Positions 1-64,000 of a stretch of 64,000 bases of DNA are shown piece after piece (the stretch's first letter is position 1; every line of letters starts with the position of its first letter). Below the pieces are notes generated by a model. It worked only from the letters and a program-made list of their open reading frames with translations, ran no database searches and was not told the origin of the DNA. Source of the stretch: Yersinia proxima (lineage in GTDB: Bacteria; Pseudomonadota; Gammaproteobacteria; Enterobacterales; Enterobacteriaceae); assembly GCF_902170785.1 (NCBI RefSeq), contig NZ_CABHYG010000014.1:310001-374000 (forward strand), given 5' to 3'. The position numbers and the translations under genes are program-made.

Positions 1-405
1 GATATCACTCCCTGCGCTCTACGTTATATGGCGACGGCCTCTGGTTTAGTGGGGCCTTATTGGTTAGTCCATCGACTGGCGCATGAGTGGCTGTGGGTTT
101 CCTCCAGTGAAATGCCGTTTATCTTCGGTGTGGTGGCCATTGAAACTGACGATGCACGGGAGGGCGACTCTAATATGCTCAATCCGTTATCGATATTATT
201 GACGCAACTCCATACCCAATATTCTGCATTGAGTAATAAGGCAGTCAAAGTGTATTACAGCAGTATCATGGATGAGCCTGCACCGGAAAATACGGCACTC
301 TGGTCACCTTTTGCCGCATTTACTCAGTATCAACCTCCCTTGCCTTCATCACCGGCAGCATTCACCTTAGCCGGAGGGCTGGCATTACGCCCGGTAGATG
401 ACTGA
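1..405 (+). CDS. hofM: HofM/PilM-like DNA-uptake protein, C-terminal part
   Basis: The reading frame is open from base 1, so the gene begins before the window and only about the last 134 residues are present. It is the first gene of a hofMNOPQ set. These are relatives of pilMNOPQ, which build the inner-membrane platform and secretin of type IV pilus and competence machines; in E. coli the set is needed to use external DNA as a nutrient. PilM-type proteins are cytoplasmic with an actin-like fold. The call rests mainly on gene order and on the tail sequence, which ends in a GGLALRP segment. The TGA stop overlaps the hofN ATG by one base, so the two are probably translationally coupled. Confidence 0.8.
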   Translation, partial: DITPCALRYMATASGLVGPYWLVHRLAHEWLWVSSSEMPFIFGVVAIETDDAREGDSNMLNPLSILLTQLHTQYSALSNKAVKVYYSSIMDEPAPENTALWSPFAAFTQYQPPLPSSPAAFTLAGGLALRPVDD

Positions 406-953
406 TGTATCAAGTTAATTTTTCATCATGGCGTACAGCCCGTCAGCTATCTCGCTACCGATTTTGGCGCAACATAGGCTTGTGCCAAGGGATACTCTTT
501 GCCATCTCTCTGGTGGTTATGCAGATGCAGTTACACTCACGACAAGTCAGCCAACAAGGCAGTCTGATGGCGCTTTTGCAACAGCAGGCAGTATTGAGCC
601 AGCAGCATCAACAGGTGCAACAACTCATGGCGCAAAAACAGCGTGCGGAGCAGCGAACACAGATGTATCGGCAAATGCATCAATCTGCCCATCGCTATTT
701 GGTGTTATTGCAGCAGCTATCCCAGCAAATTCCCGATAACTGCTGGTTGATCAACCTGATACCACAAAGCGATAAGCTGGTTTTCGAGGCAGTCAGCCAA
801 GATTACGCCGCGATCCATGATTTTTTAGCACGATTGGGCGGACAGCCTCTACTGGCAAATGTGCACCTACAGCGTATTGCTCAACGGGATGATGGGTATT
901 TTCGGTTTATGGCACAGGCGGATTGGGCGCAGGAGGGGATGAGCGATGAATAA
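405..953 (+). CDS. hofN: HofN/PilN-like inner-membrane assembly protein
   Basis: Predicted bitopic protein of 182 residues. A short basic cytoplasmic N-terminus is followed by one membrane helix at about residues 25-42 (IGLCQGILFAISLVVMQMQL). After that comes a glutamine-rich coiled coil at about 45-90, then a small globular domain. This is the architecture of PilN, which pairs with PilO and anchors PilM. The start ATG overlaps the hofM stop, and the 3' end overlaps hofO by 8 bases. It belongs to the DNA-uptake operon. The family call comes from topology plus position; direct sequence identity to the E. coli protein is expected to be low. Confidence 0.8.
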   Translation: MYQVNFSSWRTARQLSRYRFWRNIGLCQGILFAISLVVMQMQLHSRQVSQQGSLMALLQQQAVLSQQHQQVQQLMAQKQRAEQRTQMYRQMHQSAHRYLVLLQQLSQQIPDNCWLINLIPQSDKLVFEAVSQDYAAIHDFLARLGGQPLLANVHLQRIAQRDDGYFRFMAQADWAQEGMSDE

Positions 954-1518
954 ACAGTTGCAACGTTGGCTGGAACGGCCTGGTTGGCAGCTCTGCTTAT
1001 ATCAATGGGGGCTACTGGGGCTGATTAGTTTAGGTGTCTATAGCATGGAGTTACGCCCTCAATGGCAACAGCAGCAGCTCAGCGCTCAGGAAATTATCCA
1101 ACACCAACAACAGGTTGAGCGCCAACAGTCAGAGTTGGCATTGTTACCATCGTTATTTTCTCTTCAACAGGAACTGACCGCATTGAGCGCGGCAGAAATA
1201 TCGCGACAGCAACTCGGCGGCGGCTCAATAGCACATCTGGTCGGTAAATGGATTGGGCCTTTTGGCGGTCAGGTTATCAGTTGGCAGCGGCAATCTGAAT
1301 CGCTTGGAATTGAGGCTGATTTTGTCGAGAAAAAACAATGGGATGTAACCTTACGGATCAACTTTTATGGATTACTCCATTTACTTCGTCAGTTAGCCTT
1401 CACCCCATTGCCGGCACAAATCCAGATCGTCGACATTATGGGTGATAGCCATGTGCTGACGGTGAAACTAACCCTACAAGAATATCTTGCCGGAGGTGGA
1501 AGTGAGTCATCACCGTAA
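946..1518 (+). CDS. hofO: HofO/PilO-like inner-membrane assembly protein
   Basis: Protein of 190 residues with one predicted membrane segment at about residues 15-33. A strongly glutamine-rich coiled coil follows at about 40-75, then a C-terminal globular part. PilO-type proteins form a periplasmic heterodimer with PilN and link the cytoplasmic platform to the secretin. The start lies inside the end of hofN (8-base overlap), preceded by an AGGAGG-like ribosome binding site at about 930-936. Its end overlaps hofP by 17 bases if the GTG at 1502 is used. The dense overlaps indicate one co-translated operon. Confidence 0.8.
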   Translation: MNKQLQRWLERPGWQLCLYQWGLLGLISLGVYSMELRPQWQQQQLSAQEIIQHQQQVERQQSELALLPSLFSLQQELTALSAAEISRQQLGGGSIAHLVGKWIGPFGGQVISWQRQSESLGIEADFVEKKQWDVTLRINFYGLLHLLRQLAFTPLPAQIQIVDIMGDSHVLTVKLTLQEYLAGGGSESSP

Positions 1519-1879
1519 GAGTGTGTGGGTACTCGGAGGACTACTGGTCGCAGTATCACAGGTTTCGGCTGCGGGTGCAGAATCCCTATTGGTAGAGGTT
1601 GGGCGCAATCCTTTTGAGCGAATATCAACAGCATCTTGTGATGATGATCGGAAAACGCTTGCCGGATGGCGATTGCAGGGCATTGTCCGCGGTGCAGATT
1701 ATCATATTGGCTGGGTACAACGTTCAGAGGGGCAGTGGCAAAAGGTGGCGATAGAAACGCGCTTATTGCCCTATTGGCAGGTAACTCATATCAGTGAGCG
1801 GCAGGTCAGCCTCCAGCATGTCAATTCGGAACGACCATGCTCAGGCTCATCAGGTTCTATGGTGCTTTCAATGCGCTAA
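1502..1879 (+). CDS. hofP: HofP/PilP-like periplasmic protein
   Basis: Small protein of 125 residues, GTG start. An in-frame TTG exists at 1487, but GGAGG at 1492-1496 lies five bases before GTG 1502, so the GTG is preferred. The N-terminus is basic then hydrophobic (VWVLGGLLVAVSQVSAAGA), a typical signal peptide. A segment with RNPFER follows, a motif common in PilP/GspC-type proteins that contact the secretin. It sits between hofO and the secretin gene hofQ, as expected for the linker between inner-membrane complex and outer-membrane pore. Function is inferred from the locus. Confidence 0.75.
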   Translation: MSHHRKSVWVLGGLLVAVSQVSAAGAESLLVEVGRNPFERISTASCDDDRKTLAGWRLQGIVRGADYHIGWVQRSEGQWQKVAIETRLLPYWQVTHISERQVSLQHVNSERPCSGSSGSMVLSMR

Positions 1880-1914
1880 CCCATTAATAATCAGTAGTAA
1901 AAGGAATGAATCTG

Positions 1915-3234
1915 ATGAGGATTTCTCTATTTAAAATCACAATCATACTTAAAATCAAAAACCGGCTTTGGGCTGCATGTCGCATGGCTCGAGAGCCATT
2001 ATCTACTCTTCTGCTGTGTAGCTTTTTACTCACTACTTCCTTTGCCATTGATGCAAAAGGTAGTACGCCAGTTTCACTGGAGTTTCAAGACGCGCCCGTC
2101 TCTGTGGTGTTACAAGCACTGGCGGACTACCAGCAATTGAATTTAGTCCTTGCATCAGATATTGGCGCTAATCTCAGCCTCCGGCTAGTGGATGTCCCTT
2201 GGGATCAAGCGCTTGCAATCGTTTTACGGATGAGTCATTTGAAAGTCGAGCGGGAAGGGGAGGTGATGATGGTTTTCACCGAACAGGATAGTGAGGAAAG
2301 GCGAATGCGAACTGAACAAAAAACTGCGCCGGAATCGCTGAGTAATTTGAGCATCGCCTTACAATATGCCGATGCTGAAGAGGTTTCAGACAGTTTGAGC
2401 CTGGCTGATGGCGGTCCGCTTTCTCCACTGGGTAGCGTGGTGGTAGATAAACGTACAAATACATTATTAATTCGCGATACTCCCGCATCATTAGCATTAT
2501 TAAAAAATTGGCTGGCGGAGATGGATTTGCCTCTGCAGCAAGTTCAGTTGGCAGCGCATATTGTGACCATCAGCCGCGAAAACTTGCAGGAACTGGGCGT
2601 ACGTTGGGGGATAGGCGATACTAAACCCAGCGCCTCACTTCGAATGAGTGATTTTAATGTAAATTTACCTCTGCCAAATAGTGCTGTCAGCGCAGGTTTT
2701 AATGTTGCCCGCATCGGGGGGAGGCTACTGGAACTGGAGTTGAGCGCACTGGAACAGGAAAACCAGGTCGATATCATTGCCAGCCCTAGGTTGGTGACCT
2801 CTCATCAACAAACCGCCAGTATTAAGCAAGGTTCCGATATTCCGTATACTGTCTCGCAGGGTAAAAAAGGGGCGACCACGATTGAGTTTAAAGAAGCGGT
2901 ACTAGGGATGGAGGTCACGCCGAAAATACTGCGGAATGGCAAAATTACTTTAAACTTAAAAATCAGCCAAAATATGCCCGGAATGGCGATGAAACGTGGC
3001 GATAGTGAAACTTTATTAATAGATAAGCAGGAAATACAAACCCAAATTACGGTAAATGATGGCGAAACGATTGTGTTAGGCGGGATTTTCCAGCAAAAAA
3101 ATAGCCAGGGTCTTAATAAAGTCCCTATATTGGCCGATATTCCTTGGTTGGGTGGGCTGTTTAAACAAGATGCCCGGCAACAAAGTCGTCGGGAGTTAGT
3201 TATTTTCATCACCCCAAGGTTAATCAGCGCTTGA
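1915..3234 (+). CDS. hofQ: HofQ secretin (PilQ-like outer-membrane pore)
   Basis: Outer-membrane secretin of the DNA-uptake system, about 439 residues. Two ATGs lie close together (1906 and 1915). The AAAGGA at 1899-1904 is too close to 1906 and well spaced for 1915, so 1915 is preferred. A hydrophobic signal segment ends near AIDAKG, and a still later start at 1984 would give a compact signal peptide. The mature part has a secretin N-domain (VLQALADYQQLNLVL), a second repeat with VVDKRTNTLLIRD, and the conserved secretin core: ELSALEQENQVDIIASPRLVTS, then EFKEAVLGMEVTPKI, GGIF, and VPILADIPWLGGLF with ITPRL at the end. Last gene of the hof operon. Confidence 0.92.
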   Translation: MRISLFKITIILKIKNRLWAACRMAREPLSTLLLCSFLLTTSFAIDAKGSTPVSLEFQDAPVSVVLQALADYQQLNLVLASDIGANLSLRLVDVPWDQALAIVLRMSHLKVEREGEVMMVFTEQDSEERRMRTEQKTAPESLSNLSIALQYADAEEVSDSLSLADGGPLSPLGSVVVDKRTNTLLIRDTPASLALLKNWLAEMDLPLQQVQLAAHIVTISRENLQELGVRWGIGDTKPSASLRMSDFNVNLPLPNSAVSAGFNVARIGGRLLELELSALEQENQVDIIASPRLVTSHQQTASIKQGSDIPYTVSQGKKGATTIEFKEAVLGMEVTPKILRNGKITLNLKISQNMPGMAMKRGDSETLLIDKQEIQTQITVNDGETIVLGGIFQQKNSQGLNKVPILADIPWLGGLFKQDARQQSRRELVIFITPRLISA

Positions 3235-3254
3235 GTATTAGGAGGTGCTGATTG

Positions 3255-3278
3255 ATGAAAATAGGTCAATCTTGGTGA
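3255..3278 (+). CDS. possible 7-codon micro-ORF (MKIGQSW)
   Basis: ATG 3255 is preceded by an excellent ribosome binding site, AGGAGGTG at 3240-3247, with 9 bases between AGGAGG and the ATG. The frame reads MKIGQSW and stops at TGA 3276-3278. It lies 20 bases after hofQ and in front of the probable aroK promoter. It could be a translated leader peptide, the relic of a lost gene start, or chance. No function is proposed. Confidence 0.3.
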   Translation: MKIGQSW

Positions 3279-3316
3279 CTTTCTGCAACTTTTTGTGTGA
3301 TAGAGGGCTTCTAAAT

Positions 3317-3345
3317 TTGACGCTGCCTCGGATTTAGCTTACAAG
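3317..3345 (+). promoter_or_regulatory. candidate aroK promoter
   Basis: TTGACG (3317-3322) and TACAAG (3340-3345) are separated by 17 bases. The -35 matches the sigma-70 consensus at five of six positions, the -10 at four of six. It lies about 240 bases before aroK. In E. coli, aroK is also expressed from a promoter far upstream with a long leader. Sequence match only. Confidence 0.4.
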
Positions 3346-3581
3346 GGTTACCGAATTGAGCTCCGAGGTTTTTAATAACGTTGATACGCCGATAAAAACG
3401 TATGGTTTCCCTCCCACGACGTGTACAACGATTTATTCGGTTGCCAAACTACCAGAAGTGCTGAGATAATTTTCCGTCTGATCTCGCACTATCGCTCATG
3501 AGGTTTCAGTTTAGGTCCCGTTGCTAATTTGATTGGCGGGGCGGGTTATCATTAACGAATAGTCTTAGTAATACCAAAAAC

Positions 3582-4103
3582 ATGGCAGAGAAACGCAATA
3601 TCTTTCTGGTTGGGCCTATGGGTGCCGGCAAAAGCACTATTGGTCGTCAGTTAGCTCAGCAACTCAATATGGAGTTTTTCGACTCTGATCAAGAAATTGA
3701 GCGACGTACCGGAGCTGACGTGGGCTGGGTATTCGACGTGGAAGGCGAAGAAGGTTTCCGCGATCGTGAAGAAAAAGTTATTAATGAACTGACGGAAAAA
3801 CAAGGCATTGTTCTGGCAACCGGTGGTGGCTCTGTTAAATCCAGAGAAACCCGTAACCGTTTGTCAGCCCGTGGCGTTGTGGTGTACTTGGAAACCACTA
3901 TCGAAAAGCAGTTGGCCCGCACACAGCGCGACAAAAAACGTCCGTTGTTACAGGTTGATTCGCCTCCGCGTGAAGTGTTAGAAGCACTGGCAAAAGAACG
4001 TAATCCGTTGTACGAAGAAATTGCAGATGTCACCATCCGCACTGACGATCAAAGCGCGAAAGTTGTTGCTAACCAGATTATCAACATGCTGGAAAGTAAC
4101 TGA
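3582..4103 (+). CDS. aroK: shikimate kinase I
   Basis: Phosphorylates shikimate to shikimate-3-phosphate with ATP in the cytoplasm, the fifth step of the chorismate pathway. Length 173 residues, the usual size. The Walker A P-loop GPMGAGKST is at residues 11-19, the substrate-binding DSD at 34-36, a GGG shikimate-contact motif near 80, and the basic lid [11 protein letters not shown] near 117-127. Nearly identical to the E. coli enzyme. First gene of aroK-aroB-damX-dam-rpe-gph-trpS; aroB starts 56 bases later. Confidence 0.98.
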
Positions 4104-4159
4104 TTTTAGCATTTTACTAATGCCCGCGGGCGTAAGTTAAGAAGGTTACTGGGCGCGAC

Positions 4160-5248
4160 ATGGAGAAGATTACTGTCACGTTAGGGGAGCGTAGCTACCC
4201 GATTACGATCGCTGCTGGATTATTCAATGATCCGGCCTCTTTTAAGCCGCTGAAGGCGGGTGACCAGGTCATGCTGGTAACTAACCAAACGCTAGCGCCA
4301 CTCTATCTGGATTCGCTCCGGGCAGTGCTGGAACAAGGCGGCATTAAAGTCGATCAGGTGATTTTACCTGATGGCGAGCAGTATAAATCTCTGAGCGTTC
4401 TGGAGCAGGTATTTTCTGCCCTTCTGGAAAAACCGCACGGTCGTGATACTACACTTGTCGCCCTAGGTGGCGGTGTAGTAGGCGACCTGACCGGTTTTGC
4501 CGCTGCTTGCTATCAGCGCGGTGTTCGCTTTATTCAAGTTCCTACTACTTTACTTTCTCAAGTGGATTCCTCTGTCGGTGGTAAAACCGCAGTGAATCAT
4601 CCATTGGGTAAGAACATGATTGGTGCTTTCTACCAGCCCGCATCGGTGGTGATTGACCTTAATTGTCTCAAAACCCTCCCTTCACGTGAGCTTGCTTCCG
4701 GGCTGGCTGAAGTTATCAAATACGGCATCATTCTTGACGCAGCTTTCTTTGCGTGGCTGGAAACCAATATCGACTCACTTCTTGCACTGGATATGTCGGC
4801 ATTAGCCTACTGCATCCGTCGTTGCTGTGAATTGAAAGCCGATGTTGTCGCTGCCGATGAACGGGAAGAGAGCGGGATGCGCGCTTTACTCAATTTGGGT
4901 CATACTTATGGTCATGCCATTGAGGCCGAAATGGGTTATGGCGTCTGGCTACACGGGGAAGCTATTGCCGCCGGAATGATGATGGCCGCACACACCTCCC
5001 GTCGATTGGGCCAGTTCTCAGCTGAAGATGTTGAGCGTATCAAGAAACTGCTTTTACGTGCCGGTCTGCCAGTCAGCGGGCCGCAGGAAATGACGCCAGA
5101 GTCCTATTTACCACACATGATGCGAGATAAAAAAGTGCTGGCCGGGGAGCTTCGTCTGGTACTGCCAACTGCGATAGGTCAGTCAGAAATTCGTAGTGGT
5201 ATTGCGCATGACATGGTGCTGGCGTCTATCGCTGATTGTCAGTTATAG
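4160..5248 (+). CDS. aroB: 3-dehydroquinate synthase
   Basis: Converts DAHP to 3-dehydroquinate, the second step of the shikimate pathway; needs NAD and a divalent metal. Length 362 residues, normal. The NAD-binding glycine-rich stretch [13 protein letters not shown] is near residue 107, followed by the [19 protein letters not shown] active-site region. The metal/active-site histidines lie in [10 protein letters not shown] (His248, His252) and [11 protein letters not shown]. Follows aroK in the same transcription unit, pairing two enzymes of one pathway. Confidence 0.98.
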
Positions 5249-5389
5249 AAAATGGCATAAGTACGATATTATACGTTTTATCATATTCCTTTGCTGCGGG
5301 CGGTTTAGCCTGTTAGCAGTCAGTAAAATCAATCAGCCGGGCTGCAATGATAAATGCGGTAGGCTTTTGCCTCTAGTTGGAGGGTTTAG

Positions 5390-6388
5390 ATGGATGATTT
5401 AAAGCCGGAAGACGATCTGAAACCAGATAGTAGTGACCGTCGGCCTACACGTGCCCGTAAGTCCTCGACGGGGCCTAAGCTGGCTGTTTCACGCCAACAT
5501 ATGATGATTGGTATCGGCATTTTAGTGCTGTTATTGATTATTATTGCCATCGGTTCAGCTCTGAAAGCACCGACAGAGCACGAAGCATCACAACAAAATC
5601 CAAATGTGGATGCTGCACGAAACATCAATCTGTCTGATTCATCCTCACTGACCAGCGGCAATAATACCCAACCAGGTGTGGCAAATAACACCACCGATGG
5701 TCATGATGCCAATGGCGTGAAGAATAACGCTCAGCCACAAGATATCAATGTTCCGCCGATTTCTCCGACACCAACCGAGGCCGCACCGCAGTCTTCTGCC
5801 AACGCTCCGACTCAACGTGTTGAATTGCCGGGTAATATGTCTGACGCACTCTCTCAGACTCAGGGGCAGGTAGATACCTTGTCTCAGAACATGAATGATG
5901 GTCAGACATCCACATTGCCAACAGCGCCAGCGACGGTTTCGAGCTCGAAAGGGGTCAAAGCGCCAGCAGCACGGGAAACCATTACCCATCCGACGCAGAA
6001 ACAGGCCACAGCCGCGACTAAACAACCTGCGATTAGCCATAAAAATCCAACTACGGTAGTGTCTCCAGCCGCTTCCGCAGGGGTGAAGTCAGGCTCAACT
6101 GGCAGCAGCAGCGCATTGAAAAATGCCCCTGGTAGCCACTTTACGTTGCAATTGAGCAGTGCATCGCGTTCAGATACCTTGAATGCTTATGCTAAGCAGC
6201 AGAAATTATCTGACTATCATGTGTATGAAACTAAACGTGATGGTAAGCCTTGGTACATCCTGGTGAGTGGTAATTACGCCTCTTCTGCTGATGCAAAAAG
6301 GGCGATAGCCACATTACCTGCCGATGTTCAGGCGAAAAAACCGTGGGTTAAACCTGTACAACAAGTACAGCAAGACCTTAGAAAATAA
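5390..6388 (+). CDS. damX: DamX, SPOR-domain cell-division protein
   Basis: Inner-membrane protein that binds septal peptidoglycan and takes part in cell division. Length 332 residues, clearly shorter than E. coli DamX (about 428). A charged cytoplasmic N-terminus precedes one membrane helix at about residues 37-60 (MMIGIGILVLLLIIIAIG). The periplasmic linker is long and low-complexity, rich in Thr, Ala, Ser, Pro, Asn and Gln. The C-terminal SPOR domain starts at about residue 245 (HFTLQLSSASRSDTLNAY) and includes PWYILVSGNYASSADAKRAI. A GGAGGG site at 5380-5385 supports the start. The linker accounts for the size difference. Confidence 0.93.
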   Translation: MDDLKPEDDLKPDSSDRRPTRARKSSTGPKLAVSRQHMMIGIGILVLLLIIIAIGSALKAPTEHEASQQNPNVDAARNINLSDSSSLTSGNNTQPGVANNTTDGHDANGVKNNAQPQDINVPPISPTPTEAAPQSSANAPTQRVELPGNMSDALSQTQGQVDTLSQNMNDGQTSTLPTAPATVSSSKGVKAPAARETITHPTQKQATAATKQPAISHKNPTTVVSPAASAGVKSGSTGSSSALKNAPGSHFTLQLSSASRSDTLNAYAKQQKLSDYHVYETKRDGKPWYILVSGNYASSADAKRAIATLPADVQAKKPWVKPVQQVQQDLRK

Positions 6389-6471
6389 ATCATTCTTATT
6401 TGTGCGCTGATGTGCTGTCTGAAACAGAGTACAATCTGCGGCTCTGAATTATTAAGTAGCTAACTGACGGC

Positions 6472-7284
6472 ATGAAGAAAAACCGCGCTTTTTTAAAATG
6501 GGCTGGTGGGAAATATCCGCTGGTTGATGACATTCGACGCCATCTACCAGCGGGCGACTGCTTGATAGAGCCATTCGTCGGTGCGGGTTCGGTGTTCCTT
6601 AACACCGAGTATGAATCTTACATACTGGCCGATATCAACAGTGATCTGATCAACCTCTACAATATCGTGAAGGACCGCACTGATGACTTCGTGCGGGATG
6701 CTCGTGTTTTATTCACTGGTGATTTCAATAATTCCGAACAGTTTTACCAACTGCGTCAAGAGTTTAATGCCAGCACCGATGCCTACCGCCGTGCATTATT
6801 GTTTCTCTACTTGAATCGCCATTGTTATAACGGTCTGTGCCGTTATAATTTGAGCGGTGAATTCAATGTACCTTTTGGTCGTTACAAAAGACCTTATTTC
6901 CCGGAAAATGAGCTGTATTGGTTTGCTGAAAAATCGCAAAATGCCATTTTTGTTTGTGAGCACTATCAGGAAACTTTGCTAAAAGCTGTGCACGGGGCGG
7001 TGGTTTACTGCGATCCTCCGTATGCACCATTATCAGCGACGGCTAATTTTACGGCATATCACACCAGTAACTTTGGTCTGGCGGATCAACAGAATCTGGC
7101 GCGCCTGGCTTACCAGCTGTCAGCAGAAAACAAGATCCCGGTTCTGATTTCTAATCACGACACAGAACTGACGCGCGATTGGTATCATCAGGCGTCGCTG
7201 CATGTGGTCAAAGCGCGCCGTACTATCAGCCGGAATATCCTTGGCCGTAGTAAAGTGAATGAGCTTTTGGCGCTGTATAGCTGA
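6472..7284 (+). CDS. dam: DNA adenine methyltransferase (GATC)
   Basis: Methylates adenine N6 in GATC, guiding mismatch repair, replication initiation control and phase-variable transcription. Length 270 residues. Class alpha order: FLKWAGGKYPL near the N-terminus, SAM-binding EPFVGAGSVF at about 33-42, a target recognition domain in the middle, and the catalytic DPPY at 181-184. Essential for viability in several Yersinia species, as known from the literature. Lies 83 bases after damX and 104 before rpe. Confidence 0.98.
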   Translation: MKKNRAFLKWAGGKYPLVDDIRRHLPAGDCLIEPFVGAGSVFLNTEYESYILADINSDLINLYNIVKDRTDDFVRDARVLFTGDFNNSEQFYQLRQEFNASTDAYRRALLFLYLNRHCYNGLCRYNLSGEFNVPFGRYKRPYFPENELYWFAEKSQNAIFVCEHYQETLLKAVHGAVVYCDPPYAPLSATANFTAYHTSNFGLADQQNLARLAYQLSAENKIPVLISNHDTELTRDWYHQASLHVVKARRTISRNILGRSKVNELLALYS

Positions 7285-7388
7285 GCGGGGACTGCCGCTC
7301 AGTAAAGATTCAAACCCCATGGTTTGTGAGAGAGAAAGTTTGCCACGCTGAAGCCTCATAAAACAAAGAGACACGTTTGGAGAAGCGG

Positions 7389-8058
7389 ATGAAAAAGTTT
7401 TTAATTGCCCCGTCAATTCTGTCAGCAGATTTTGCCCGCTTGGGTGAGGATACTGCTAAGGTGCTCGCCGCCGGTGCTGATGTTGTGCATTTTGATGTGA
7501 TGGACAATCATTACGTTCCTAATCTGACTATCGGGCCGATGGTGTGCAAGGCTCTACGTGATTACGGTATTACTGCCCCTATTGATGTTCATCTGATGGT
7601 AAAACCGGTCGACCGTATTGTCCCGGATTTTGCCAAAGCAGGTGCCACCTATATCTCATTCCATCCTGAAGCCTCAGAACATGTTGACCGCACCTTGCAG
7701 CTCATCAAAGAGAGTGGGTGCAAGGCGGGTTTGGTGTTCAACCCAGCCACTCCGCTGAGCTATCTTGACTATGTGATGGATAAGCTGGATGTCATTTTGT
7801 TGATGTCGGTGAACCCCGGCTTCGGCGGTCAATCCTTCATTCCTGAAACGCTGAACAAATTGCGCCAGGTGCGTAAGTTGATTGATGACAGCGGTTATGA
7901 CATTCGTTTGGAAGTGGATGGTGGCGTTAAAGTGGATAATATCCGCGATATCGCGGCAGCAGGTGCAGATATGTTTGTCGCCGGTTCGGCTATTTTCAAT
8001 CAGCCAGATTATGCCGCAGTCATTGATGCCATGCGCAGTGAACTGGCGATGTCTGCCA

Positions 8059-8066
<8 letters not shown>
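7389..8066 (+). CDS. rpe: ribulose-phosphate 3-epimerase
   Basis: Interconverts D-ribulose-5-phosphate and D-xylulose-5-phosphate in the pentose phosphate pathway. Length 225 residues from ATG 7389. An in-frame ATG at 7377 is less likely, because GGAGAAG at 7379-7385 is spaced for 7389 and family members begin [22 protein letters not shown]-barrel signatures include [35 protein letters not shown] and EVDGGVK, with metal and catalytic Asp/His residues in place. The stop overlaps the gph start. Confidence 0.97.
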
Positions 8067-9781
<1,715 letters not shown>

Positions 9782-9800
9782 GTGAATCAATAAGTCATTC

Positions 9801-9822
9801 GAAGGGGGAGCCTTCCCCCTTC
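9801..9822. terminator. intrinsic terminator between convergent trpS and cysG
   Basis: A 9-bp perfect stem, GAAGGGGGA (9801-9809) with TCCCCCTTC (9814-9822), encloses a 4-base loop. It lies 19 bases after the trpS stop and 15 before the cysG stop. The flanking T-tract is weak on both sides. Placement suggests it serves both genes. Confidence 0.7.
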
Positions 9823-9837
9823 TGACTCAAATTTAGC

Positions 9838-11256
9838 TTAACCCACTCTTTCAACTTGTTCCTTTACCCCTGCTTTGCCATGTTCCGCGCTGGAAAACCA
9901 ATTCAGTTTTTCACGTAAGCTGACAACACTGCCGACGATAATCAGGCTTGGGCTGCTGACTTGCTGAGAAAGCAGTGCCAGCTGACTCAATTCGCCGCTT
10001 ACTACCCGCTGATGCCGCGAAGTGCCGTTCTCGACCAGAGCAACAGGGGTTGCCGCTGGCATGCCGTGTCGAATCAGTTGCTGCTGAATCTCACCGGCCT
10101 GTGATAGTCCCATATAGAACACCAGCGTTTGTTTTTCTGCTGCCAGATTGGCCCAATCCAACTGACTGTCTTTCTTGGCGTGACCGGTAATCAGCCGCAC
10201 ACTTTGCGCGTGATCGCGGTGAGTCAGCGGAATGCCGCTGTAGGCTGAACAGCCAGATGCTGCGGTAATTCCCGGCACCACAGAGAATGGAATATTGTAG
10301 TCTGCCAGGGTTTCCAGTTCTTCGCCGCCACGGCCAAAAATAAACGGATCGCCACCTTTCAAACGCACTACACGTTTCCCTTGCTGCGCCTGTTGCAGCA
10401 AAATCTGATTGATTTGATCCTGCGGTACGGTGTGGCGACCAGACTCTTTACCGACAAAAATTCGCTCGGCGTCGCGGCGTACTAAATTCATCACTTCATC
10501 GGACACTAGCCGGTCATATACCACCACGTCAGCTTGCTGAATCTGCTGTAAACCTTTCAAAGTCAGCAAACCAGCATCCCCCGGCCCGGCTCCCACTAAT
10601 ACCACTTCGCCGCGATCAGACAGTGGCGCATTGAACAGTTGCTCAACGTGTTGCTCGACTTGTACCTGATCCTCATTAGCCAGTGATTGCGCCAGACGGT
10701 CGTGGGTGAGCAGTTTTTCCCAGAAACGGCGACGGTCAGTCATTGCGGCAAAATGCTGTTTCACCCGCTGACGTAAGTGACCTGCCAACTGTGCCAATTG
10801 GCCCAAATGCTGTGGCAGCATAGCTTCCAGTTTTTCTCGCAGCAATCGCGCTAACACTGGAGCTTTTCCGCCAGAAGAGATAGCTATCATGATAGGAGAG
10901 CGGTCAATGATTGATGGCATAATAAAACTGGTGCGCTTCGGATCATCAACCACATTGCAGAACACCCGCTGTTGGTTGGCGCTTTGATAGACCAACGCAT
11001 TGACGGCCACCTGGTCAGTCGCTGCAATCACCAACCATTTTTCTGCCAACAGTTCCGGTGCGAATTCGCCGCTAACTAATGAAAGTAGTCCTTGCTCCGC
11101 CCAATCGTGAAACTGCTCGGTAAATTCACAGGCATTGACGGTGACGGCAGCACCCGCATCAAGCAATAAGCGGGCTTTACGTTCGGCCACTTCACCACCA
11201 CCGACCAGCAGGCAGGCTTTGTTTTGCAGTTGGCAGAAAATCGGGAAGTAGTCCAT
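9838..11256 (-). CDS. cysG: siroheme synthase (trifunctional CysG)
   Basis: Makes siroheme from uroporphyrinogen III: methylation at C2 and C7, NAD-dependent dehydrogenation, then iron insertion. Length 472 residues. The N-terminal dehydrogenase/ferrochelatase half has a Rossmann motif ([18 protein letters not shown]) and [20 protein letters not shown]. The C-terminal SUMT half begins [20 protein letters not shown] and contains [20 protein letters not shown] two codons earlier (11262) is possible, but the GAAGGA before ATG 11256 fits better. Last gene of nirBDC-cysG; siroheme is the cofactor of NirB, which explains the linkage. Confidence 0.97.
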
Positions 11257-11344
11257 GGGCAATCCTTCAGGTTGAGGCCGCTAGGGGGTAAAACCAGCCC
11301 CTAAGAGCTGGTAAATTCGGGTATCTGACTCTGGCTAAGTCAAT

Positions 11345-11423
11345 TGAAGGGGAATCGTGCCGTTGGGGTCGTAGTCGCGTAAGCGACCGGAGCGCCCCTA
11401 GGTGCGGTAAACCCTTCACTCAC
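11345..11423. repeat. 79-bp imperfect palindromic repeat, copy A
   Basis: Ends TGAAGGG (11345-11351) and CCCTTCA (11412-11418) are complementary, and the centre is a perfect hairpin GTCGC-GTAA-GCGAC (1174-78, 79-82 and 83-87 of the 11300 block, i.e. 11374-11387). Copy B at 26057-26135, in the opposite orientation, matches 68 of 79 positions. Copy A sits between nirC and cysG inside the operon, so it would be in their mRNA, on the strand complementary to the GTAA loop. Possibly a member of the Yersinia palindromic MITE-like families such as YPAL; I cannot confirm the family by eye. Confidence 0.8.
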
Positions 11424-11449
11424 TGGTTTTGTCATTAACCTCGTATAAC

Positions 11450-12256
11450 TCACTCTTTTACGGCTTGTGGCGCATTGACTACCGTAGGCTGTGGACGTTG
11501 CTCCCGTGGGGTGGCATACCAATAACCCAGACCCATAAATACCGCGCCTGACAGGGTATTCCCCAGTGTCACCCACAGCAGGTTATGACCGATACCGCTC
11601 AGGGTGTAAGCCTCGCTGTGATGACCGAACCAGGACAAGGCGAACAGCGTCATATTTGCTACGGAGTGTTCGTAACCGGAGGCAATAAAGGCCAGCAAGC
11701 ACCACCAAATAGCGATAAATTTAGCTGCACCTTCTACCCGAATTGCCATCCAGATCGCCAGACAAACCAGCCAGTTACATAGTACACCCTTAAAGAATAA
11801 GGTCATAGCAGGCGCAGAGGTTTTTGCCAGCGCCGCGGTGTGCACCAAACTGGTATCCACTGACAGCAGGTTGCCGCCGCCGTAGTAATAAAGCAGGGCA
11901 ACAAAAACAGAACCCAGCAAATTCCCCAGCCAGGTTTGTGGCAGTACAGCCCACATTTGACTGGATTTGATCGTGCCCGCCTTGACTCCAAAGGTCAGGA
12001 ACATGGTGTGGCCGGTAAACAGCTCAGAGCCGGCGATAATCACTAAAGTCAGCGCCAGACCAAAGGTGGCCCCCATGACTAATGGGCGGTAAGCGGGGTC
12101 AATCAGATTGCCCAGGGTAAAAATCAGAATAATGCCAAGGCCGACATAAGCACCGGCCATCGCTGAACCAATCCAAAAGCCCAGCGGGCTTTCTTTTGCC
12201 AGTTTGACGATGCGGGCTGCGTTGGCCGCGCATTTGTTAATGGTGTCTGTATACAT
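11450..12256 (-). CDS. nirC: nitrite channel/transporter NirC
   Basis: Formate/nitrite transporter family pentameric channel that moves nitrite across the inner membrane for NirBD. Length 268 residues, as in E. coli. Six hydrophobic helices are recognisable, beginning at LGFWIGSAMAGAYVGLGIILIFTLG. Family signatures are IAGSELFTGHTMFL, PQTWLGNLLGS, KGVLCNWLVCLA and SGYEHSVANMTLF. Separated from nirD by a 205-bp gap with an ERIC-like element and from cysG by a palindromic repeat. Both gaps are larger than in a compact operon. Confidence 0.97.
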   Translation of the reverse strand: MYTDTINKCAANAARIVKLAKESPLGFWIGSAMAGAYVGLGIILIFTLGNLIDPAYRPLVMGATFGLALTLVIIAGSELFTGHTMFLTFGVKAGTIKSSQMWAVLPQTWLGNLLGSVFVALLYYYGGGNLLSVDTSLVHTAALAKTSAPAMTLFFKGVLCNWLVCLAIWMAIRVEGAAKFIAIWWCLLAFIASGYEHSVANMTLFALSWFGHHSEAYTLSGIGHNLLWVTLGNTLSGAVFMGLGYWYATPREQRPQPTVVNAPQAVKE

Positions 12257-12277
12257 ACTCTATCCCAGTCCCCTTGC

Positions 12278-12405
12278 TCTTGACGCCGCAGCGGTGTTCG
12301 CTGCACTCACCAACCCGAATCACTGACTGCCGTTGATCTCAAAATAAATAAGCTCATCGGGATTAGCTCGTTGGCTGCCTTGCTGCAACGCCAATATCTT
12401 TGGGG
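12278..12405. repeat. ERIC element, diverged, between nirD and nirC
   Basis: Shares with the other ERIC copies here the blocks GCTGCACTCACC, ACCCGAATCACT, AAGCTCATCGGGAT, GCTCGTTGGCTGCCT and CTGCAACGCC. The central palindrome usually reading CTTACnnnnGTAAG is replaced by a longer A/T-rich stretch around 12325-12350. It would be transcribed within the nirBDC-cysG mRNA and could form a long hairpin there. Boundaries are approximate. Confidence 0.75.
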
Positions 12406-12461
12406 ATGATTGATGTTATTTTTGTTAAGGATCCAGATTGACCGGATCCCCCAGTTATCTA

Positions 12462-12788
12462 TCACGCTTTGACTTGCACGATGCCGTCGCGAACCCGCGC
12501 ATCAAAATGGGCAACCGAGCGCGTTTCATCTTCCAGACAGAAGCCATCATGCAGGCGAAAATGTTGTTTTTTCAGTGGGCTGGCCACCCACAACTCACCT
12601 TGATGTTCTGCAATTAATCCGCGTGAGAGCACGCTGGCCTGAGCGAAGGGGTCAATGTTGCTAATGGCAAACACCTGTTCGTCGGCATAAGGCCGGAATA
12701 CCGCGACTTGATGCTCACCAATCAGGCCACATACGCCGCTACCGGGCAAAATATCGGCTAATGGGCAAAGTGGAATCCACTGACTCAT
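12462..12788 (-). CDS. nirD: nitrite reductase small subunit
   Basis: Small subunit of the cytoplasmic NADH-dependent assimilatory-type nitrite reductase. Length 108 residues with a Rieske-like fold (LCPLADILPGSGVCGLIGEHQVAVFR ... FAISNIDPF ... GELWVASPLKKQHFRL). The usual Rieske Cys/His cluster ligands are absent, as is normal for NirD. The ATG overlaps the nirB stop (ATGA), giving translational coupling. Confidence 0.96.
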   Translation of the reverse strand: MSQWIPLCPLADILPGSGVCGLIGEHQVAVFRPYADEQVFAISNIDPFAQASVLSRGLIAEHQGELWVASPLKKQHFRLHDGFCLEDETRSVAHFDARVRDGIVQVKA

Positions 12789-15331
12789 AAGTTATCCTCC
12801 AGTTCCAGCACCCGAACAGGGATGCGTTCATCCGGACGGGCCGGGCGATGTTGTTCACGTTCAGGCACTACTTGTACATTTGGGTCACGTAGTGGGCTGT
12901 TGATAAAGTGGGCGAAACGGACTTGCGCAGCCGGGTTTTCGACGGTGACTTTCCATTCGCAGGTGACTTTATCGCGCAGGCGCGCAATATCCGCTTCTAG
13001 CTGGTCGTTAATACCCAGTTTGTCATCGAGAATGACGGCGCGTAGATAGTTAATGCCACCTTCCAGACTTTCCAGCCACACCGAGGTGCGTTGTAGTTTA
13101 TCGGCGGTGCGGATGTAGAACATCATAAAGCGGTCGAGATAGCGCATCAGGGTTTCTTCATCCAGATCCGCTGCCAGTAAGTCCGCATGACGTGGTTTCA
13201 TCCCGCCGTTACCGCAGACATACAGGTTCCAGCCGTTTTCGGTGGCGATAATCCCTACATCTTTACCCTGTGCTTCTGAACACTCACGGGTACAGCCGGA
13301 AACACCAAATTTCATTTTGTGTGGTGTCCGGATGCCCTTGTAGCGGTGTTCCAGTGCGACACCGAAGCCGACGCTATCGCCAACCCCAAAGCGGCACCAG
13401 GTGCTACCGACACAGGTTTTTGCCATACGCAGTGCTTTGGCATAGGCGTGTCCGGTTTCAAAGCCCGCTTCAATCAACTGCGCCCAGATAGCCGGGAGAT
13501 CGTCTTTCTGTGCGCCAAACATCCCGACGCGCTGTGAGCCGGTCAGTTTGGTGTAGAGATTATATTGTTTGGCGATGCGGCCAATGGCCAGCAGACCATC
13601 AGGCGTGATTTCCCCACCCGGTGAGCGCGGGATAACCGAGTAAGTGCCGTCTTTTTGGATATTGCCGAGGAAATTGTCGTTGGTATCCTGCAACGGGGTG
13701 TGTTGCGGCTCCAATATATATTCGTTCCAGCAGGATGCCAGCAGTGAGCCCACCGTCGGTTTACACACTTCACAGCCGTAACCTTTGCCATATTTTTCCA
13801 GCAAGGCGTCAAAGCTCTTAATCCCTTCGACACGGATCAGGTGATATAGCTCTTGGCGTGAATACGCGAAGTGCTCACACAAATGGTGATTAACTTCAAT
13901 GCCTTGCTTGCTGAGTTCGGCATTCAACACTTGGGTTACCAGGGGAATACAGCCACCGCAACCGGTGCCGGCTTTCGTCGCCGATTTAAGTGCTGCTACG
14001 GTATGGCAACCCTGGCCGATGGCTTGAATAATGTCGCCTTTGGTGACATCAAAACAGGAGCAGATTTGTGCGGTATCCGGCAGGGAATCAACCCCCATCG
14101 CTGGTTTGCTGCCCGCATGGGCTGGCAAAATCAGGCTATCGGGATTTTCCGGTAGCTCAATATTATTCAGTGCCAATTGCAGCAGGTTACCGTAATCGCT
14201 GGTATCACCCACCAGTACCGCCCCGAGCAGTTTTTTGTTGTCGGCGCTGACCACTAGACGCTTATAAATCTCTTTGCTTTCATCGAGATAAACATAGCTG
14301 CGTGCGCCTTCAGTGCGGCCATGGGCATCACCAATCCCACCGACATCCACACCGAGGAGCTTGAGCTTGGCGCTCAAATCAGCACCCTGGAAGGCATTTT
14401 CGCGCCCCAGTAGATGGTCAGCGGCTACTTGCGCCATTTTGTAACCCGGCGCAACCAGCCCGAAAGTGCGCTCTTGCCAGGATGCACACTCGCCAATGGC
14501 GTACACATCCGGGTCGGAGGTTTGGCAATAATCATTGATAGCAATACCACCACGGCGCGCTGTGGCTAAACCGCATTGGTGAGCCAGTTTGTCTTGTGGG
14601 CGGATGCCGGTGGAGAAGACGATAAAATCGACTTCCAACTGGGTGCCATCGGCAAACAGCATGGTTTTGCGGCTGTTTTGCCCAGTATGGACGATTTCTT
14701 GCGTATTTTTACCGGTGTGAACTCTGACGCCCATGCGCTCAATCTTCTGGCGCAGTTGGTCACCGCCCATTGGGTCAAGCTGTTCTGCCATTAATACCGG
14801 AGCAAACTCAATGACATGGGTTTCCACGCCGAGGTTTTTCAGTGCGCCAGCAGCTTCCAAGCCTAACAATCCGCCACCAATGACTGCCCCGCGTTTACTG
14901 CGTCGGGTACATGCTTCGATGGCATTTAAGTCCTCAATGGTACGGTAAACAAAGCAGTCTTGCCCTTCGCTACCTTTAATCGGCGGGATCCACGGATAGG
15001 AGCCGGTCGCCATAATCAGCTTGTCGTAATATAGGGTACGACCGCTGTTGGAGTGGATGACTTTCTCTTTGCGGTTAATGGTAATGGCGCGTTCGCCAAC
15101 CAGCACTTTGACACCGTGCTTTTCATAAAAACCTTCGCGAACTAACGACAGTTCTTCCGCAGTGTGGTGGGAGAAGTAAGAAGAAAGATGAACCCGGTCA
15201 TAAGCGATGCGCGGTTCTTCGCAAAAGACGGTTATCTCAAATTGGTCTTTATCTGCTTTATCTAATAAGTCTTCAATAAAGCGGTGGCCGACCATACCGT
15301 TGCCGATGATGGCAAGTTTGACTTTGCTCAT
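12785..15331 (-). CDS. nirB: NADH-dependent nitrite reductase large subunit
   Basis: Reduces nitrite to ammonium with NADH during anaerobic growth. Length 848 residues, normal. Domain order: FAD-binding (AIIGNGMVGHRFIEDLL), NADH-binding (AVIGGGLLGLEAAGAL near 150), a [2Fe-2S] BFD-like domain with CSCFDVTKGDI and GTGCGGC near 425-460, then the siroheme/[4Fe-4S] domain with KTCVGSTWCRFG and GCTRECSEAQGKD near 640-690. First gene of nirBDC-cysG. Start ATG 15331 is preceded by GAGGC and lies about 23 bases after the inferred transcription start. Confidence 0.98.
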   Translation of the reverse strand: MSKVKLAIIGNGMVGHRFIEDLLDKADKDQFEITVFCEEPRIAYDRVHLSSYFSHHTAEELSLVREGFYEKHGVKVLVGERAITINRKEKVIHSNSGRTLYYDKLIMATGSYPWIPPIKGSEGQDCFVYRTIEDLNAIEACTRRSKRGAVIGGGLLGLEAAGALKNLGVETHVIEFAPVLMAEQLDPMGGDQLRQKIERMGVRVHTGKNTQEIVHTGQNSRKTMLFADGTQLEVDFIVFSTGIRPQDKLAHQCGLATARRGGIAINDYCQTSDPDVYAIGECASWQERTFGLVAPGYKMAQVAADHLLGRENAFQGADLSAKLKLLGVDVGGIGDAHGRTEGARSYVYLDESKEIYKRLVVSADNKKLLGAVLVGDTSDYGNLLQLALNNIELPENPDSLILPAHAGSKPAMGVDSLPDTAQICSCFDVTKGDIIQAIGQGCHTVAALKSATKAGTGCGGCIPLVTQVLNAELSKQGIEVNHHLCEHFAYSRQELYHLIRVEGIKSFDALLEKYGKGYGCEVCKPTVGSLLASCWNEYILEPQHTPLQDTNDNFLGNIQKDGTYSVIPRSPGGEITPDGLLAIGRIAKQYNLYTKLTGSQRVGMFGAQKDDLPAIWAQLIEAGFETGHAYAKALRMAKTCVGSTWCRFGVGDSVGFGVALEHRYKGIRTPHKMKFGVSGCTRECSEAQGKDVGIIATENGWNLYVCGNGGMKPRHADLLAADLDEETLMRYLDRFMMFYIRTADKLQRTSVWLESLEGGINYLRAVILDDKLGINDQLEADIARLRDKVTCEWKVTVENPAAQVRFAHFINSPLRDPNVQVVPEREQHRPARPDERIPVRVLELEDNL

Positions 15332-15388
15332 TTTTGCCTCAATTTTTAATTTTCTACCCTCACCTTAATCTTCCGTACAGCGCATTTA

Positions 15389-15402
15389 TTGATGTAAATC
15401 AA
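15389..15402 (-). promoter_or_regulatory. FNR box of the nirB promoter
   Basis: TTGATGTAAATCAA is a full match to the FNR consensus TTGAT-N4-ATCAA. If centred at -41.5 (15395.5), transcription starts near 15354. A -10-like TAAGGT on the minus strand at 15362-15367 fits, giving a 5' leader of about 23 bases. This activates nirB under anaerobiosis. Confidence 0.9.
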
Positions 15403-15415
15403 TTTGCTTTCCATA

Positions 15416-15431
15416 TACCTCTAAGGTGGTA
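15416..15431 (-). promoter_or_regulatory. NarL/NarP 7-2-7 site upstream of nirB
   Basis: TACCTCT (15416-15422), AA, GGTGGTA (15425-15431) form two inverted NarL/NarP heptamers with the 2-base gap needed for NarP and NarL binding. The centre is 28 bp from the FNR box centre. That equals the -69.5 to -41.5 arrangement known at E. coli nirB, supporting nitrate/nitrite induction. Confidence 0.85.
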
Positions 15432-15612
15432 GATGGCTGATTTTAAACGTTTTTTATAAGTTGCGGATTTTACTCATCTTTAGCTGAATGGTTTCAGTTT
15501 TGCTTTTTTTATTCTTTAAATCGAAACGCTGTTTTATTAAAAGAAAATCGAGCGAGTGACGGTGAGTCGGGTAAGCTAAAGCGTAATAACGAAAGCAATA
15601 ATGGAGTCATCT

Positions 15613-16908
15613 ATGGCGGGCCAATCTTTAACGAATCATTTATTAAGTACAATTAATAATGTCCGCCTTAGCGGGCAAATTGGGCTGTGGCAGATAGCCA
15701 TTGCCGAGGGCAAAATCACCGCGATTATGCCGCAACCGGAGCAGCCAGTAACCGGTGAGGGGGTATTGGATGCCCAAGGTGGGCTGGCATTGCCGCCATT
15801 TGTTGAGCCGCATATTCATCTGGATACTACTCAAACCGCCGGGCAGCCAAGCTGGAACCAATCCGGCACCTTGTTTGAGGGCATTGAGCGCTGGGCTGAA
15901 CGTAAGGCTTTGCTGACTCGCGACGATGTTAAACAGCGCGCCTGGCAAACCCTGAAATGGCAAATAGCCAATGGCATTCAGTATGTCCGCACCCATGTTG
16001 ATGTATCCGACCCCAGTCTGACGGCTTTAAGCGCGATGTTGGAAGTCAAAGAAGAAGTCAGTCCGTGGGTGGATATGCAGATTGTCGCCTTCCCGCAAGA
16101 AGGGATTCTCTCCTATCCTGATGGTGCCGCACTTTTGGAAGAGGCGCTGCGGCTGGGAGCTGATGTGGTTGGCGCGATTCCTCATTTTGAATTTACTCGT
16201 GAATATGGCGTCGAATCGCTACATATTGCCTTTGCATTAGCGCAAAAATATCAGCGGCTGGTGGATGTTCATTGTGATGAGATTGATGATGAGCAGTCGC
16301 GCTTTGTCGAAACAGTGGCGGCATTGGCGCACCGGGAGAACATGGGCGCGCGGGTGACCGCCAGCCATACCACGGCGATGCACTCTTATAATGGTGCTTA
16401 TGCCTCTCGGTTATTCCGCTTACTGAAAATGTCCGGTATTAACTTTGTAGCCAATCCGCTGGTGAATATTCATCTGCAAGGGCGCTTTGACACTTATCCC
16501 AAGCGACGGGGCATTACGCGGGTGAAAGAGATGCTGGCGGCACAGATTAATGTCTGTTTTGGTCATGATGATGTGTTCGACCCGTGGTATCCGCTGGGCA
16601 CCGCCAATATGTTGCAGGTGTTGCATATGGGGTTACATATCTGCCAGTTGATGGGATACAGCCAAATCAATGATGGATTGAATTTGATAACCACCCACAG
16701 TGCCAGAACCCTGAATTTATCAGATTATGGTGTACAGCCGGGTAACAGTGCCAACCTGATTATTCTGCCAGCAGAAAACGGTTTTGATGCGGTGCGGCGG
16801 CAAGTGCCGGTGCATTATTCCATTCGCCACGGTGTGGTGATAGCAAAGACGCAACCAGCAGAGAGCTGGATTTATCTCGGTCAGAAAGAGCGGGTAGATT
16901 TTAAATAA
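15613..16908 (+). CDS. codA: cytosine deaminase
   Basis: Hydrolyses cytosine to uracil and ammonia for pyrimidine salvage. Length 431 residues from ATG 15613; GGAG at 15604-15607 fits this start better than the in-frame ATG at 15601, which overlaps it. Amidohydrolase signatures: metal-binding PHIHLD (His67, His69), [13 protein letters not shown] with a further metal His, [11 protein letters not shown], and [11 protein letters not shown] with the metal Asp. Very close to E. coli CodA. The permease gene codB, directly upstream in E. coli, is missing: nirB is the upstream neighbour, divergent. Confidence 0.96.
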
Positions 16909-16957
16909 ATGGAATTGCCCTGCACCGAAGTGGTGGCAGGGCAATCAAACAGCTAAA

Positions 16958-18142
16958 TCAATGAGTCACGTGGCCGTGGCTGCGGTGCTTGGTGAAGAAG
17001 CCCAGAATCAGACACATCACAAACACGGTCAGGTACAAGCCGTTGGCGGTTGCCAGCGCGGCATGAACACCACTATTAGCCACAATCGGGCCAGTGACCA
17101 CGAAGGTCAACATGGTGCCGACAGTGCCGCAGGTCAGAATGAAGTTCACCAGTTTTGGTGAAGACACTTTGGTTTGCAGCGAACCCAATGTAATCAATGT
17201 GGTGTATATGGCACTAGAGACAAAGCCCAACGTCAGAATGTAGTAGCTCAGGTGTTCTGGATTATCGGTGCTGACAAACATGTACATCGCCAATGTTGCC
17301 AGCGCCGCTAACACGGTAACGATGCGTTGCAGGTCAAAGAAGCGCAGGATAAAGCTGAATACCCACATCCCAATCATGTAAGAAATCCAGAAATTACTGA
17401 CCAATTGGCCAGCCTGACTGATATCCATGTTGAAGGTTTTGGTGGCGTATTCCGGCACCCACTGGATGAAACCGAGTTGGCCCAAGATATAACACAGTGC
17501 AGCAATCGCCAGGAACAGCACGCCGACACCCCATTTTTCTTTCACCACAGGCTTGCTTTGATCGGTGGCTTTATGGCCCAGAACCGGGAATTCAGAGCAC
17601 AGTGTCAGCACGAAAATACCGACATACAACAAGCCGATGCAGGCATAGACCCAGTACCATTCAATATGGCGTGCCAGCAGCATCGCTGCGGCAACTGGGA
17701 AAATCATCCCGGCCATGCTGAAGAATGAGTCGGTGAACAGCAGGCGTGAACCGCGCTGACGTCCTTCATACATGTGGGTGATCAGGAAAGTCCCTATCGA
17801 CATGGTTATCCCGCTGACGACCCCGAGAATGAACATGCTGATGGAGAACACCATCAGGTTATGACCAACCATTAATCCGGCAATGGCGATTAACATCAGA
17901 ATAAAACCAAACACTAACTGACGTTTTAATGGAATGATTTCCATCAACCAGGCATTCAGGAAGATAGAGATCAAAATACCGGCATTAAGGAAAGTGAATG
18001 TGTTACTCATACTGGCAATAGGCAGATTGAAATACTCTGCGATATTTCCCATCACCATCCCGGTGACAATAACTAACGCACCGGTCAGCGCGTATGAAAA
18101 GTAACTGATCCAAGTGAGTCGAAGGCGATTGCTGTTATTCAT
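16958..18142 (-). CDS. tsgA: TsgA, major facilitator superfamily transporter
   Basis: Inner-membrane MFS protein of 394 residues with about twelve predicted helices. Starts [28 protein letters not shown], very close to E. coli TsgA. Its substrate is not known; in Salmonella it has been connected with selenite/tellurite-sensitive growth. A start seven codons upstream (18163) is possible, and neither start has a clear ribosome binding site, so 18142 follows the family. In E. coli tsgA lies directly before nirB; here codA is between them and points towards tsgA. Confidence 0.92.
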
Positions 18143-18454
18143 AGATGGGGCCTGTGTCAGCATAATGTTAAGTCAATAATAGTAAGAGCATGTATAAAAA
18201 GCGCTCAAACCATTTCAGCACTGAGGCGGCGGATCCTAGCACAGGCATAGTGAGTTTTTGTGATTTACATTCAATTTTTAATGCAATGAGTGGGGCGTGA
18301 TTGCGAAAAATAGTGAGATGTCACAATTTGTAGTGGCGAGGCATTGATAAATATTCTGAATATGACAGGAGATGAGAATATTTTGAGTCTGCTTTCACAC
18401 CAGGAACGAGTGGCAGACAGATGCATGTTAATCGGCGCAGAGTTTACATAAATG
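18143..18454. other. gap between the LacI-type regulator and tsgA (312 bp)
   Basis: No gene seen. It must hold the end of the regulator transcript and the tsgA promoter, both on the minus strand. It is AT-rich with several short inverted sequences, for example ATATTC-T-GAATAT around 18350-18362. No strong intrinsic terminator or complete known operator could be identified. Confidence 0.5.
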
Positions 18455-19435
18455 CTATTTTTTAGGCGGCATAACTGACTCACGCATGATAATCGCAGGT
18501 GGGAAACTGGCACTGGGAATCAAGGGGTTAATGAGCAGTTGAGTGGCATAGCGCGCCATTTCTACAATGGGGAAATGTAAGCTGGTTAATGCCGGGCTGA
18601 CAAATGGAGCACGTTCGCCACTATCATAGCAAAGCAATGAAATATCCTGCGGGACTTGCAAGTGATGCTTATTGATAGCGAGCAGAGCACCAATAGCCAT
18701 TTCTTCGTTACAACAATATATGGCGGTGGGGTGCTGTGGTCGTTTGAGGATCTCATCTGCACGTTGATAACCGCTTTCCAGGTCATAAACCCCTTCCACA
18801 CAAGCTACTGGCTCTAAACCGGCCAATTGCATCGCATCAATAAAGCCCTGACGACGTAATTCACTGGAATGGCGCTGCGCGGAACCACTGATACAAGCAA
18901 TGTGGCGATGGCCGGCATCAATAAGTACTTGTGTAGCCATTTGGCTGGCACGGCGATGATCAAAAGTGACACAGCGTGCTTCCAGGCCGGGAACCAGTCT
19001 ATCCAATAAGACAAACGAACGGCCTGCTGCCGCTAACTGATGCAGCCTTTCATCACTGAGAAAGCGCACATGCAGGATTAATCCATCACAACGTAAGTTA
19101 TACAGGCGCTGAATAGCCTGCCATTCCTTATCTGCGTTATCCCGCCCCTGAGTGACTAATAGTTGTTTACCCTGCGACTCGGCTTCAGTTTGGACGAAAT
19201 CCATCAACGCCCCAAAAAAGCCACCACGGTAGGATGTGGTCACTAACCCCAGCGTATTACTTTGGCTGGAGGCCAGTGCCCGTGCGGCAGGGTTGGGGGT
19301 GTAGCCCAATACCGCGACCGCTTGTTCGACTTTTTCACGCGTTTGCGCTTTAACATTGGTATCACCGTTAACCACGCGCGATACCGTAGCGCGGGAAACC
19401 CCGGCTAATACCGCGACGTCTTCCAGTGTGACCAT
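18455..19435 (-). CDS. LacI/GalR-family transcriptional regulator
   Basis: Length 326 residues from ATG 19435. A longer TTG start at 19447 is in frame, but GGAG about ten bases before the ATG favours the latter. The N-terminal helix-turn-helix reads TLEDVAVLAGVSRATVSRVVNG, followed by the hinge helix ARALASSQSNTLGLV. A periplasmic-binding-protein-like sugar domain fills the rest. It lies downstream of and in the same direction as a GH4 phospho-glucosidase gene whose promoter carries an 18-bp LacI-type palindrome. It probably represses that gene and itself in response to a beta-glucoside or its phosphate. The effector is not predictable from sequence. Confidence 0.9.
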   Translation of the reverse strand: MVTLEDVAVLAGVSRATVSRVVNGDTNVKAQTREKVEQAVAVLGYTPNPAARALASSQSNTLGLVTTSYRGGFFGALMDFVQTEAESQGKQLLVTQGRDNADKEWQAIQRLYNLRCDGLILHVRFLSDERLHQLAAAGRSFVLLDRLVPGLEARCVTFDHRRASQMATQVLIDAGHRHIACISGSAQRHSSELRRQGFIDAMQLAGLEPVACVEGVYDLESGYQRADEILKRPQHPTAIYCCNEEMAIGALLAINKHHLQVPQDISLLCYDSGERAPFVSPALTSLHFPIVEMARYATQLLINPLIPSASFPPAIIMRESVMPPKK

Positions 19436-19453
19436 TGTTGACTCCAATCCCCT

Positions 19454-19505
19454 TATTACTTGAAGTTGCAGGGGAGAACTGCAACTCCAATTATGTAGGA
19501 GTATA
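19454..19505. repeat. ERIC ends-only remnant
   Basis: TTACTTGAAGTTGCAG and CTGCAACTCCAATTATGTAG are the two outer ends of an ERIC element joined by only GGGAGAA. The right part matches the right end of the ERIC at 32893-33015 closely. AGTTGCAG/CTGCAACT makes an 8-bp stem. It lies between the GH4 gene and its regulator, where it may affect the mRNA. Interpreted as an internally deleted ERIC. Confidence 0.6.
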
Positions 19506-19518
19506 AAATGAATGAATG

Positions 19519-20832
19519 TTACAAGTCTGCGAACTGCGGCAAGTAAAGTTTATTGACCTGTAGAACATCTTCCAAGAGTGGCTGAGCAATGCTGGCGTTT
19601 CCAATCAATGGGTTGGTCACTAATGCCAACAAGGCACTACGGCGATCGCCGTGCACTGCTGCTTCAATTGTCAGACGTTCATAGGCTTTGACTTGCTGGG
19701 TTAGCCCATGCATGGAAACTGGTAAAGGGCCAAAAGTCAGTGGGTGTGCACCTTGCGCATCAACTATACAGTTTGTTTCTACCACTGAACCATCAGACAA
19801 ACCACGAATTGCACCACGATTTGTCGTATTCACAACTAGTTGCGTGCCTAAATTATTATAAATTGCACGAATAAGTTCCAGTGCTACTTCAGAATAAAAT
19901 GATCCGCCACGGAAACTGAGTTGCTCCGGTTTGCTGTCCAGATGTGGGTCAGCGTACAGATCAAACAACTCTTTTTCTACTTGCATCACCTGCTCTGCAC
20001 GGGTGCCGCGTTCAGCCGCTGCGGCCATTTCCTCTGCCAGCATATCTTGTGTTTGGTAGAAATAACGATGATACGGGCAAGGAATTGCACCCATTGCCCG
20101 CAGGAATTCAGGTGGCCATGGGGCTTCTTTGATGTTGTTCATGGTCAGTGACGCGCCATTGCACAACATCTCCAGCACTTCTTTGGTGATATTTTTACCC
20201 TGCTGAAGCACCTCATGCACCCATACCATATGATTTAGCCCGGCAAAACGCAGCTGGATATCTTCATAAGGCGCATCCAGTAACTTCGCAATCATATGGT
20301 GCATACTGATCGGGACATTACACAGGCCAATAATCTTTGCTTTGCTATAGCGGGTTACTGCTTCGGTGACGATACCGGCTGGGTTGGTAAAGTTGATTAT
20401 CCAGGCATCCGGTGCCAGTTTTTCAACTTTCGCTGCAATATCTAGCATAACCGGAATGGTACGCAGGGCTTTGGCAAAACCGCCGACCCCCGTGGTCTCC
20501 TGCCCGAGTAAGTTATATTTCAAACCTAAGCGCTCATCTGCCGCCCGTGCCGGGAGTTGGCCGACACGAAATTGTGTCAGAACAAAACTGGCACCTTCGA
20601 TGGCGGTATCCAGTGAAAAGTGAACACTAACTTTCACTTGTTCCAATCCATGGCGATCCAGCATCCTGCGGGTCAGCGCGGCAATAATCTCCACTTTTTG
20701 ACGACCTGGCTCGACATCAGCCAGTGCCAGCTCAGTGACTGGCAGTTGGTCAATGCGCTGAATTAACCCATCAACCAGCTCAGGGGTATAGCTACTGCCG
20801 CCGCCAACAATGGCAATTTTAAAGGTTTTCAT
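19519..20832 (-). CDS. glycoside hydrolase family 4, probable 6-phospho-beta-glucosidase
   Basis: Length 437 residues, normal for GH4, enzymes that use NAD and Mn(II) to split phosphorylated disaccharides by an oxidation-elimination route. The N-terminal Rossmann motif is IAIVGGGSSYTPELVDGL. The metal-binding segment reads GLCNVP; the cysteine and CNxP form are typical of phospho-beta-glucosidases rather than alpha enzymes. NFTNPAGIVTEA and RFAGLNHMVW are also conserved. Resembles CelF/ChbF and LicH. Unusually, no PTS transporter gene is adjacent, so substrate uptake must be encoded elsewhere. Paired with the LacI-type regulator downstream. Confidence 0.88.
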   Translation of the reverse strand: MKTFKIAIVGGGSSYTPELVDGLIQRIDQLPVTELALADVEPGRQKVEIIAALTRRMLDRHGLEQVKVSVHFSLDTAIEGASFVLTQFRVGQLPARAADERLGLKYNLLGQETTGVGGFAKALRTIPVMLDIAAKVEKLAPDAWIINFTNPAGIVTEAVTRYSKAKIIGLCNVPISMHHMIAKLLDAPYEDIQLRFAGLNHMVWVHEVLQQGKNITKEVLEMLCNGASLTMNNIKEAPWPPEFLRAMGAIPCPYHRYFYQTQDMLAEEMAAAAERGTRAEQVMQVEKELFDLYADPHLDSKPEQLSFRGGSFYSEVALELIRAIYNNLGTQLVVNTTNRGAIRGLSDGSVVETNCIVDAQGAHPLTFGPLPVSMHGLTQQVKAYERLTIEAAVHGDRRSALLALVTNPLIGNASIAQPLLEDVLQVNKLYLPQFADL

Positions 20833-20859
20833 ATTTGGCTTCCAAGTGAGTAAATTATA

Positions 20860-20877
20860 AATGAGAGCGCTCTCATT
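20860..20877. promoter_or_regulatory. LacI-family operator upstream of the GH4 gene
   Basis: AATGAGAGCGCTCTCATT is a perfect 18-bp palindrome centred on CG, the form bound by LacI/GalR-family dimers. It lies 28 bases before the GH4 start codon, in the promoter or early leader. The likely binder is the neighbouring regulator at 18455-19435. Confidence 0.85.
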
Positions 20878-21091
20878 TGAGAGAAGACTAACGATTAACC
20901 AAAAACAAAATGGGATGCTGCTCTCAAAAATGGCAGCCTAAGAGTAAGAAAATAAGCAAGACGTGATCCCGGTTGCAGAATTTCGGCATTGCCTGAGATT
21001 GGGTAGATGGTTTAGTTTGGCTAATTAATCTCTATTGCGCGGTTCAACGGCCGAAGTGATTAGCTTTCTGCGAAAATGCGTATTCTGTTAC

Positions 21092-21106
21092 GTAAATAAC
21101 CGTAAA
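21092..21106 (+). promoter_or_regulatory. CpxR box of ppiA
   Basis: GTAAA-TAACC-GTAAA matches the CpxR consensus GTAAA-N5-GTAAA exactly. It lies about 80 bases before the ppiA start codon. ppiA is a known member of the Cpx envelope-stress regulon in E. coli, so site and gene agree. Confidence 0.85.
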
Positions 21107-21184
21107 TGGGTGGCATTGCGCGGGGTAGCTCTCTAGAATCAAAGCGCTTTTCCGTTGTTCGCATCCCACAGAAAGGAACCGTTA

Positions 21185-21754
21185 ATGTTCAAACGTACTT
21201 TAGTGACCTTCATTGCACTTTGCTCCCTAAGCGCCGTGGTGCCCGCAGCTTTAGCTGCCGGTGAACCTCATGTGTTGTTAACAACGTCGGTTGGGAATAT
21301 TGAGTTGGAACTCAATAGCCAGAAGGCACCGGTTTCAACACAGAATTTCGTTGATTACGTCAACAACGGCTATTACAACAACACTATCTTCCACCGCGTT
21401 ATCCCCGGTTTTATGATTCAGGGCGGGGGCTTTACTGCCGATTTCAAACAAAAGACGGCTAAAACGCCGATCAAGAATGAAGCCGATAATGGCTTGCGTA
21501 ACTTGCGTGGCACCATTTCTATGGCCCGTACCGCAGATAAAGACAGCGCCACCAGCCAATTCTTCCTCAATGTGGCAGATAATGCTTTCCTCGATCATGG
21601 CCAGCGTGACTTTGGCTATGCCGTGTTTGGTAAAGTGGTTAAAGGTATGGATGTGGTAGAGAAAATCTCACAGGTTCAGACAGAGAACGTCGGGCCATAC
21701 CAGAATGTGCCAGTGAAACCGATCACTATTTTGTCCGCGAAAGTTTTACCTTAA
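21185..21754 (+). CDS. ppiA: periplasmic peptidyl-prolyl cis-trans isomerase A
   Basis: Cyclophilin-type folding catalyst of the periplasm. Length 189 residues from ATG 21185, preceded by AAAGGA. The signal peptide is basic then hydrophobic ([19 protein letters not shown]) and probably cut after AALA near residue 25. Cyclophilin core: [30 protein letters not shown], with the catalytic Arg in FHRVIPGF, then [16 protein letters not shown] and [13 protein letters not shown]. Cpx-controlled, judging by the upstream box. Confidence 0.97.
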
Positions 21755-21886
21755 TGATTTAGTTGTCAGCCTTCTTCCCCGAAGGCTGATAAATCCTGCT
21801 AACATCCCATCCTCACCAGAAATTAATCCTTTTGCCTGACCAGGTTGCATATAATCAATTATCTGTCTCAGTTGGGGGTACGGTTT

Positions 21887-23398
21887 ATGAGTGAAGCATT
21901 GCTTATCGCAAAGGCACAGCCGGCACAGGATTTAGTTATTTTATCGGCATTGGCAAACCGCCATGGTTTGATTACCGGCGCGACCGGCACCGGTAAAACC
22001 GTCACCTTACAAAAAATGGCTGAACAATTTTCCCGTATCGGTGTGCCGGTATTTCTGGCTGATGTGAAAGGCGATTTATCCGGTATTGGTGCTGAAGGTG
22101 TTGCGTCAGAAAAGTTGCAAGCACGACTGGCGGCAATTGGGGTGACAGACTGGCAACCCCAAGCATGTCCGATTGTGCCTTGGGATATTTTCGCTGAAAA
22201 AGGCCACCCAATCCGGGCCACTATTTCCGATCTTGGCCCGTTGCTGCTGGGGCGTTTACTTGATCTCAATGAAGTGCAAAGTGGTGTGCTGCAATTGGTA
22301 TTTAAAATTGCGGATGACAACAACCTACTGCTGCTGGACATGAAAGACTTACGCGCCATCGTGCAATTCGTTGGCGATAATGCAAAACAGTTTCGCACCC
22401 AATACGGCAATATTACACCCGCCTCGATTGGCGCTATCCAGCGCGGTTTACTGACTTTAGAAGAGCAGGGCGCTAATCAATTTTTTGGCGAGCCGATGCT
22501 GGACATTCACGATTTGATGCGAACTGACAGCAATGGGCAAGGGGTTATCAATCTGCTGGCCGCTGACCGTCTGATTAATCAACCAAAACTGTATGCCATT
22601 TTTCTGCTGTGGTTGCTAGCTGAACTTTTTGAGCAATTACCTGAAGTTGGTGATGTCGATAAACCTAAATTAGTCTTTTTCTTTGATGAGGCCCATTTGT
22701 TGTTTACCGATGCTCCGACTGCGCTGGTGGATAAAGTTGAGCAAGTGGTACGGCTGATTCGCTCAAAAGGGGTTGGCATCTATTTCGTGACACAAAATCC
22801 ATTGGATATTCCTGATAAAATTCTCGGCCAATTGGGCAATCGCGTGCAGCATGCTCTACGTGCTTTTACTCCACGGGATCAAAAGGCAGTTAAATCTGCG
22901 GCGCAGACCATGCGCGCCAACCCGGCATTCAGCGCCGAACAGGTGATTACCGAACTGGGTGTTGGCGAAGCACTTATTTCCTTCCTTGATGAGAAAGGGC
23001 GGCCCAATATCGTTGAGCGCGCTATGGTGATTGCCCCACAATCTAAAATGGGCGCACTGGACACCACAGCACGCAATCACGCCATCAATCATTCACCACT
23101 GTATGGCCGTTATGAAGAGATGGTGGATCGCGAGTCGGCTTATGAAAAGTTATCCGCCAGCGGTTCCTCCACCCTGGGAGATGCGGCTCCAGGTGGCGCG
23201 ACAGCACCGCAGCAGCCGAGTAATCAGGGTAGCGGATTGATGGATGGACTGAATGATTTGCTATTTGGTTCCACAGGCCCGCGTGGTGGCAAACGAGATG
23301 GTATCGTTCAGACTGCGGCTAAAAGTATGGCACGCGATCTGGGTCGGCAAATTTTGCGCGGTGTTCTGGGGTCAATTACTGGTGGGCGCAAGCGCTAA
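21887..23398 (+). CDS. yjgR: YjgR, DUF853 P-loop ATPase
   Basis: Predicted cytoplasmic ATPase of the HerA/FtsK-like group, 503 residues. Walker A GATGTGKT is at residues 31-38, Walker [14 protein letters not shown] near 266, followed by an arginine-containing [19 protein letters not shown] motif. The C-terminal third is linker-like and ends in a basic tail. Closely related to E. coli YjgR, whose role is not established. Start 21887 has a GGGGG ribosome site; an upstream in-frame start is unnecessary. In E. coli yjgR is far away; here it takes the place of yhfG-fic. Confidence 0.92.
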
Positions 23399-23411
23399 CC
23401 TGACGAGTTAA

Positions 23412-23720
23412 TCAGAAGCCATCAATTAAAAAATCAATAGCGTTTTTTATCTGGCCTCTATCCGATGATGCATTACCTGCAACTTTGCCAAGTAAGCTAC
23501 GTCGGATACTGGCCATTTCGTGAGTCATGACAGCGAACTTCTCGCCGGCGACGTCAATGACTGGACACAAACGCTCTGGGAGTTGTGTCCGAATTTTACT
23601 TATCGGGAATAACGGGATAACGAGTCGTGTTGTGAGCACATCAATAAGATCACTTTGTACATCAACTAAGTAAGGGTAGTCGCGACTATTGCCTAAGTTA
23701 TGATAGACAGTGAATTGCAT
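23412..23720 (-). CDS. ccdB: CcdB-family gyrase-targeting toxin
   Basis: Length 102 residues, as for plasmid F CcdB (101). Conserved blocks include the N-terminal MQFTVYHN, YLVDVQSDLIDVL, RLVIPLFP, VMTHEMASI and IKNAIDFLI. CcdB of F poisons DNA gyrase through its last three residues, Trp-Gly-Ile. Here the tail reads IDGF: aspartate replaces tryptophan and phenylalanine replaces isoleucine. Some chromosomal and Vibrio homologues also lack the tryptophan, so activity cannot be judged from this. Begins two bases after ccdA, the standard order. Confidence 0.92.
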   Translation of the reverse strand: MQFTVYHNLGNSRDYPYLVDVQSDLIDVLTTRLVIPLFPISKIRTQLPERLCPVIDVAGEKFAVMTHEMASIRRSLLGKVAGNASSDRGQIKNAIDFLIDGF

Positions 23721-23722
23721 AT

Positions 23723-23947
23723 TCAGAACGTCCTGTAATCGTCAGAAAGTAATCCATGTTCTTCTGTAATTCGATTTAGCTCTTGCAGGCCCGCCATATT
23801 ATCTGCACGCCATTTTGCCATTTCGATATCATGAATGCTGCTTTTCACTTTTTCAGCCAATAATTGGGATAAATTTAGCCCCGCAAGTTTGGCTTTCTCG
23901 TACAATTCAGGATCAAGACTCACATTAACCGAACGTTTTATTGCCAT
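23723..23947 (-). CDS. ccdA: CcdA-family antitoxin
   Basis: Length 74 residues. The N-terminus is a ribbon-helix-helix DNA-binding domain ([31 protein letters not shown]). The C-terminal part ([22 protein letters not shown]) would be the flexible CcdB-binding arm. It neutralises CcdB and, with it, represses the operon. A palindrome, CTATGCGCATAG, sits 15 bases before the start codon as a probable operator. Confidence 0.9.
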
Positions 23948-23962
23948 TGTTAACCCCCATAG

Positions 23963-23974
23963 CTATGCGCATAG
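23963..23974. promoter_or_regulatory. candidate ccdAB operator
   Basis: CTATGCGCATAG is a perfect 12-bp palindrome. A partial repeat of its core, ATGCGCA, follows at 23978-23984. Both lie directly before ccdA, where CcdA or the CcdA-CcdB complex would bind to repress. The same region also precedes pabA in the other direction. Confidence 0.55.
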
Positions 23975-24065
23975 ACCATGCGCACATGATTACACTGTTA
24001 TACCGACAGTGCAAGAAAATAGATTGAATGTTAAATTCATTGAAAATCATGTGGATAAGTTAAAT

Positions 24066-24641
24066 ATGTTGTTATTGATCGATAATTACGATTCGTTTAC
24101 CTACAACCTGTACCAGTATTTTTGCGAGCTGGGCGCAGAGGTGGTGGTTAAACGTAATGATGAAGTACAACTATCTGATATTGAAAAACTATCACCTTCT
24201 CATTTGGTTATTTCTCCTGGCCCTTGTACCCCTAATGAGGCTGGGATCTCTCTGGATGCTATTCGTCATTTTGCCGATAAATTGCCCATACTGGGCGTAT
24301 GCCTGGGTCATCAGGCACTGGGGCAGGCTTTTGGCGCGCGTATAGTGCGGGCACGACAAGTGATGCACGGTAAAACGACAGCAATTCGCCACAGTGGGCA
24401 GGGTGTTTTCCGTGGACTTAATCAGCCGCTAACGGTTACTCGTTATCACTCTTTAGTGATTGCCGCCGATTCACTGCCTGATTGTTTTGAACTGACCGCA
24501 TGGACAGAACAAGACGGAGTGATGGATGAGATTATGGGTATCCGCCATCGCAGCTTGCCACTGGAAGGTGTGCAGTTTCATCCGGAGAGTATTCTTAGCG
24601 AGCAAGGCCATCAATTATTAGATAATTTCCTTAAAAATTAA
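24066..24641 (+). CDS. pabA: aminodeoxychorismate synthase glutaminase subunit
   Basis: Supplies ammonia from glutamine to PabB for 4-amino-4-deoxychorismate, a folate precursor. Length 191 residues from ATG 24066; the open frame extends further upstream, but [15 protein letters not shown] is the family start. Triad of a class I glutamine amidotransferase: Cys79 in [10 protein letters not shown], and His/Glu in [10 protein letters not shown]. Divergent from ccdA with 118 bases between, and 132 bases before argD. Confidence 0.96.
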
Positions 24642-25991
<1,350 letters not shown>

Positions 25992-26056
25992 CTTTGCATT
26001 ACATTATGAAGAGGCTTTTTTTATCTGAGCTTAATGACAATGCTATTTATAGCTCA

Positions 26057-26135
26057 GTGAGTGAAGGGTCGACCGTACCTAGGGGCGCTTCGACGGCTTA
26101 CGCCGTTACGACCCCAACGGCACGTTTCCCCTTCA
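26057..26135. repeat. 79-bp imperfect palindromic repeat, copy B
   Basis: Inverted relative to copy A at 11345-11423 and exactly the same length. The central hairpin here is ACGGC-TTAC-GCCGT on the plus strand (GTAA loop on the minus strand). It lies between convergent argD and yhfK and may act as a transcript end for either. Eleven differences from copy A, six of them in paired central positions. Confidence 0.8.
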
Positions 26136-26178
26136 TTTTACTTCGTCATCAGTCTGAGGCTTTTGGGCCTCTTCATTT

Positions 26179-28299
26179 TTACGCCTTGCTGTGCAAGTTG
26201 CGCCGACGCCAAATACCGTGGTGCGGCTGTTGCTGCCATGCCAGAGATGAAACGGTATGCATTACACTGAGATGTGACAAGATGCGCCGTAAATTACGTT
26301 CCGATTCAGAGATTTGTGTATCAGGATCGATGTCTGGCATTTGCACAAAATCGTTATTCCCCTCACTGTTATCCGATTCCAGCCGTTGCTGGCATTGCTG
26401 AATTGCCATCTCACAAAGCTGTAAATATTCTTCCGCCAATTTAACAGTCAGCTGAATATGGCGTTTATCTGATTCTGGCGGTGATTCTTCCAATGGATAA
26501 GCGCGAGTCAGGATGGTCATCTCATTGATATGCCCAACAATAAGTTCGCTATGGGTGGCCCACAGGCGCATGTCGGCCAAATATTTTGAGTTAAATCCGG
26601 GTTCCTGCATGGCCTGATTCAGTGAGTTCAGGACAGCATTGCTGGCTTTGTTCACCTGAATGCGTTCATAGGAGAGTTGTGCGATATCAGGTTTAGGTTT
26701 CAGTAGGATGCGCAGTATTTTCTGATAATTCTCCAGTGCTTGATGCGCATTTTTACGCAGCAAACCACTTTGCCACTGTGGCCATAACCACAGTGCACTG
26801 GCGAAGGCCAATGCACAGCCGATTAAGGTATCCAGCAATCGAGGGACTAAAAAGTCAGCGCCTTCTCCGGTCAATAATTGCAAAATATACACTGTAGTGA
26901 TGGTTCTAAAAATGACTGACAAGCCATAGTTTTTGCGCTGAACCAGATAGGCTATCAATGTGATGAGCAACATGATGCTCAGTGTCGTCCCTTCTGGCAT
27001 TTGGAAATGCAGCAGGGCCGCTGCGAGTAACAGCCCAATCAGAGTGCCCAAGGCGCGGTGGTGAATCCGAATTTTAGTGGCGTTATAGCCGTTTTGTGTC
27101 ACCAACATGATGGTGAGTAAAATCCAATAAGGCTTAGGTAGATGGATCAGGTTACCAATATAACTGCCTGCTGCCAGCGTCACGCCCATGCGGCCTGCAT
27201 CACGCAATGCACTGGATTTAAATGATAAATAGCCGACAAGCGCTGGCCAGAATGGTTGGGATAGCTGGCTGGACATCAAATCGCGGTCATATTGCGGGCG
27301 CTGATCGCTCAGGATCTGGGTAATGTGGCTGATATGGTAATAGCAGAATTGTGCCACCGGATTATCAGGATGTTGCTGGGCAACCTCTTCCAGTTCGACC
27401 AACGCATCACCGGCACTGAAATGGGTCTTCGCGCGGTGGTGATAGAGAATATTATCGGCGATGGCGCGCATTTGTGTTGAGATAACCTGCACATTGCGCT
27501 CAAGGATAACTTCTATCGAGCTTTGCTCTATCAGCTCTTGCGCCTTTTCTGACTGATTCATCGCCGCAGTGATATGTTCCTGCAAATCGAGCGCCATCTG
27601 AAAGAGTATCAGTAGCCGTTTTTGCTCTTTCTTGGTGGTATTGGGTAGTAGATTAAATTGTTGATAAAGTTGATTAATTTTATCCATAATGCCTTGCTGC
27701 CTATCAAGCAGGGCTGGCATCATTTTTTCCGCTTCCTGACGCTGACCAAGCAAAGAGTAGGCAGCATCGCAATAATCGGCCAACAGATGGTAAAGCTGAC
27801 TCAGTGGCTCACGGATGGGTTGGTCTTTGCATAACCGAAACCATAGCCAGGTAAATACCCCGTACCAGAGAGTCCCCACGGCACACATCAATGGCGCTTG
27901 CCAAATTGGCGCACGGCCTACCATGCTGAGACTGAAAATCGCGGCGATCAATGCTGCCGGGAGCAACCGGCCATTGAGCTGGCTGATGGCACCACTTACC
28001 CCCAATGTTAATGCGAGACCAAGCATCACCACCGGCAATGGGATATCCCACAGCAGTAATTGTTGAGTCAGAAAACTACTGAAGGTAAAGAGTGTCCCGC
28101 CGACAATCAGCCGCCGGAAGAAATGTTGATGGGGAGTATCGAGCGAAGCAATATTACAGCAGGCCGGTATCAGGGAGAACATCAACCCCAGCCGCAATTC
28201 ACCAAGGGCAAACCCCAATGCCGCCGGTAAGCAGAGAACCAGTGTTTGGCGGAGCGCGTAATTAACTTCAGGATGATAAATAAGCCGTTGCCATTTCAT
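26179..28299 (-). CDS. yhfK: YhfK, putative FUSC-family inner-membrane transporter
   Basis: Length 706 residues, close to E. coli YhfK (696). Two blocks of about five membrane helices, at about residues 15-165 and 385-510, are each followed by long cytoplasmic helical regions. This is the layout of the YccS/YhfK and aromatic-acid exporter (FUSC) family. Conserved stretch: LPKPYWILLTIMLVTQNGYNATKIRIHHRALGT. Substrate unknown. Lies downstream of crp on the same strand but separated by a strong terminator. Confidence 0.93.
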   Translation of the reverse strand: MKWQRLIYHPEVNYALRQTLVLCLPAALGFALGELRLGLMFSLIPACCNIASLDTPHQHFFRRLIVGGTLFTFSSFLTQQLLLWDIPLPVVMLGLALTLGVSGAISQLNGRLLPAALIAAIFSLSMVGRAPIWQAPLMCAVGTLWYGVFTWLWFRLCKDQPIREPLSQLYHLLADYCDAAYSLLGQRQEAEKMMPALLDRQQGIMDKINQLYQQFNLLPNTTKKEQKRLLILFQMALDLQEHITAAMNQSEKAQELIEQSSIEVILERNVQVISTQMRAIADNILYHHRAKTHFSAGDALVELEEVAQQHPDNPVAQFCYYHISHITQILSDQRPQYDRDLMSSQLSQPFWPALVGYLSFKSSALRDAGRMGVTLAAGSYIGNLIHLPKPYWILLTIMLVTQNGYNATKIRIHHRALGTLIGLLLAAALLHFQMPEGTTLSIMLLITLIAYLVQRKNYGLSVIFRTITTVYILQLLTGEGADFLVPRLLDTLIGCALAFASALWLWPQWQSGLLRKNAHQALENYQKILRILLKPKPDIAQLSYERIQVNKASNAVLNSLNQAMQEPGFNSKYLADMRLWATHSELIVGHINEMTILTRAYPLEESPPESDKRHIQLTVKLAEEYLQLCEMAIQQCQQRLESDNSEGNNDFVQMPDIDPDTQISESERNLRRILSHLSVMHTVSSLAWQQQPHHGIWRRRNLHSKA

Positions 28300-28337
28300 G
28301 TAGGCCCCAGAAATTTATTAATCACACAAAGGAAGAA

Positions 28338-28365
28338 AACCGGTGCCGAGGTAGCGGCACCGGTT
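28338..28365 (-). terminator. crp intrinsic terminator
   Basis: An 11-bp perfect stem, AACCGGTGCCG with CGGCACCGGTT, encloses a 6-base loop. On the minus strand it is followed by TTCTTCC. Located 9 bases after the crp stop codon and 38 before the yhfK start. Confidence 0.85.
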
Positions 28366-28374
28366 TATAGGGAA

Positions 28375-29007
28375 TTAACGGGTGCCGTAAACGACAATCG
28401 TTTTACCGTGTGCGGAGATCAGATTTTGATCTTCCAGCATTTTTAGTATCCGCCCCACAGTTTCGCGGGAGCAGCCAACTATTTGACCAATTTCCTGGCG
28501 GGTAATCTTTATCTGCATCCCATCTGGGTGGGTCATGGCATCAGGTTGTTTTGCCAGATTAAGCAGCGTTTGTGCAATGCGCCCAGTCACATCCAGGAAA
28601 GCAAGGTTACCCACTTTCTCAGATGTTATCTGTAAGCGATTCGCCATTTGTGCAGACAGGCGCATCAAGATATCTGGATTGACCTGAATTAACTGGCGGA
28701 ATTTTTTGTAAGAAATTTCAGCCACTTCACAGGCAGTTTTTGCTCTGACCCAGGCACTACGTTCTTGGCCTTCTTCAAATAATCCAAGTTCGCCGATGAA
28801 ATCTCCCTGGTTTAGATAGGAGAGAATCATCTCTTTACCTTCTTCATCTTTGATCAGCACCGCAACGGAGCCTTTCACGATGTAGTAAAGCGTTTCGGCC
28901 TTTTCACCTTGGTGAATTAGCGTACTCTTCGATGGATATTTGTGGATATGGCAATGAGACAGGAACCATTCGAGAGTCGGGTCTGTTTGTGGCTTGCCGA
29001 GAACCAT
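28375..29007 (-). CDS. crp: cAMP receptor protein
   Basis: Global regulator of carbon use; the dimer binds cAMP and TGTGA-N6-TCACA sites. Length 210 residues, as in E. coli and almost identical to it. Cyclic-nucleotide pocket: [22 protein letters not shown]. Dimerisation helix at about 110-136. Helix-turn-helix [24 protein letters not shown] at about 166-190. AGGATAA before the ATG is the ribosome site. Divergent from yhfA over a 335-bp region. Confidence 0.99.
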
Positions 29008-29341
29008 TCGCTGTTATCCTCTGTTGTTATCGCTGCCTAACTTAACAGGGCTCAGAGTTCCCTGTACGGCGTGCTTATAAAATACACTTTCTCTTAGCAT
29101 ATTAATTTGCTCAACTGCCGAAAGGTATAGCCAAGATACGTACCGGATAGAAACCCTTCACTGAGTATTGAGAAGCTACCCTATTTAATTCTAAAAACAA
29201 TACTTTCGGTTCTGTTTGTAGCACAGGATGAGGCTAGTGTCTTGTGTTGTATCGCTTCAGCATGATGAACATCGGGTTACATTGCCAGTTTGTAAATGAA
29301 AGGGTAGTCTGAATCGGAAAATTTAACCGGGAGCAAGAGTT
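29008..29341. other. divergent crp-yhfA promoter region
   Basis: No gene. Near crp, a 6-bp stem ACAGGG/CCCTGT (29045-29065) lies in the crp leader. AT-rich sequence around 29080-29110 probably holds a crp promoter. The rest leads to yhfA, whose ribosome site is GGGAGC at 29329-29334. Crp is autoregulated in relatives, but I found no full TGTGA-N6-TCACA site here. Confidence 0.5.
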
Positions 29342-29749
29342 ATGCAGGCACGTGTAAAGTGGGTTGAAGGGCTAACATTTTTAGGTGAGTCCGCTTCAGG
29401 TCATCAAGTTTTAATGGATGGGAATGCTGGAGACAAAGCACCAAGTCCGATGGAAATGTTGTTAATGTCGGCCGGTGGCTGTAGTGCAATTGATGTCGTT
29501 TCTATCTTACAGAAAGGGCGTAACGATGTGCGCGATTGCGAAGTGACGTTAACCTCGCAGCGCCGGGAAGAAGCACCGCGCCTGTTTACGCAAATTAACC
29601 TACATTTTATTGTCAGCGGCAAAGGCTTGACGGATAAAATCGTTGAGCGTGCGGTTGAGCTTTCGGCTGAGAAGTATTGTTCTGTTTCCTTGATGCTGGG
29701 GAAAGCGGCGACGATTACCCACAGTTTTGAAATCCGCGAAATTGCCTAA
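29342..29749 (+). CDS. yhfA: YhfA, OsmC-family protein
   Basis: Length 135 residues, like E. coli YhfA. OsmC/Ohr fold: LMDGNAGDKAPSPMEMLLMSAGGCSAIDVV carries the first conserved cysteine and EKYCSVSLML the second. In Ohr/OsmC proteins these two reduce organic peroxides. The physiological substrate of YhfA is not established; it is divergent from crp throughout enterobacteria. An ERIC element follows directly. Confidence 0.95.
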   Translation: MQARVKWVEGLTFLGESASGHQVLMDGNAGDKAPSPMEMLLMSAGGCSAIDVVSILQKGRNDVRDCEVTLTSQRREEAPRLFTQINLHFIVSGKGLTDKIVERAVELSAEKYCSVSLMLGKAATITHSFEIREIA

Positions 29750-29757
29750 TTAAACCC

Positions 29758-29878
29758 TTCGTATTTGAAGCTGCAGGGTTGTTAGCTGCACTCGCTCACC
29801 CGAATCACTTACTTATGTAAGCTCATCGGGATGAGTTCGCTTGCCGCCTACCTGCAGCCCCAACTACTTTGGGTTGGA
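29758..29878. repeat. ERIC element between yhfA and prkB
   Basis: About 120 bp, the canonical length. Outer ends TTTGAAGCTGCAGG and CCTGCAGCCCCAA are inverted repeats, with the typical core ACCCGAATCACTTACTTATGTAAGCTCATCGGG split here by its central palindrome CTTACTTATGTAAG. It lies at the 3' ends of the convergent genes yhfA and prkB, where it could act as a bidirectional hairpin. Confidence 0.88.
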
Positions 29879-29941
29879 ATAGCGTCAAATTATTTTTTCT
29901 TTCCAGCAATTGCTTTACTGCGGCTTCAAGGACGAAGGAGA

Positions 29942-30811
29942 TTAACCTATCTTCTTACCTTCCAGTAGTTGCTGCACCAACGGTGCCATAATCAGCTCCA
30001 TTGCCAGCCCCATCTTCCCGCCGGGTACGACTAATGTATTGATATTGGAAATAAATGACCCTTGCAACATTGCGAGCAAGTAGGGGAAATCGATTTGATC
30101 CAATCCTCTGAAGTGAATGACGACAAAACTTTCATCCAGTGACGGAATGGCTTTGGCGGCAAATGGATTAGAGGTATCAACTGTCGGAACACGTTGGAAG
30201 TTAATATGGGTGCGTGAGAACTGTGGCGTAATGTAGTTAATGTAGTCGTCCATGGATCGCACCACCGAATCCATTACTGCTTCACGGGAATGACCACGCT
30301 CACCGGTATCACGGACTAATTTCTGAATCCATTCCAGGTTGACTATCGGTACTACGCCAACCAACAAATCGACATGTTTTGCGACATCATGATGTTCGGT
30401 CACGACCCCACCATGCAGCCCTTCATAAAACAGCACATCGGTGGGTTCTGGTAGCGCCTCCCAAGGGGTGAATGTGCCGGGGATCTGGTTATAGGGCACG
30501 GCTTCATCATAGGTATGGAGATACTTACGTGAGCGCCCGGTTCCATGCTCGCCGTATTGCGACATACTTTCTTCTAACTGACCAAAGTCATTGGCCTCTG
30601 GACCAAAATAGCTAATATGTCGGCCTTGATCTCGAGCCTTACGGATGACGGTATCCATTTCAGGGCGGGTATAGCGATGGAAACTGTCACCTTCAATTTG
30701 CGCTGCGCGGATATTCAATTGCTGAAAAATTTTGCGAAACGCCAGGCTGGTGGTGGTTGTCCCTGCGCCACTTGAGCCGGTGACGGCTATAACCGGATGT
30801 TTAATTGACAT
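29942..30811 (-). CDS. prkB: PrkB, phosphoribulokinase-family kinase
   Basis: Length 289 residues. P-loop GSSGAGTTTT at about 12-21, then GDSFHRYTRPEMD and a conserved EGLHGG segment, as in class II phosphoribulokinases of proteobacteria. A Calvin cycle is not expected in this organism, so the true substrate is uncertain; the gene is widely conserved beside crp and yheU. Last gene of yheT-yheU-prkB, 141 bases after yheU. Confidence 0.93.
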   Translation of the reverse strand: MSIKHPVIAVTGSSGAGTTTTSLAFRKIFQQLNIRAAQIEGDSFHRYTRPEMDTVIRKARDQGRHISYFGPEANDFGQLEESMSQYGEHGTGRSRKYLHTYDEAVPYNQIPGTFTPWEALPEPTDVLFYEGLHGGVVTEHHDVAKHVDLLVGVVPIVNLEWIQKLVRDTGERGHSREAVMDSVVRSMDDYINYITPQFSRTHINFQRVPTVDTSNPFAAKAIPSLDESFVVIHFRGLDQIDFPYLLAMLQGSFISNINTLVVPGGKMGLAMELIMAPLVQQLLEGKKIG

Positions 30812-30952
30812 ATTAGCTGTAACTCCATGGGGTTAGATCCTCAGTGGGCGGGCTTAAACGGTCTATTTTTTCTTGTTAATGGTTATTTTTAGGGCAAAGT
30901 GCCCGGTTTGTCACCCTGATTTTACTTCGAGGATAGGGTGGTAATGCATAGG

Positions 30953-31189
30953 TTATGGCAGCTCTTCTGCTCCGGCACGAAAAGCACCGCGTGGCATGAT
31001 ATTGATGGTTTCGTGTAGCTCCGACCAAACTAATACGGCTTCACCACTGACTAATTGACGGCGCACGTCTTCGACTTTTTGTGCCAATGACCGCTCATGT
31101 TCGCCGTAATCCGTGCCTTCACGTAGCACAAAGGCTTCCAGCAGATTATCCAGCGTTTCGCTGTCGACTTGCTGCCAGGGGATTATCAT
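30953..31189 (-). CDS. yheU: YheU family protein
   Basis: Length 78 residues from ATG 31189; the frame reads further upstream into yheT, but [29 protein letters not shown] is the family start. Mostly helical, acidic, with conserved [14 protein letters not shown]. Function unknown. The ATG overlaps the yheT TGA (ATGA), so the two are translationally coupled. Confidence 0.93.
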
Positions 31190-32202
31190 GATTGTTGCTC
31201 CAAATAGGGGGAGAGCCAGGCTGGAATACGTTGTTCCAACCACATTTGTGGATGTTTTAATGAGCCGCTGACAAAACCGACGTGGCCGCCATGCTCTGTA
31301 AGCTGATAATCAATATTATCTGGTAACTCGTCTAGATTCGGGATGACCTCAGCCGTCATAAATGGGTCGTCTTTGGCATGAATGATAAGCAGTGGCGTTG
31401 TAATTTGCGGTAATAGTGGTAAAGCGCTGCAACGTCGATAGTAATCCAGTGCATCATTGAAGCCATGTATTTTTGCCGTGATGACATCATCAAACTCTTT
31501 GATTCGCCGCAGTCTTTTCAATTGAGGCAGACCCAACGGCAGGCTTCCGGGGTAATGCAACAGCTTGCGGGTGGCATTTAACTTCAGTTGGTTCAACAAA
31601 TAGTGCTGATAGACGCGAGAGAAACCTTGTTCCATACGATTAGCACAAGGTTCAAGCATCAGTGGTGCAGAAACCACCACGGCAGCCTCTAATAAGCTCT
31701 CTTGCCCTTGCTCAGCCAACTGCCCTTGCTCAGCCAAATAAAGCGCCAGCATATTGCCACCCAAAGAGACGCCAACCGCAGCGGTGGGAATCTGACCATA
31801 GCTTTCTCGCAACCAACGCAGAAAGAACCGGGCATCTTCTGTTTCACCAGAATGATAAATACGTGATTTACGATTGGGTTCGCCACTGCATCCGCGAAAA
31901 TGCATCACTACACCCAGCCACCCTTTGTCTTGACAGGCGCGCAGCAAACCGTGGGCATAGGGGCTGTAAAAATTCCCTTCCAGCCCGTGGAATAGCACGA
32001 CTCTGGGTTTATCCCGCGCCAGCTCGGGGTTTTCACTCCAGGCCAGATCGACAAAATCCCCATCCGGCAATTCCAGCCGTTGCCAAAAAGGTTGCAGTTG
32101 AACCCGCCGCCTGACCAGCCGTGGCAGCAGCGTTTGCAGATGTGGATTGCTGGCACCGGCCAGTGGACGAAATATTTCATGCATATGGTGAATGGAAATC
32201 AT
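31186..32202 (-). CDS. yheT: YheT, alpha/beta hydrolase
   Basis: Length 338 residues. UPF0017-type hydrolase: [19 protein letters not shown] forms the oxyanion region and GVSLGGN holds the nucleophile Ser. The acid Asp is in HAKDDPFM, and the His in EHGGHVGF. Substrate unknown. Just after the nucleophile the protein contains LAEQGQ twice in a row, from an 18-base tandem duplication (31703-31738) absent from the E. coli protein. First gene of yheT-yheU-prkB. Confidence 0.93.
31703..31738. repeat. 18-bp in-frame tandem duplication in yheT
   Basis: TGCCCTTGCTCAGCCAAC (31703-31720) is followed at once by TGCCCTTGCTCAGCCAAA. It adds six residues (LAEQGQ) and keeps the frame. Near-perfect identity suggests a recent event or an unstable tract. 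Confidence 0.9.
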
Positions 32203-32285
32203 GTTGTTGCTCTTGTGTGATCAATAGCACACTGTTAGCTTCATGGGTATATCGCGCATCATTTTGGGTGAGAGGCACCCGTCTC

Positions 32286-32888
32286 ATGGAACTGAGTTTA
32301 TTTCTTTCAATGGTAGGTTTTCTCTGGGTTGCCGCTATCACCCCCGGCCCAAACAATATGCTGTTAACTTCAGCTGGGGCCAATTTTGGTTTTATGCGAT
32401 CTATCTGGTTGATGTTAGGCATTATGTTAGGCATGCAAAGCATGCTGTTGCTGGTGGCGTTTGGTGTCGGTGGCCTGATTCTGATCTACCCCTCCCTGCA
32501 CTTAATTTTGAAAATCCTGGGTAGTCTTTATCTGCTATGGCTGGCATGGAAAATTGCCACTTCGGCCTATGAAAAATTAGAAACCAATGTTGTTCCACCA
32601 AAACCGCTGCGTTTGTATCAAGGGTGGTTATTGCAGTTCCTTAACCCAAAAGCCTGGTTGATGGGATTAGGGTCAGTTGCCAGCTTCAGCATGGCAGGGG
32701 CGGCCTATAATCACTCCATCTTAATGATCAGTCTTGGCATGTTTATGGTGAATCTGGTGGCCGGTATCATTTGGCTGGGTTTTGGAACATTGATCGGCCG
32801 TCTGTTACGCAGCCGCCGGGCATGGTTTACCTTTAATATCGCGATGGGCTTGCTGACGGCGGCCTGTGTGCTGCTTATTTGGCACTGA
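32286..32888 (+). CDS. LysE/RhtB-family amino-acid exporter
   Basis: Length 200 residues from ATG 32286, preceded by GAGAGG. Six hydrophobic segments; first segment SLFLSMVGFLWVAAITPGPNNMLLTSAGANFG carries the family motif PGPNN. LWLAWKIATS and FLNPKAWL are also typical. Probably exports an amino acid or derivative; the nearest E. coli analogue in length and motifs is EamB (cysteine/O-acetylserine), but the substrate is not assigned. Divergent from yheT, with an ERIC directly after. Confidence 0.88.
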   Translation: MELSLFLSMVGFLWVAAITPGPNNMLLTSAGANFGFMRSIWLMLGIMLGMQSMLLLVAFGVGGLILIYPSLHLILKILGSLYLLWLAWKIATSAYEKLETNVVPPKPLRLYQGWLLQFLNPKAWLMGLGSVASFSMAGAAYNHSILMISLGMFMVNLVAGIIWLGFGTLIGRLLRSRRAWFTFNIAMGLLTAACVLLIWH

Positions 32889-32892
32889 TTAT

Positions 32893-33015
32893 ACTCGTCA
32901 TACTTCAAGCTGCATGTGCGTTGGCTGCTTTCGCTTACCCGAATAACTTACCTGAGTAAGCTCATCGGGATTTGCTCAGTTGCCGCCTTCCTGCAACTCG
33001 AGTTATTTAGAGTAT
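32893..33015. repeat. ERIC element directly upstream of the PhzF-like gene
   Basis: About 123 bp. Left end TACTTCAAGCTGCATG, right end CTGCAACTCGAGTTATTTAG, central palindrome CTTACCTGAGTAAG. Its right end is only about 20 bases before the ATG at 33034, next to the GGGG ribosome site. It will therefore be in the leader of that mRNA if transcription starts upstream of it. Confidence 0.9.
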
Positions 33016-33033
33016 TAAGCGTGGGGTTAATTA

Positions 33034-33816
33034 ATGGCTTATAACTATTTTCATGTGGATGCATTTATCGGTACAGGATTATCCGGTAATCCTGCCGGAG
33101 TGTATTTGCTGAAAAAACCGCTGTCGGCTGCGCAGATGCAGCGTATCGCTGCGGAAATCAATTTGCCGGAAACCAGCTTTGTCTGGGACGAAGGGGATAA
33201 ATCGGCAATTCGTTGGTTTACGCCAGAACGCGAAGTGGATTTATGCGGCCACGGCACCCTGGCGGCGGCACATGTGATGTTCAACGTGGTTAACCCTGGT
33301 TTGCACGATATCTGTTTTCGTAGTGCCAGCGGTGACTTACATGTTAAGCGCGATGTGGATAACTTTAGCCGACTATCACTGGATTTCCCTGCATTGCCCC
33401 CAGAGAAAATTGCGATTGCGGTTGAATTGAAAGCACTGCTTGGCATCGATATTCAGCAGGTATGGCAGGCAAAATCCCTGTTGGTGGTGCTGGAAAGTGA
33501 GCAACAAGTACGGCAGTTACAGCCAGATCTGGTGGCGCTGATTGCTTATACCGGCCGTGGTGTGATTGTGACCGCGCCGGGTGACGAGGTCGATTTTGTT
33601 TCGCGCTACTTTACCCTGAGCAGCAATGAAGATCCGGTGACTGGCTCGGCTCATTGCACATTAATGCCATATTGGGTGGCACGATTGGGTAAAGCATCGT
33701 TGCATGCCCGTCAGATATCTGCGCGTGGTGGTGAGCTATTCTGCACCTTAGCGGGTGATCGCACTTTTATTGCCGGTGAATCTCGCATTTTCCTCAAAGG
33801 CGAAATCACATTTTAG
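33034..33816 (+). CDS. PhzF-family isomerase/epimerase-like protein
   Basis: Length 260 residues. PhzF fold signatures: FHVDAFIGTGLSGNPAGV, then NLPETSFVW with the catalytic glutamate, RWFTPEREVDLCGHGTLAAAHV, and EDPVTGSAHCTLMPYW. Such proteins are related to diaminopimelate epimerase; only true PhzF takes part in phenazine synthesis. No other phenazine gene is near, so a different, unknown reaction is likely. An ERIC sits just upstream and a strong inverted repeat downstream. Confidence 0.9.
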   Translation: MAYNYFHVDAFIGTGLSGNPAGVYLLKKPLSAAQMQRIAAEINLPETSFVWDEGDKSAIRWFTPEREVDLCGHGTLAAAHVMFNVVNPGLHDICFRSASGDLHVKRDVDNFSRLSLDFPALPPEKIAIAVELKALLGIDIQQVWQAKSLLVVLESEQQVRQLQPDLVALIAYTGRGVIVTAPGDEVDFVSRYFTLSSNEDPVTGSAHCTLMPYWVARLGKASLHARQISARGGELFCTLAGDRTFIAGESRIFLKGEITF

Positions 33817-33864
33817 TTAACTGTTTGTTACGGATAAGAATTCTATTATGAGTTAACTTGTTAT

Positions 33865-33904
33865 CACTTAAAGGAATAAAGAATAATTTTTTATTCCTTT
33901 AGTG
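33865..33904. terminator. large inverted repeat after the PhzF-like gene
   Basis: TAAAGGAATAAA (33869-33880) and TTTATTCCTTTA (33890-33901) form a perfect 12-bp stem with a 9-base loop. After a one-base bulge, CAC/GTG extends it. It lies 50 bases after the PhzF-like stop and about 80 before tauA. It may end transcription (the 3' arm ends TTTA) or be part of tau control. Confidence 0.5.
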
Positions 33905-33980
33905 GTGTTACTCCTTCAGGTATCACTGTTATTTCACGCAACCATAGCGAATGACACAGTTAACTGAGCGGAGTATACCC

Positions 33981-34991
33981 ATGGCGATAACCTTTTCTTC
34001 TGTGAGTGGCATCTGGCGATCTGGTGGGGCGCTGTTGGCTCTGTCATTGGTGGCGACCAGCGCACAAGCTGTTGATGTCACTGTAGCCTACCAAACCTCT
34101 GCGGAGCCGGCCAAGGTTGCCCAGGCGGATAACAGCTTTGCCAAGATTTCCGGTGCCAATGTGGATTGGCGCAAATTTGACAGCGGCTCCAGTGTCGTCA
34201 GGGCGCTGGCTTCGGGTGATGTGCAGATTGGTAATATCGGCTCCAGCCCACTGGCTGTTGCAGCCAGCCAGAATGTCCCGATTGAGGTTTTCTTGTTGGC
34301 CTCGCAACTGGGCAGCTCTGAAGCATTAGTGGTCAAAAAAGAGATCAAAACACCGCAAGATTTAATTGGTAAACGTATTGCCGTGCCGTTTATCTCCACC
34401 ACCCATTACAGCCTTCTAGCCGCTCTAAAGCATTGGGGTATCAAGCCGGATCAGGTCACTATTCTGAACTTACAGCCACCGGCTATCGCTGCTGCCTGGC
34501 AGCGTGGTGATATTGATGGCGCGTATGTTTGGGCTCCAGCTGTCAACGAATTAGCCAAAACCGGTACTGTCCTGACTGACTCTGCGCAAGTGGGGCAATG
34601 GGGTGCGCCAACCCTGGATGTTTGGGTGGTACGCAAGGACTTCGCTCAGGCCCACCCTGAAGTGGTGACTGCCTTTGCCCGCAGTGCATTGGCTGCTCAA
34701 GGGGCTTATTTGGCTCAACCTGATCAATGGCTTAAAAATCCAGAACATCTGAGTCAGCTTTCGCGCTTAAGCGGTGTTCCGCCAGAACAAGTGCCGGAAT
34801 TAGTGAAAGGCAATACCTACTTGTCCGTTGACGATCAGATAACCCAATTGGGCCAGCCAGTGGATCAAGCTATCCGTGATACTGCTGCGTTCCTCAAACA
34901 GCAGGGTAAAATTCCGCAGGTGGCCAGTGATTATCGTGATTTCGTCACTGACCGCTTTGTGAAAGATGTTCAGGCGACCCCGCAGTCCTAG
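33981..34991 (+). CDS. tauA: taurine ABC transporter, periplasmic binding protein
   Basis: Binds taurine in the periplasm for TauBC. Length 336 residues from ATG 33981, preceded by GGAG; a frame start at 33951 is not needed. Signal peptide: [22 protein letters not shown], cut before VDVTVAY. The mature protein is very close to E. coli TauA ([55 protein letters not shown]). First gene of tauABCD, expected to be expressed under sulfate limitation through Cbl/CysB. Confidence 0.95.
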
Positions 34992-34999
34992 GAGCCATC

Positions 35000-35767
35000 A
35001 TGTTAAATGTCAGTGGCCTGTGGGCTGAATATCAGGGCAAACCTGCCTTACAGGATGTGTCATTACAAATTGCATCCGGACAGTTGGTCGTGGTATTGGG
35101 GCCATCAGGCTGCGGCAAAACCACATTGTTGAATTTGATTGCCGGGTTTATGGAGCCTTCAGCTGGCAGCATCACTCTGGATGATATTCCGGTTCATGGC
35201 CCGAGTGCCGAACGAGGAGTGGTGTTCCAGCATGAGGGTTTACTGCCGTGGCGCGATGTGGTCAGCAATGTTGAGTTTGGTTTGCAACTGGCTGGTTTGA
35301 GCAAACAACAGCGGCGGACAACCGCACTGAAAATGCTTAATCGGGTCGGGTTAGCTGGTTTTGAACATCACTACATTTGGCAGCTTTCCGGAGGGATGCG
35401 CCAGCGAGTGGGGATTGCCCGAGCGCTGGCGGTAGATCCGCGCTTATTACTGCTTGATGAGCCGTTCGGTGCGCTTGATGCTTTTACTCGTGAACAGATG
35501 CAAGAGCTGCTGTTGTCAATTTGGCGTGACACCGGCAAACAAATTCTACTGATTACCCACGATATTGAAGAAGCGGTATTTCTGGCCAGCGAGTTGCTAT
35601 TGCTGTCGCCGGGCCCAGGGCAAGTCGTCGAGCGATTATCGCTAAACTTTGGTCAGCGTTATGCCGACGGTGAGCCTTGCCGCAGCATTAAGTCTGATCC
35701 TGAATTTATTGCCCGGCGCGAATATGTGCTGGGTAAAGTCTTCCAACAGCGGGAGGCCCTGATATGA
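35000..35767 (+). CDS. tauB: taurine ABC transporter ATPase
   Basis: Energises taurine import. Length 255 residues. Walker [10 protein letters not shown] at about 35-43, Q-loop FQHEGLLPW, signature LSGGMRQR at about 128, Walker [13 protein letters not shown], switch His in LITHDIEEA. Starts eight bases after tauA and overlaps tauC by four bases (ATGA). Confidence 0.95.
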
Positions 35768-36645
35768 GCCTGCATAGCACATTGCGCGACGCCAGTTTAC
35801 GCCCACAAGCCACCCCGTTACCTACGCCTGATACCGCTCGTCCTGCGGCCAAAAAGATAAGCCGTCGTTTACCCGCCAGCAACGGCTTGTGGCTTAGCAT
35901 CGCCACATTGGTGAGTGTGGTGGCGCTGTGGTGGGCAGTCACGGCGCTTGGGCTTATCAGCCCGTTATTTCTACCCGCACCGCAACAGGTTCTGCATCAG
36001 TTATTGGTGATTGCCAGCCCACAGGGGTTTATGGATGCAACGTTATGGCAACATTTGGCCGCCAGTTTGGGGCGTATTTTAATTGCACTGTTAGCTGCTG
36101 TAGCGCTTGGTGTTCCCACCGGCATTGCTATGGGGCTGAGTAGCACAGTACGTGGCGTACTGGATCCGCTTATCGAGATTTATCGCCCGGTGCCACCGCT
36201 GGCCTATCTGCCGCTGATGGTGATTTGGTTTGGTATTGGCGAGACGTCAAAAATCTTACTGATTTATCTGGCCATATTTGCGCCGATCACTTTGGCTGCC
36301 GTGGCAGGCGTGCGCAGTGTGGCACAGGTTCGAGTGAGAGCGGCACGCGCATTGGGAGCCAGCCGCTGGCAGGTTTTATGGTTTGTTGTTTTGCCTAGCG
36401 CATTACCAGAGATTTTAACCGGTATTCGCATCGGGTTGGGTGTCGGTTGGTCAACATTGGTGGCGGCTGAGTTAATCGCTGCGACGCGTGGATTGGGCTT
36501 TATGGTGCAATCGGCTGGAGAATTTCTCGCCACCGACGTAGTGATTGCGGGCATCAGCGTGATTGCCATTATCGCTTTTGGTATGGAATTAAGTTTGCGG
36601 GCGCTTCAGCGCCGGTTAACGCCTTGGTATGGAGCACAGCAATGA
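35764..36645 (+). CDS. tauC: taurine ABC transporter permease
   Basis: Inner-membrane channel of the taurine importer, 293 residues. Six predicted helices, first at about 45-65 ([20 protein letters not shown]). The ATPase-contact EAA loop reads [29 protein letters not shown]. Start overlaps the tauB stop (ATGA), and its own stop overlaps tauD the same way, so the three are coupled. Confidence 0.95.
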
Positions 36646-37490
36646 ATGAACGTTTGGTAGTGACGCCGTTGGGGCCGCATATTGGCGCTCTGATTGAGAA
36701 TGTGAATATCGCCCGCCCGTTGGGGGATAGCCAGTTTGAGCAGCTTTATCATGCCTTGCTCAAGCATCAAGTCCTGTTTTTCCGCAATCAACCGATTACC
36801 CCGTTACAGCAACGCGATTTAGCCGGGCGCTTTGGTGATTTACATATTCATCCGGTTTATCCTCACGCAAAAGAGTGTGAAGAGATTATTGTGTTGGATA
36901 CCCACGATAATAATCCGCCGGATAATGATAACTGGCACACCGATGTTACTTTTATTGAGAATCCCCCTTTGGGCGCGATTCTGGCTGCCAAGCAATTGCC
37001 GACCACTGGCGGTGATACGTTATGGAGCAGCGGGATTGCCGCTTATGAAGCTCTTTCAGCGCCGTTTAAACAGCTTTTAGCGGGGTTACGGGCGGAGCAC
37101 GATTTCACCCACTCTTTCCCCGAACATAAGCATCGTGCAACGCCAGAAGATCATCAGCGCTGGTTGCTGGCAAAAGAGAAGAATCCGCCATTACTCCATC
37201 CGGTAGTGCGTACTCATCCAGTGAGTGGGCGTCAGGCATTATTTGTTAATGAAGGATTCACCACGAGAATTGTGGATCTGAGTGAGAAAGAAAGTGATGC
37301 GCTACTGCGTTTTCTGTTTGCACATGCTACCAAGCCGGAGTTTCAGGTACGTTGGCGCTGGCAGCAGGATGACGTGGCTATCTGGGATAACCGCGTCACC
37401 CAACACTATGCCAATGCTGATTATCTACCGCAGCGAAGGATTATGCACAGAGCGACGATTCTTGGGGATAAGCCGGTATTTCGGCCTTAG
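36642..37490 (+). CDS. tauD: taurine dioxygenase
   Basis: Iron(II)/2-oxoglutarate enzyme that oxidises taurine to aminoacetaldehyde and releases sulfite as a sulfur source. Length 282 residues from ATG 36642, overlapping tauC. The two-His-one-Asp metal triad is visible: His and Asp in NWHTDVTF (about residues 99 and 101) and the distal His in RVTQHYAN (about 254). The 2-oxoglutarate arginine lies in RRIMHR. The last 50 bases overlap, tail to tail, the family 9 glycosyltransferase gene. Confidence 0.96.
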
Positions 37491-38490
37491 CCGGTTCTGG
37501 TGCTGGATTTAACGGTTGATGTGTCAACAATGAGCGGGCTGCGGTTTCGACGGCATCGACAGTGATGTCTTCAACTTGTGGCCCCGCATGCAATAAAACA
37601 TGCCGCACCAATGGATACCAGCGCTGATATTTTTCTGGCCGGGATTCGAACAGCGCAACTACCGGTATCTGTAATGCAGAGCTGATATGCACTGGCGAAC
37701 TATCGGCTGAAATAACCACATCTAGCAGACTTATGGTAGCAACAAACTCATCAACACCTGGTGTAAATAGGCAACGGCCCTGGAAAGCGGCTAACTGTTC
37801 TTTACTCGGTGGGTCTGTTGGGTCATACAAAACGATGATATCGGCTTGGTCATTCAGCTTTTGCGCCAATTGTTGCCACTTCTCCAGACTCCAACGGCGT
37901 TGTGGCGCTTTGTTGGAAATGAACAAGCCAACTCGTGGGCGTTTTTTCTCACCTAATTCTGCTAGCCATTTCGCCTGCAATTGTGGGTCTGGATAGATGT
38001 GCAGCTTCAATGCTTCAGTATCAACTGGCCCTAATTCGGGCACCAGCGCGAAACCTGAGAGAGCCTCGTGACGTATTGGCCGGTTGGCAACATGGTCAGG
38101 ATTGCGATCGTCGAACTCGCTTTCAGCAGTATGCCAACGGCAATCCGTAACACCGAGTAGTCTGGCGAATTGAATGCTGTTTTTGTTCATGCCGCCGTTA
38201 GGAATAATCAGTAAATCAAAGCCTAAGCGCCTTAAGCGTCGGATCAGTGCCAGACGATGTAAAAGTGCCGCCAGCCTGCCTGAACGTTGGTTTCTTTCGC
38301 ATTGTTTGCTGTAAACATAGGTGTGAACCGCAGTGATATCAGGGTTGCGAGCTAATACCGCTTGATTGTATTTATTCGCTAATACATGAATTTCTGCTGC
38401 TGGCCAACGTTGCTTTAGTGCATGCAATAACGCTGTGGTACAAACCATATCGCCAAGGAAATCTATTCGGATCACCAAAATGCGCTGCAT
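37441..38490 (-). CDS. glycosyltransferase family 9 (heptosyltransferase-like)
   Basis: Length 349 residues. The N-terminus [27 protein letters not shown] is the typical GT9 start, and [25 protein letters not shown] plus [21 protein letters not shown] form the ADP-heptose-binding C-terminal half. Probably adds a heptose or related sugar to lipopolysaccharide core. It is not beside a waa cluster, so the acceptor is unknown. Convergent with tauD and overlapping it by 50 bases; the C-terminal proline/alanine-rich tail is what overlaps. Downstream of yheS on the same strand, after a 157-bp gap containing a short hairpin (38603-38624). Confidence 0.88.
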
Positions 38491-38647
38491 TTACGCTTAT
38501 TCCTACAGAAAATTTTATTGCCTATTAGACAGTAAAATCCTATAAGCATTCGCTGAAGTAAATGTAAATTTACTATCTATTTAAGTAATTTAGACTTTTG
38601 TTGCGCGAAATGTGCTATTCGCGCTAAACAATTTTTTGAGAAGCGGG

Positions 38648-40564
38648 TTAGCCCGCTTCAAATAACTTGGTGAGATTCTCCAACTGCTCTTGCGCATCCA
38701 ACCACTGCATTTCAGTCTCTTCCAGCTTGGATTTCACGTGTGTTTGCTGTTGCAGACACTGAGTTAAATCAGCTTTGCGGGAAATATCATAGAGAGCTGA
38801 ATCAGCCAGTTGCTCTTCGATCGTCGCCAGTTCTGTGCTCAGTTTATCCATCTGCTTTTCCAGCGTCATGATTTGCTTACGCAACGGCTGGGTTTGGCTG
38901 CGGAACTCAGCATCACGGCGCTTTTGGTCTTTGCGCTGCTGCGCACTGTTGCCGGACAACTCTTTGGCTGGGTTATCCTGCTGGCTTTGCTGGCGCTGAA
39001 AATCCACCAGAAACTGTTGATAATCTTCCAGATCACCGTCGAATTGCTCTACCTTCCCATCATGCACCAGATAAAGATCATCAGTGGTGGACCGCAGCAA
39101 ATGACGATCATGGGAAACCACCACCAATGCACCTTCGAAATCAATCAATGCCTCGGTCAGGGCCTGGCGCATATCAAGATCCAGATGGTTAGTCGGTTCA
39201 TCAAGCAGCAGTAGGTTAGGGCGCTGCCAGATGATCAGAGCCAACACCAGACGCGCTTTTTCACCACCGGAAAAACGGGCTGTCGGGTCGGTAACCTGAT
39301 CGCCCTGAAAACCGTAACCACCCAGATAATCACGTAGCTGTTGCTCCGGCTCTTTGGGGGCCAGTCGGCTCATATGTTGTAGTGGAGATTCATCTGCTCG
39401 TAAGAATTCAAGCTGATGCTGGGCGAAGTAACCCAATTTAATCCCTTTGGACAGGCCGATTTCACCACTTTGTGGTTCCAGTGTTCCTGCCAGCAACTTG
39501 ATCAGAGTGGATTTACCTGCTCCGTTGCGGCCTAACAAACCAATGCGTGAGCCAGGCACCAGATTGAGCTTTATGGACTCTAAAATCGTGCGATCGCCAT
39601 AACCAGCACTGACTTTGTCCATGCGTAATAGTGGGTCAGGCAAACTCTCTGGCGTGCGGAAACTGAAATGAAATGGGTTATCTACATGTGCCGGAGCAAT
39701 CAGTTCCATCCGTTCCAGCATTTTAATGCGGCTTTGGGCCTGTTTGGCTTTGGTTGCCTGGGCACGGAAGCGGTCAATGTAACTTTGCAGATGCGCAACT
39801 TTCTCTTGTTGATGCTGATACATTGATTGTTGCTGTGACAGTTTGGTGGCGCGCTGACGTTCAAAGGATGAATAGTTACCTGTGTATTCATTCAGCGTCT
39901 GCTGTTCAATATGCAGAATTTTATCGATAATAGGATCAAGGAAATCACGGTCATGGGAAATCAGCACCAGTGTACCGGAATAGCTTTTCAGCCATTTCTC
40001 CAGCCAGATCACCGCATCCAAATCCAGGTGGTTGGTCGGTTCATCAAGCAGCAGTAAATCAGAGCGACATACCAGCGCCTGAGCCAGATTAAGGCGCATC
40101 CGCCAGCCGCCGGAAAATGAACGCACTGGCTGCTGTAATTGTTCTTGAGAAAATCCTAACCCGTGTAGCAAACTGGCAGCACGGGATTGAATGGTCCAGG
40201 CGTGGATGGCATCGAGCTTGCCATGCACGGTGGCAATGGCATGACCATCATTTTTTTCATTGGCGGCCTGAAGTTCGGCCTCCAATTGGCGATATTCGCG
40301 GTCACCGTCGATAACATACTCTATCGCCGGCACATCCAGTGCAGGGGTTTCCTGGTTGACCCAAGCCAGTGCCCAGTTACTGGGAAAAGTAGCATTGCCG
40401 CCATCGGCGCTCAGTTCGCCTTTGAGCAACGCCAGCAGAGTAGATTTACCACAGCCGTTTTTACCGACCAGCCCGACCTTTTGCCCAGGGTTAATCGTTG
40501 CTGTTGCATTATCCAGCAAGACGCGAGTACCACGTCGAATTTGTAGCGAGGAAAAAACAATCAT
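38648..40564 (-). CDS. yheS: ABC-F ATPase YheS
   Basis: Cytoplasmic ribosome-associated ABC-F protein with no membrane domain. Length 638 residues. First ATPase: GKNGCGKST at about 35-43, [21 protein letters not shown]. Second: GRNGAGKST near 345, FSGGEKARL, LLLLDEPTNHLD. Between them is the P-site interaction linker, rich in Gln/Lys. The C-terminal coiled coil is at about 560-635. The family acts on stalled or nascent-chain-affected ribosomes. Divergent from kefG. Confidence 0.95.
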   Translation of the reverse strand: MIVFSSLQIRRGTRVLLDNATATINPGQKVGLVGKNGCGKSTLLALLKGELSADGGNATFPSNWALAWVNQETPALDVPAIEYVIDGDREYRQLEAELQAANEKNDGHAIATVHGKLDAIHAWTIQSRAASLLHGLGFSQEQLQQPVRSFSGGWRMRLNLAQALVCRSDLLLLDEPTNHLDLDAVIWLEKWLKSYSGTLVLISHDRDFLDPIIDKILHIEQQTLNEYTGNYSSFERQRATKLSQQQSMYQHQQEKVAHLQSYIDRFRAQATKAKQAQSRIKMLERMELIAPAHVDNPFHFSFRTPESLPDPLLRMDKVSAGYGDRTILESIKLNLVPGSRIGLLGRNGAGKSTLIKLLAGTLEPQSGEIGLSKGIKLGYFAQHQLEFLRADESPLQHMSRLAPKEPEQQLRDYLGGYGFQGDQVTDPTARFSGGEKARLVLALIIWQRPNLLLLDEPTNHLDLDMRQALTEALIDFEGALVVVSHDRHLLRSTTDDLYLVHDGKVEQFDGDLEDYQQFLVDFQRQQSQQDNPAKELSGNSAQQRKDQKRRDAEFRSQTQPLRKQIMTLEKQMDKLSTELATIEEQLADSALYDISRKADLTQCLQQQTHVKSKLEETEMQWLDAQEQLENLTKLFEAG

Positions 40565-40724
40565 AGAGTGCCGTATGTTTAGAGTATGTTAAATTATTAT
40601 CCCCATGGTTCTTGCCGTTACCTATTGGCAACACCAATGACTGTGGGTACAAATCTTAGTCTTTTTTGGTCTTTGCGAAGCATGGTAACGGAAAAACCGG
40701 ACCCTGACGACGCTTTGGAGGGGA

Positions 40725-41279
40725 ATGATGTCGCAGCTACCAAAGGTTTTGCTGTTGTATGCCCATCCGGAATCACAAGACTCGGTGGCGAATCGGGTTT
40801 TACTGCAACCGGTGCAGCAATTAGAACATGTCACTGTGCACGACCTGTATGCACATTATCCGGATTTCTTTATTGATATTCACCATGAACAGCAGTTGCT
40901 GCGAGAACATCAGATTATTGTCTTTCAACATCCTCTCTATACCTACAGTTGCCCGGCTTTACTAAAAGAATGGTTGGATCGCGTGCTGGCGCGTGGCTTT
41001 GCCAATGGGGTGGGGGGCCATGCACTGACCGGTAAATACTGGCGTTCGGTGATTACCACGGGCGAACCTGAAGGCGCTTATCGGGCGGGAGGGTATAACC
41101 GCTATCCGATGGAAGATATTCTACGGCCTTTTGAATTGACGGCAGCTATGTGTCATATGCATTGGATGAACCCAATGATCATCTATTGGGCGCGGCGACA
41201 AAAGCCGGAGGTTCTGGCCAGCCATGCGCAAGCCTATGCGCAGTGGTTACAATCACCGCTACCTACGGGAGGGCACTGA
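40725..41279 (+). CDS. kefG: KefG, ancillary oxidoreductase of the KefB system
   Basis: Flavodoxin-like NAD(P)H quinone oxidoreductase fold, 184 residues, needed for full KefB activity. Motifs: [62 protein letters not shown] at 40717-40723 serves ATG 40725 or the adjacent ATG 40728; the second has better spacing. kefB begins two bases after the stop, so both act together. Confidence 0.95.
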
Positions 41280-41281
41280 AT

Positions 41282-43090
41282 ATGGAAGGCTCGGCGCTAC
41301 TGACCGCGATTTTATTATTTCTATTTGCCGCTGTGGTGGCGGTTCCTATTGCGCAGCGCCTGGGAATCGGTGCGGTATTGGGTTACCTGATAGCCGGTAT
41401 CGCCATTGGCCCATGGGGGTTGGGGTTTATTCGTGATGTTGACGAAATCCTCCACTTCTCCGAGCTAGGTGTTGTCTTCCTGATGTTTATCATTGGCTTG
41501 GAATTGAACCCGGCCAAACTTTGGCAGTTGCGGCGCTCTATTTTTGGCGTCGGTGCAGGTCAGGTGGTAATAACCGCTACAGTATTAGGGGCATTACTCT
41601 ATTTCACCCAATTTGCCTGGCAAGCCGCAGTGATTGGTGGTATCGGTTTGGCTATGTCGTCAACGGCAATGGCATTACAGCTGATGCGCGAAAAAGGGAT
41701 GAACCGCAATGAAGGCGGCCAGCTCGGTTTTTCGGTCTTACTATTCCAGGATATGGCGGTTATCCCGGCTTTGGCATTGATTCCTATTTTGGCTGGTGGC
41801 GGTGGTGCCGCTAATGATTGGGTCAAAATTGGCATTAAAGTTGCGGCTTTTGCCGGTATGTTGATTGGTGGCCGATATCTGCTGCGTCCGTTGTTTCGCT
41901 ACATTGTGGCCTCAGGTGTGCGCGAGGTTTTCACCGCTGCAGCCTTGCTGGTGGTGTTAGGTTCGGCACTGTTTATGGATGCCTTGGGCCTGTCTATGGC
42001 GTTAGGGACATTTATCGCGGGTATCTTATTGGCGGAAAGTGAATTCCAGCATGAATTGGAAATCGCTATCGAACCCTTTAAGGGCTTGCTGCTCGGGCTA
42101 TTTTTCATCTCAGTTGGGATGGCCTTGAACCTTGGTGTTCTGTTTACTCATCTGCTCGATGTTCTGTTAGGGGTTCTGGCGCTGGTCTTTATCAAAGGCA
42201 CAGTGCTGTATGGCCTGGCGCGGACATTTGGTTTGCGCCGTTCGGTACGCCTACAATTTGCAGGGGTGCTGAGTCAGGGCGGGGAATTCGCTTTCGTCTT
42301 ATTCTCTGCGGCATTCTCTCAACACGTTTTAAATGCCGAACAACTGGCGTTGTTGCTGGTGGTGGTCACTCTGTCAATGATGACCACGCCGTTATTGATG
42401 CAGGGTATCGACCGTATTTTGGTGCGTCGCTACAACGCACAAGAAGAGAGCGACGAAAAACCCTTTGTTGAAGACAATGATCCACAGGTGATTATTGTGG
42501 GCTTTGGCCGCTTTGGTCAGGTGATTGGCCGTTTACTGATGGCGAACAAAATGCGCATTACTGTGTTGGAGCGCGATGTCAGTGCAGTCAGTGTGATGCG
42601 CAAATACGGCTATAAAGTTTACTATGGTGATGCTACTGAGCTGGAACTGCTACGCGCTGCCGGGGCAGAAAAGGCCAAAGCTATTGTTATCACCTGTAAT
42701 GAGCCGGAAGACACCATGACGCTAGTGCATTTGTGCCAGCAGCATTTTCCGAACTTGCACATTTTGGCTCGAGCCAGAGGGCGTGTTGAAGCCCATGAAC
42801 TGCTGCAAAATGGTGTCAAAGACTTTACACGTGAAACCTTCTCCAGTGCGCTGGAACTGGGGCGTAAGACATTGTTGGGATTAGGTATGCACCCCCATCA
42901 GGCTTACCGGGCGCAGCAACATTTCCGACGGCTCGATATGCGAATGTTGCGTGAACTAATGCCACAGCATCATGGGGATGTGGCGCAAATTTCCAGAGTT
43001 AAAGAAGCTCGCCGTGAACTGGAAGATATTTTCCAACGAGAAATGCTGCATGAAAGTCGGCAGTTAGATGGCTGGGATGAATACGAATAA
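41282..43090 (+). CDS. kefB: glutathione-gated potassium/proton antiporter KefB
   Basis: Protects against electrophiles by K+ efflux when glutathione adducts form. Length 602 residues from ATG 41282. N-terminal CPA2 exchanger domain of about 12 helices with [19 protein letters not shown] and the [14 protein letters not shown] exchange motif. C-terminal RCK/KTN domain begins [28 protein letters not shown] at about residue 402 and binds nucleotide and glutathione. Follows kefG directly; yheV overlaps or follows its stop. Confidence 0.97.
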
Positions 43091-43104
43091 TGCCGGAGAA
43101 AATG

Positions 43105-43326
43105 ATGACAAACGCTCTTAATAAAACAAAAACTCGTAAAAGATTCATTGCCGGTGCTGTTTGTCCACAGTGTAAGGCATTGGATACACTAGCTTTGTGG
43201 CGTGAAGATCAGGTTGAAGTAGTAGAGTGTGTTAAGTGTGGTCACCATCAGCGTCAAACGGATGAACAGGTTAAGAAACACGTCCGACCGCATGAACAAG
43301 TGATCGGTATTTTCCATCCGGAGTAG
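43105..43326 (+). CDS. yheV: YheV, small zinc-ribbon protein
   Basis: About 73 residues. Two CxxC pairs (CPQCKA and CVKCGH) spaced as in a zinc ribbon, and the conserved end EQVIGIFHPE. The start is uncertain: ATG 43090 overlaps the kefB stop, but GGAG at 43095-43098 is well placed for ATG 43105 (or 43102), the choice made here. Function unknown; conserved downstream of kefB. Confidence 0.9.
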   Translation: MTNALNKTKTRKRFIAGAVCPQCKALDTLALWREDQVEVVECVKCGHHQRQTDEQVKKHVRPHEQVIGIFHPE

Positions 43327-43420
43327 CGTTATCCTTCGCGATTTTTTATGCTGATGAGTACAGCGGTGCAGATTTCCGCTACAATCTGTGCCAATTTTTG
43401 TTCCAAGGGTAGGAGATATC

Positions 43421-44005
43421 ATGAAAGTAGCAAAAGACTTGGTGGTCAGCCTGGCTTACCAGGTACGTACAGAAGACGGTGTTTTAGTTGATGAGTCTCC
43501 GGTGAGCGCGCCGTTGGACTACCTGCACGGACACGGTTCCCTGATCGCTGGTTTGGAAAAAGCGCTCGAAGGCCACGAAGCTGGCGACAGCTTTGATGTG
43601 CGTGTGAATGCTGACGAAGGTTACGGCAGCTATGATGAAAATCTGGTGCAGCGCGTACCAAAAGACGTCTTTATGGGCGTTGATGAGTTGGAAGTCGGTA
43701 TGCGTTTCCTGGCTGATACTGATCAAGGCCCAGTGCCGGTCGAAATCACTGCTGTTGAAGACGAACATGTTGTGGTTGATGGTAACCACATGCTGGCGGG
43801 TCAGGATTTGAACTTCCACGTTGAAGTGGTTGCTATCCGTGAAGCAACAGAAGAAGAGCTGCAACATGGTCACGTACATGGTGAACATGATCATCACCAT
43901 GAACACGGTGACGGTTGCTGCGGCGGCCATGGCCATGATGAAAGTGACCACGGTCATGAACATGGCAAAGGTGGTTGCGGTAAAGGCGGCTGTGGCTGCC
44001 ACTAA
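43421..44005 (+). CDS. slyD: FKBP-type peptidyl-prolyl isomerase and metallochaperone SlyD
   Basis: Length 194 residues from ATG 43421 (GTAGGAGATATC precedes it). FKBP domain with inserted chaperone flap: VDESPVSAPLDYLHGHGSLIAGLEKALEGHEAG at residues 24-56. The C-terminal 50 residues are a His/Cys/Gly-rich metal-binding tail (HGHVHGEHDHHHEHGDGCC), which binds nickel and serves hydrogenase maturation. Also known for phage phiX174 lysis sensitivity. Ends at a shared terminator with convergent slyX. Confidence 0.97.
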   Translation: MKVAKDLVVSLAYQVRTEDGVLVDESPVSAPLDYLHGHGSLIAGLEKALEGHEAGDSFDVRVNADEGYGSYDENLVQRVPKDVFMGVDELEVGMRFLADTDQGPVPVEITAVEDEHVVVDGNHMLAGQDLNFHVEVVAIREATEEELQHGHVHGEHDHHHEHGDGCCGGHGHDESDHGHEHGKGGCGKGGCGCH

Positions 44006-44035
44006 AATCTGACCTGTTACTAAAATATAGTCAGT

Positions 44036-44063
44036 AAAAAGCCAGCCTTGCGGCTGGCTTTTT
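44036..44063. terminator. bidirectional terminator between slyD and slyX
   Basis: AAAAA-GCCAGCC-TTGC-GGCTGGC-TTTTT: a perfect 7-bp GC stem with a 4-base loop, and A and T tracts on both sides. It works in both directions between the convergent genes. Confidence 0.95.
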
Positions 44064-44097
44064 GTTATCTGCGCGATGGTAACCTCTGGTACTAGTA

Positions 44098-44328
<231 letters not shown>

Positions 44329-44453
44329 TCATGACTGCAAACCATACCCTTTGGCCACTTTCCATCCGGTGATAACATGGAAAAGGTAGGGAGGGTTGAT
44401 TCTACCTGTAAAACTCCATGATTACCCCGCAAGGGTCAAGATATCGATAAAAC

Positions 44454-44481
44454 GAAACTTCTTGTAGTAAAAAAAGTCTTA
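44454..44481 (+). promoter_or_regulatory. sigma-E type promoter of fkpA
   Basis: GAAACTT (44454-44460) and TCTTA (44477-44481) are 16 bases apart, close to the sigma-E consensus GGAACTT-N16-TCTGA. Transcription would start near 44488, giving a leader of about 110 bases. fkpA is a known sigma-E regulon gene. Confidence 0.7.
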
Positions 44482-44598
44482 ATATCACTTAATAGCATCA
44501 GCATAGAGATTGTTTTGTGTTCGCACAGACAGTTATAGTACAAGTTACTCTTATAATCGTTGCTTGGGGTAAGTGTCCTTAAGCCAATGGAGAAATGG

Positions 44599-45456
44599 AT
44601 GAAATCACTGTTTAAAGTAACGCTACTGGCTACCACCATGGCGCTGACCCTGAATACCTCTGCGGCTTTCGCTGCTGAAACAACTAAAGCCGCAGAAACA
44701 GCTAAAGCTGCTGATACGGCTGCAACGACAAACAGCGCATTTAAGGATGATAACCAGCAATCTGCTTATGCATTGGGTGCATCATTAGGGCGTTACATGG
44801 ATAACTCCCTGAAAGAACAAGAAAAACTCGGCATTAAACTGGATAAAGACCAGTTGATCGCTGGTGTGCAGGACGCTTTTGCCAGCAAAAGCAAACTGAC
44901 TGACGAAGAAATCGAAAAAACCTTACAAAGTTTTGAAACGCGCGTAAAAGCCTCTGCTCAAGCTAAAATGGAGAAAGATGCTAAAGAAAACGCCGATAAA
45001 GGTGCTGAGTACCGCGAAATTTTTGCTAAAGAAAAAGATGTAAAGAAAACAGCATCTGGCCTGCTGTACAAAGTAGAGAAAGCCGGTACTGGTGATGCGC
45101 CAAAAGACAGTGATACCGTGGTAGTTAACTACAAAGGGTCACTGGCTGAAGTTGCTAACGGGAAACTGGCCGCTGGTACTGAGTTTGATAACTCTTACAC
45201 CCGCGGTGAACCACTGTCTTTCCGTCTTGATGGTGTTATCCCAGGCTGGACCGAAGGCCTGAAGCAAATCAAGAAAGGCGGCAAGATCACTCTGGTTATC
45301 CCACCAGAGCTGGCTTACGGCAAAACTGGCGTCCCAGGCATCCCTGCTAACTCTACTCTGGTATTTGAGGTAGAGCTGTTGGATGTGAAAGCGGCACCTA
45401 AAGCTGATGCTCCAGAAGAACAGCCAGCTGCTGCGGATGCAAAAGCTAAGAAGTAA
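44599..45456 (+). CDS. fkpA: periplasmic FKBP-type isomerase and chaperone FkpA
   Basis: Length 285 residues from ATG 44599 (GGAG six bases before). Signal peptide MKSLFKVTLLATTMALTLN, cleaved near AFAAET. N-terminal dimerisation helices at about 50-140 (SAYALGASLGRYM, KLGIKLDKDQLIAGVQDAF). FKBP domain follows (VVVNYKG ... FDNSYTRGEPLSFRLDGVIPGWTEGL ... VIPPELAYGK). Between NYKG and EFDNS the sequence is AEVANGKLAAGT, about eight residues longer than in E. coli FkpA. Alanine/lysine-rich C-terminal tail. Terminator after the gene. Confidence 0.96.
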   Translation: MKSLFKVTLLATTMALTLNTSAAFAAETTKAAETAKAADTAATTNSAFKDDNQQSAYALGASLGRYMDNSLKEQEKLGIKLDKDQLIAGVQDAFASKSKLTDEEIEKTLQSFETRVKASAQAKMEKDAKENADKGAEYREIFAKEKDVKKTASGLLYKVEKAGTGDAPKDSDTVVVNYKGSLAEVANGKLAAGTEFDNSYTRGEPLSFRLDGVIPGWTEGLKQIKKGGKITLVIPPELAYGKTGVPGIPANSTLVFEVELLDVKAAPKADAPEEQPAAADAKAKK

Positions 45457-45499
45457 TTTAGCTCATTCGTGTCGTAGCTGAGTACTGGTTATACTGATG

Positions 45500-45532
45500 A
45501 CCGCCGCGATAATTGTCGCGGCGGTTTTTTTT
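45500..45532 (+). terminator. fkpA intrinsic terminator
   Basis: ACCGCCGCGA (45500-45509), loop TAATTG, TCGCGGCGGT (45516-45525), then a run of T to 45532. A 10-bp perfect stem 43 bases after the fkpA stop. Confidence 0.95.
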
Positions 45533-45722
45533 GTGGTGTATCAATTCGCACTTTTGCTCGTTGATAACTTGACGATTTATGGCTTGTGGGCTTAACGTCA
45601 ATAGCACGCGCGAACGCAAGGATTTTATCTCGGCATATTTGCTAGACTTAAAATTCAGGATATTGAGTTATGAGTCTGCCAACGGTATTGAGACAGGCTT
45701 TACGTAGAGGATGGTGTCTTCG

Positions 45723-46445
45723 ATGTCTAATTCGCTTCTCAGTAGCGAAACCAGTGAACTGGATTTACTGGATGAACGTCCGTTCAGTCAGACGGACCAT
45801 GAAATACTCAAATCATACGAAGCTATCGTTGATGGCTTGGCGATGCTTATTGGCAGCCACTGTGAGATTGTCCTGCATTCGCTAGAAGACCTGAAAAGTT
45901 CTGCGGTAAGAATTGCGAATGGTGAACATACAGGCCGGCAGATTGGTTCTCCTATAACAGACCTTGCGCTGCGGATGCTGCATGATATGGCCGGTGCCGA
46001 CAGCAGTGTTTCAAGAGCCTATTTCACTCGCGCCAAAAGTGGTGTGCTGATGAAATCTGTTACTATCGCAATCCGAAACCGCGACCAGCGTGTTATTGGG
46101 TTGCTGTGTATAAACATGAACCTGGATGTGCCTTTCTCGCAAATCATTCAGACGTTTATGCCGCCGGAAACACAAGAAGTCCCTTCCTCAGTCAATTTTG
46201 CCTCATCGGTTGATGACCTGGTGGCACAGACACTGGAGTTCACCATCGAGGAAGTGAATGCCGATCGCAATGTTTCAAACAATGCGAAAAACCGTCAGGT
46301 TGTGCTCAATCTTTACGAAAAAGGTATTTTTGATATCAAAGATGCCATCAACCAGGTTGCTGAACGGCTAAATATCTCTAAACATACGGTTTATCTCTAC
46401 ATTCGCCAGTTCAAAAGTGGCGACCTCGTTGGGCATGAGCGTTAA
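45723..46445 (+). CDS. yheO: YheO, PAS-like domain HTH regulator
   Basis: Length 240 residues from ATG 45723, matching E. coli. An upstream ATG at 45711 directly abuts an AGAGG and is less likely. The N-terminal YheO-like PAS domain contains [19 protein letters not shown]. The C-terminal helix-turn-helix contains [36 protein letters not shown]-like sequence at about 200-232. Regulatory role not established. Its stop overlaps tusD (TAATG), so it leads the tusDCB operon. Confidence 0.93.
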
Positions 46446-46840
46446 TGTCGGGCTTGAAATACTGCTTGATGGTCACGGGGCCAGCCTATGGCACCCAGCA
46501 GGCTAGCAGTGCCTATCAGTTTGCGTTGGCTCTGATAAGTTCAGGCCATAAATTGGATAGTGTCTTCTTCTATCGCGAAGGCATTTTAAATGCTAACCAA
46601 TTAACCGCTCCTGCCAGTGATGAATTTGATTTGGTTCGCGCATGGCAACAATTATCGAACGAACATGCTGTCATATTGAATGTGTGTGTGGCGGCGGCAT
46701 TGCGCCGCGGTGTTACTGACCAACATGAAGCCGGACAACTCAATTTGGCGGCAGCAAATCTGCAACCCGGTTTTACTTTGAGTGGGCTGGGTGCGTTGGC
46801 AGAAGCGGCATTAACCTGTGACCGTATGGTGCAATTTTAA
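46445..46840 (+). CDS. tusD: sulfurtransferase subunit TusD
   Basis: Part of the TusBCD complex that relays sulfur from TusA to TusE/MnmA for 2-thiouridine at the tRNA wobble base. Length 131 residues. DsrE-like fold; the catalytic cysteine is in [12 protein letters not shown] (about residue 79). Start overlaps the yheO stop, and the end overlaps tusC, each by one base (TAATG). Confidence 0.96.
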
Positions 46841-47205
46841 TGGCAATGAAACGTGTCGCTTTTGTCTTCACTCAAGGCCCGCATGGTAATTCGGCCGGCC
46901 GCGAAGGGCTGGATGCTGTGCTGGCGACTTCCGCGTTGAGTGAGAATATCGGTGTGTTCTTCATTTCAGATGGTGTTTTGCAGCTACTGCGAGGGCAGGA
47001 GCCAGACAAGATCCTTGCCAGAAACTATATTGCTACTTTCGGTGTCTTACCGCTGTACGATGTCGAGAATTTTTATATTTGTGAAGCCTCATTGCAGCAG
47101 CGCGGATTGAGCGAAGTGACAGATTGGATACTTGATGTTGAGGTATTATCTCCGGTAAATTTACGCAGCCAATTGGCAAATTATGATGTTGTGCTGACTT
47201 TTTAA
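46840..47205 (+). CDS. tusC: sulfurtransferase subunit TusC
   Basis: DsrF-like subunit of TusBCD, 121 residues. An ATG two codons later (46846, MKRVAF) matches the E. coli start equally well. Conserved [21 protein letters not shown] and [19 protein letters not shown]. It has no catalytic relay cysteine in the TusD position, as expected. Confidence 0.95.
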
Positions 47206-47224
47206 TGAGATTTGGGTAGCCATA

Positions 47225-47512
47225 ATGCTGTTTACCATCAGTCGTTCCCCTTATCATTGCGATTTATCTGCATTACTGAGATTGGTCACATCTGAAGATG
47301 AGATTCTATTTCTGCAAGATGGTGTGATGGCTGTTTTGAAAAATAGTGAAAGTCTTAACTTATTGTTAAATAACCCAGCTTCGCTATTTGTATTGGAAGA
47401 TGATGTTATTGCTCGCGGTTTATGTGGTCAAATTTCAGACAGCGCGATGCTAATCGGCTATACTCACTTCGTGGATTTGACCCTAAAACATCAGCAACAA
47501 CTGGCATGGTAA
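47225..47512 (+). CDS. tusB: sulfurtransferase subunit TusB
   Basis: DsrH-like subunit of TusBCD, 95 residues. [20 protein letters not shown] is the typical start, ending [10 protein letters not shown]. Follows tusC after 19 bases. Completes the thiouridylation relay; the str operon promoter lies directly downstream. Confidence 0.95.
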
Positions 47513-47534
47513 TGCAGTCAATGCTGTATATTTC

Positions 47535-47563
47535 TTGACACCTTAGATAGTCAGCCATAAAAT
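47535..47563 (+). promoter_or_regulatory. str operon promoter
   Basis: TTGACA (47535-47540), 17-base spacer, TAAAAT (47558-47563), followed by a GC-containing discriminator (TCTGCGTCCTCG). It matches the E. coli str promoter and the form expected for growth-rate and ppGpp control. Confidence 0.93.
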
Positions 47564-47589
47564 TCTGCGTCCTCGTTCTCTGCCAGTAG

Positions 47590-48591
<1,002 letters not shown>

Positions 48592-48684
48592 TCACCACGC
48601 AGTAGTTATGCTAACCATGCGGGCGCTTTAATAGTCAGCCCGCATGTGTTAACCGAATGAACGTCCTAGGAATAGAGGAATCAA

Positions 48685-50793
48685 ATGGCTCGTAAAACAC
48701 CCATTGAGCGCTATCGTAATATCGGTATCAGCGCTCACATCGACGCCGGTAAGACAACCACTACCGAACGTATCCTGTTTTACACCGGTGTAAACCATAA
48801 AATCGGTGAAGTTCATGACGGCGCAGCCACCATGGACTGGATGGAACAGGAGCAGGAGCGTGGTATTACCATTACTTCTGCGGCTACTACCTGCTTCTGG
48901 TCTGGTATGGCTAAACAGTTCGAACCACATCACGTCAATATCATTGACACCCCTGGGCACGTTGACTTCACCATCGAAGTAGAACGTTCCATGCGTGTTC
49001 TTGACGGCGCGGTAATGGTTTACTGTGCAGTTGGTGGTGTTCAGCCACAGTCTGAGACCGTATGGCGTCAGGCTAACAAATATAAAGTTCCACGCATTGC
49101 GTTCGTTAACAAAATGGACCGCATGGGTGCTAACTTCCTGAAAGTTGTTGGTCAGATTAAATCTCGTCTGGGCGCGAATCCAGTTCCATTGCAACTGGCT
49201 ATCGGCGCGGAAGAGAAATTTACCGGTATTATCGACCTGGTAAAAATGAAAGCGATCAACTGGAACGAAGCTGATCAGGGCGTGACCTTCGAATACGAAG
49301 AGATCCCGGCTGATATGGCTGAACTGGCTGCGGAATGGCACCAGAATCTGGTTGAATCTGCTGCAGAAGCGTCAGAAGAGCTGATGGACAAATATTTGGG
49401 CGGCGAAGAGCTGACCGAAGAAGAAATCAAGAAAGCTCTGCGTCAACGCGTTCTGCGCAACGAAATCATCCTGGTTACCTGTGGTTCTGCGTTTAAAAAC
49501 AAAGGCGTACAGGCAATGCTGGATGCGGTTATCGAATACCTGCCAGCACCAACTGATGTTGAAGCTATCAACGGTATTCTGGACGACGGTAAAGATACTC
49601 CGGCAGTTCGTCACTCAGACGACAAAGAGCCGTTCTCTGCACTGGCGTTCAAAATTGCAACCGACCCGTTTGTGGGTAACTTGACGTTCTTCCGTGTGTA
49701 CTCTGGCGTTGTTAACTCCGGTGACACCGTGCTGAACTCAGTGCGTTCACAGCGTGAGCGTCTGGGCCGTATCGTACAGATGCACGCCAACAAACGTGAA
49801 GAGATCAAAGAAGTTCGTGCTGGCGACATCGCAGCAGCGATTGGTCTGAAAGACGTGACGACTGGTGACACCCTGTGTGACCCAGCTAATCCGATCATCT
49901 TGGAACGTATGGAGTTCCCAGAGCCAGTAATCTCTGTTGCTGTTGAACCAAAAACCAAAGCCGACCAAGAAAAAATGGGTATGGCTCTGGGTCGTCTGGC
50001 AAAAGAAGATCCATCATTCCGCGTTTGGACTGACGAAGAATCTGGTCAGACTATCATCGCTGGTATGGGTGAGCTGCACTTGGATATCCTGGTTGACCGT
50101 ATGCGCCGCGAATTTAACGTGGAAGCAAACGTCGGTAAACCTCAGGTTGCATACCGTGAAACTATCCGCGAGACCGTTAAGGACGTGGAAGGTAAGCACG
50201 CTAAGCAATCAGGCGGTCGTGGTCAGTACGGTCATGTTGTTATCGACATGTCTCCGTTACCACCGGGTGGCGCTGGGTATGAATTCGTCAACGAAATCGT
50301 TGGTGGTTCTATTCCTAAAGAGTTCATCCCTGCTGTTGATAAAGGTATCCAGGAACAACTGAAAGCCGGTCCTTTGGCTGGTTACCCGGTTGTTGACGTT
50401 AAAATCCGTCTGCACTACGGTTCTTACCATGACGTTGACTCCTCAGAATTGGCGTTTAAATTAGCCGGTTCTATCGCCTTTAAAGAAGGGTTCAAACGAG
50501 CTAAACCAGTTCTGCTTGAGCCAATCATGAAGGTTGAAGTCGAAACCCCTGAAGATTACATGGGTGACGTAATGGGCGACCTTAACCGTCGTCGTGGTAT
50601 CATCGAAGGTATGGAAGATACTGCTACCGGTAAAACCGTTCGCGTCAAGGTTCCGTTGTCTGAAATGTTCGGTTATGCTACTGACCTGCGTTCTCAGACT
50701 CAGGGCCGTGCTTCTTACTCCATGGAATTCCTGGAGTATGCTGAAGCACCTAGTAACGTCGCTAAAGCCGTTATCGAAGCCCGTGGCAAATAA
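48685..50793 (+). CDS. fusA: elongation factor G
   Basis: GTPase that drives translocation. Length 702 residues. G1 AHIDAGKTT at about 17-25, G2 [10 protein letters not shown]3 DTPGHVDF, G4 NKMDR. Domains II-V follow, with [14 protein letters not shown] in domain III and domain IV from about 480. Numerous open frames on the opposite strand are shadows of its codon bias. Confidence 0.99.
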
Positions 50794-50807
50794 GCTTTCG
50801 GGTTTAA

Positions 50808-52049
<1,242 letters not shown>

Positions 52050-52085
52050 TTGTTTTATTGATTAATTATTTTATTGATCAAGTAG

Positions 52086-52109
52086 AGGGCGCTTCGGCGC
52101 CCTTTTTTA
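52086..52109 (+). terminator. str operon terminator
   Basis: AGGGCGC (52086-52092), TTCG tetraloop, GCGCCCT (52097-52103), then T residues to 52108. A stable UUCG-capped stem 37 bases after tuf. Confidence 0.97.
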
Positions 52110-52191
52110 TTGCCCAAAGCCAATAATCTTAATTGAAATAACTCGCATTCTTATTTACACTTGAAATACTGGTTAAGAAGTGAGTTATTTT

Positions 52192-52386
52192 ATGTATGTT
52201 TGCCTGTGTAATGCGATATCTGACAAAGTTATTCGTAAAGTGGTACGTCAGCACCATCCACATACCATTCAACAATTGCGTCAACTAGTACCCATTGGTA
52301 CCGACTGTGGAAAGTGCATTCGGCAGGCGAGAGAAATATTGATCGAGGAACGTGCCAACATTCCAGAAATGAACGATGTTGCCTAA
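52192..52386 (+). CDS. bfd: bacterioferritin-associated ferredoxin
   Basis: Length 64 residues from ATG 52192. [2Fe-2S] ligands: Cys4 and Cys6 in YVCLCN and a CxxC in TDCGKCIR. Bfd docks on bacterioferritin and reduces its core iron for release. A GTG four codons upstream is not needed. Followed by bfr after 78 bases, its direct partner. Confidence 0.96.
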
Positions 52387-52464
52387 TAGTTAACCGGGAG
52401 AAGTTTTCCCCACACTTTGCCATCTGGTACTACACTTTTAGTACTGGAAGCGGAGGGTATTTCT

Positions 52465-52938
52465 ATGAAAGGTGATAAAAAGATAATTGCACATCTCAAC
52501 AAACTGCTCGGAAACGAGTTAGTTGCTATCAACCAATATTTTCTCCACGCTCGAATGTTTAAAAACTGGGGATTGATGCGCCTTAACGATAAGGAGTATC
52601 ACGAATCCATTGACGAAATGAAACATGCTGACAAATATATTGAACGTATCCTCTTCCTCGAAGGCATTCCTAATTTGCAGGACTTGGGTAAGCTGAATAT
52701 AGGTGAAGACGTTGAGGAAATACTGAAGTCAGATTTGGCCCTCGAACTGGCAGGAGCAAAGGATCTGCGTGAAGGTATTGCCTATGCAGATTCAATACAT
52801 GATTATGTCAGTCGTGATTTGTTGAAAGAAATTCTTGCTGATGAAGAAGGCCACATTGATTGGCTGGAAACAGAACTAAGTCTCATTGAGCGTCTGGGAA
52901 TACAGAATTACTCCCAGGCTCAATTGGCAAAGGATTAA
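52465..52938 (+). CDS. bfr: bacterioferritin
   Basis: Iron-storage protein that forms a 24-mer with heme between subunits. Length 157 residues from ATG 52465 (GGAGGG just before). Ferroxidase ligands are visible: Glu18 in [10 protein letters not shown], Glu51 and His54 in DEMKHADKY, Glu in [12 protein letters not shown], and Glu/His in DEEGHIDW. Met52 is the heme ligand. Together with bfd it handles iron storage and release. Confidence 0.97.
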
Positions 52939-52987
52939 TCCTTTACTCGCTATAGGGTCATTTTCTTCAATCAGAATGTCTTCGGTT

Positions 52988-53025
52988 AAAAAGAGTGAGA
53001 GCCGCAGGGAGCTCACTCTTTATCA
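52988..53025. terminator. bfr terminator hairpin
   Basis: AAAGAGTGAG (52990-52999) pairs with CTCACTCTTT (53012-53021) around a 12-base loop. It lies about 50 bases after bfr. The U-tract is only the stem's own three T residues, so efficiency is uncertain. Confidence 0.65.
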
Positions 53026-53106
53026 TCAGTAAGCCTTCAAACATAGTGCTATTCCCCCCTCAATTAAATTATCTGGTAAGTTTTCGCATAGATTTTCAAC
53101 ACTGGC

Positions 53107-53134
53107 TTGCTTCCTGCTGGTATTTACGTATAAT
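53107..53134 (+). promoter_or_regulatory. S10 operon promoter
   Basis: TTGCTT (53107-53112), 16-base spacer, perfect TATAAT (53129-53134), then the GC-rich discriminator GCGCGGGCC typical of stringently controlled ribosomal promoters. Transcription would start near 53141. Confidence 0.92.
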
Positions 53135-53140
53135 GCGCGG

Positions 53141-53629
<489 letters not shown>

Positions 53630-53649
53630 TCAGGTCATTGAGCGATTGA

Positions 53650-55206
<1,557 letters not shown>

Positions 55207-55219
55207 GTCGGAGGAGTAA

Positions 55220-56047
<828 letters not shown>

Positions 56048-56058
56048 TTAGAGGATAA

Positions 56059-56340
<282 letters not shown>

Positions 56341-56345
56341 GGTAG

Positions 56346-58271
<1,926 letters not shown>

Positions 58272-58292
58272 TAGAGTAGCCAACTCGAACAT

Positions 58293-58327
58293 AATAAACG
58301 GCTCAGAAAGTGGGCCGTTTATTTTTT
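58293..58327 (+). terminator. S10 operon terminator
   Basis: AATAAACGGC (58293-58302) pairs with GCCGTTTATT (58314-58323) around an 11-base loop, followed by TTTT. It lies 22 bases after rpsQ and just before the spc promoter. Confidence 0.9.
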
Positions 58328-58328
58328 C

Positions 58329-58357
58329 TACCCATAATTTGGAAGCGGTGTTATAAT
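58329..58357 (+). promoter_or_regulatory. spc operon promoter
   Basis: Perfect TATAAT at 58352-58357 after GCGGTGT, with the weak -35 TACCCA 17 bases upstream and GC-rich discriminator GCTGCGCCC. The whole stretch follows the known E. coli spc promoter. Confidence 0.87.
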
Positions 58358-58424
58358 GCTGCGCCCTCATTCATGGGGCTTTTAAACGACCTATTCTGGG
58401 TCCTAAAGTAGTAGTTGACATTAG

Positions 58425-59687
<1,263 letters not shown>

Positions 59688-59700
59688 GGTAGGGTTACTG

Positions 59701-60006
59701 ATGGCTAAGCAATCAATGAAAGCACGCGAAGTCGTTCGCGTGAAACTAGCTAACAAATACCGCGCTCAACGCGAGGAATTAAAAGCTATTATCTCTGGTG
59801 TGAACTCATCCGACGAAGAACGTTGGAATGCTGTTCTGAAGCTGCAGTCTCTGCCGCGTGATTCCAGCCCGTCCCGTCAGCGTAACCGCTGCAACCAAAC
59901 TGGTCGTCCGCATGGTTTCTTGCGGAAGTTCGGGTTGAGCCGTATTAAAGTCCGTGAAACCGCAATGCGCGGTGAAATCCCGGGCCTTAAAAAGGCTAGC
60001 TGGTAA
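59701..60006 (+). CDS. rpsN: 30S ribosomal protein S14
   Basis: Length 101 residues from ATG 59701, the zinc-free long form: only one Cys ([12 protein letters not shown]) remains of the zinc ribbon. The frame is open upstream into rplE but the family starts [16 protein letters not shown]. Confidence 0.99.
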
Positions 60007-60033
60007 TTGTCACCAATTGAATCACGGGAGTAA

Positions 60034-60432
<399 letters not shown>

Positions 60433-60446
60433 TTCGGGAGGAAAGA

Positions 60447-60980
60447 ATGTCTCGTGTTGCAAAAGCACCCGTCGTCATTCCTGCCGGCGTAGAGGTAAAA
60501 CTCAACGGTCAGGTTATTTCGATTAAGGGTAAGAACGGCGAGCTGACTCGTACCGTCCATAGTGCTGTTGAAGTTAAGCAAGAAGAAAATACACTGACTT
60601 TCGCTCCACGCGAAGGCGCTGTAGACGGTTGGGCCCAAGCGGGTACCACTCGTGCACTGCTTAATGCAATGGTCATTGGTGTTACCGAAGGCTTCACTAA
60701 GAAGCTTCAATTGGTAGGTGTAGGTTACCGTGCCGCAGTTAAAGGCAACGTGGTGAATTTAGCTTTAGGCTTCTCTCATCCAGTTGACCATGAATTGCCG
60801 GCTGGCATCACTGCTGAATGTCCGACCCAAACTGAAATCGTGCTGAAAGGCGCTGATAAGCAGGTGATCGGTCAGGTTGCAGCAGATTTACGTGCCTACC
60901 GTCGTCCTGAGCCTTATAAAGGCAAGGGTGTCCGTTACGCCGACGAAGTCGTGCGTACCAAAGAGGCTAAGAAGAAGTAA
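60447..60980 (+). CDS. rplF: 50S ribosomal protein L6
   Basis: Length 177 residues, two related domains near the sarcin-ricin loop. [19 protein letters not shown] start; [19 protein letters not shown] near the end. Confidence 0.99.
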
Positions 60981-61343
<363 letters not shown>

Positions 61344-61348
61344 GGTAG

Positions 61349-61861
<513 letters not shown>

Positions 61862-61863
61862 CC

Positions 61864-62043
61864 ATGGCAAAGACTATTAAAGTAACTCAAACAAAAAGCA
61901 GTATCGGTCGTTTGCCGAAACATAAGGCAACTCTGATCGGTTTAGGTCTGCGTCGTATTGGTCATACTGTAGAGCGTGAGGATACTCCTGCTGTACGTGG
62001 TATGGTCAACTTGGTTTCCTACATGGTTAAAGTTGAGGAGTAA
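61864..62043 (+). CDS. rpmD: 50S ribosomal protein L30
   Basis: Length 59 residues. ATG 61864 follows rpsE by two bases. [20 protein letters not shown] start, [19 protein letters not shown] middle, MVKVEE end. Confidence 0.98.
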
Positions 62044-62046
62044 CAG

Positions 62047-62481
62047 ATGCGTTTAAATACTCTGTCTCCGGCTGAAGGTGCCAAGCATGCGCCGAAGCGT
62101 GTAGGTCGTGGTATTGGTTCTGGCCTGGGTAAAACTGCTGGTCGTGGTCACAAAGGTCAGAACTCGCGTTCTGGTGGTGGCGTACGTCGTGGTTTTGAAG
62201 GTGGTCAGATGCCTTTATATCGTCGTTTGCCGAAATTCGGCTTCACCTCTCGCAAAGCTATGATCACGGCAGAAGTTCGTCTGTCTGAACTGGCTTTAGT
62301 GGAAGGCGACGTAATCGACCTGAACACGCTGAAAGCCGCTAACGTTGTTGGTACCCAGATTGAGTTCGCGAAAGTTATGCTTTCTGGCGAAATCACTCGT
62401 GCGGTAACTCTTCGTGGTCTGCGTGTCACCAAAGGCGCTCGTGCTGCTATCGAAGCTGCTGGCGGTAAAATTGAGGAATAA
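62047..62481 (+). CDS. rplO: 50S ribosomal protein L15
   Basis: Length 144 residues. Late-assembly protein with a long glycine/arginine-rich N-terminal extension ([20 protein letters not shown]). Its arginine hydroxylated by RoxA-type enzymes is not relevant to this family; the protein looks complete. Confidence 0.99.
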
Positions 62482-62488
62482 GTAGCAG

Positions 62489-63971
<1,483 letters not shown>

Positions 63972-64000
63972 TTTATCTTGCATATTTTTCTTGCAAAGTT
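63972..64000 (+). promoter_or_regulatory. start of the alpha operon control region
   Basis: The last bases (TTGCATATTTTTCTTGCAAAGTT) match the sequence after rpmJ in E. coli, where the S4-controlled leader of rpsM begins. The window ends before the leader structure. Confidence 0.5.

Follow-up and report, generated by a model that had tools for sequence, protein, structure and literature searches.

The window, by which we mean the whole 64,000-nt stretch of DNA analysed here, contains two copies of a palindromic repeat (copy A and copy B), which lie in two separate intergenic gaps, copy B in inverted orientation. The neighbouring genes were taken from the list of open reading frames and named by their translations. 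The extent of copy A was read from an alignment of 40 copies from the same genome together with their flanks, and the same junctions were found in six other genomes. The hairpin beside copy B came from a terminator scan. The features are as follows.

9838..11262, minus strand: cysG-like gene, left of copy A
11324..11443, plus strand: copy A, whole element
11345..11423, plus strand: core of copy A, inner stem GTCGC/GCGAC, loop GTAA
11450..12256, minus strand: nirC-like transporter gene, right of copy A
24669..25991, plus strand: argD-like aminotransferase gene, left of copy B
26026..26157, minus strand: copy B, whole element of 132 bp, left end at 26157 and right end at 26026
26057..26135, minus strand: core of copy B, inner stem ACGGC/GCCGT, loop GTAA
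26156..26171, plus strand: terminator-like hairpin GAGGCTTTTGGGCCTC, the target of copy B, whose left end it adjoins
26179..28299, minus strand: gene for a large membrane protein, convergent, right of copy B

The first-pass annotation had described A and B as two 79-bp palindromes, identical at 68 of 79 positions, in which six of the eleven differences form three paired double substitutions; our recomputation agreed. The differences are at core positions 11, 30-32, 41-43, 46, 60, 65 and 66, and positions 30-32 and 41-43 represent three consecutive stem pairs that are substituted in both arms. The GTAA loop and the outer TGAAGGG/CCCTTCA were likewise read in both copies as they had been given. 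As to extent, the 79-bp repeat is real but is only the core of a longer element, whose modal length is 132 bp.

Copy A has an eroded left end and a short internal deletion in its right part, and its right end is TTTTGTCATTAACCTCG. We looked for a duplicated hairpin in its flanks and found none. Beyond the right end of copy B, at about 26012-26020, there is a partial second copy of the hairpin, GAGGCTTTT. The flanks of copy B share only a 9-base direct repeat, AAAAGCCTC, whose score of 9 equals the highest of the 40 control pairs there.

Copies, ends and insertion sites of the element

The genome that contains the window (G000; 4,714,895 bases in 23 contigs) carries at least 40 copies of the element, so the likeness of A and B is not due to chance. 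The alignment revealed conservation outside the core that extends leftwards for about 22 bp (TCAGACTGCTGACAAAGTCAAA) and rightwards for 31 bp, the right part ending in CTTTGTCATTAACCTCA. A total of 161 copies were analysed; 78 were left out of the end scoring as too eroded, and both ends could be recognised in the other 83, of which 55 are 132 bp long. The element was matched in 21 of 25 genomes of the same genus (Yersinia), some of them with a single weak match, and in none of the 16 genomes outside the genus within the set of 41 genomes. No match to the element was found in the phages, plasmids and E. coli genomes searched, and Rfam at its gathering threshold gave no match in the 64,000-nt window.

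A second repeat of about 167 bp, also present in the window's genome, is bordered by the same two ends (16 of 30 loci fetched through the right end). Local alignment of the 132-bp and 167-bp consensus sequences joins them only at the ends, over 15 bases on the left and the 17 bases of CTTTGTCATTAACCTCA on the right, and nowhere in the interior. An exact 18-mer scan of the genome contigs returned at least 100 stretches; outside Yersinia one row was read, from Serratia sp. AKBS12, and the remaining, unread rows outside the genus are taken to be chance matches. The Serratia stretch (L291:1100-1330) holds a related element with a hairpin on each side and one end reading TTGTCAGCAGTCTGA.

Some copies depart from the common form. 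In four copies of the window's genome (L030, L037, L041 and L044) the left part of the centre differs and is AT-rich, of the CTCTTAGTTTCAAATACAAG type; the core is 95 bp in three of them, and L044 is diverged. In two relatives, the insertion at the L037 locus has the ordinary centre. In another genome (G015, L176) two cores of like orientation lie near each other, and one has diverged strongly.

The insertion sites were compared using one copy per locus, for the 50 of 97 loci that have both ends. Abutting direct repeats with a score of at least 12 were found at 18 of the 50 loci, against 0 of 2000 mismatched flank pairs; the other 32 loci showed no strong flanking repeat. A perfect stem of 5 or more pairs lies within 17 of the 18, and what is duplicated is the whole hairpin, 15-24 bp in length. 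A hairpin adjoins an end in 66 of 83 copies compared with 88 of 664 control positions, where a copy offers two junctions and a control position one. With the longest open frames taken as genes, convergent genes flank 47 of the 97 loci. The duplication of the terminator suggests a safe-landing habit, in which one terminator is left on each side of the insert.

Thirteen sequences of the copy-B terminator were inspected by eye, and seven of them are element-free with an intact hairpin. By eye we also found the 167-bp form in this terminator in three genomes (G012 on the minus strand, G002 and G006 on the plus strand). The 132-bp form stands there in the window's genome, and the 132-bp core was matched at this site in 1 of 25 genomes. 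One and the same terminator was therefore struck several times, in both orientations and by both forms, which argues for a single machinery.

At the copy-A locus the core was matched in 9 of 25 genomes, in seven at the same junction and in the same orientation and in two in the opposite orientation. Relatives of the element in opposite orientation were seen here in G009 and G007 by match (L408 and L425) and in G021 by eye (L423), and G003 has a cut-down relative (L419, by eye). Considering these reversed or cut-down relatives between the same two genes, the gap has probably received several insertions.

Paired variation of the inner stem

It had been proposed at first pass that the paired substitutions reflect selection on an RNA hairpin or a DNA cruciform, to be checked with further copies and a covariation test. 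More copies were found, and the paired changes are real: among the 157 of 161 copies with a gap-free inner hairpin, the inner stem is perfectly paired in 142 and imperfect in 15, so that neither a loss of pairing nor a want of further copies appeared. The 142 perfect stems comprise six haplotypes (GTCGC, GTGGC, ACGGC, GCGAC, GCGGC and ATGGC). The copies from relatives were those most similar to copy A in a ranked list; the class counts, and the choice of ortholog loci, therefore favour GTCGC.

In a set of 151 distinct cores, standard pairing was seen in 144-148 of 150 sequences at every one of the five inner pairs, and double changes are frequent in four of the five. When each locus contributes a single copy, 469 of the 485 inner cells are paired, whereas shuffles that keep relatedness gave a mean of 79% and a maximum of 82.5%; for the outer cells the count is 1508 of 1542 against a shuffle mean of 94.5% and maximum of 95.1%. 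Single-pair changes connect the haplotypes into a network, in which fully paired forms bridge the three double changes between A and B. One path from A to B through existing paired classes is GTCGC-GTGGC-GCGGC-ACGGC.

The GNRA loop of the first description is present in 141 of 157 copies and is not universal, which rules it out as a strict rule. Loops TTAG, TTAT and TTAC, the reverse complements of CTAA, ATAA and GTAA, were observed on GCGGC stems and once on GCAGC (L162, L237, L249, L046, L172, L016 and L042). L016 has the loop TTAT and its ortholog L225 has ATAA; GCA also occurs in the ortholog set of L016.

How the stem came to vary was approached through orthologous insertions, accepted only where both flanks match. 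We regard it as evenly balanced whether a DNA process replaces the inner hairpin as a unit, either by conversion from other copies of the same genome or by template switching at the hairpin's tip. Since the donor or template would itself be palindromic, pairing would be kept and the double substitutions would need no selection. Among 93 same-insertion ortholog pairs, which are dependent on each other, differences occur at 151 of 930 inner-stem sites and at 115 of 2782 sites of the outer paired columns, and 18 pairs have exactly six stem differences, both of which favour a block process. Set against it, the stem is identical in 57 of the 93 pairs, and all 18 pairs with six differences derive from only four loci (11 from copy A, five from L024 and one each from L028 and L036).

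The copy-A locus has GTCGC-GTAA-GCGAC in G000, G004 and G017, and GCGAC-GTAA-GTCGC in G002, G012, G022 and G023. G000 and G002 are sisters with 2.2% flank divergence, and their copies show six core differences, all in the stem. In the tree of the copy-A flanks the two states differ within G000/G002 and within G017/G023, each pair with 0.999 support, a split that again favours rewriting as a block; parsimony, counted by hand, requires three changes. At the L024 locus the stem state of G012 differs from that of five others.

Three close genomes were compared over the best 40 matches per genome, with which 23 of the 40 G000 copies have an ortholog (30 pairs). Among the matches listed, a paired stem switch is seen at 4 of the 23 G000 loci (L016, L024, L028 and L047; the pair L031/L510, with unlike ends, is omitted from this count) and an uncompensated stem change at one, L025, a proportion that also speaks for the block process. 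The centre is replaced at L037 (95 bp vs 79 bp), and only the loop changes at L022 and L023.

The block process would further account for the restriction of all perfect stems to six haplotypes and for the TTAT, ATAA and GCA loops of L016 and its orthologs. It is weakened by the 15 imperfect copies, by the fact that no conversion tract was followed past the stem, and by the change from GTCGC to GCGAC, which is not a simple hairpin inversion. Whole-hairpin inversion was rejected as the cause of this change by reasoning, because it would keep the stem and flip the loop.

Stepwise compensatory selection on an RNA or single strand is the other reading of the paired changes. The molecule would be read from the TGAAGGGG strand, with a GNRA tetraloop, and would act in transcript 3' ends. 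We consider this reading rather unlikely. The inner pairing well above the shuffle maximum, the steps of one pair that lead from A to B through existing, fully paired classes, and the frequency of the GNRA loop are in its favour, and the 15 imperfect stems are the residue expected from stepwise change. Non-GNRA loops such as TTAG and TTAT within perfectly paired stems do not fit it. Neither does copy A in G000 and G002, where three pairs differ together and the other 69 positions not at all.

On the strand polarity that had been read from the loop, the results point both ways. The plus strand folds better, and is the more stable, in 80 of 97 loci (fold z of copy A, -3.46 plus and -1.90 minus; of copy B, -4.78 and -3.05 on the element's plus and minus strands), and the outer pairs counted by locus include 42 G.T against 19 A.C (binomial 0.004, with cells dependent on each other); both results support selection on RNA. 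The inner pairs, with 5 G.T against 7 A.C, show no bias, and the tandem gene contexts, 13 sense against 20 antisense, give no clear orientation (longest open frames as genes, one side unassigned at 14 of 97 loci); both count against it. PMC2229807 reports expression of YPALs together with upstream genes and a possible effect on RNA stability, which would agree with RNA selection. By analogy, a YPAL-like role in transcript 3' ends is plausible, and an RNA role of the element is possible.

Thus the paired covariation behind the original proposal of selection on an RNA hairpin or cruciform stands, but the block switches of the stem would need no such selection. We read the switches as a block process in a hairpin whose pairing is also maintained; stepwise compensation is possible too, and conversion or template switching explains the stem jumps at least as well as stepwise RNA selection. 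Going further, we consider it possible, though somewhat less likely than not, that the inner hairpin of this fixed, terminator-associated element is a switchable cassette, the arms of which trade places at one and the same insertion (GTCGC-GTAA-GCGAC against GCGAC-GTAA-GTCGC) repeatedly across lineages in one concerted DNA event each time. If this is true, textbook compensatory covariation would arise without stepwise RNA selection, and caution would be needed before covariation within palindromic repeats is taken as evidence of RNA structure. Double substitutions in such repeats can accumulate faster than changes elsewhere in the element, and the block differences of the stem raise the question whether covariation of this kind always means RNA selection.

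A candidate transposase

Two kinds of transposase were searched, PF01797 and PF13751/NF033551. Within the genus, PF13751 matched in 3 of 25 genomes and the cut-off of NF033551 was passed in just 2 of 25. One genome of the genus, G012, carries the element as well as an intact IS element (L077), whose transposase of 489 aa matches NF033551 (IS1182) with 505 bits against the cut-off of 270. The left end of this IS, TCAGACTGCTGACAAAG, is identical with the left end of our element letter for letter over 17 bp. Its right end is the inverted TCAGACTGCTGACGAAC, and the hairpin GACCGCCTTGGCGGTC stands on both sides. The left end of the element had been derived solely from its own copies, so that the identity with an IS1182 end is independent evidence.

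Relatives of this transposase were found in 9 of 295 genomes of the order and 6 of 198 genomes of the family, with the same kind of ends where complete. The ends and flanks were counted on 38 loci (L077, L110-L136 and L430-L439); an earlier inspection of IS ends, including L077 and L133, covered 16 IS loci. The exact left 17-mer is present in 7 of 19 distinct IS elements with complete ends (one in G012, five in G123 and one in G471), and these three genomes belong to three genera. A flanking repeat with a score of at least 12, consisting of the hairpin, was found at 13 of the 19, compared with 2 of 342 mismatched flanks, and the other six have no flanking repeat. The right end of the element matches IS1182 ends at 14 of 17 positions at best (L127, L128, L132 and L136), and no identical end was seen. 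At L133:3018-3050, the duplicated hairpin of an IS1182-type element is followed directly by a second left end, as if a second landing had taken place on the same terminator.

The element and the IS1182 elements share the type of target and the duplication of the whole hairpin. Considering the shared end and this duplication, an IS1182-type transposase is the likely candidate for mobilising the element. There is no PF13751 or NF033551 match in the window's genome, so the element would be orphaned there or dependent on a visitor; with the NF033551 cut-off passed in only 2 of 25 genomes of the genus, most hosts may have lost the partner or have another one.

A REP-like element moved by a Y1 (RAYT) transposase, which the palindromic form and the many copies per genome might suggest, is extremely improbable: PF01797 (Y1_Tnp) had no match in the window's genome while the control search was positive in 5 of 14 genomes, E. 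coli included, and the element has two distinct ends and long hairpin duplications.

We consider it probable that A and B are copies of a non-autonomous YPAL-type mini-transposon with ends for an IS1182 transposase, hairpin-duplicating insertion and an exchangeable interior. Counting against this are the looser right end, the missing transposase in the window's genome and its rarity in the genus, the 32 of 50 loci and 6 of 19 IS elements that lack a strong repeat, the flanks of copies A and B, the eroded ends of 78 of 161 copies, and the location of five of the seven exact 17-mers in a single genome. In this mechanism the ends of about 17 bp would be the sites for an IS1182-family transposase acting in trans, which would insert the element at a rho-independent terminator hairpin and duplicate the whole hairpin. 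The insert would then be flanked by a terminator on both sides, and for this reason we propose that insertion is nearly harmless. The interior between the ends would be exchangeable and hairpin-forming, with the inner stem of the 132-bp form varying among the six paired haplotypes.

Comparison with known repeats and IS elements

The first-pass annotation had guessed at a Yersinia palindromic family such as YPAL, and the guess fits by the ends, the size class and the target habit. The ends of RU-2/YPAL are given in Table 1b of PMC2759123. Comparison with RU-2, made by eye, and with the 167-bp copies of the window's genome showed both YPAL ends, TTCAGACTGCTGACAAA on the left and CTTTGTCA(A/T)TAACCTCA on the right, in the 132-bp consensus. 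YPAL/RU-2 is 167-168 bp long, and PMC2267715 lists a second form of 130-136 bp as YPAL*; the 132-bp element fits the size class of 167-168 or about 130 bp. Variable-length duplications at dyad symmetry, the target habit of YPAL, are seen in our element as the duplications of 15-24 bp at 18 of 50 loci.

The element is thus like YPAL/RU-2 in both ends, in genus and in variable-length target duplications at or beside dyad symmetry, as these are described in PMC2229807, PMC2759123 and PMC2267715, and it differs in that the 132-bp interior does not align to the 167-bp form. Since its ends equal the published ones and a form of its size is listed as YPAL*, we place it by sequence comparison with YPAL, as the form of about 130 bp, on ends, size and targets rather than on the interior. 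A YPAL-like element is therefore already a known kind; the link to IS1182 and the block switching of the stem go beyond the first annotation.

Kristensenii39 (142 bp) and Aldovae3 (154 bp), de novo Yersinia repeats in Table 3 of PMC2847712, have a similar size and a genus-wide spread, and by these two traits one or the other may be the present element. ERIC appears in PMC2267715 as a family listed apart from YPAL.

We found no paper that treats YPAL and IS1182 together, and the literature covered, which does not extend to the founding description of 2006, names no transposase as the mover of YPAL. The common end and the whole-hairpin duplication thus provide YPALs with a named, testable candidate transposase.

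The IS1182 elements of Enterobacterales (L077, L110-L134 and L430) resemble our element in the 17-bp left end (7 of 19) and in hairpin duplication (13 of 19), but they are 1.5-1.6 kb long with a transposase gene, and their right end is different. In staphylococci, IS1272 of the IS1182 family targets hairpins, some of them confirmed terminators, according to PMC4923244 and PMC5678879. IS1272 is reported to remove the hairpin wholly or partly without duplication, whereas in the Yersinia element the hairpin is duplicated.
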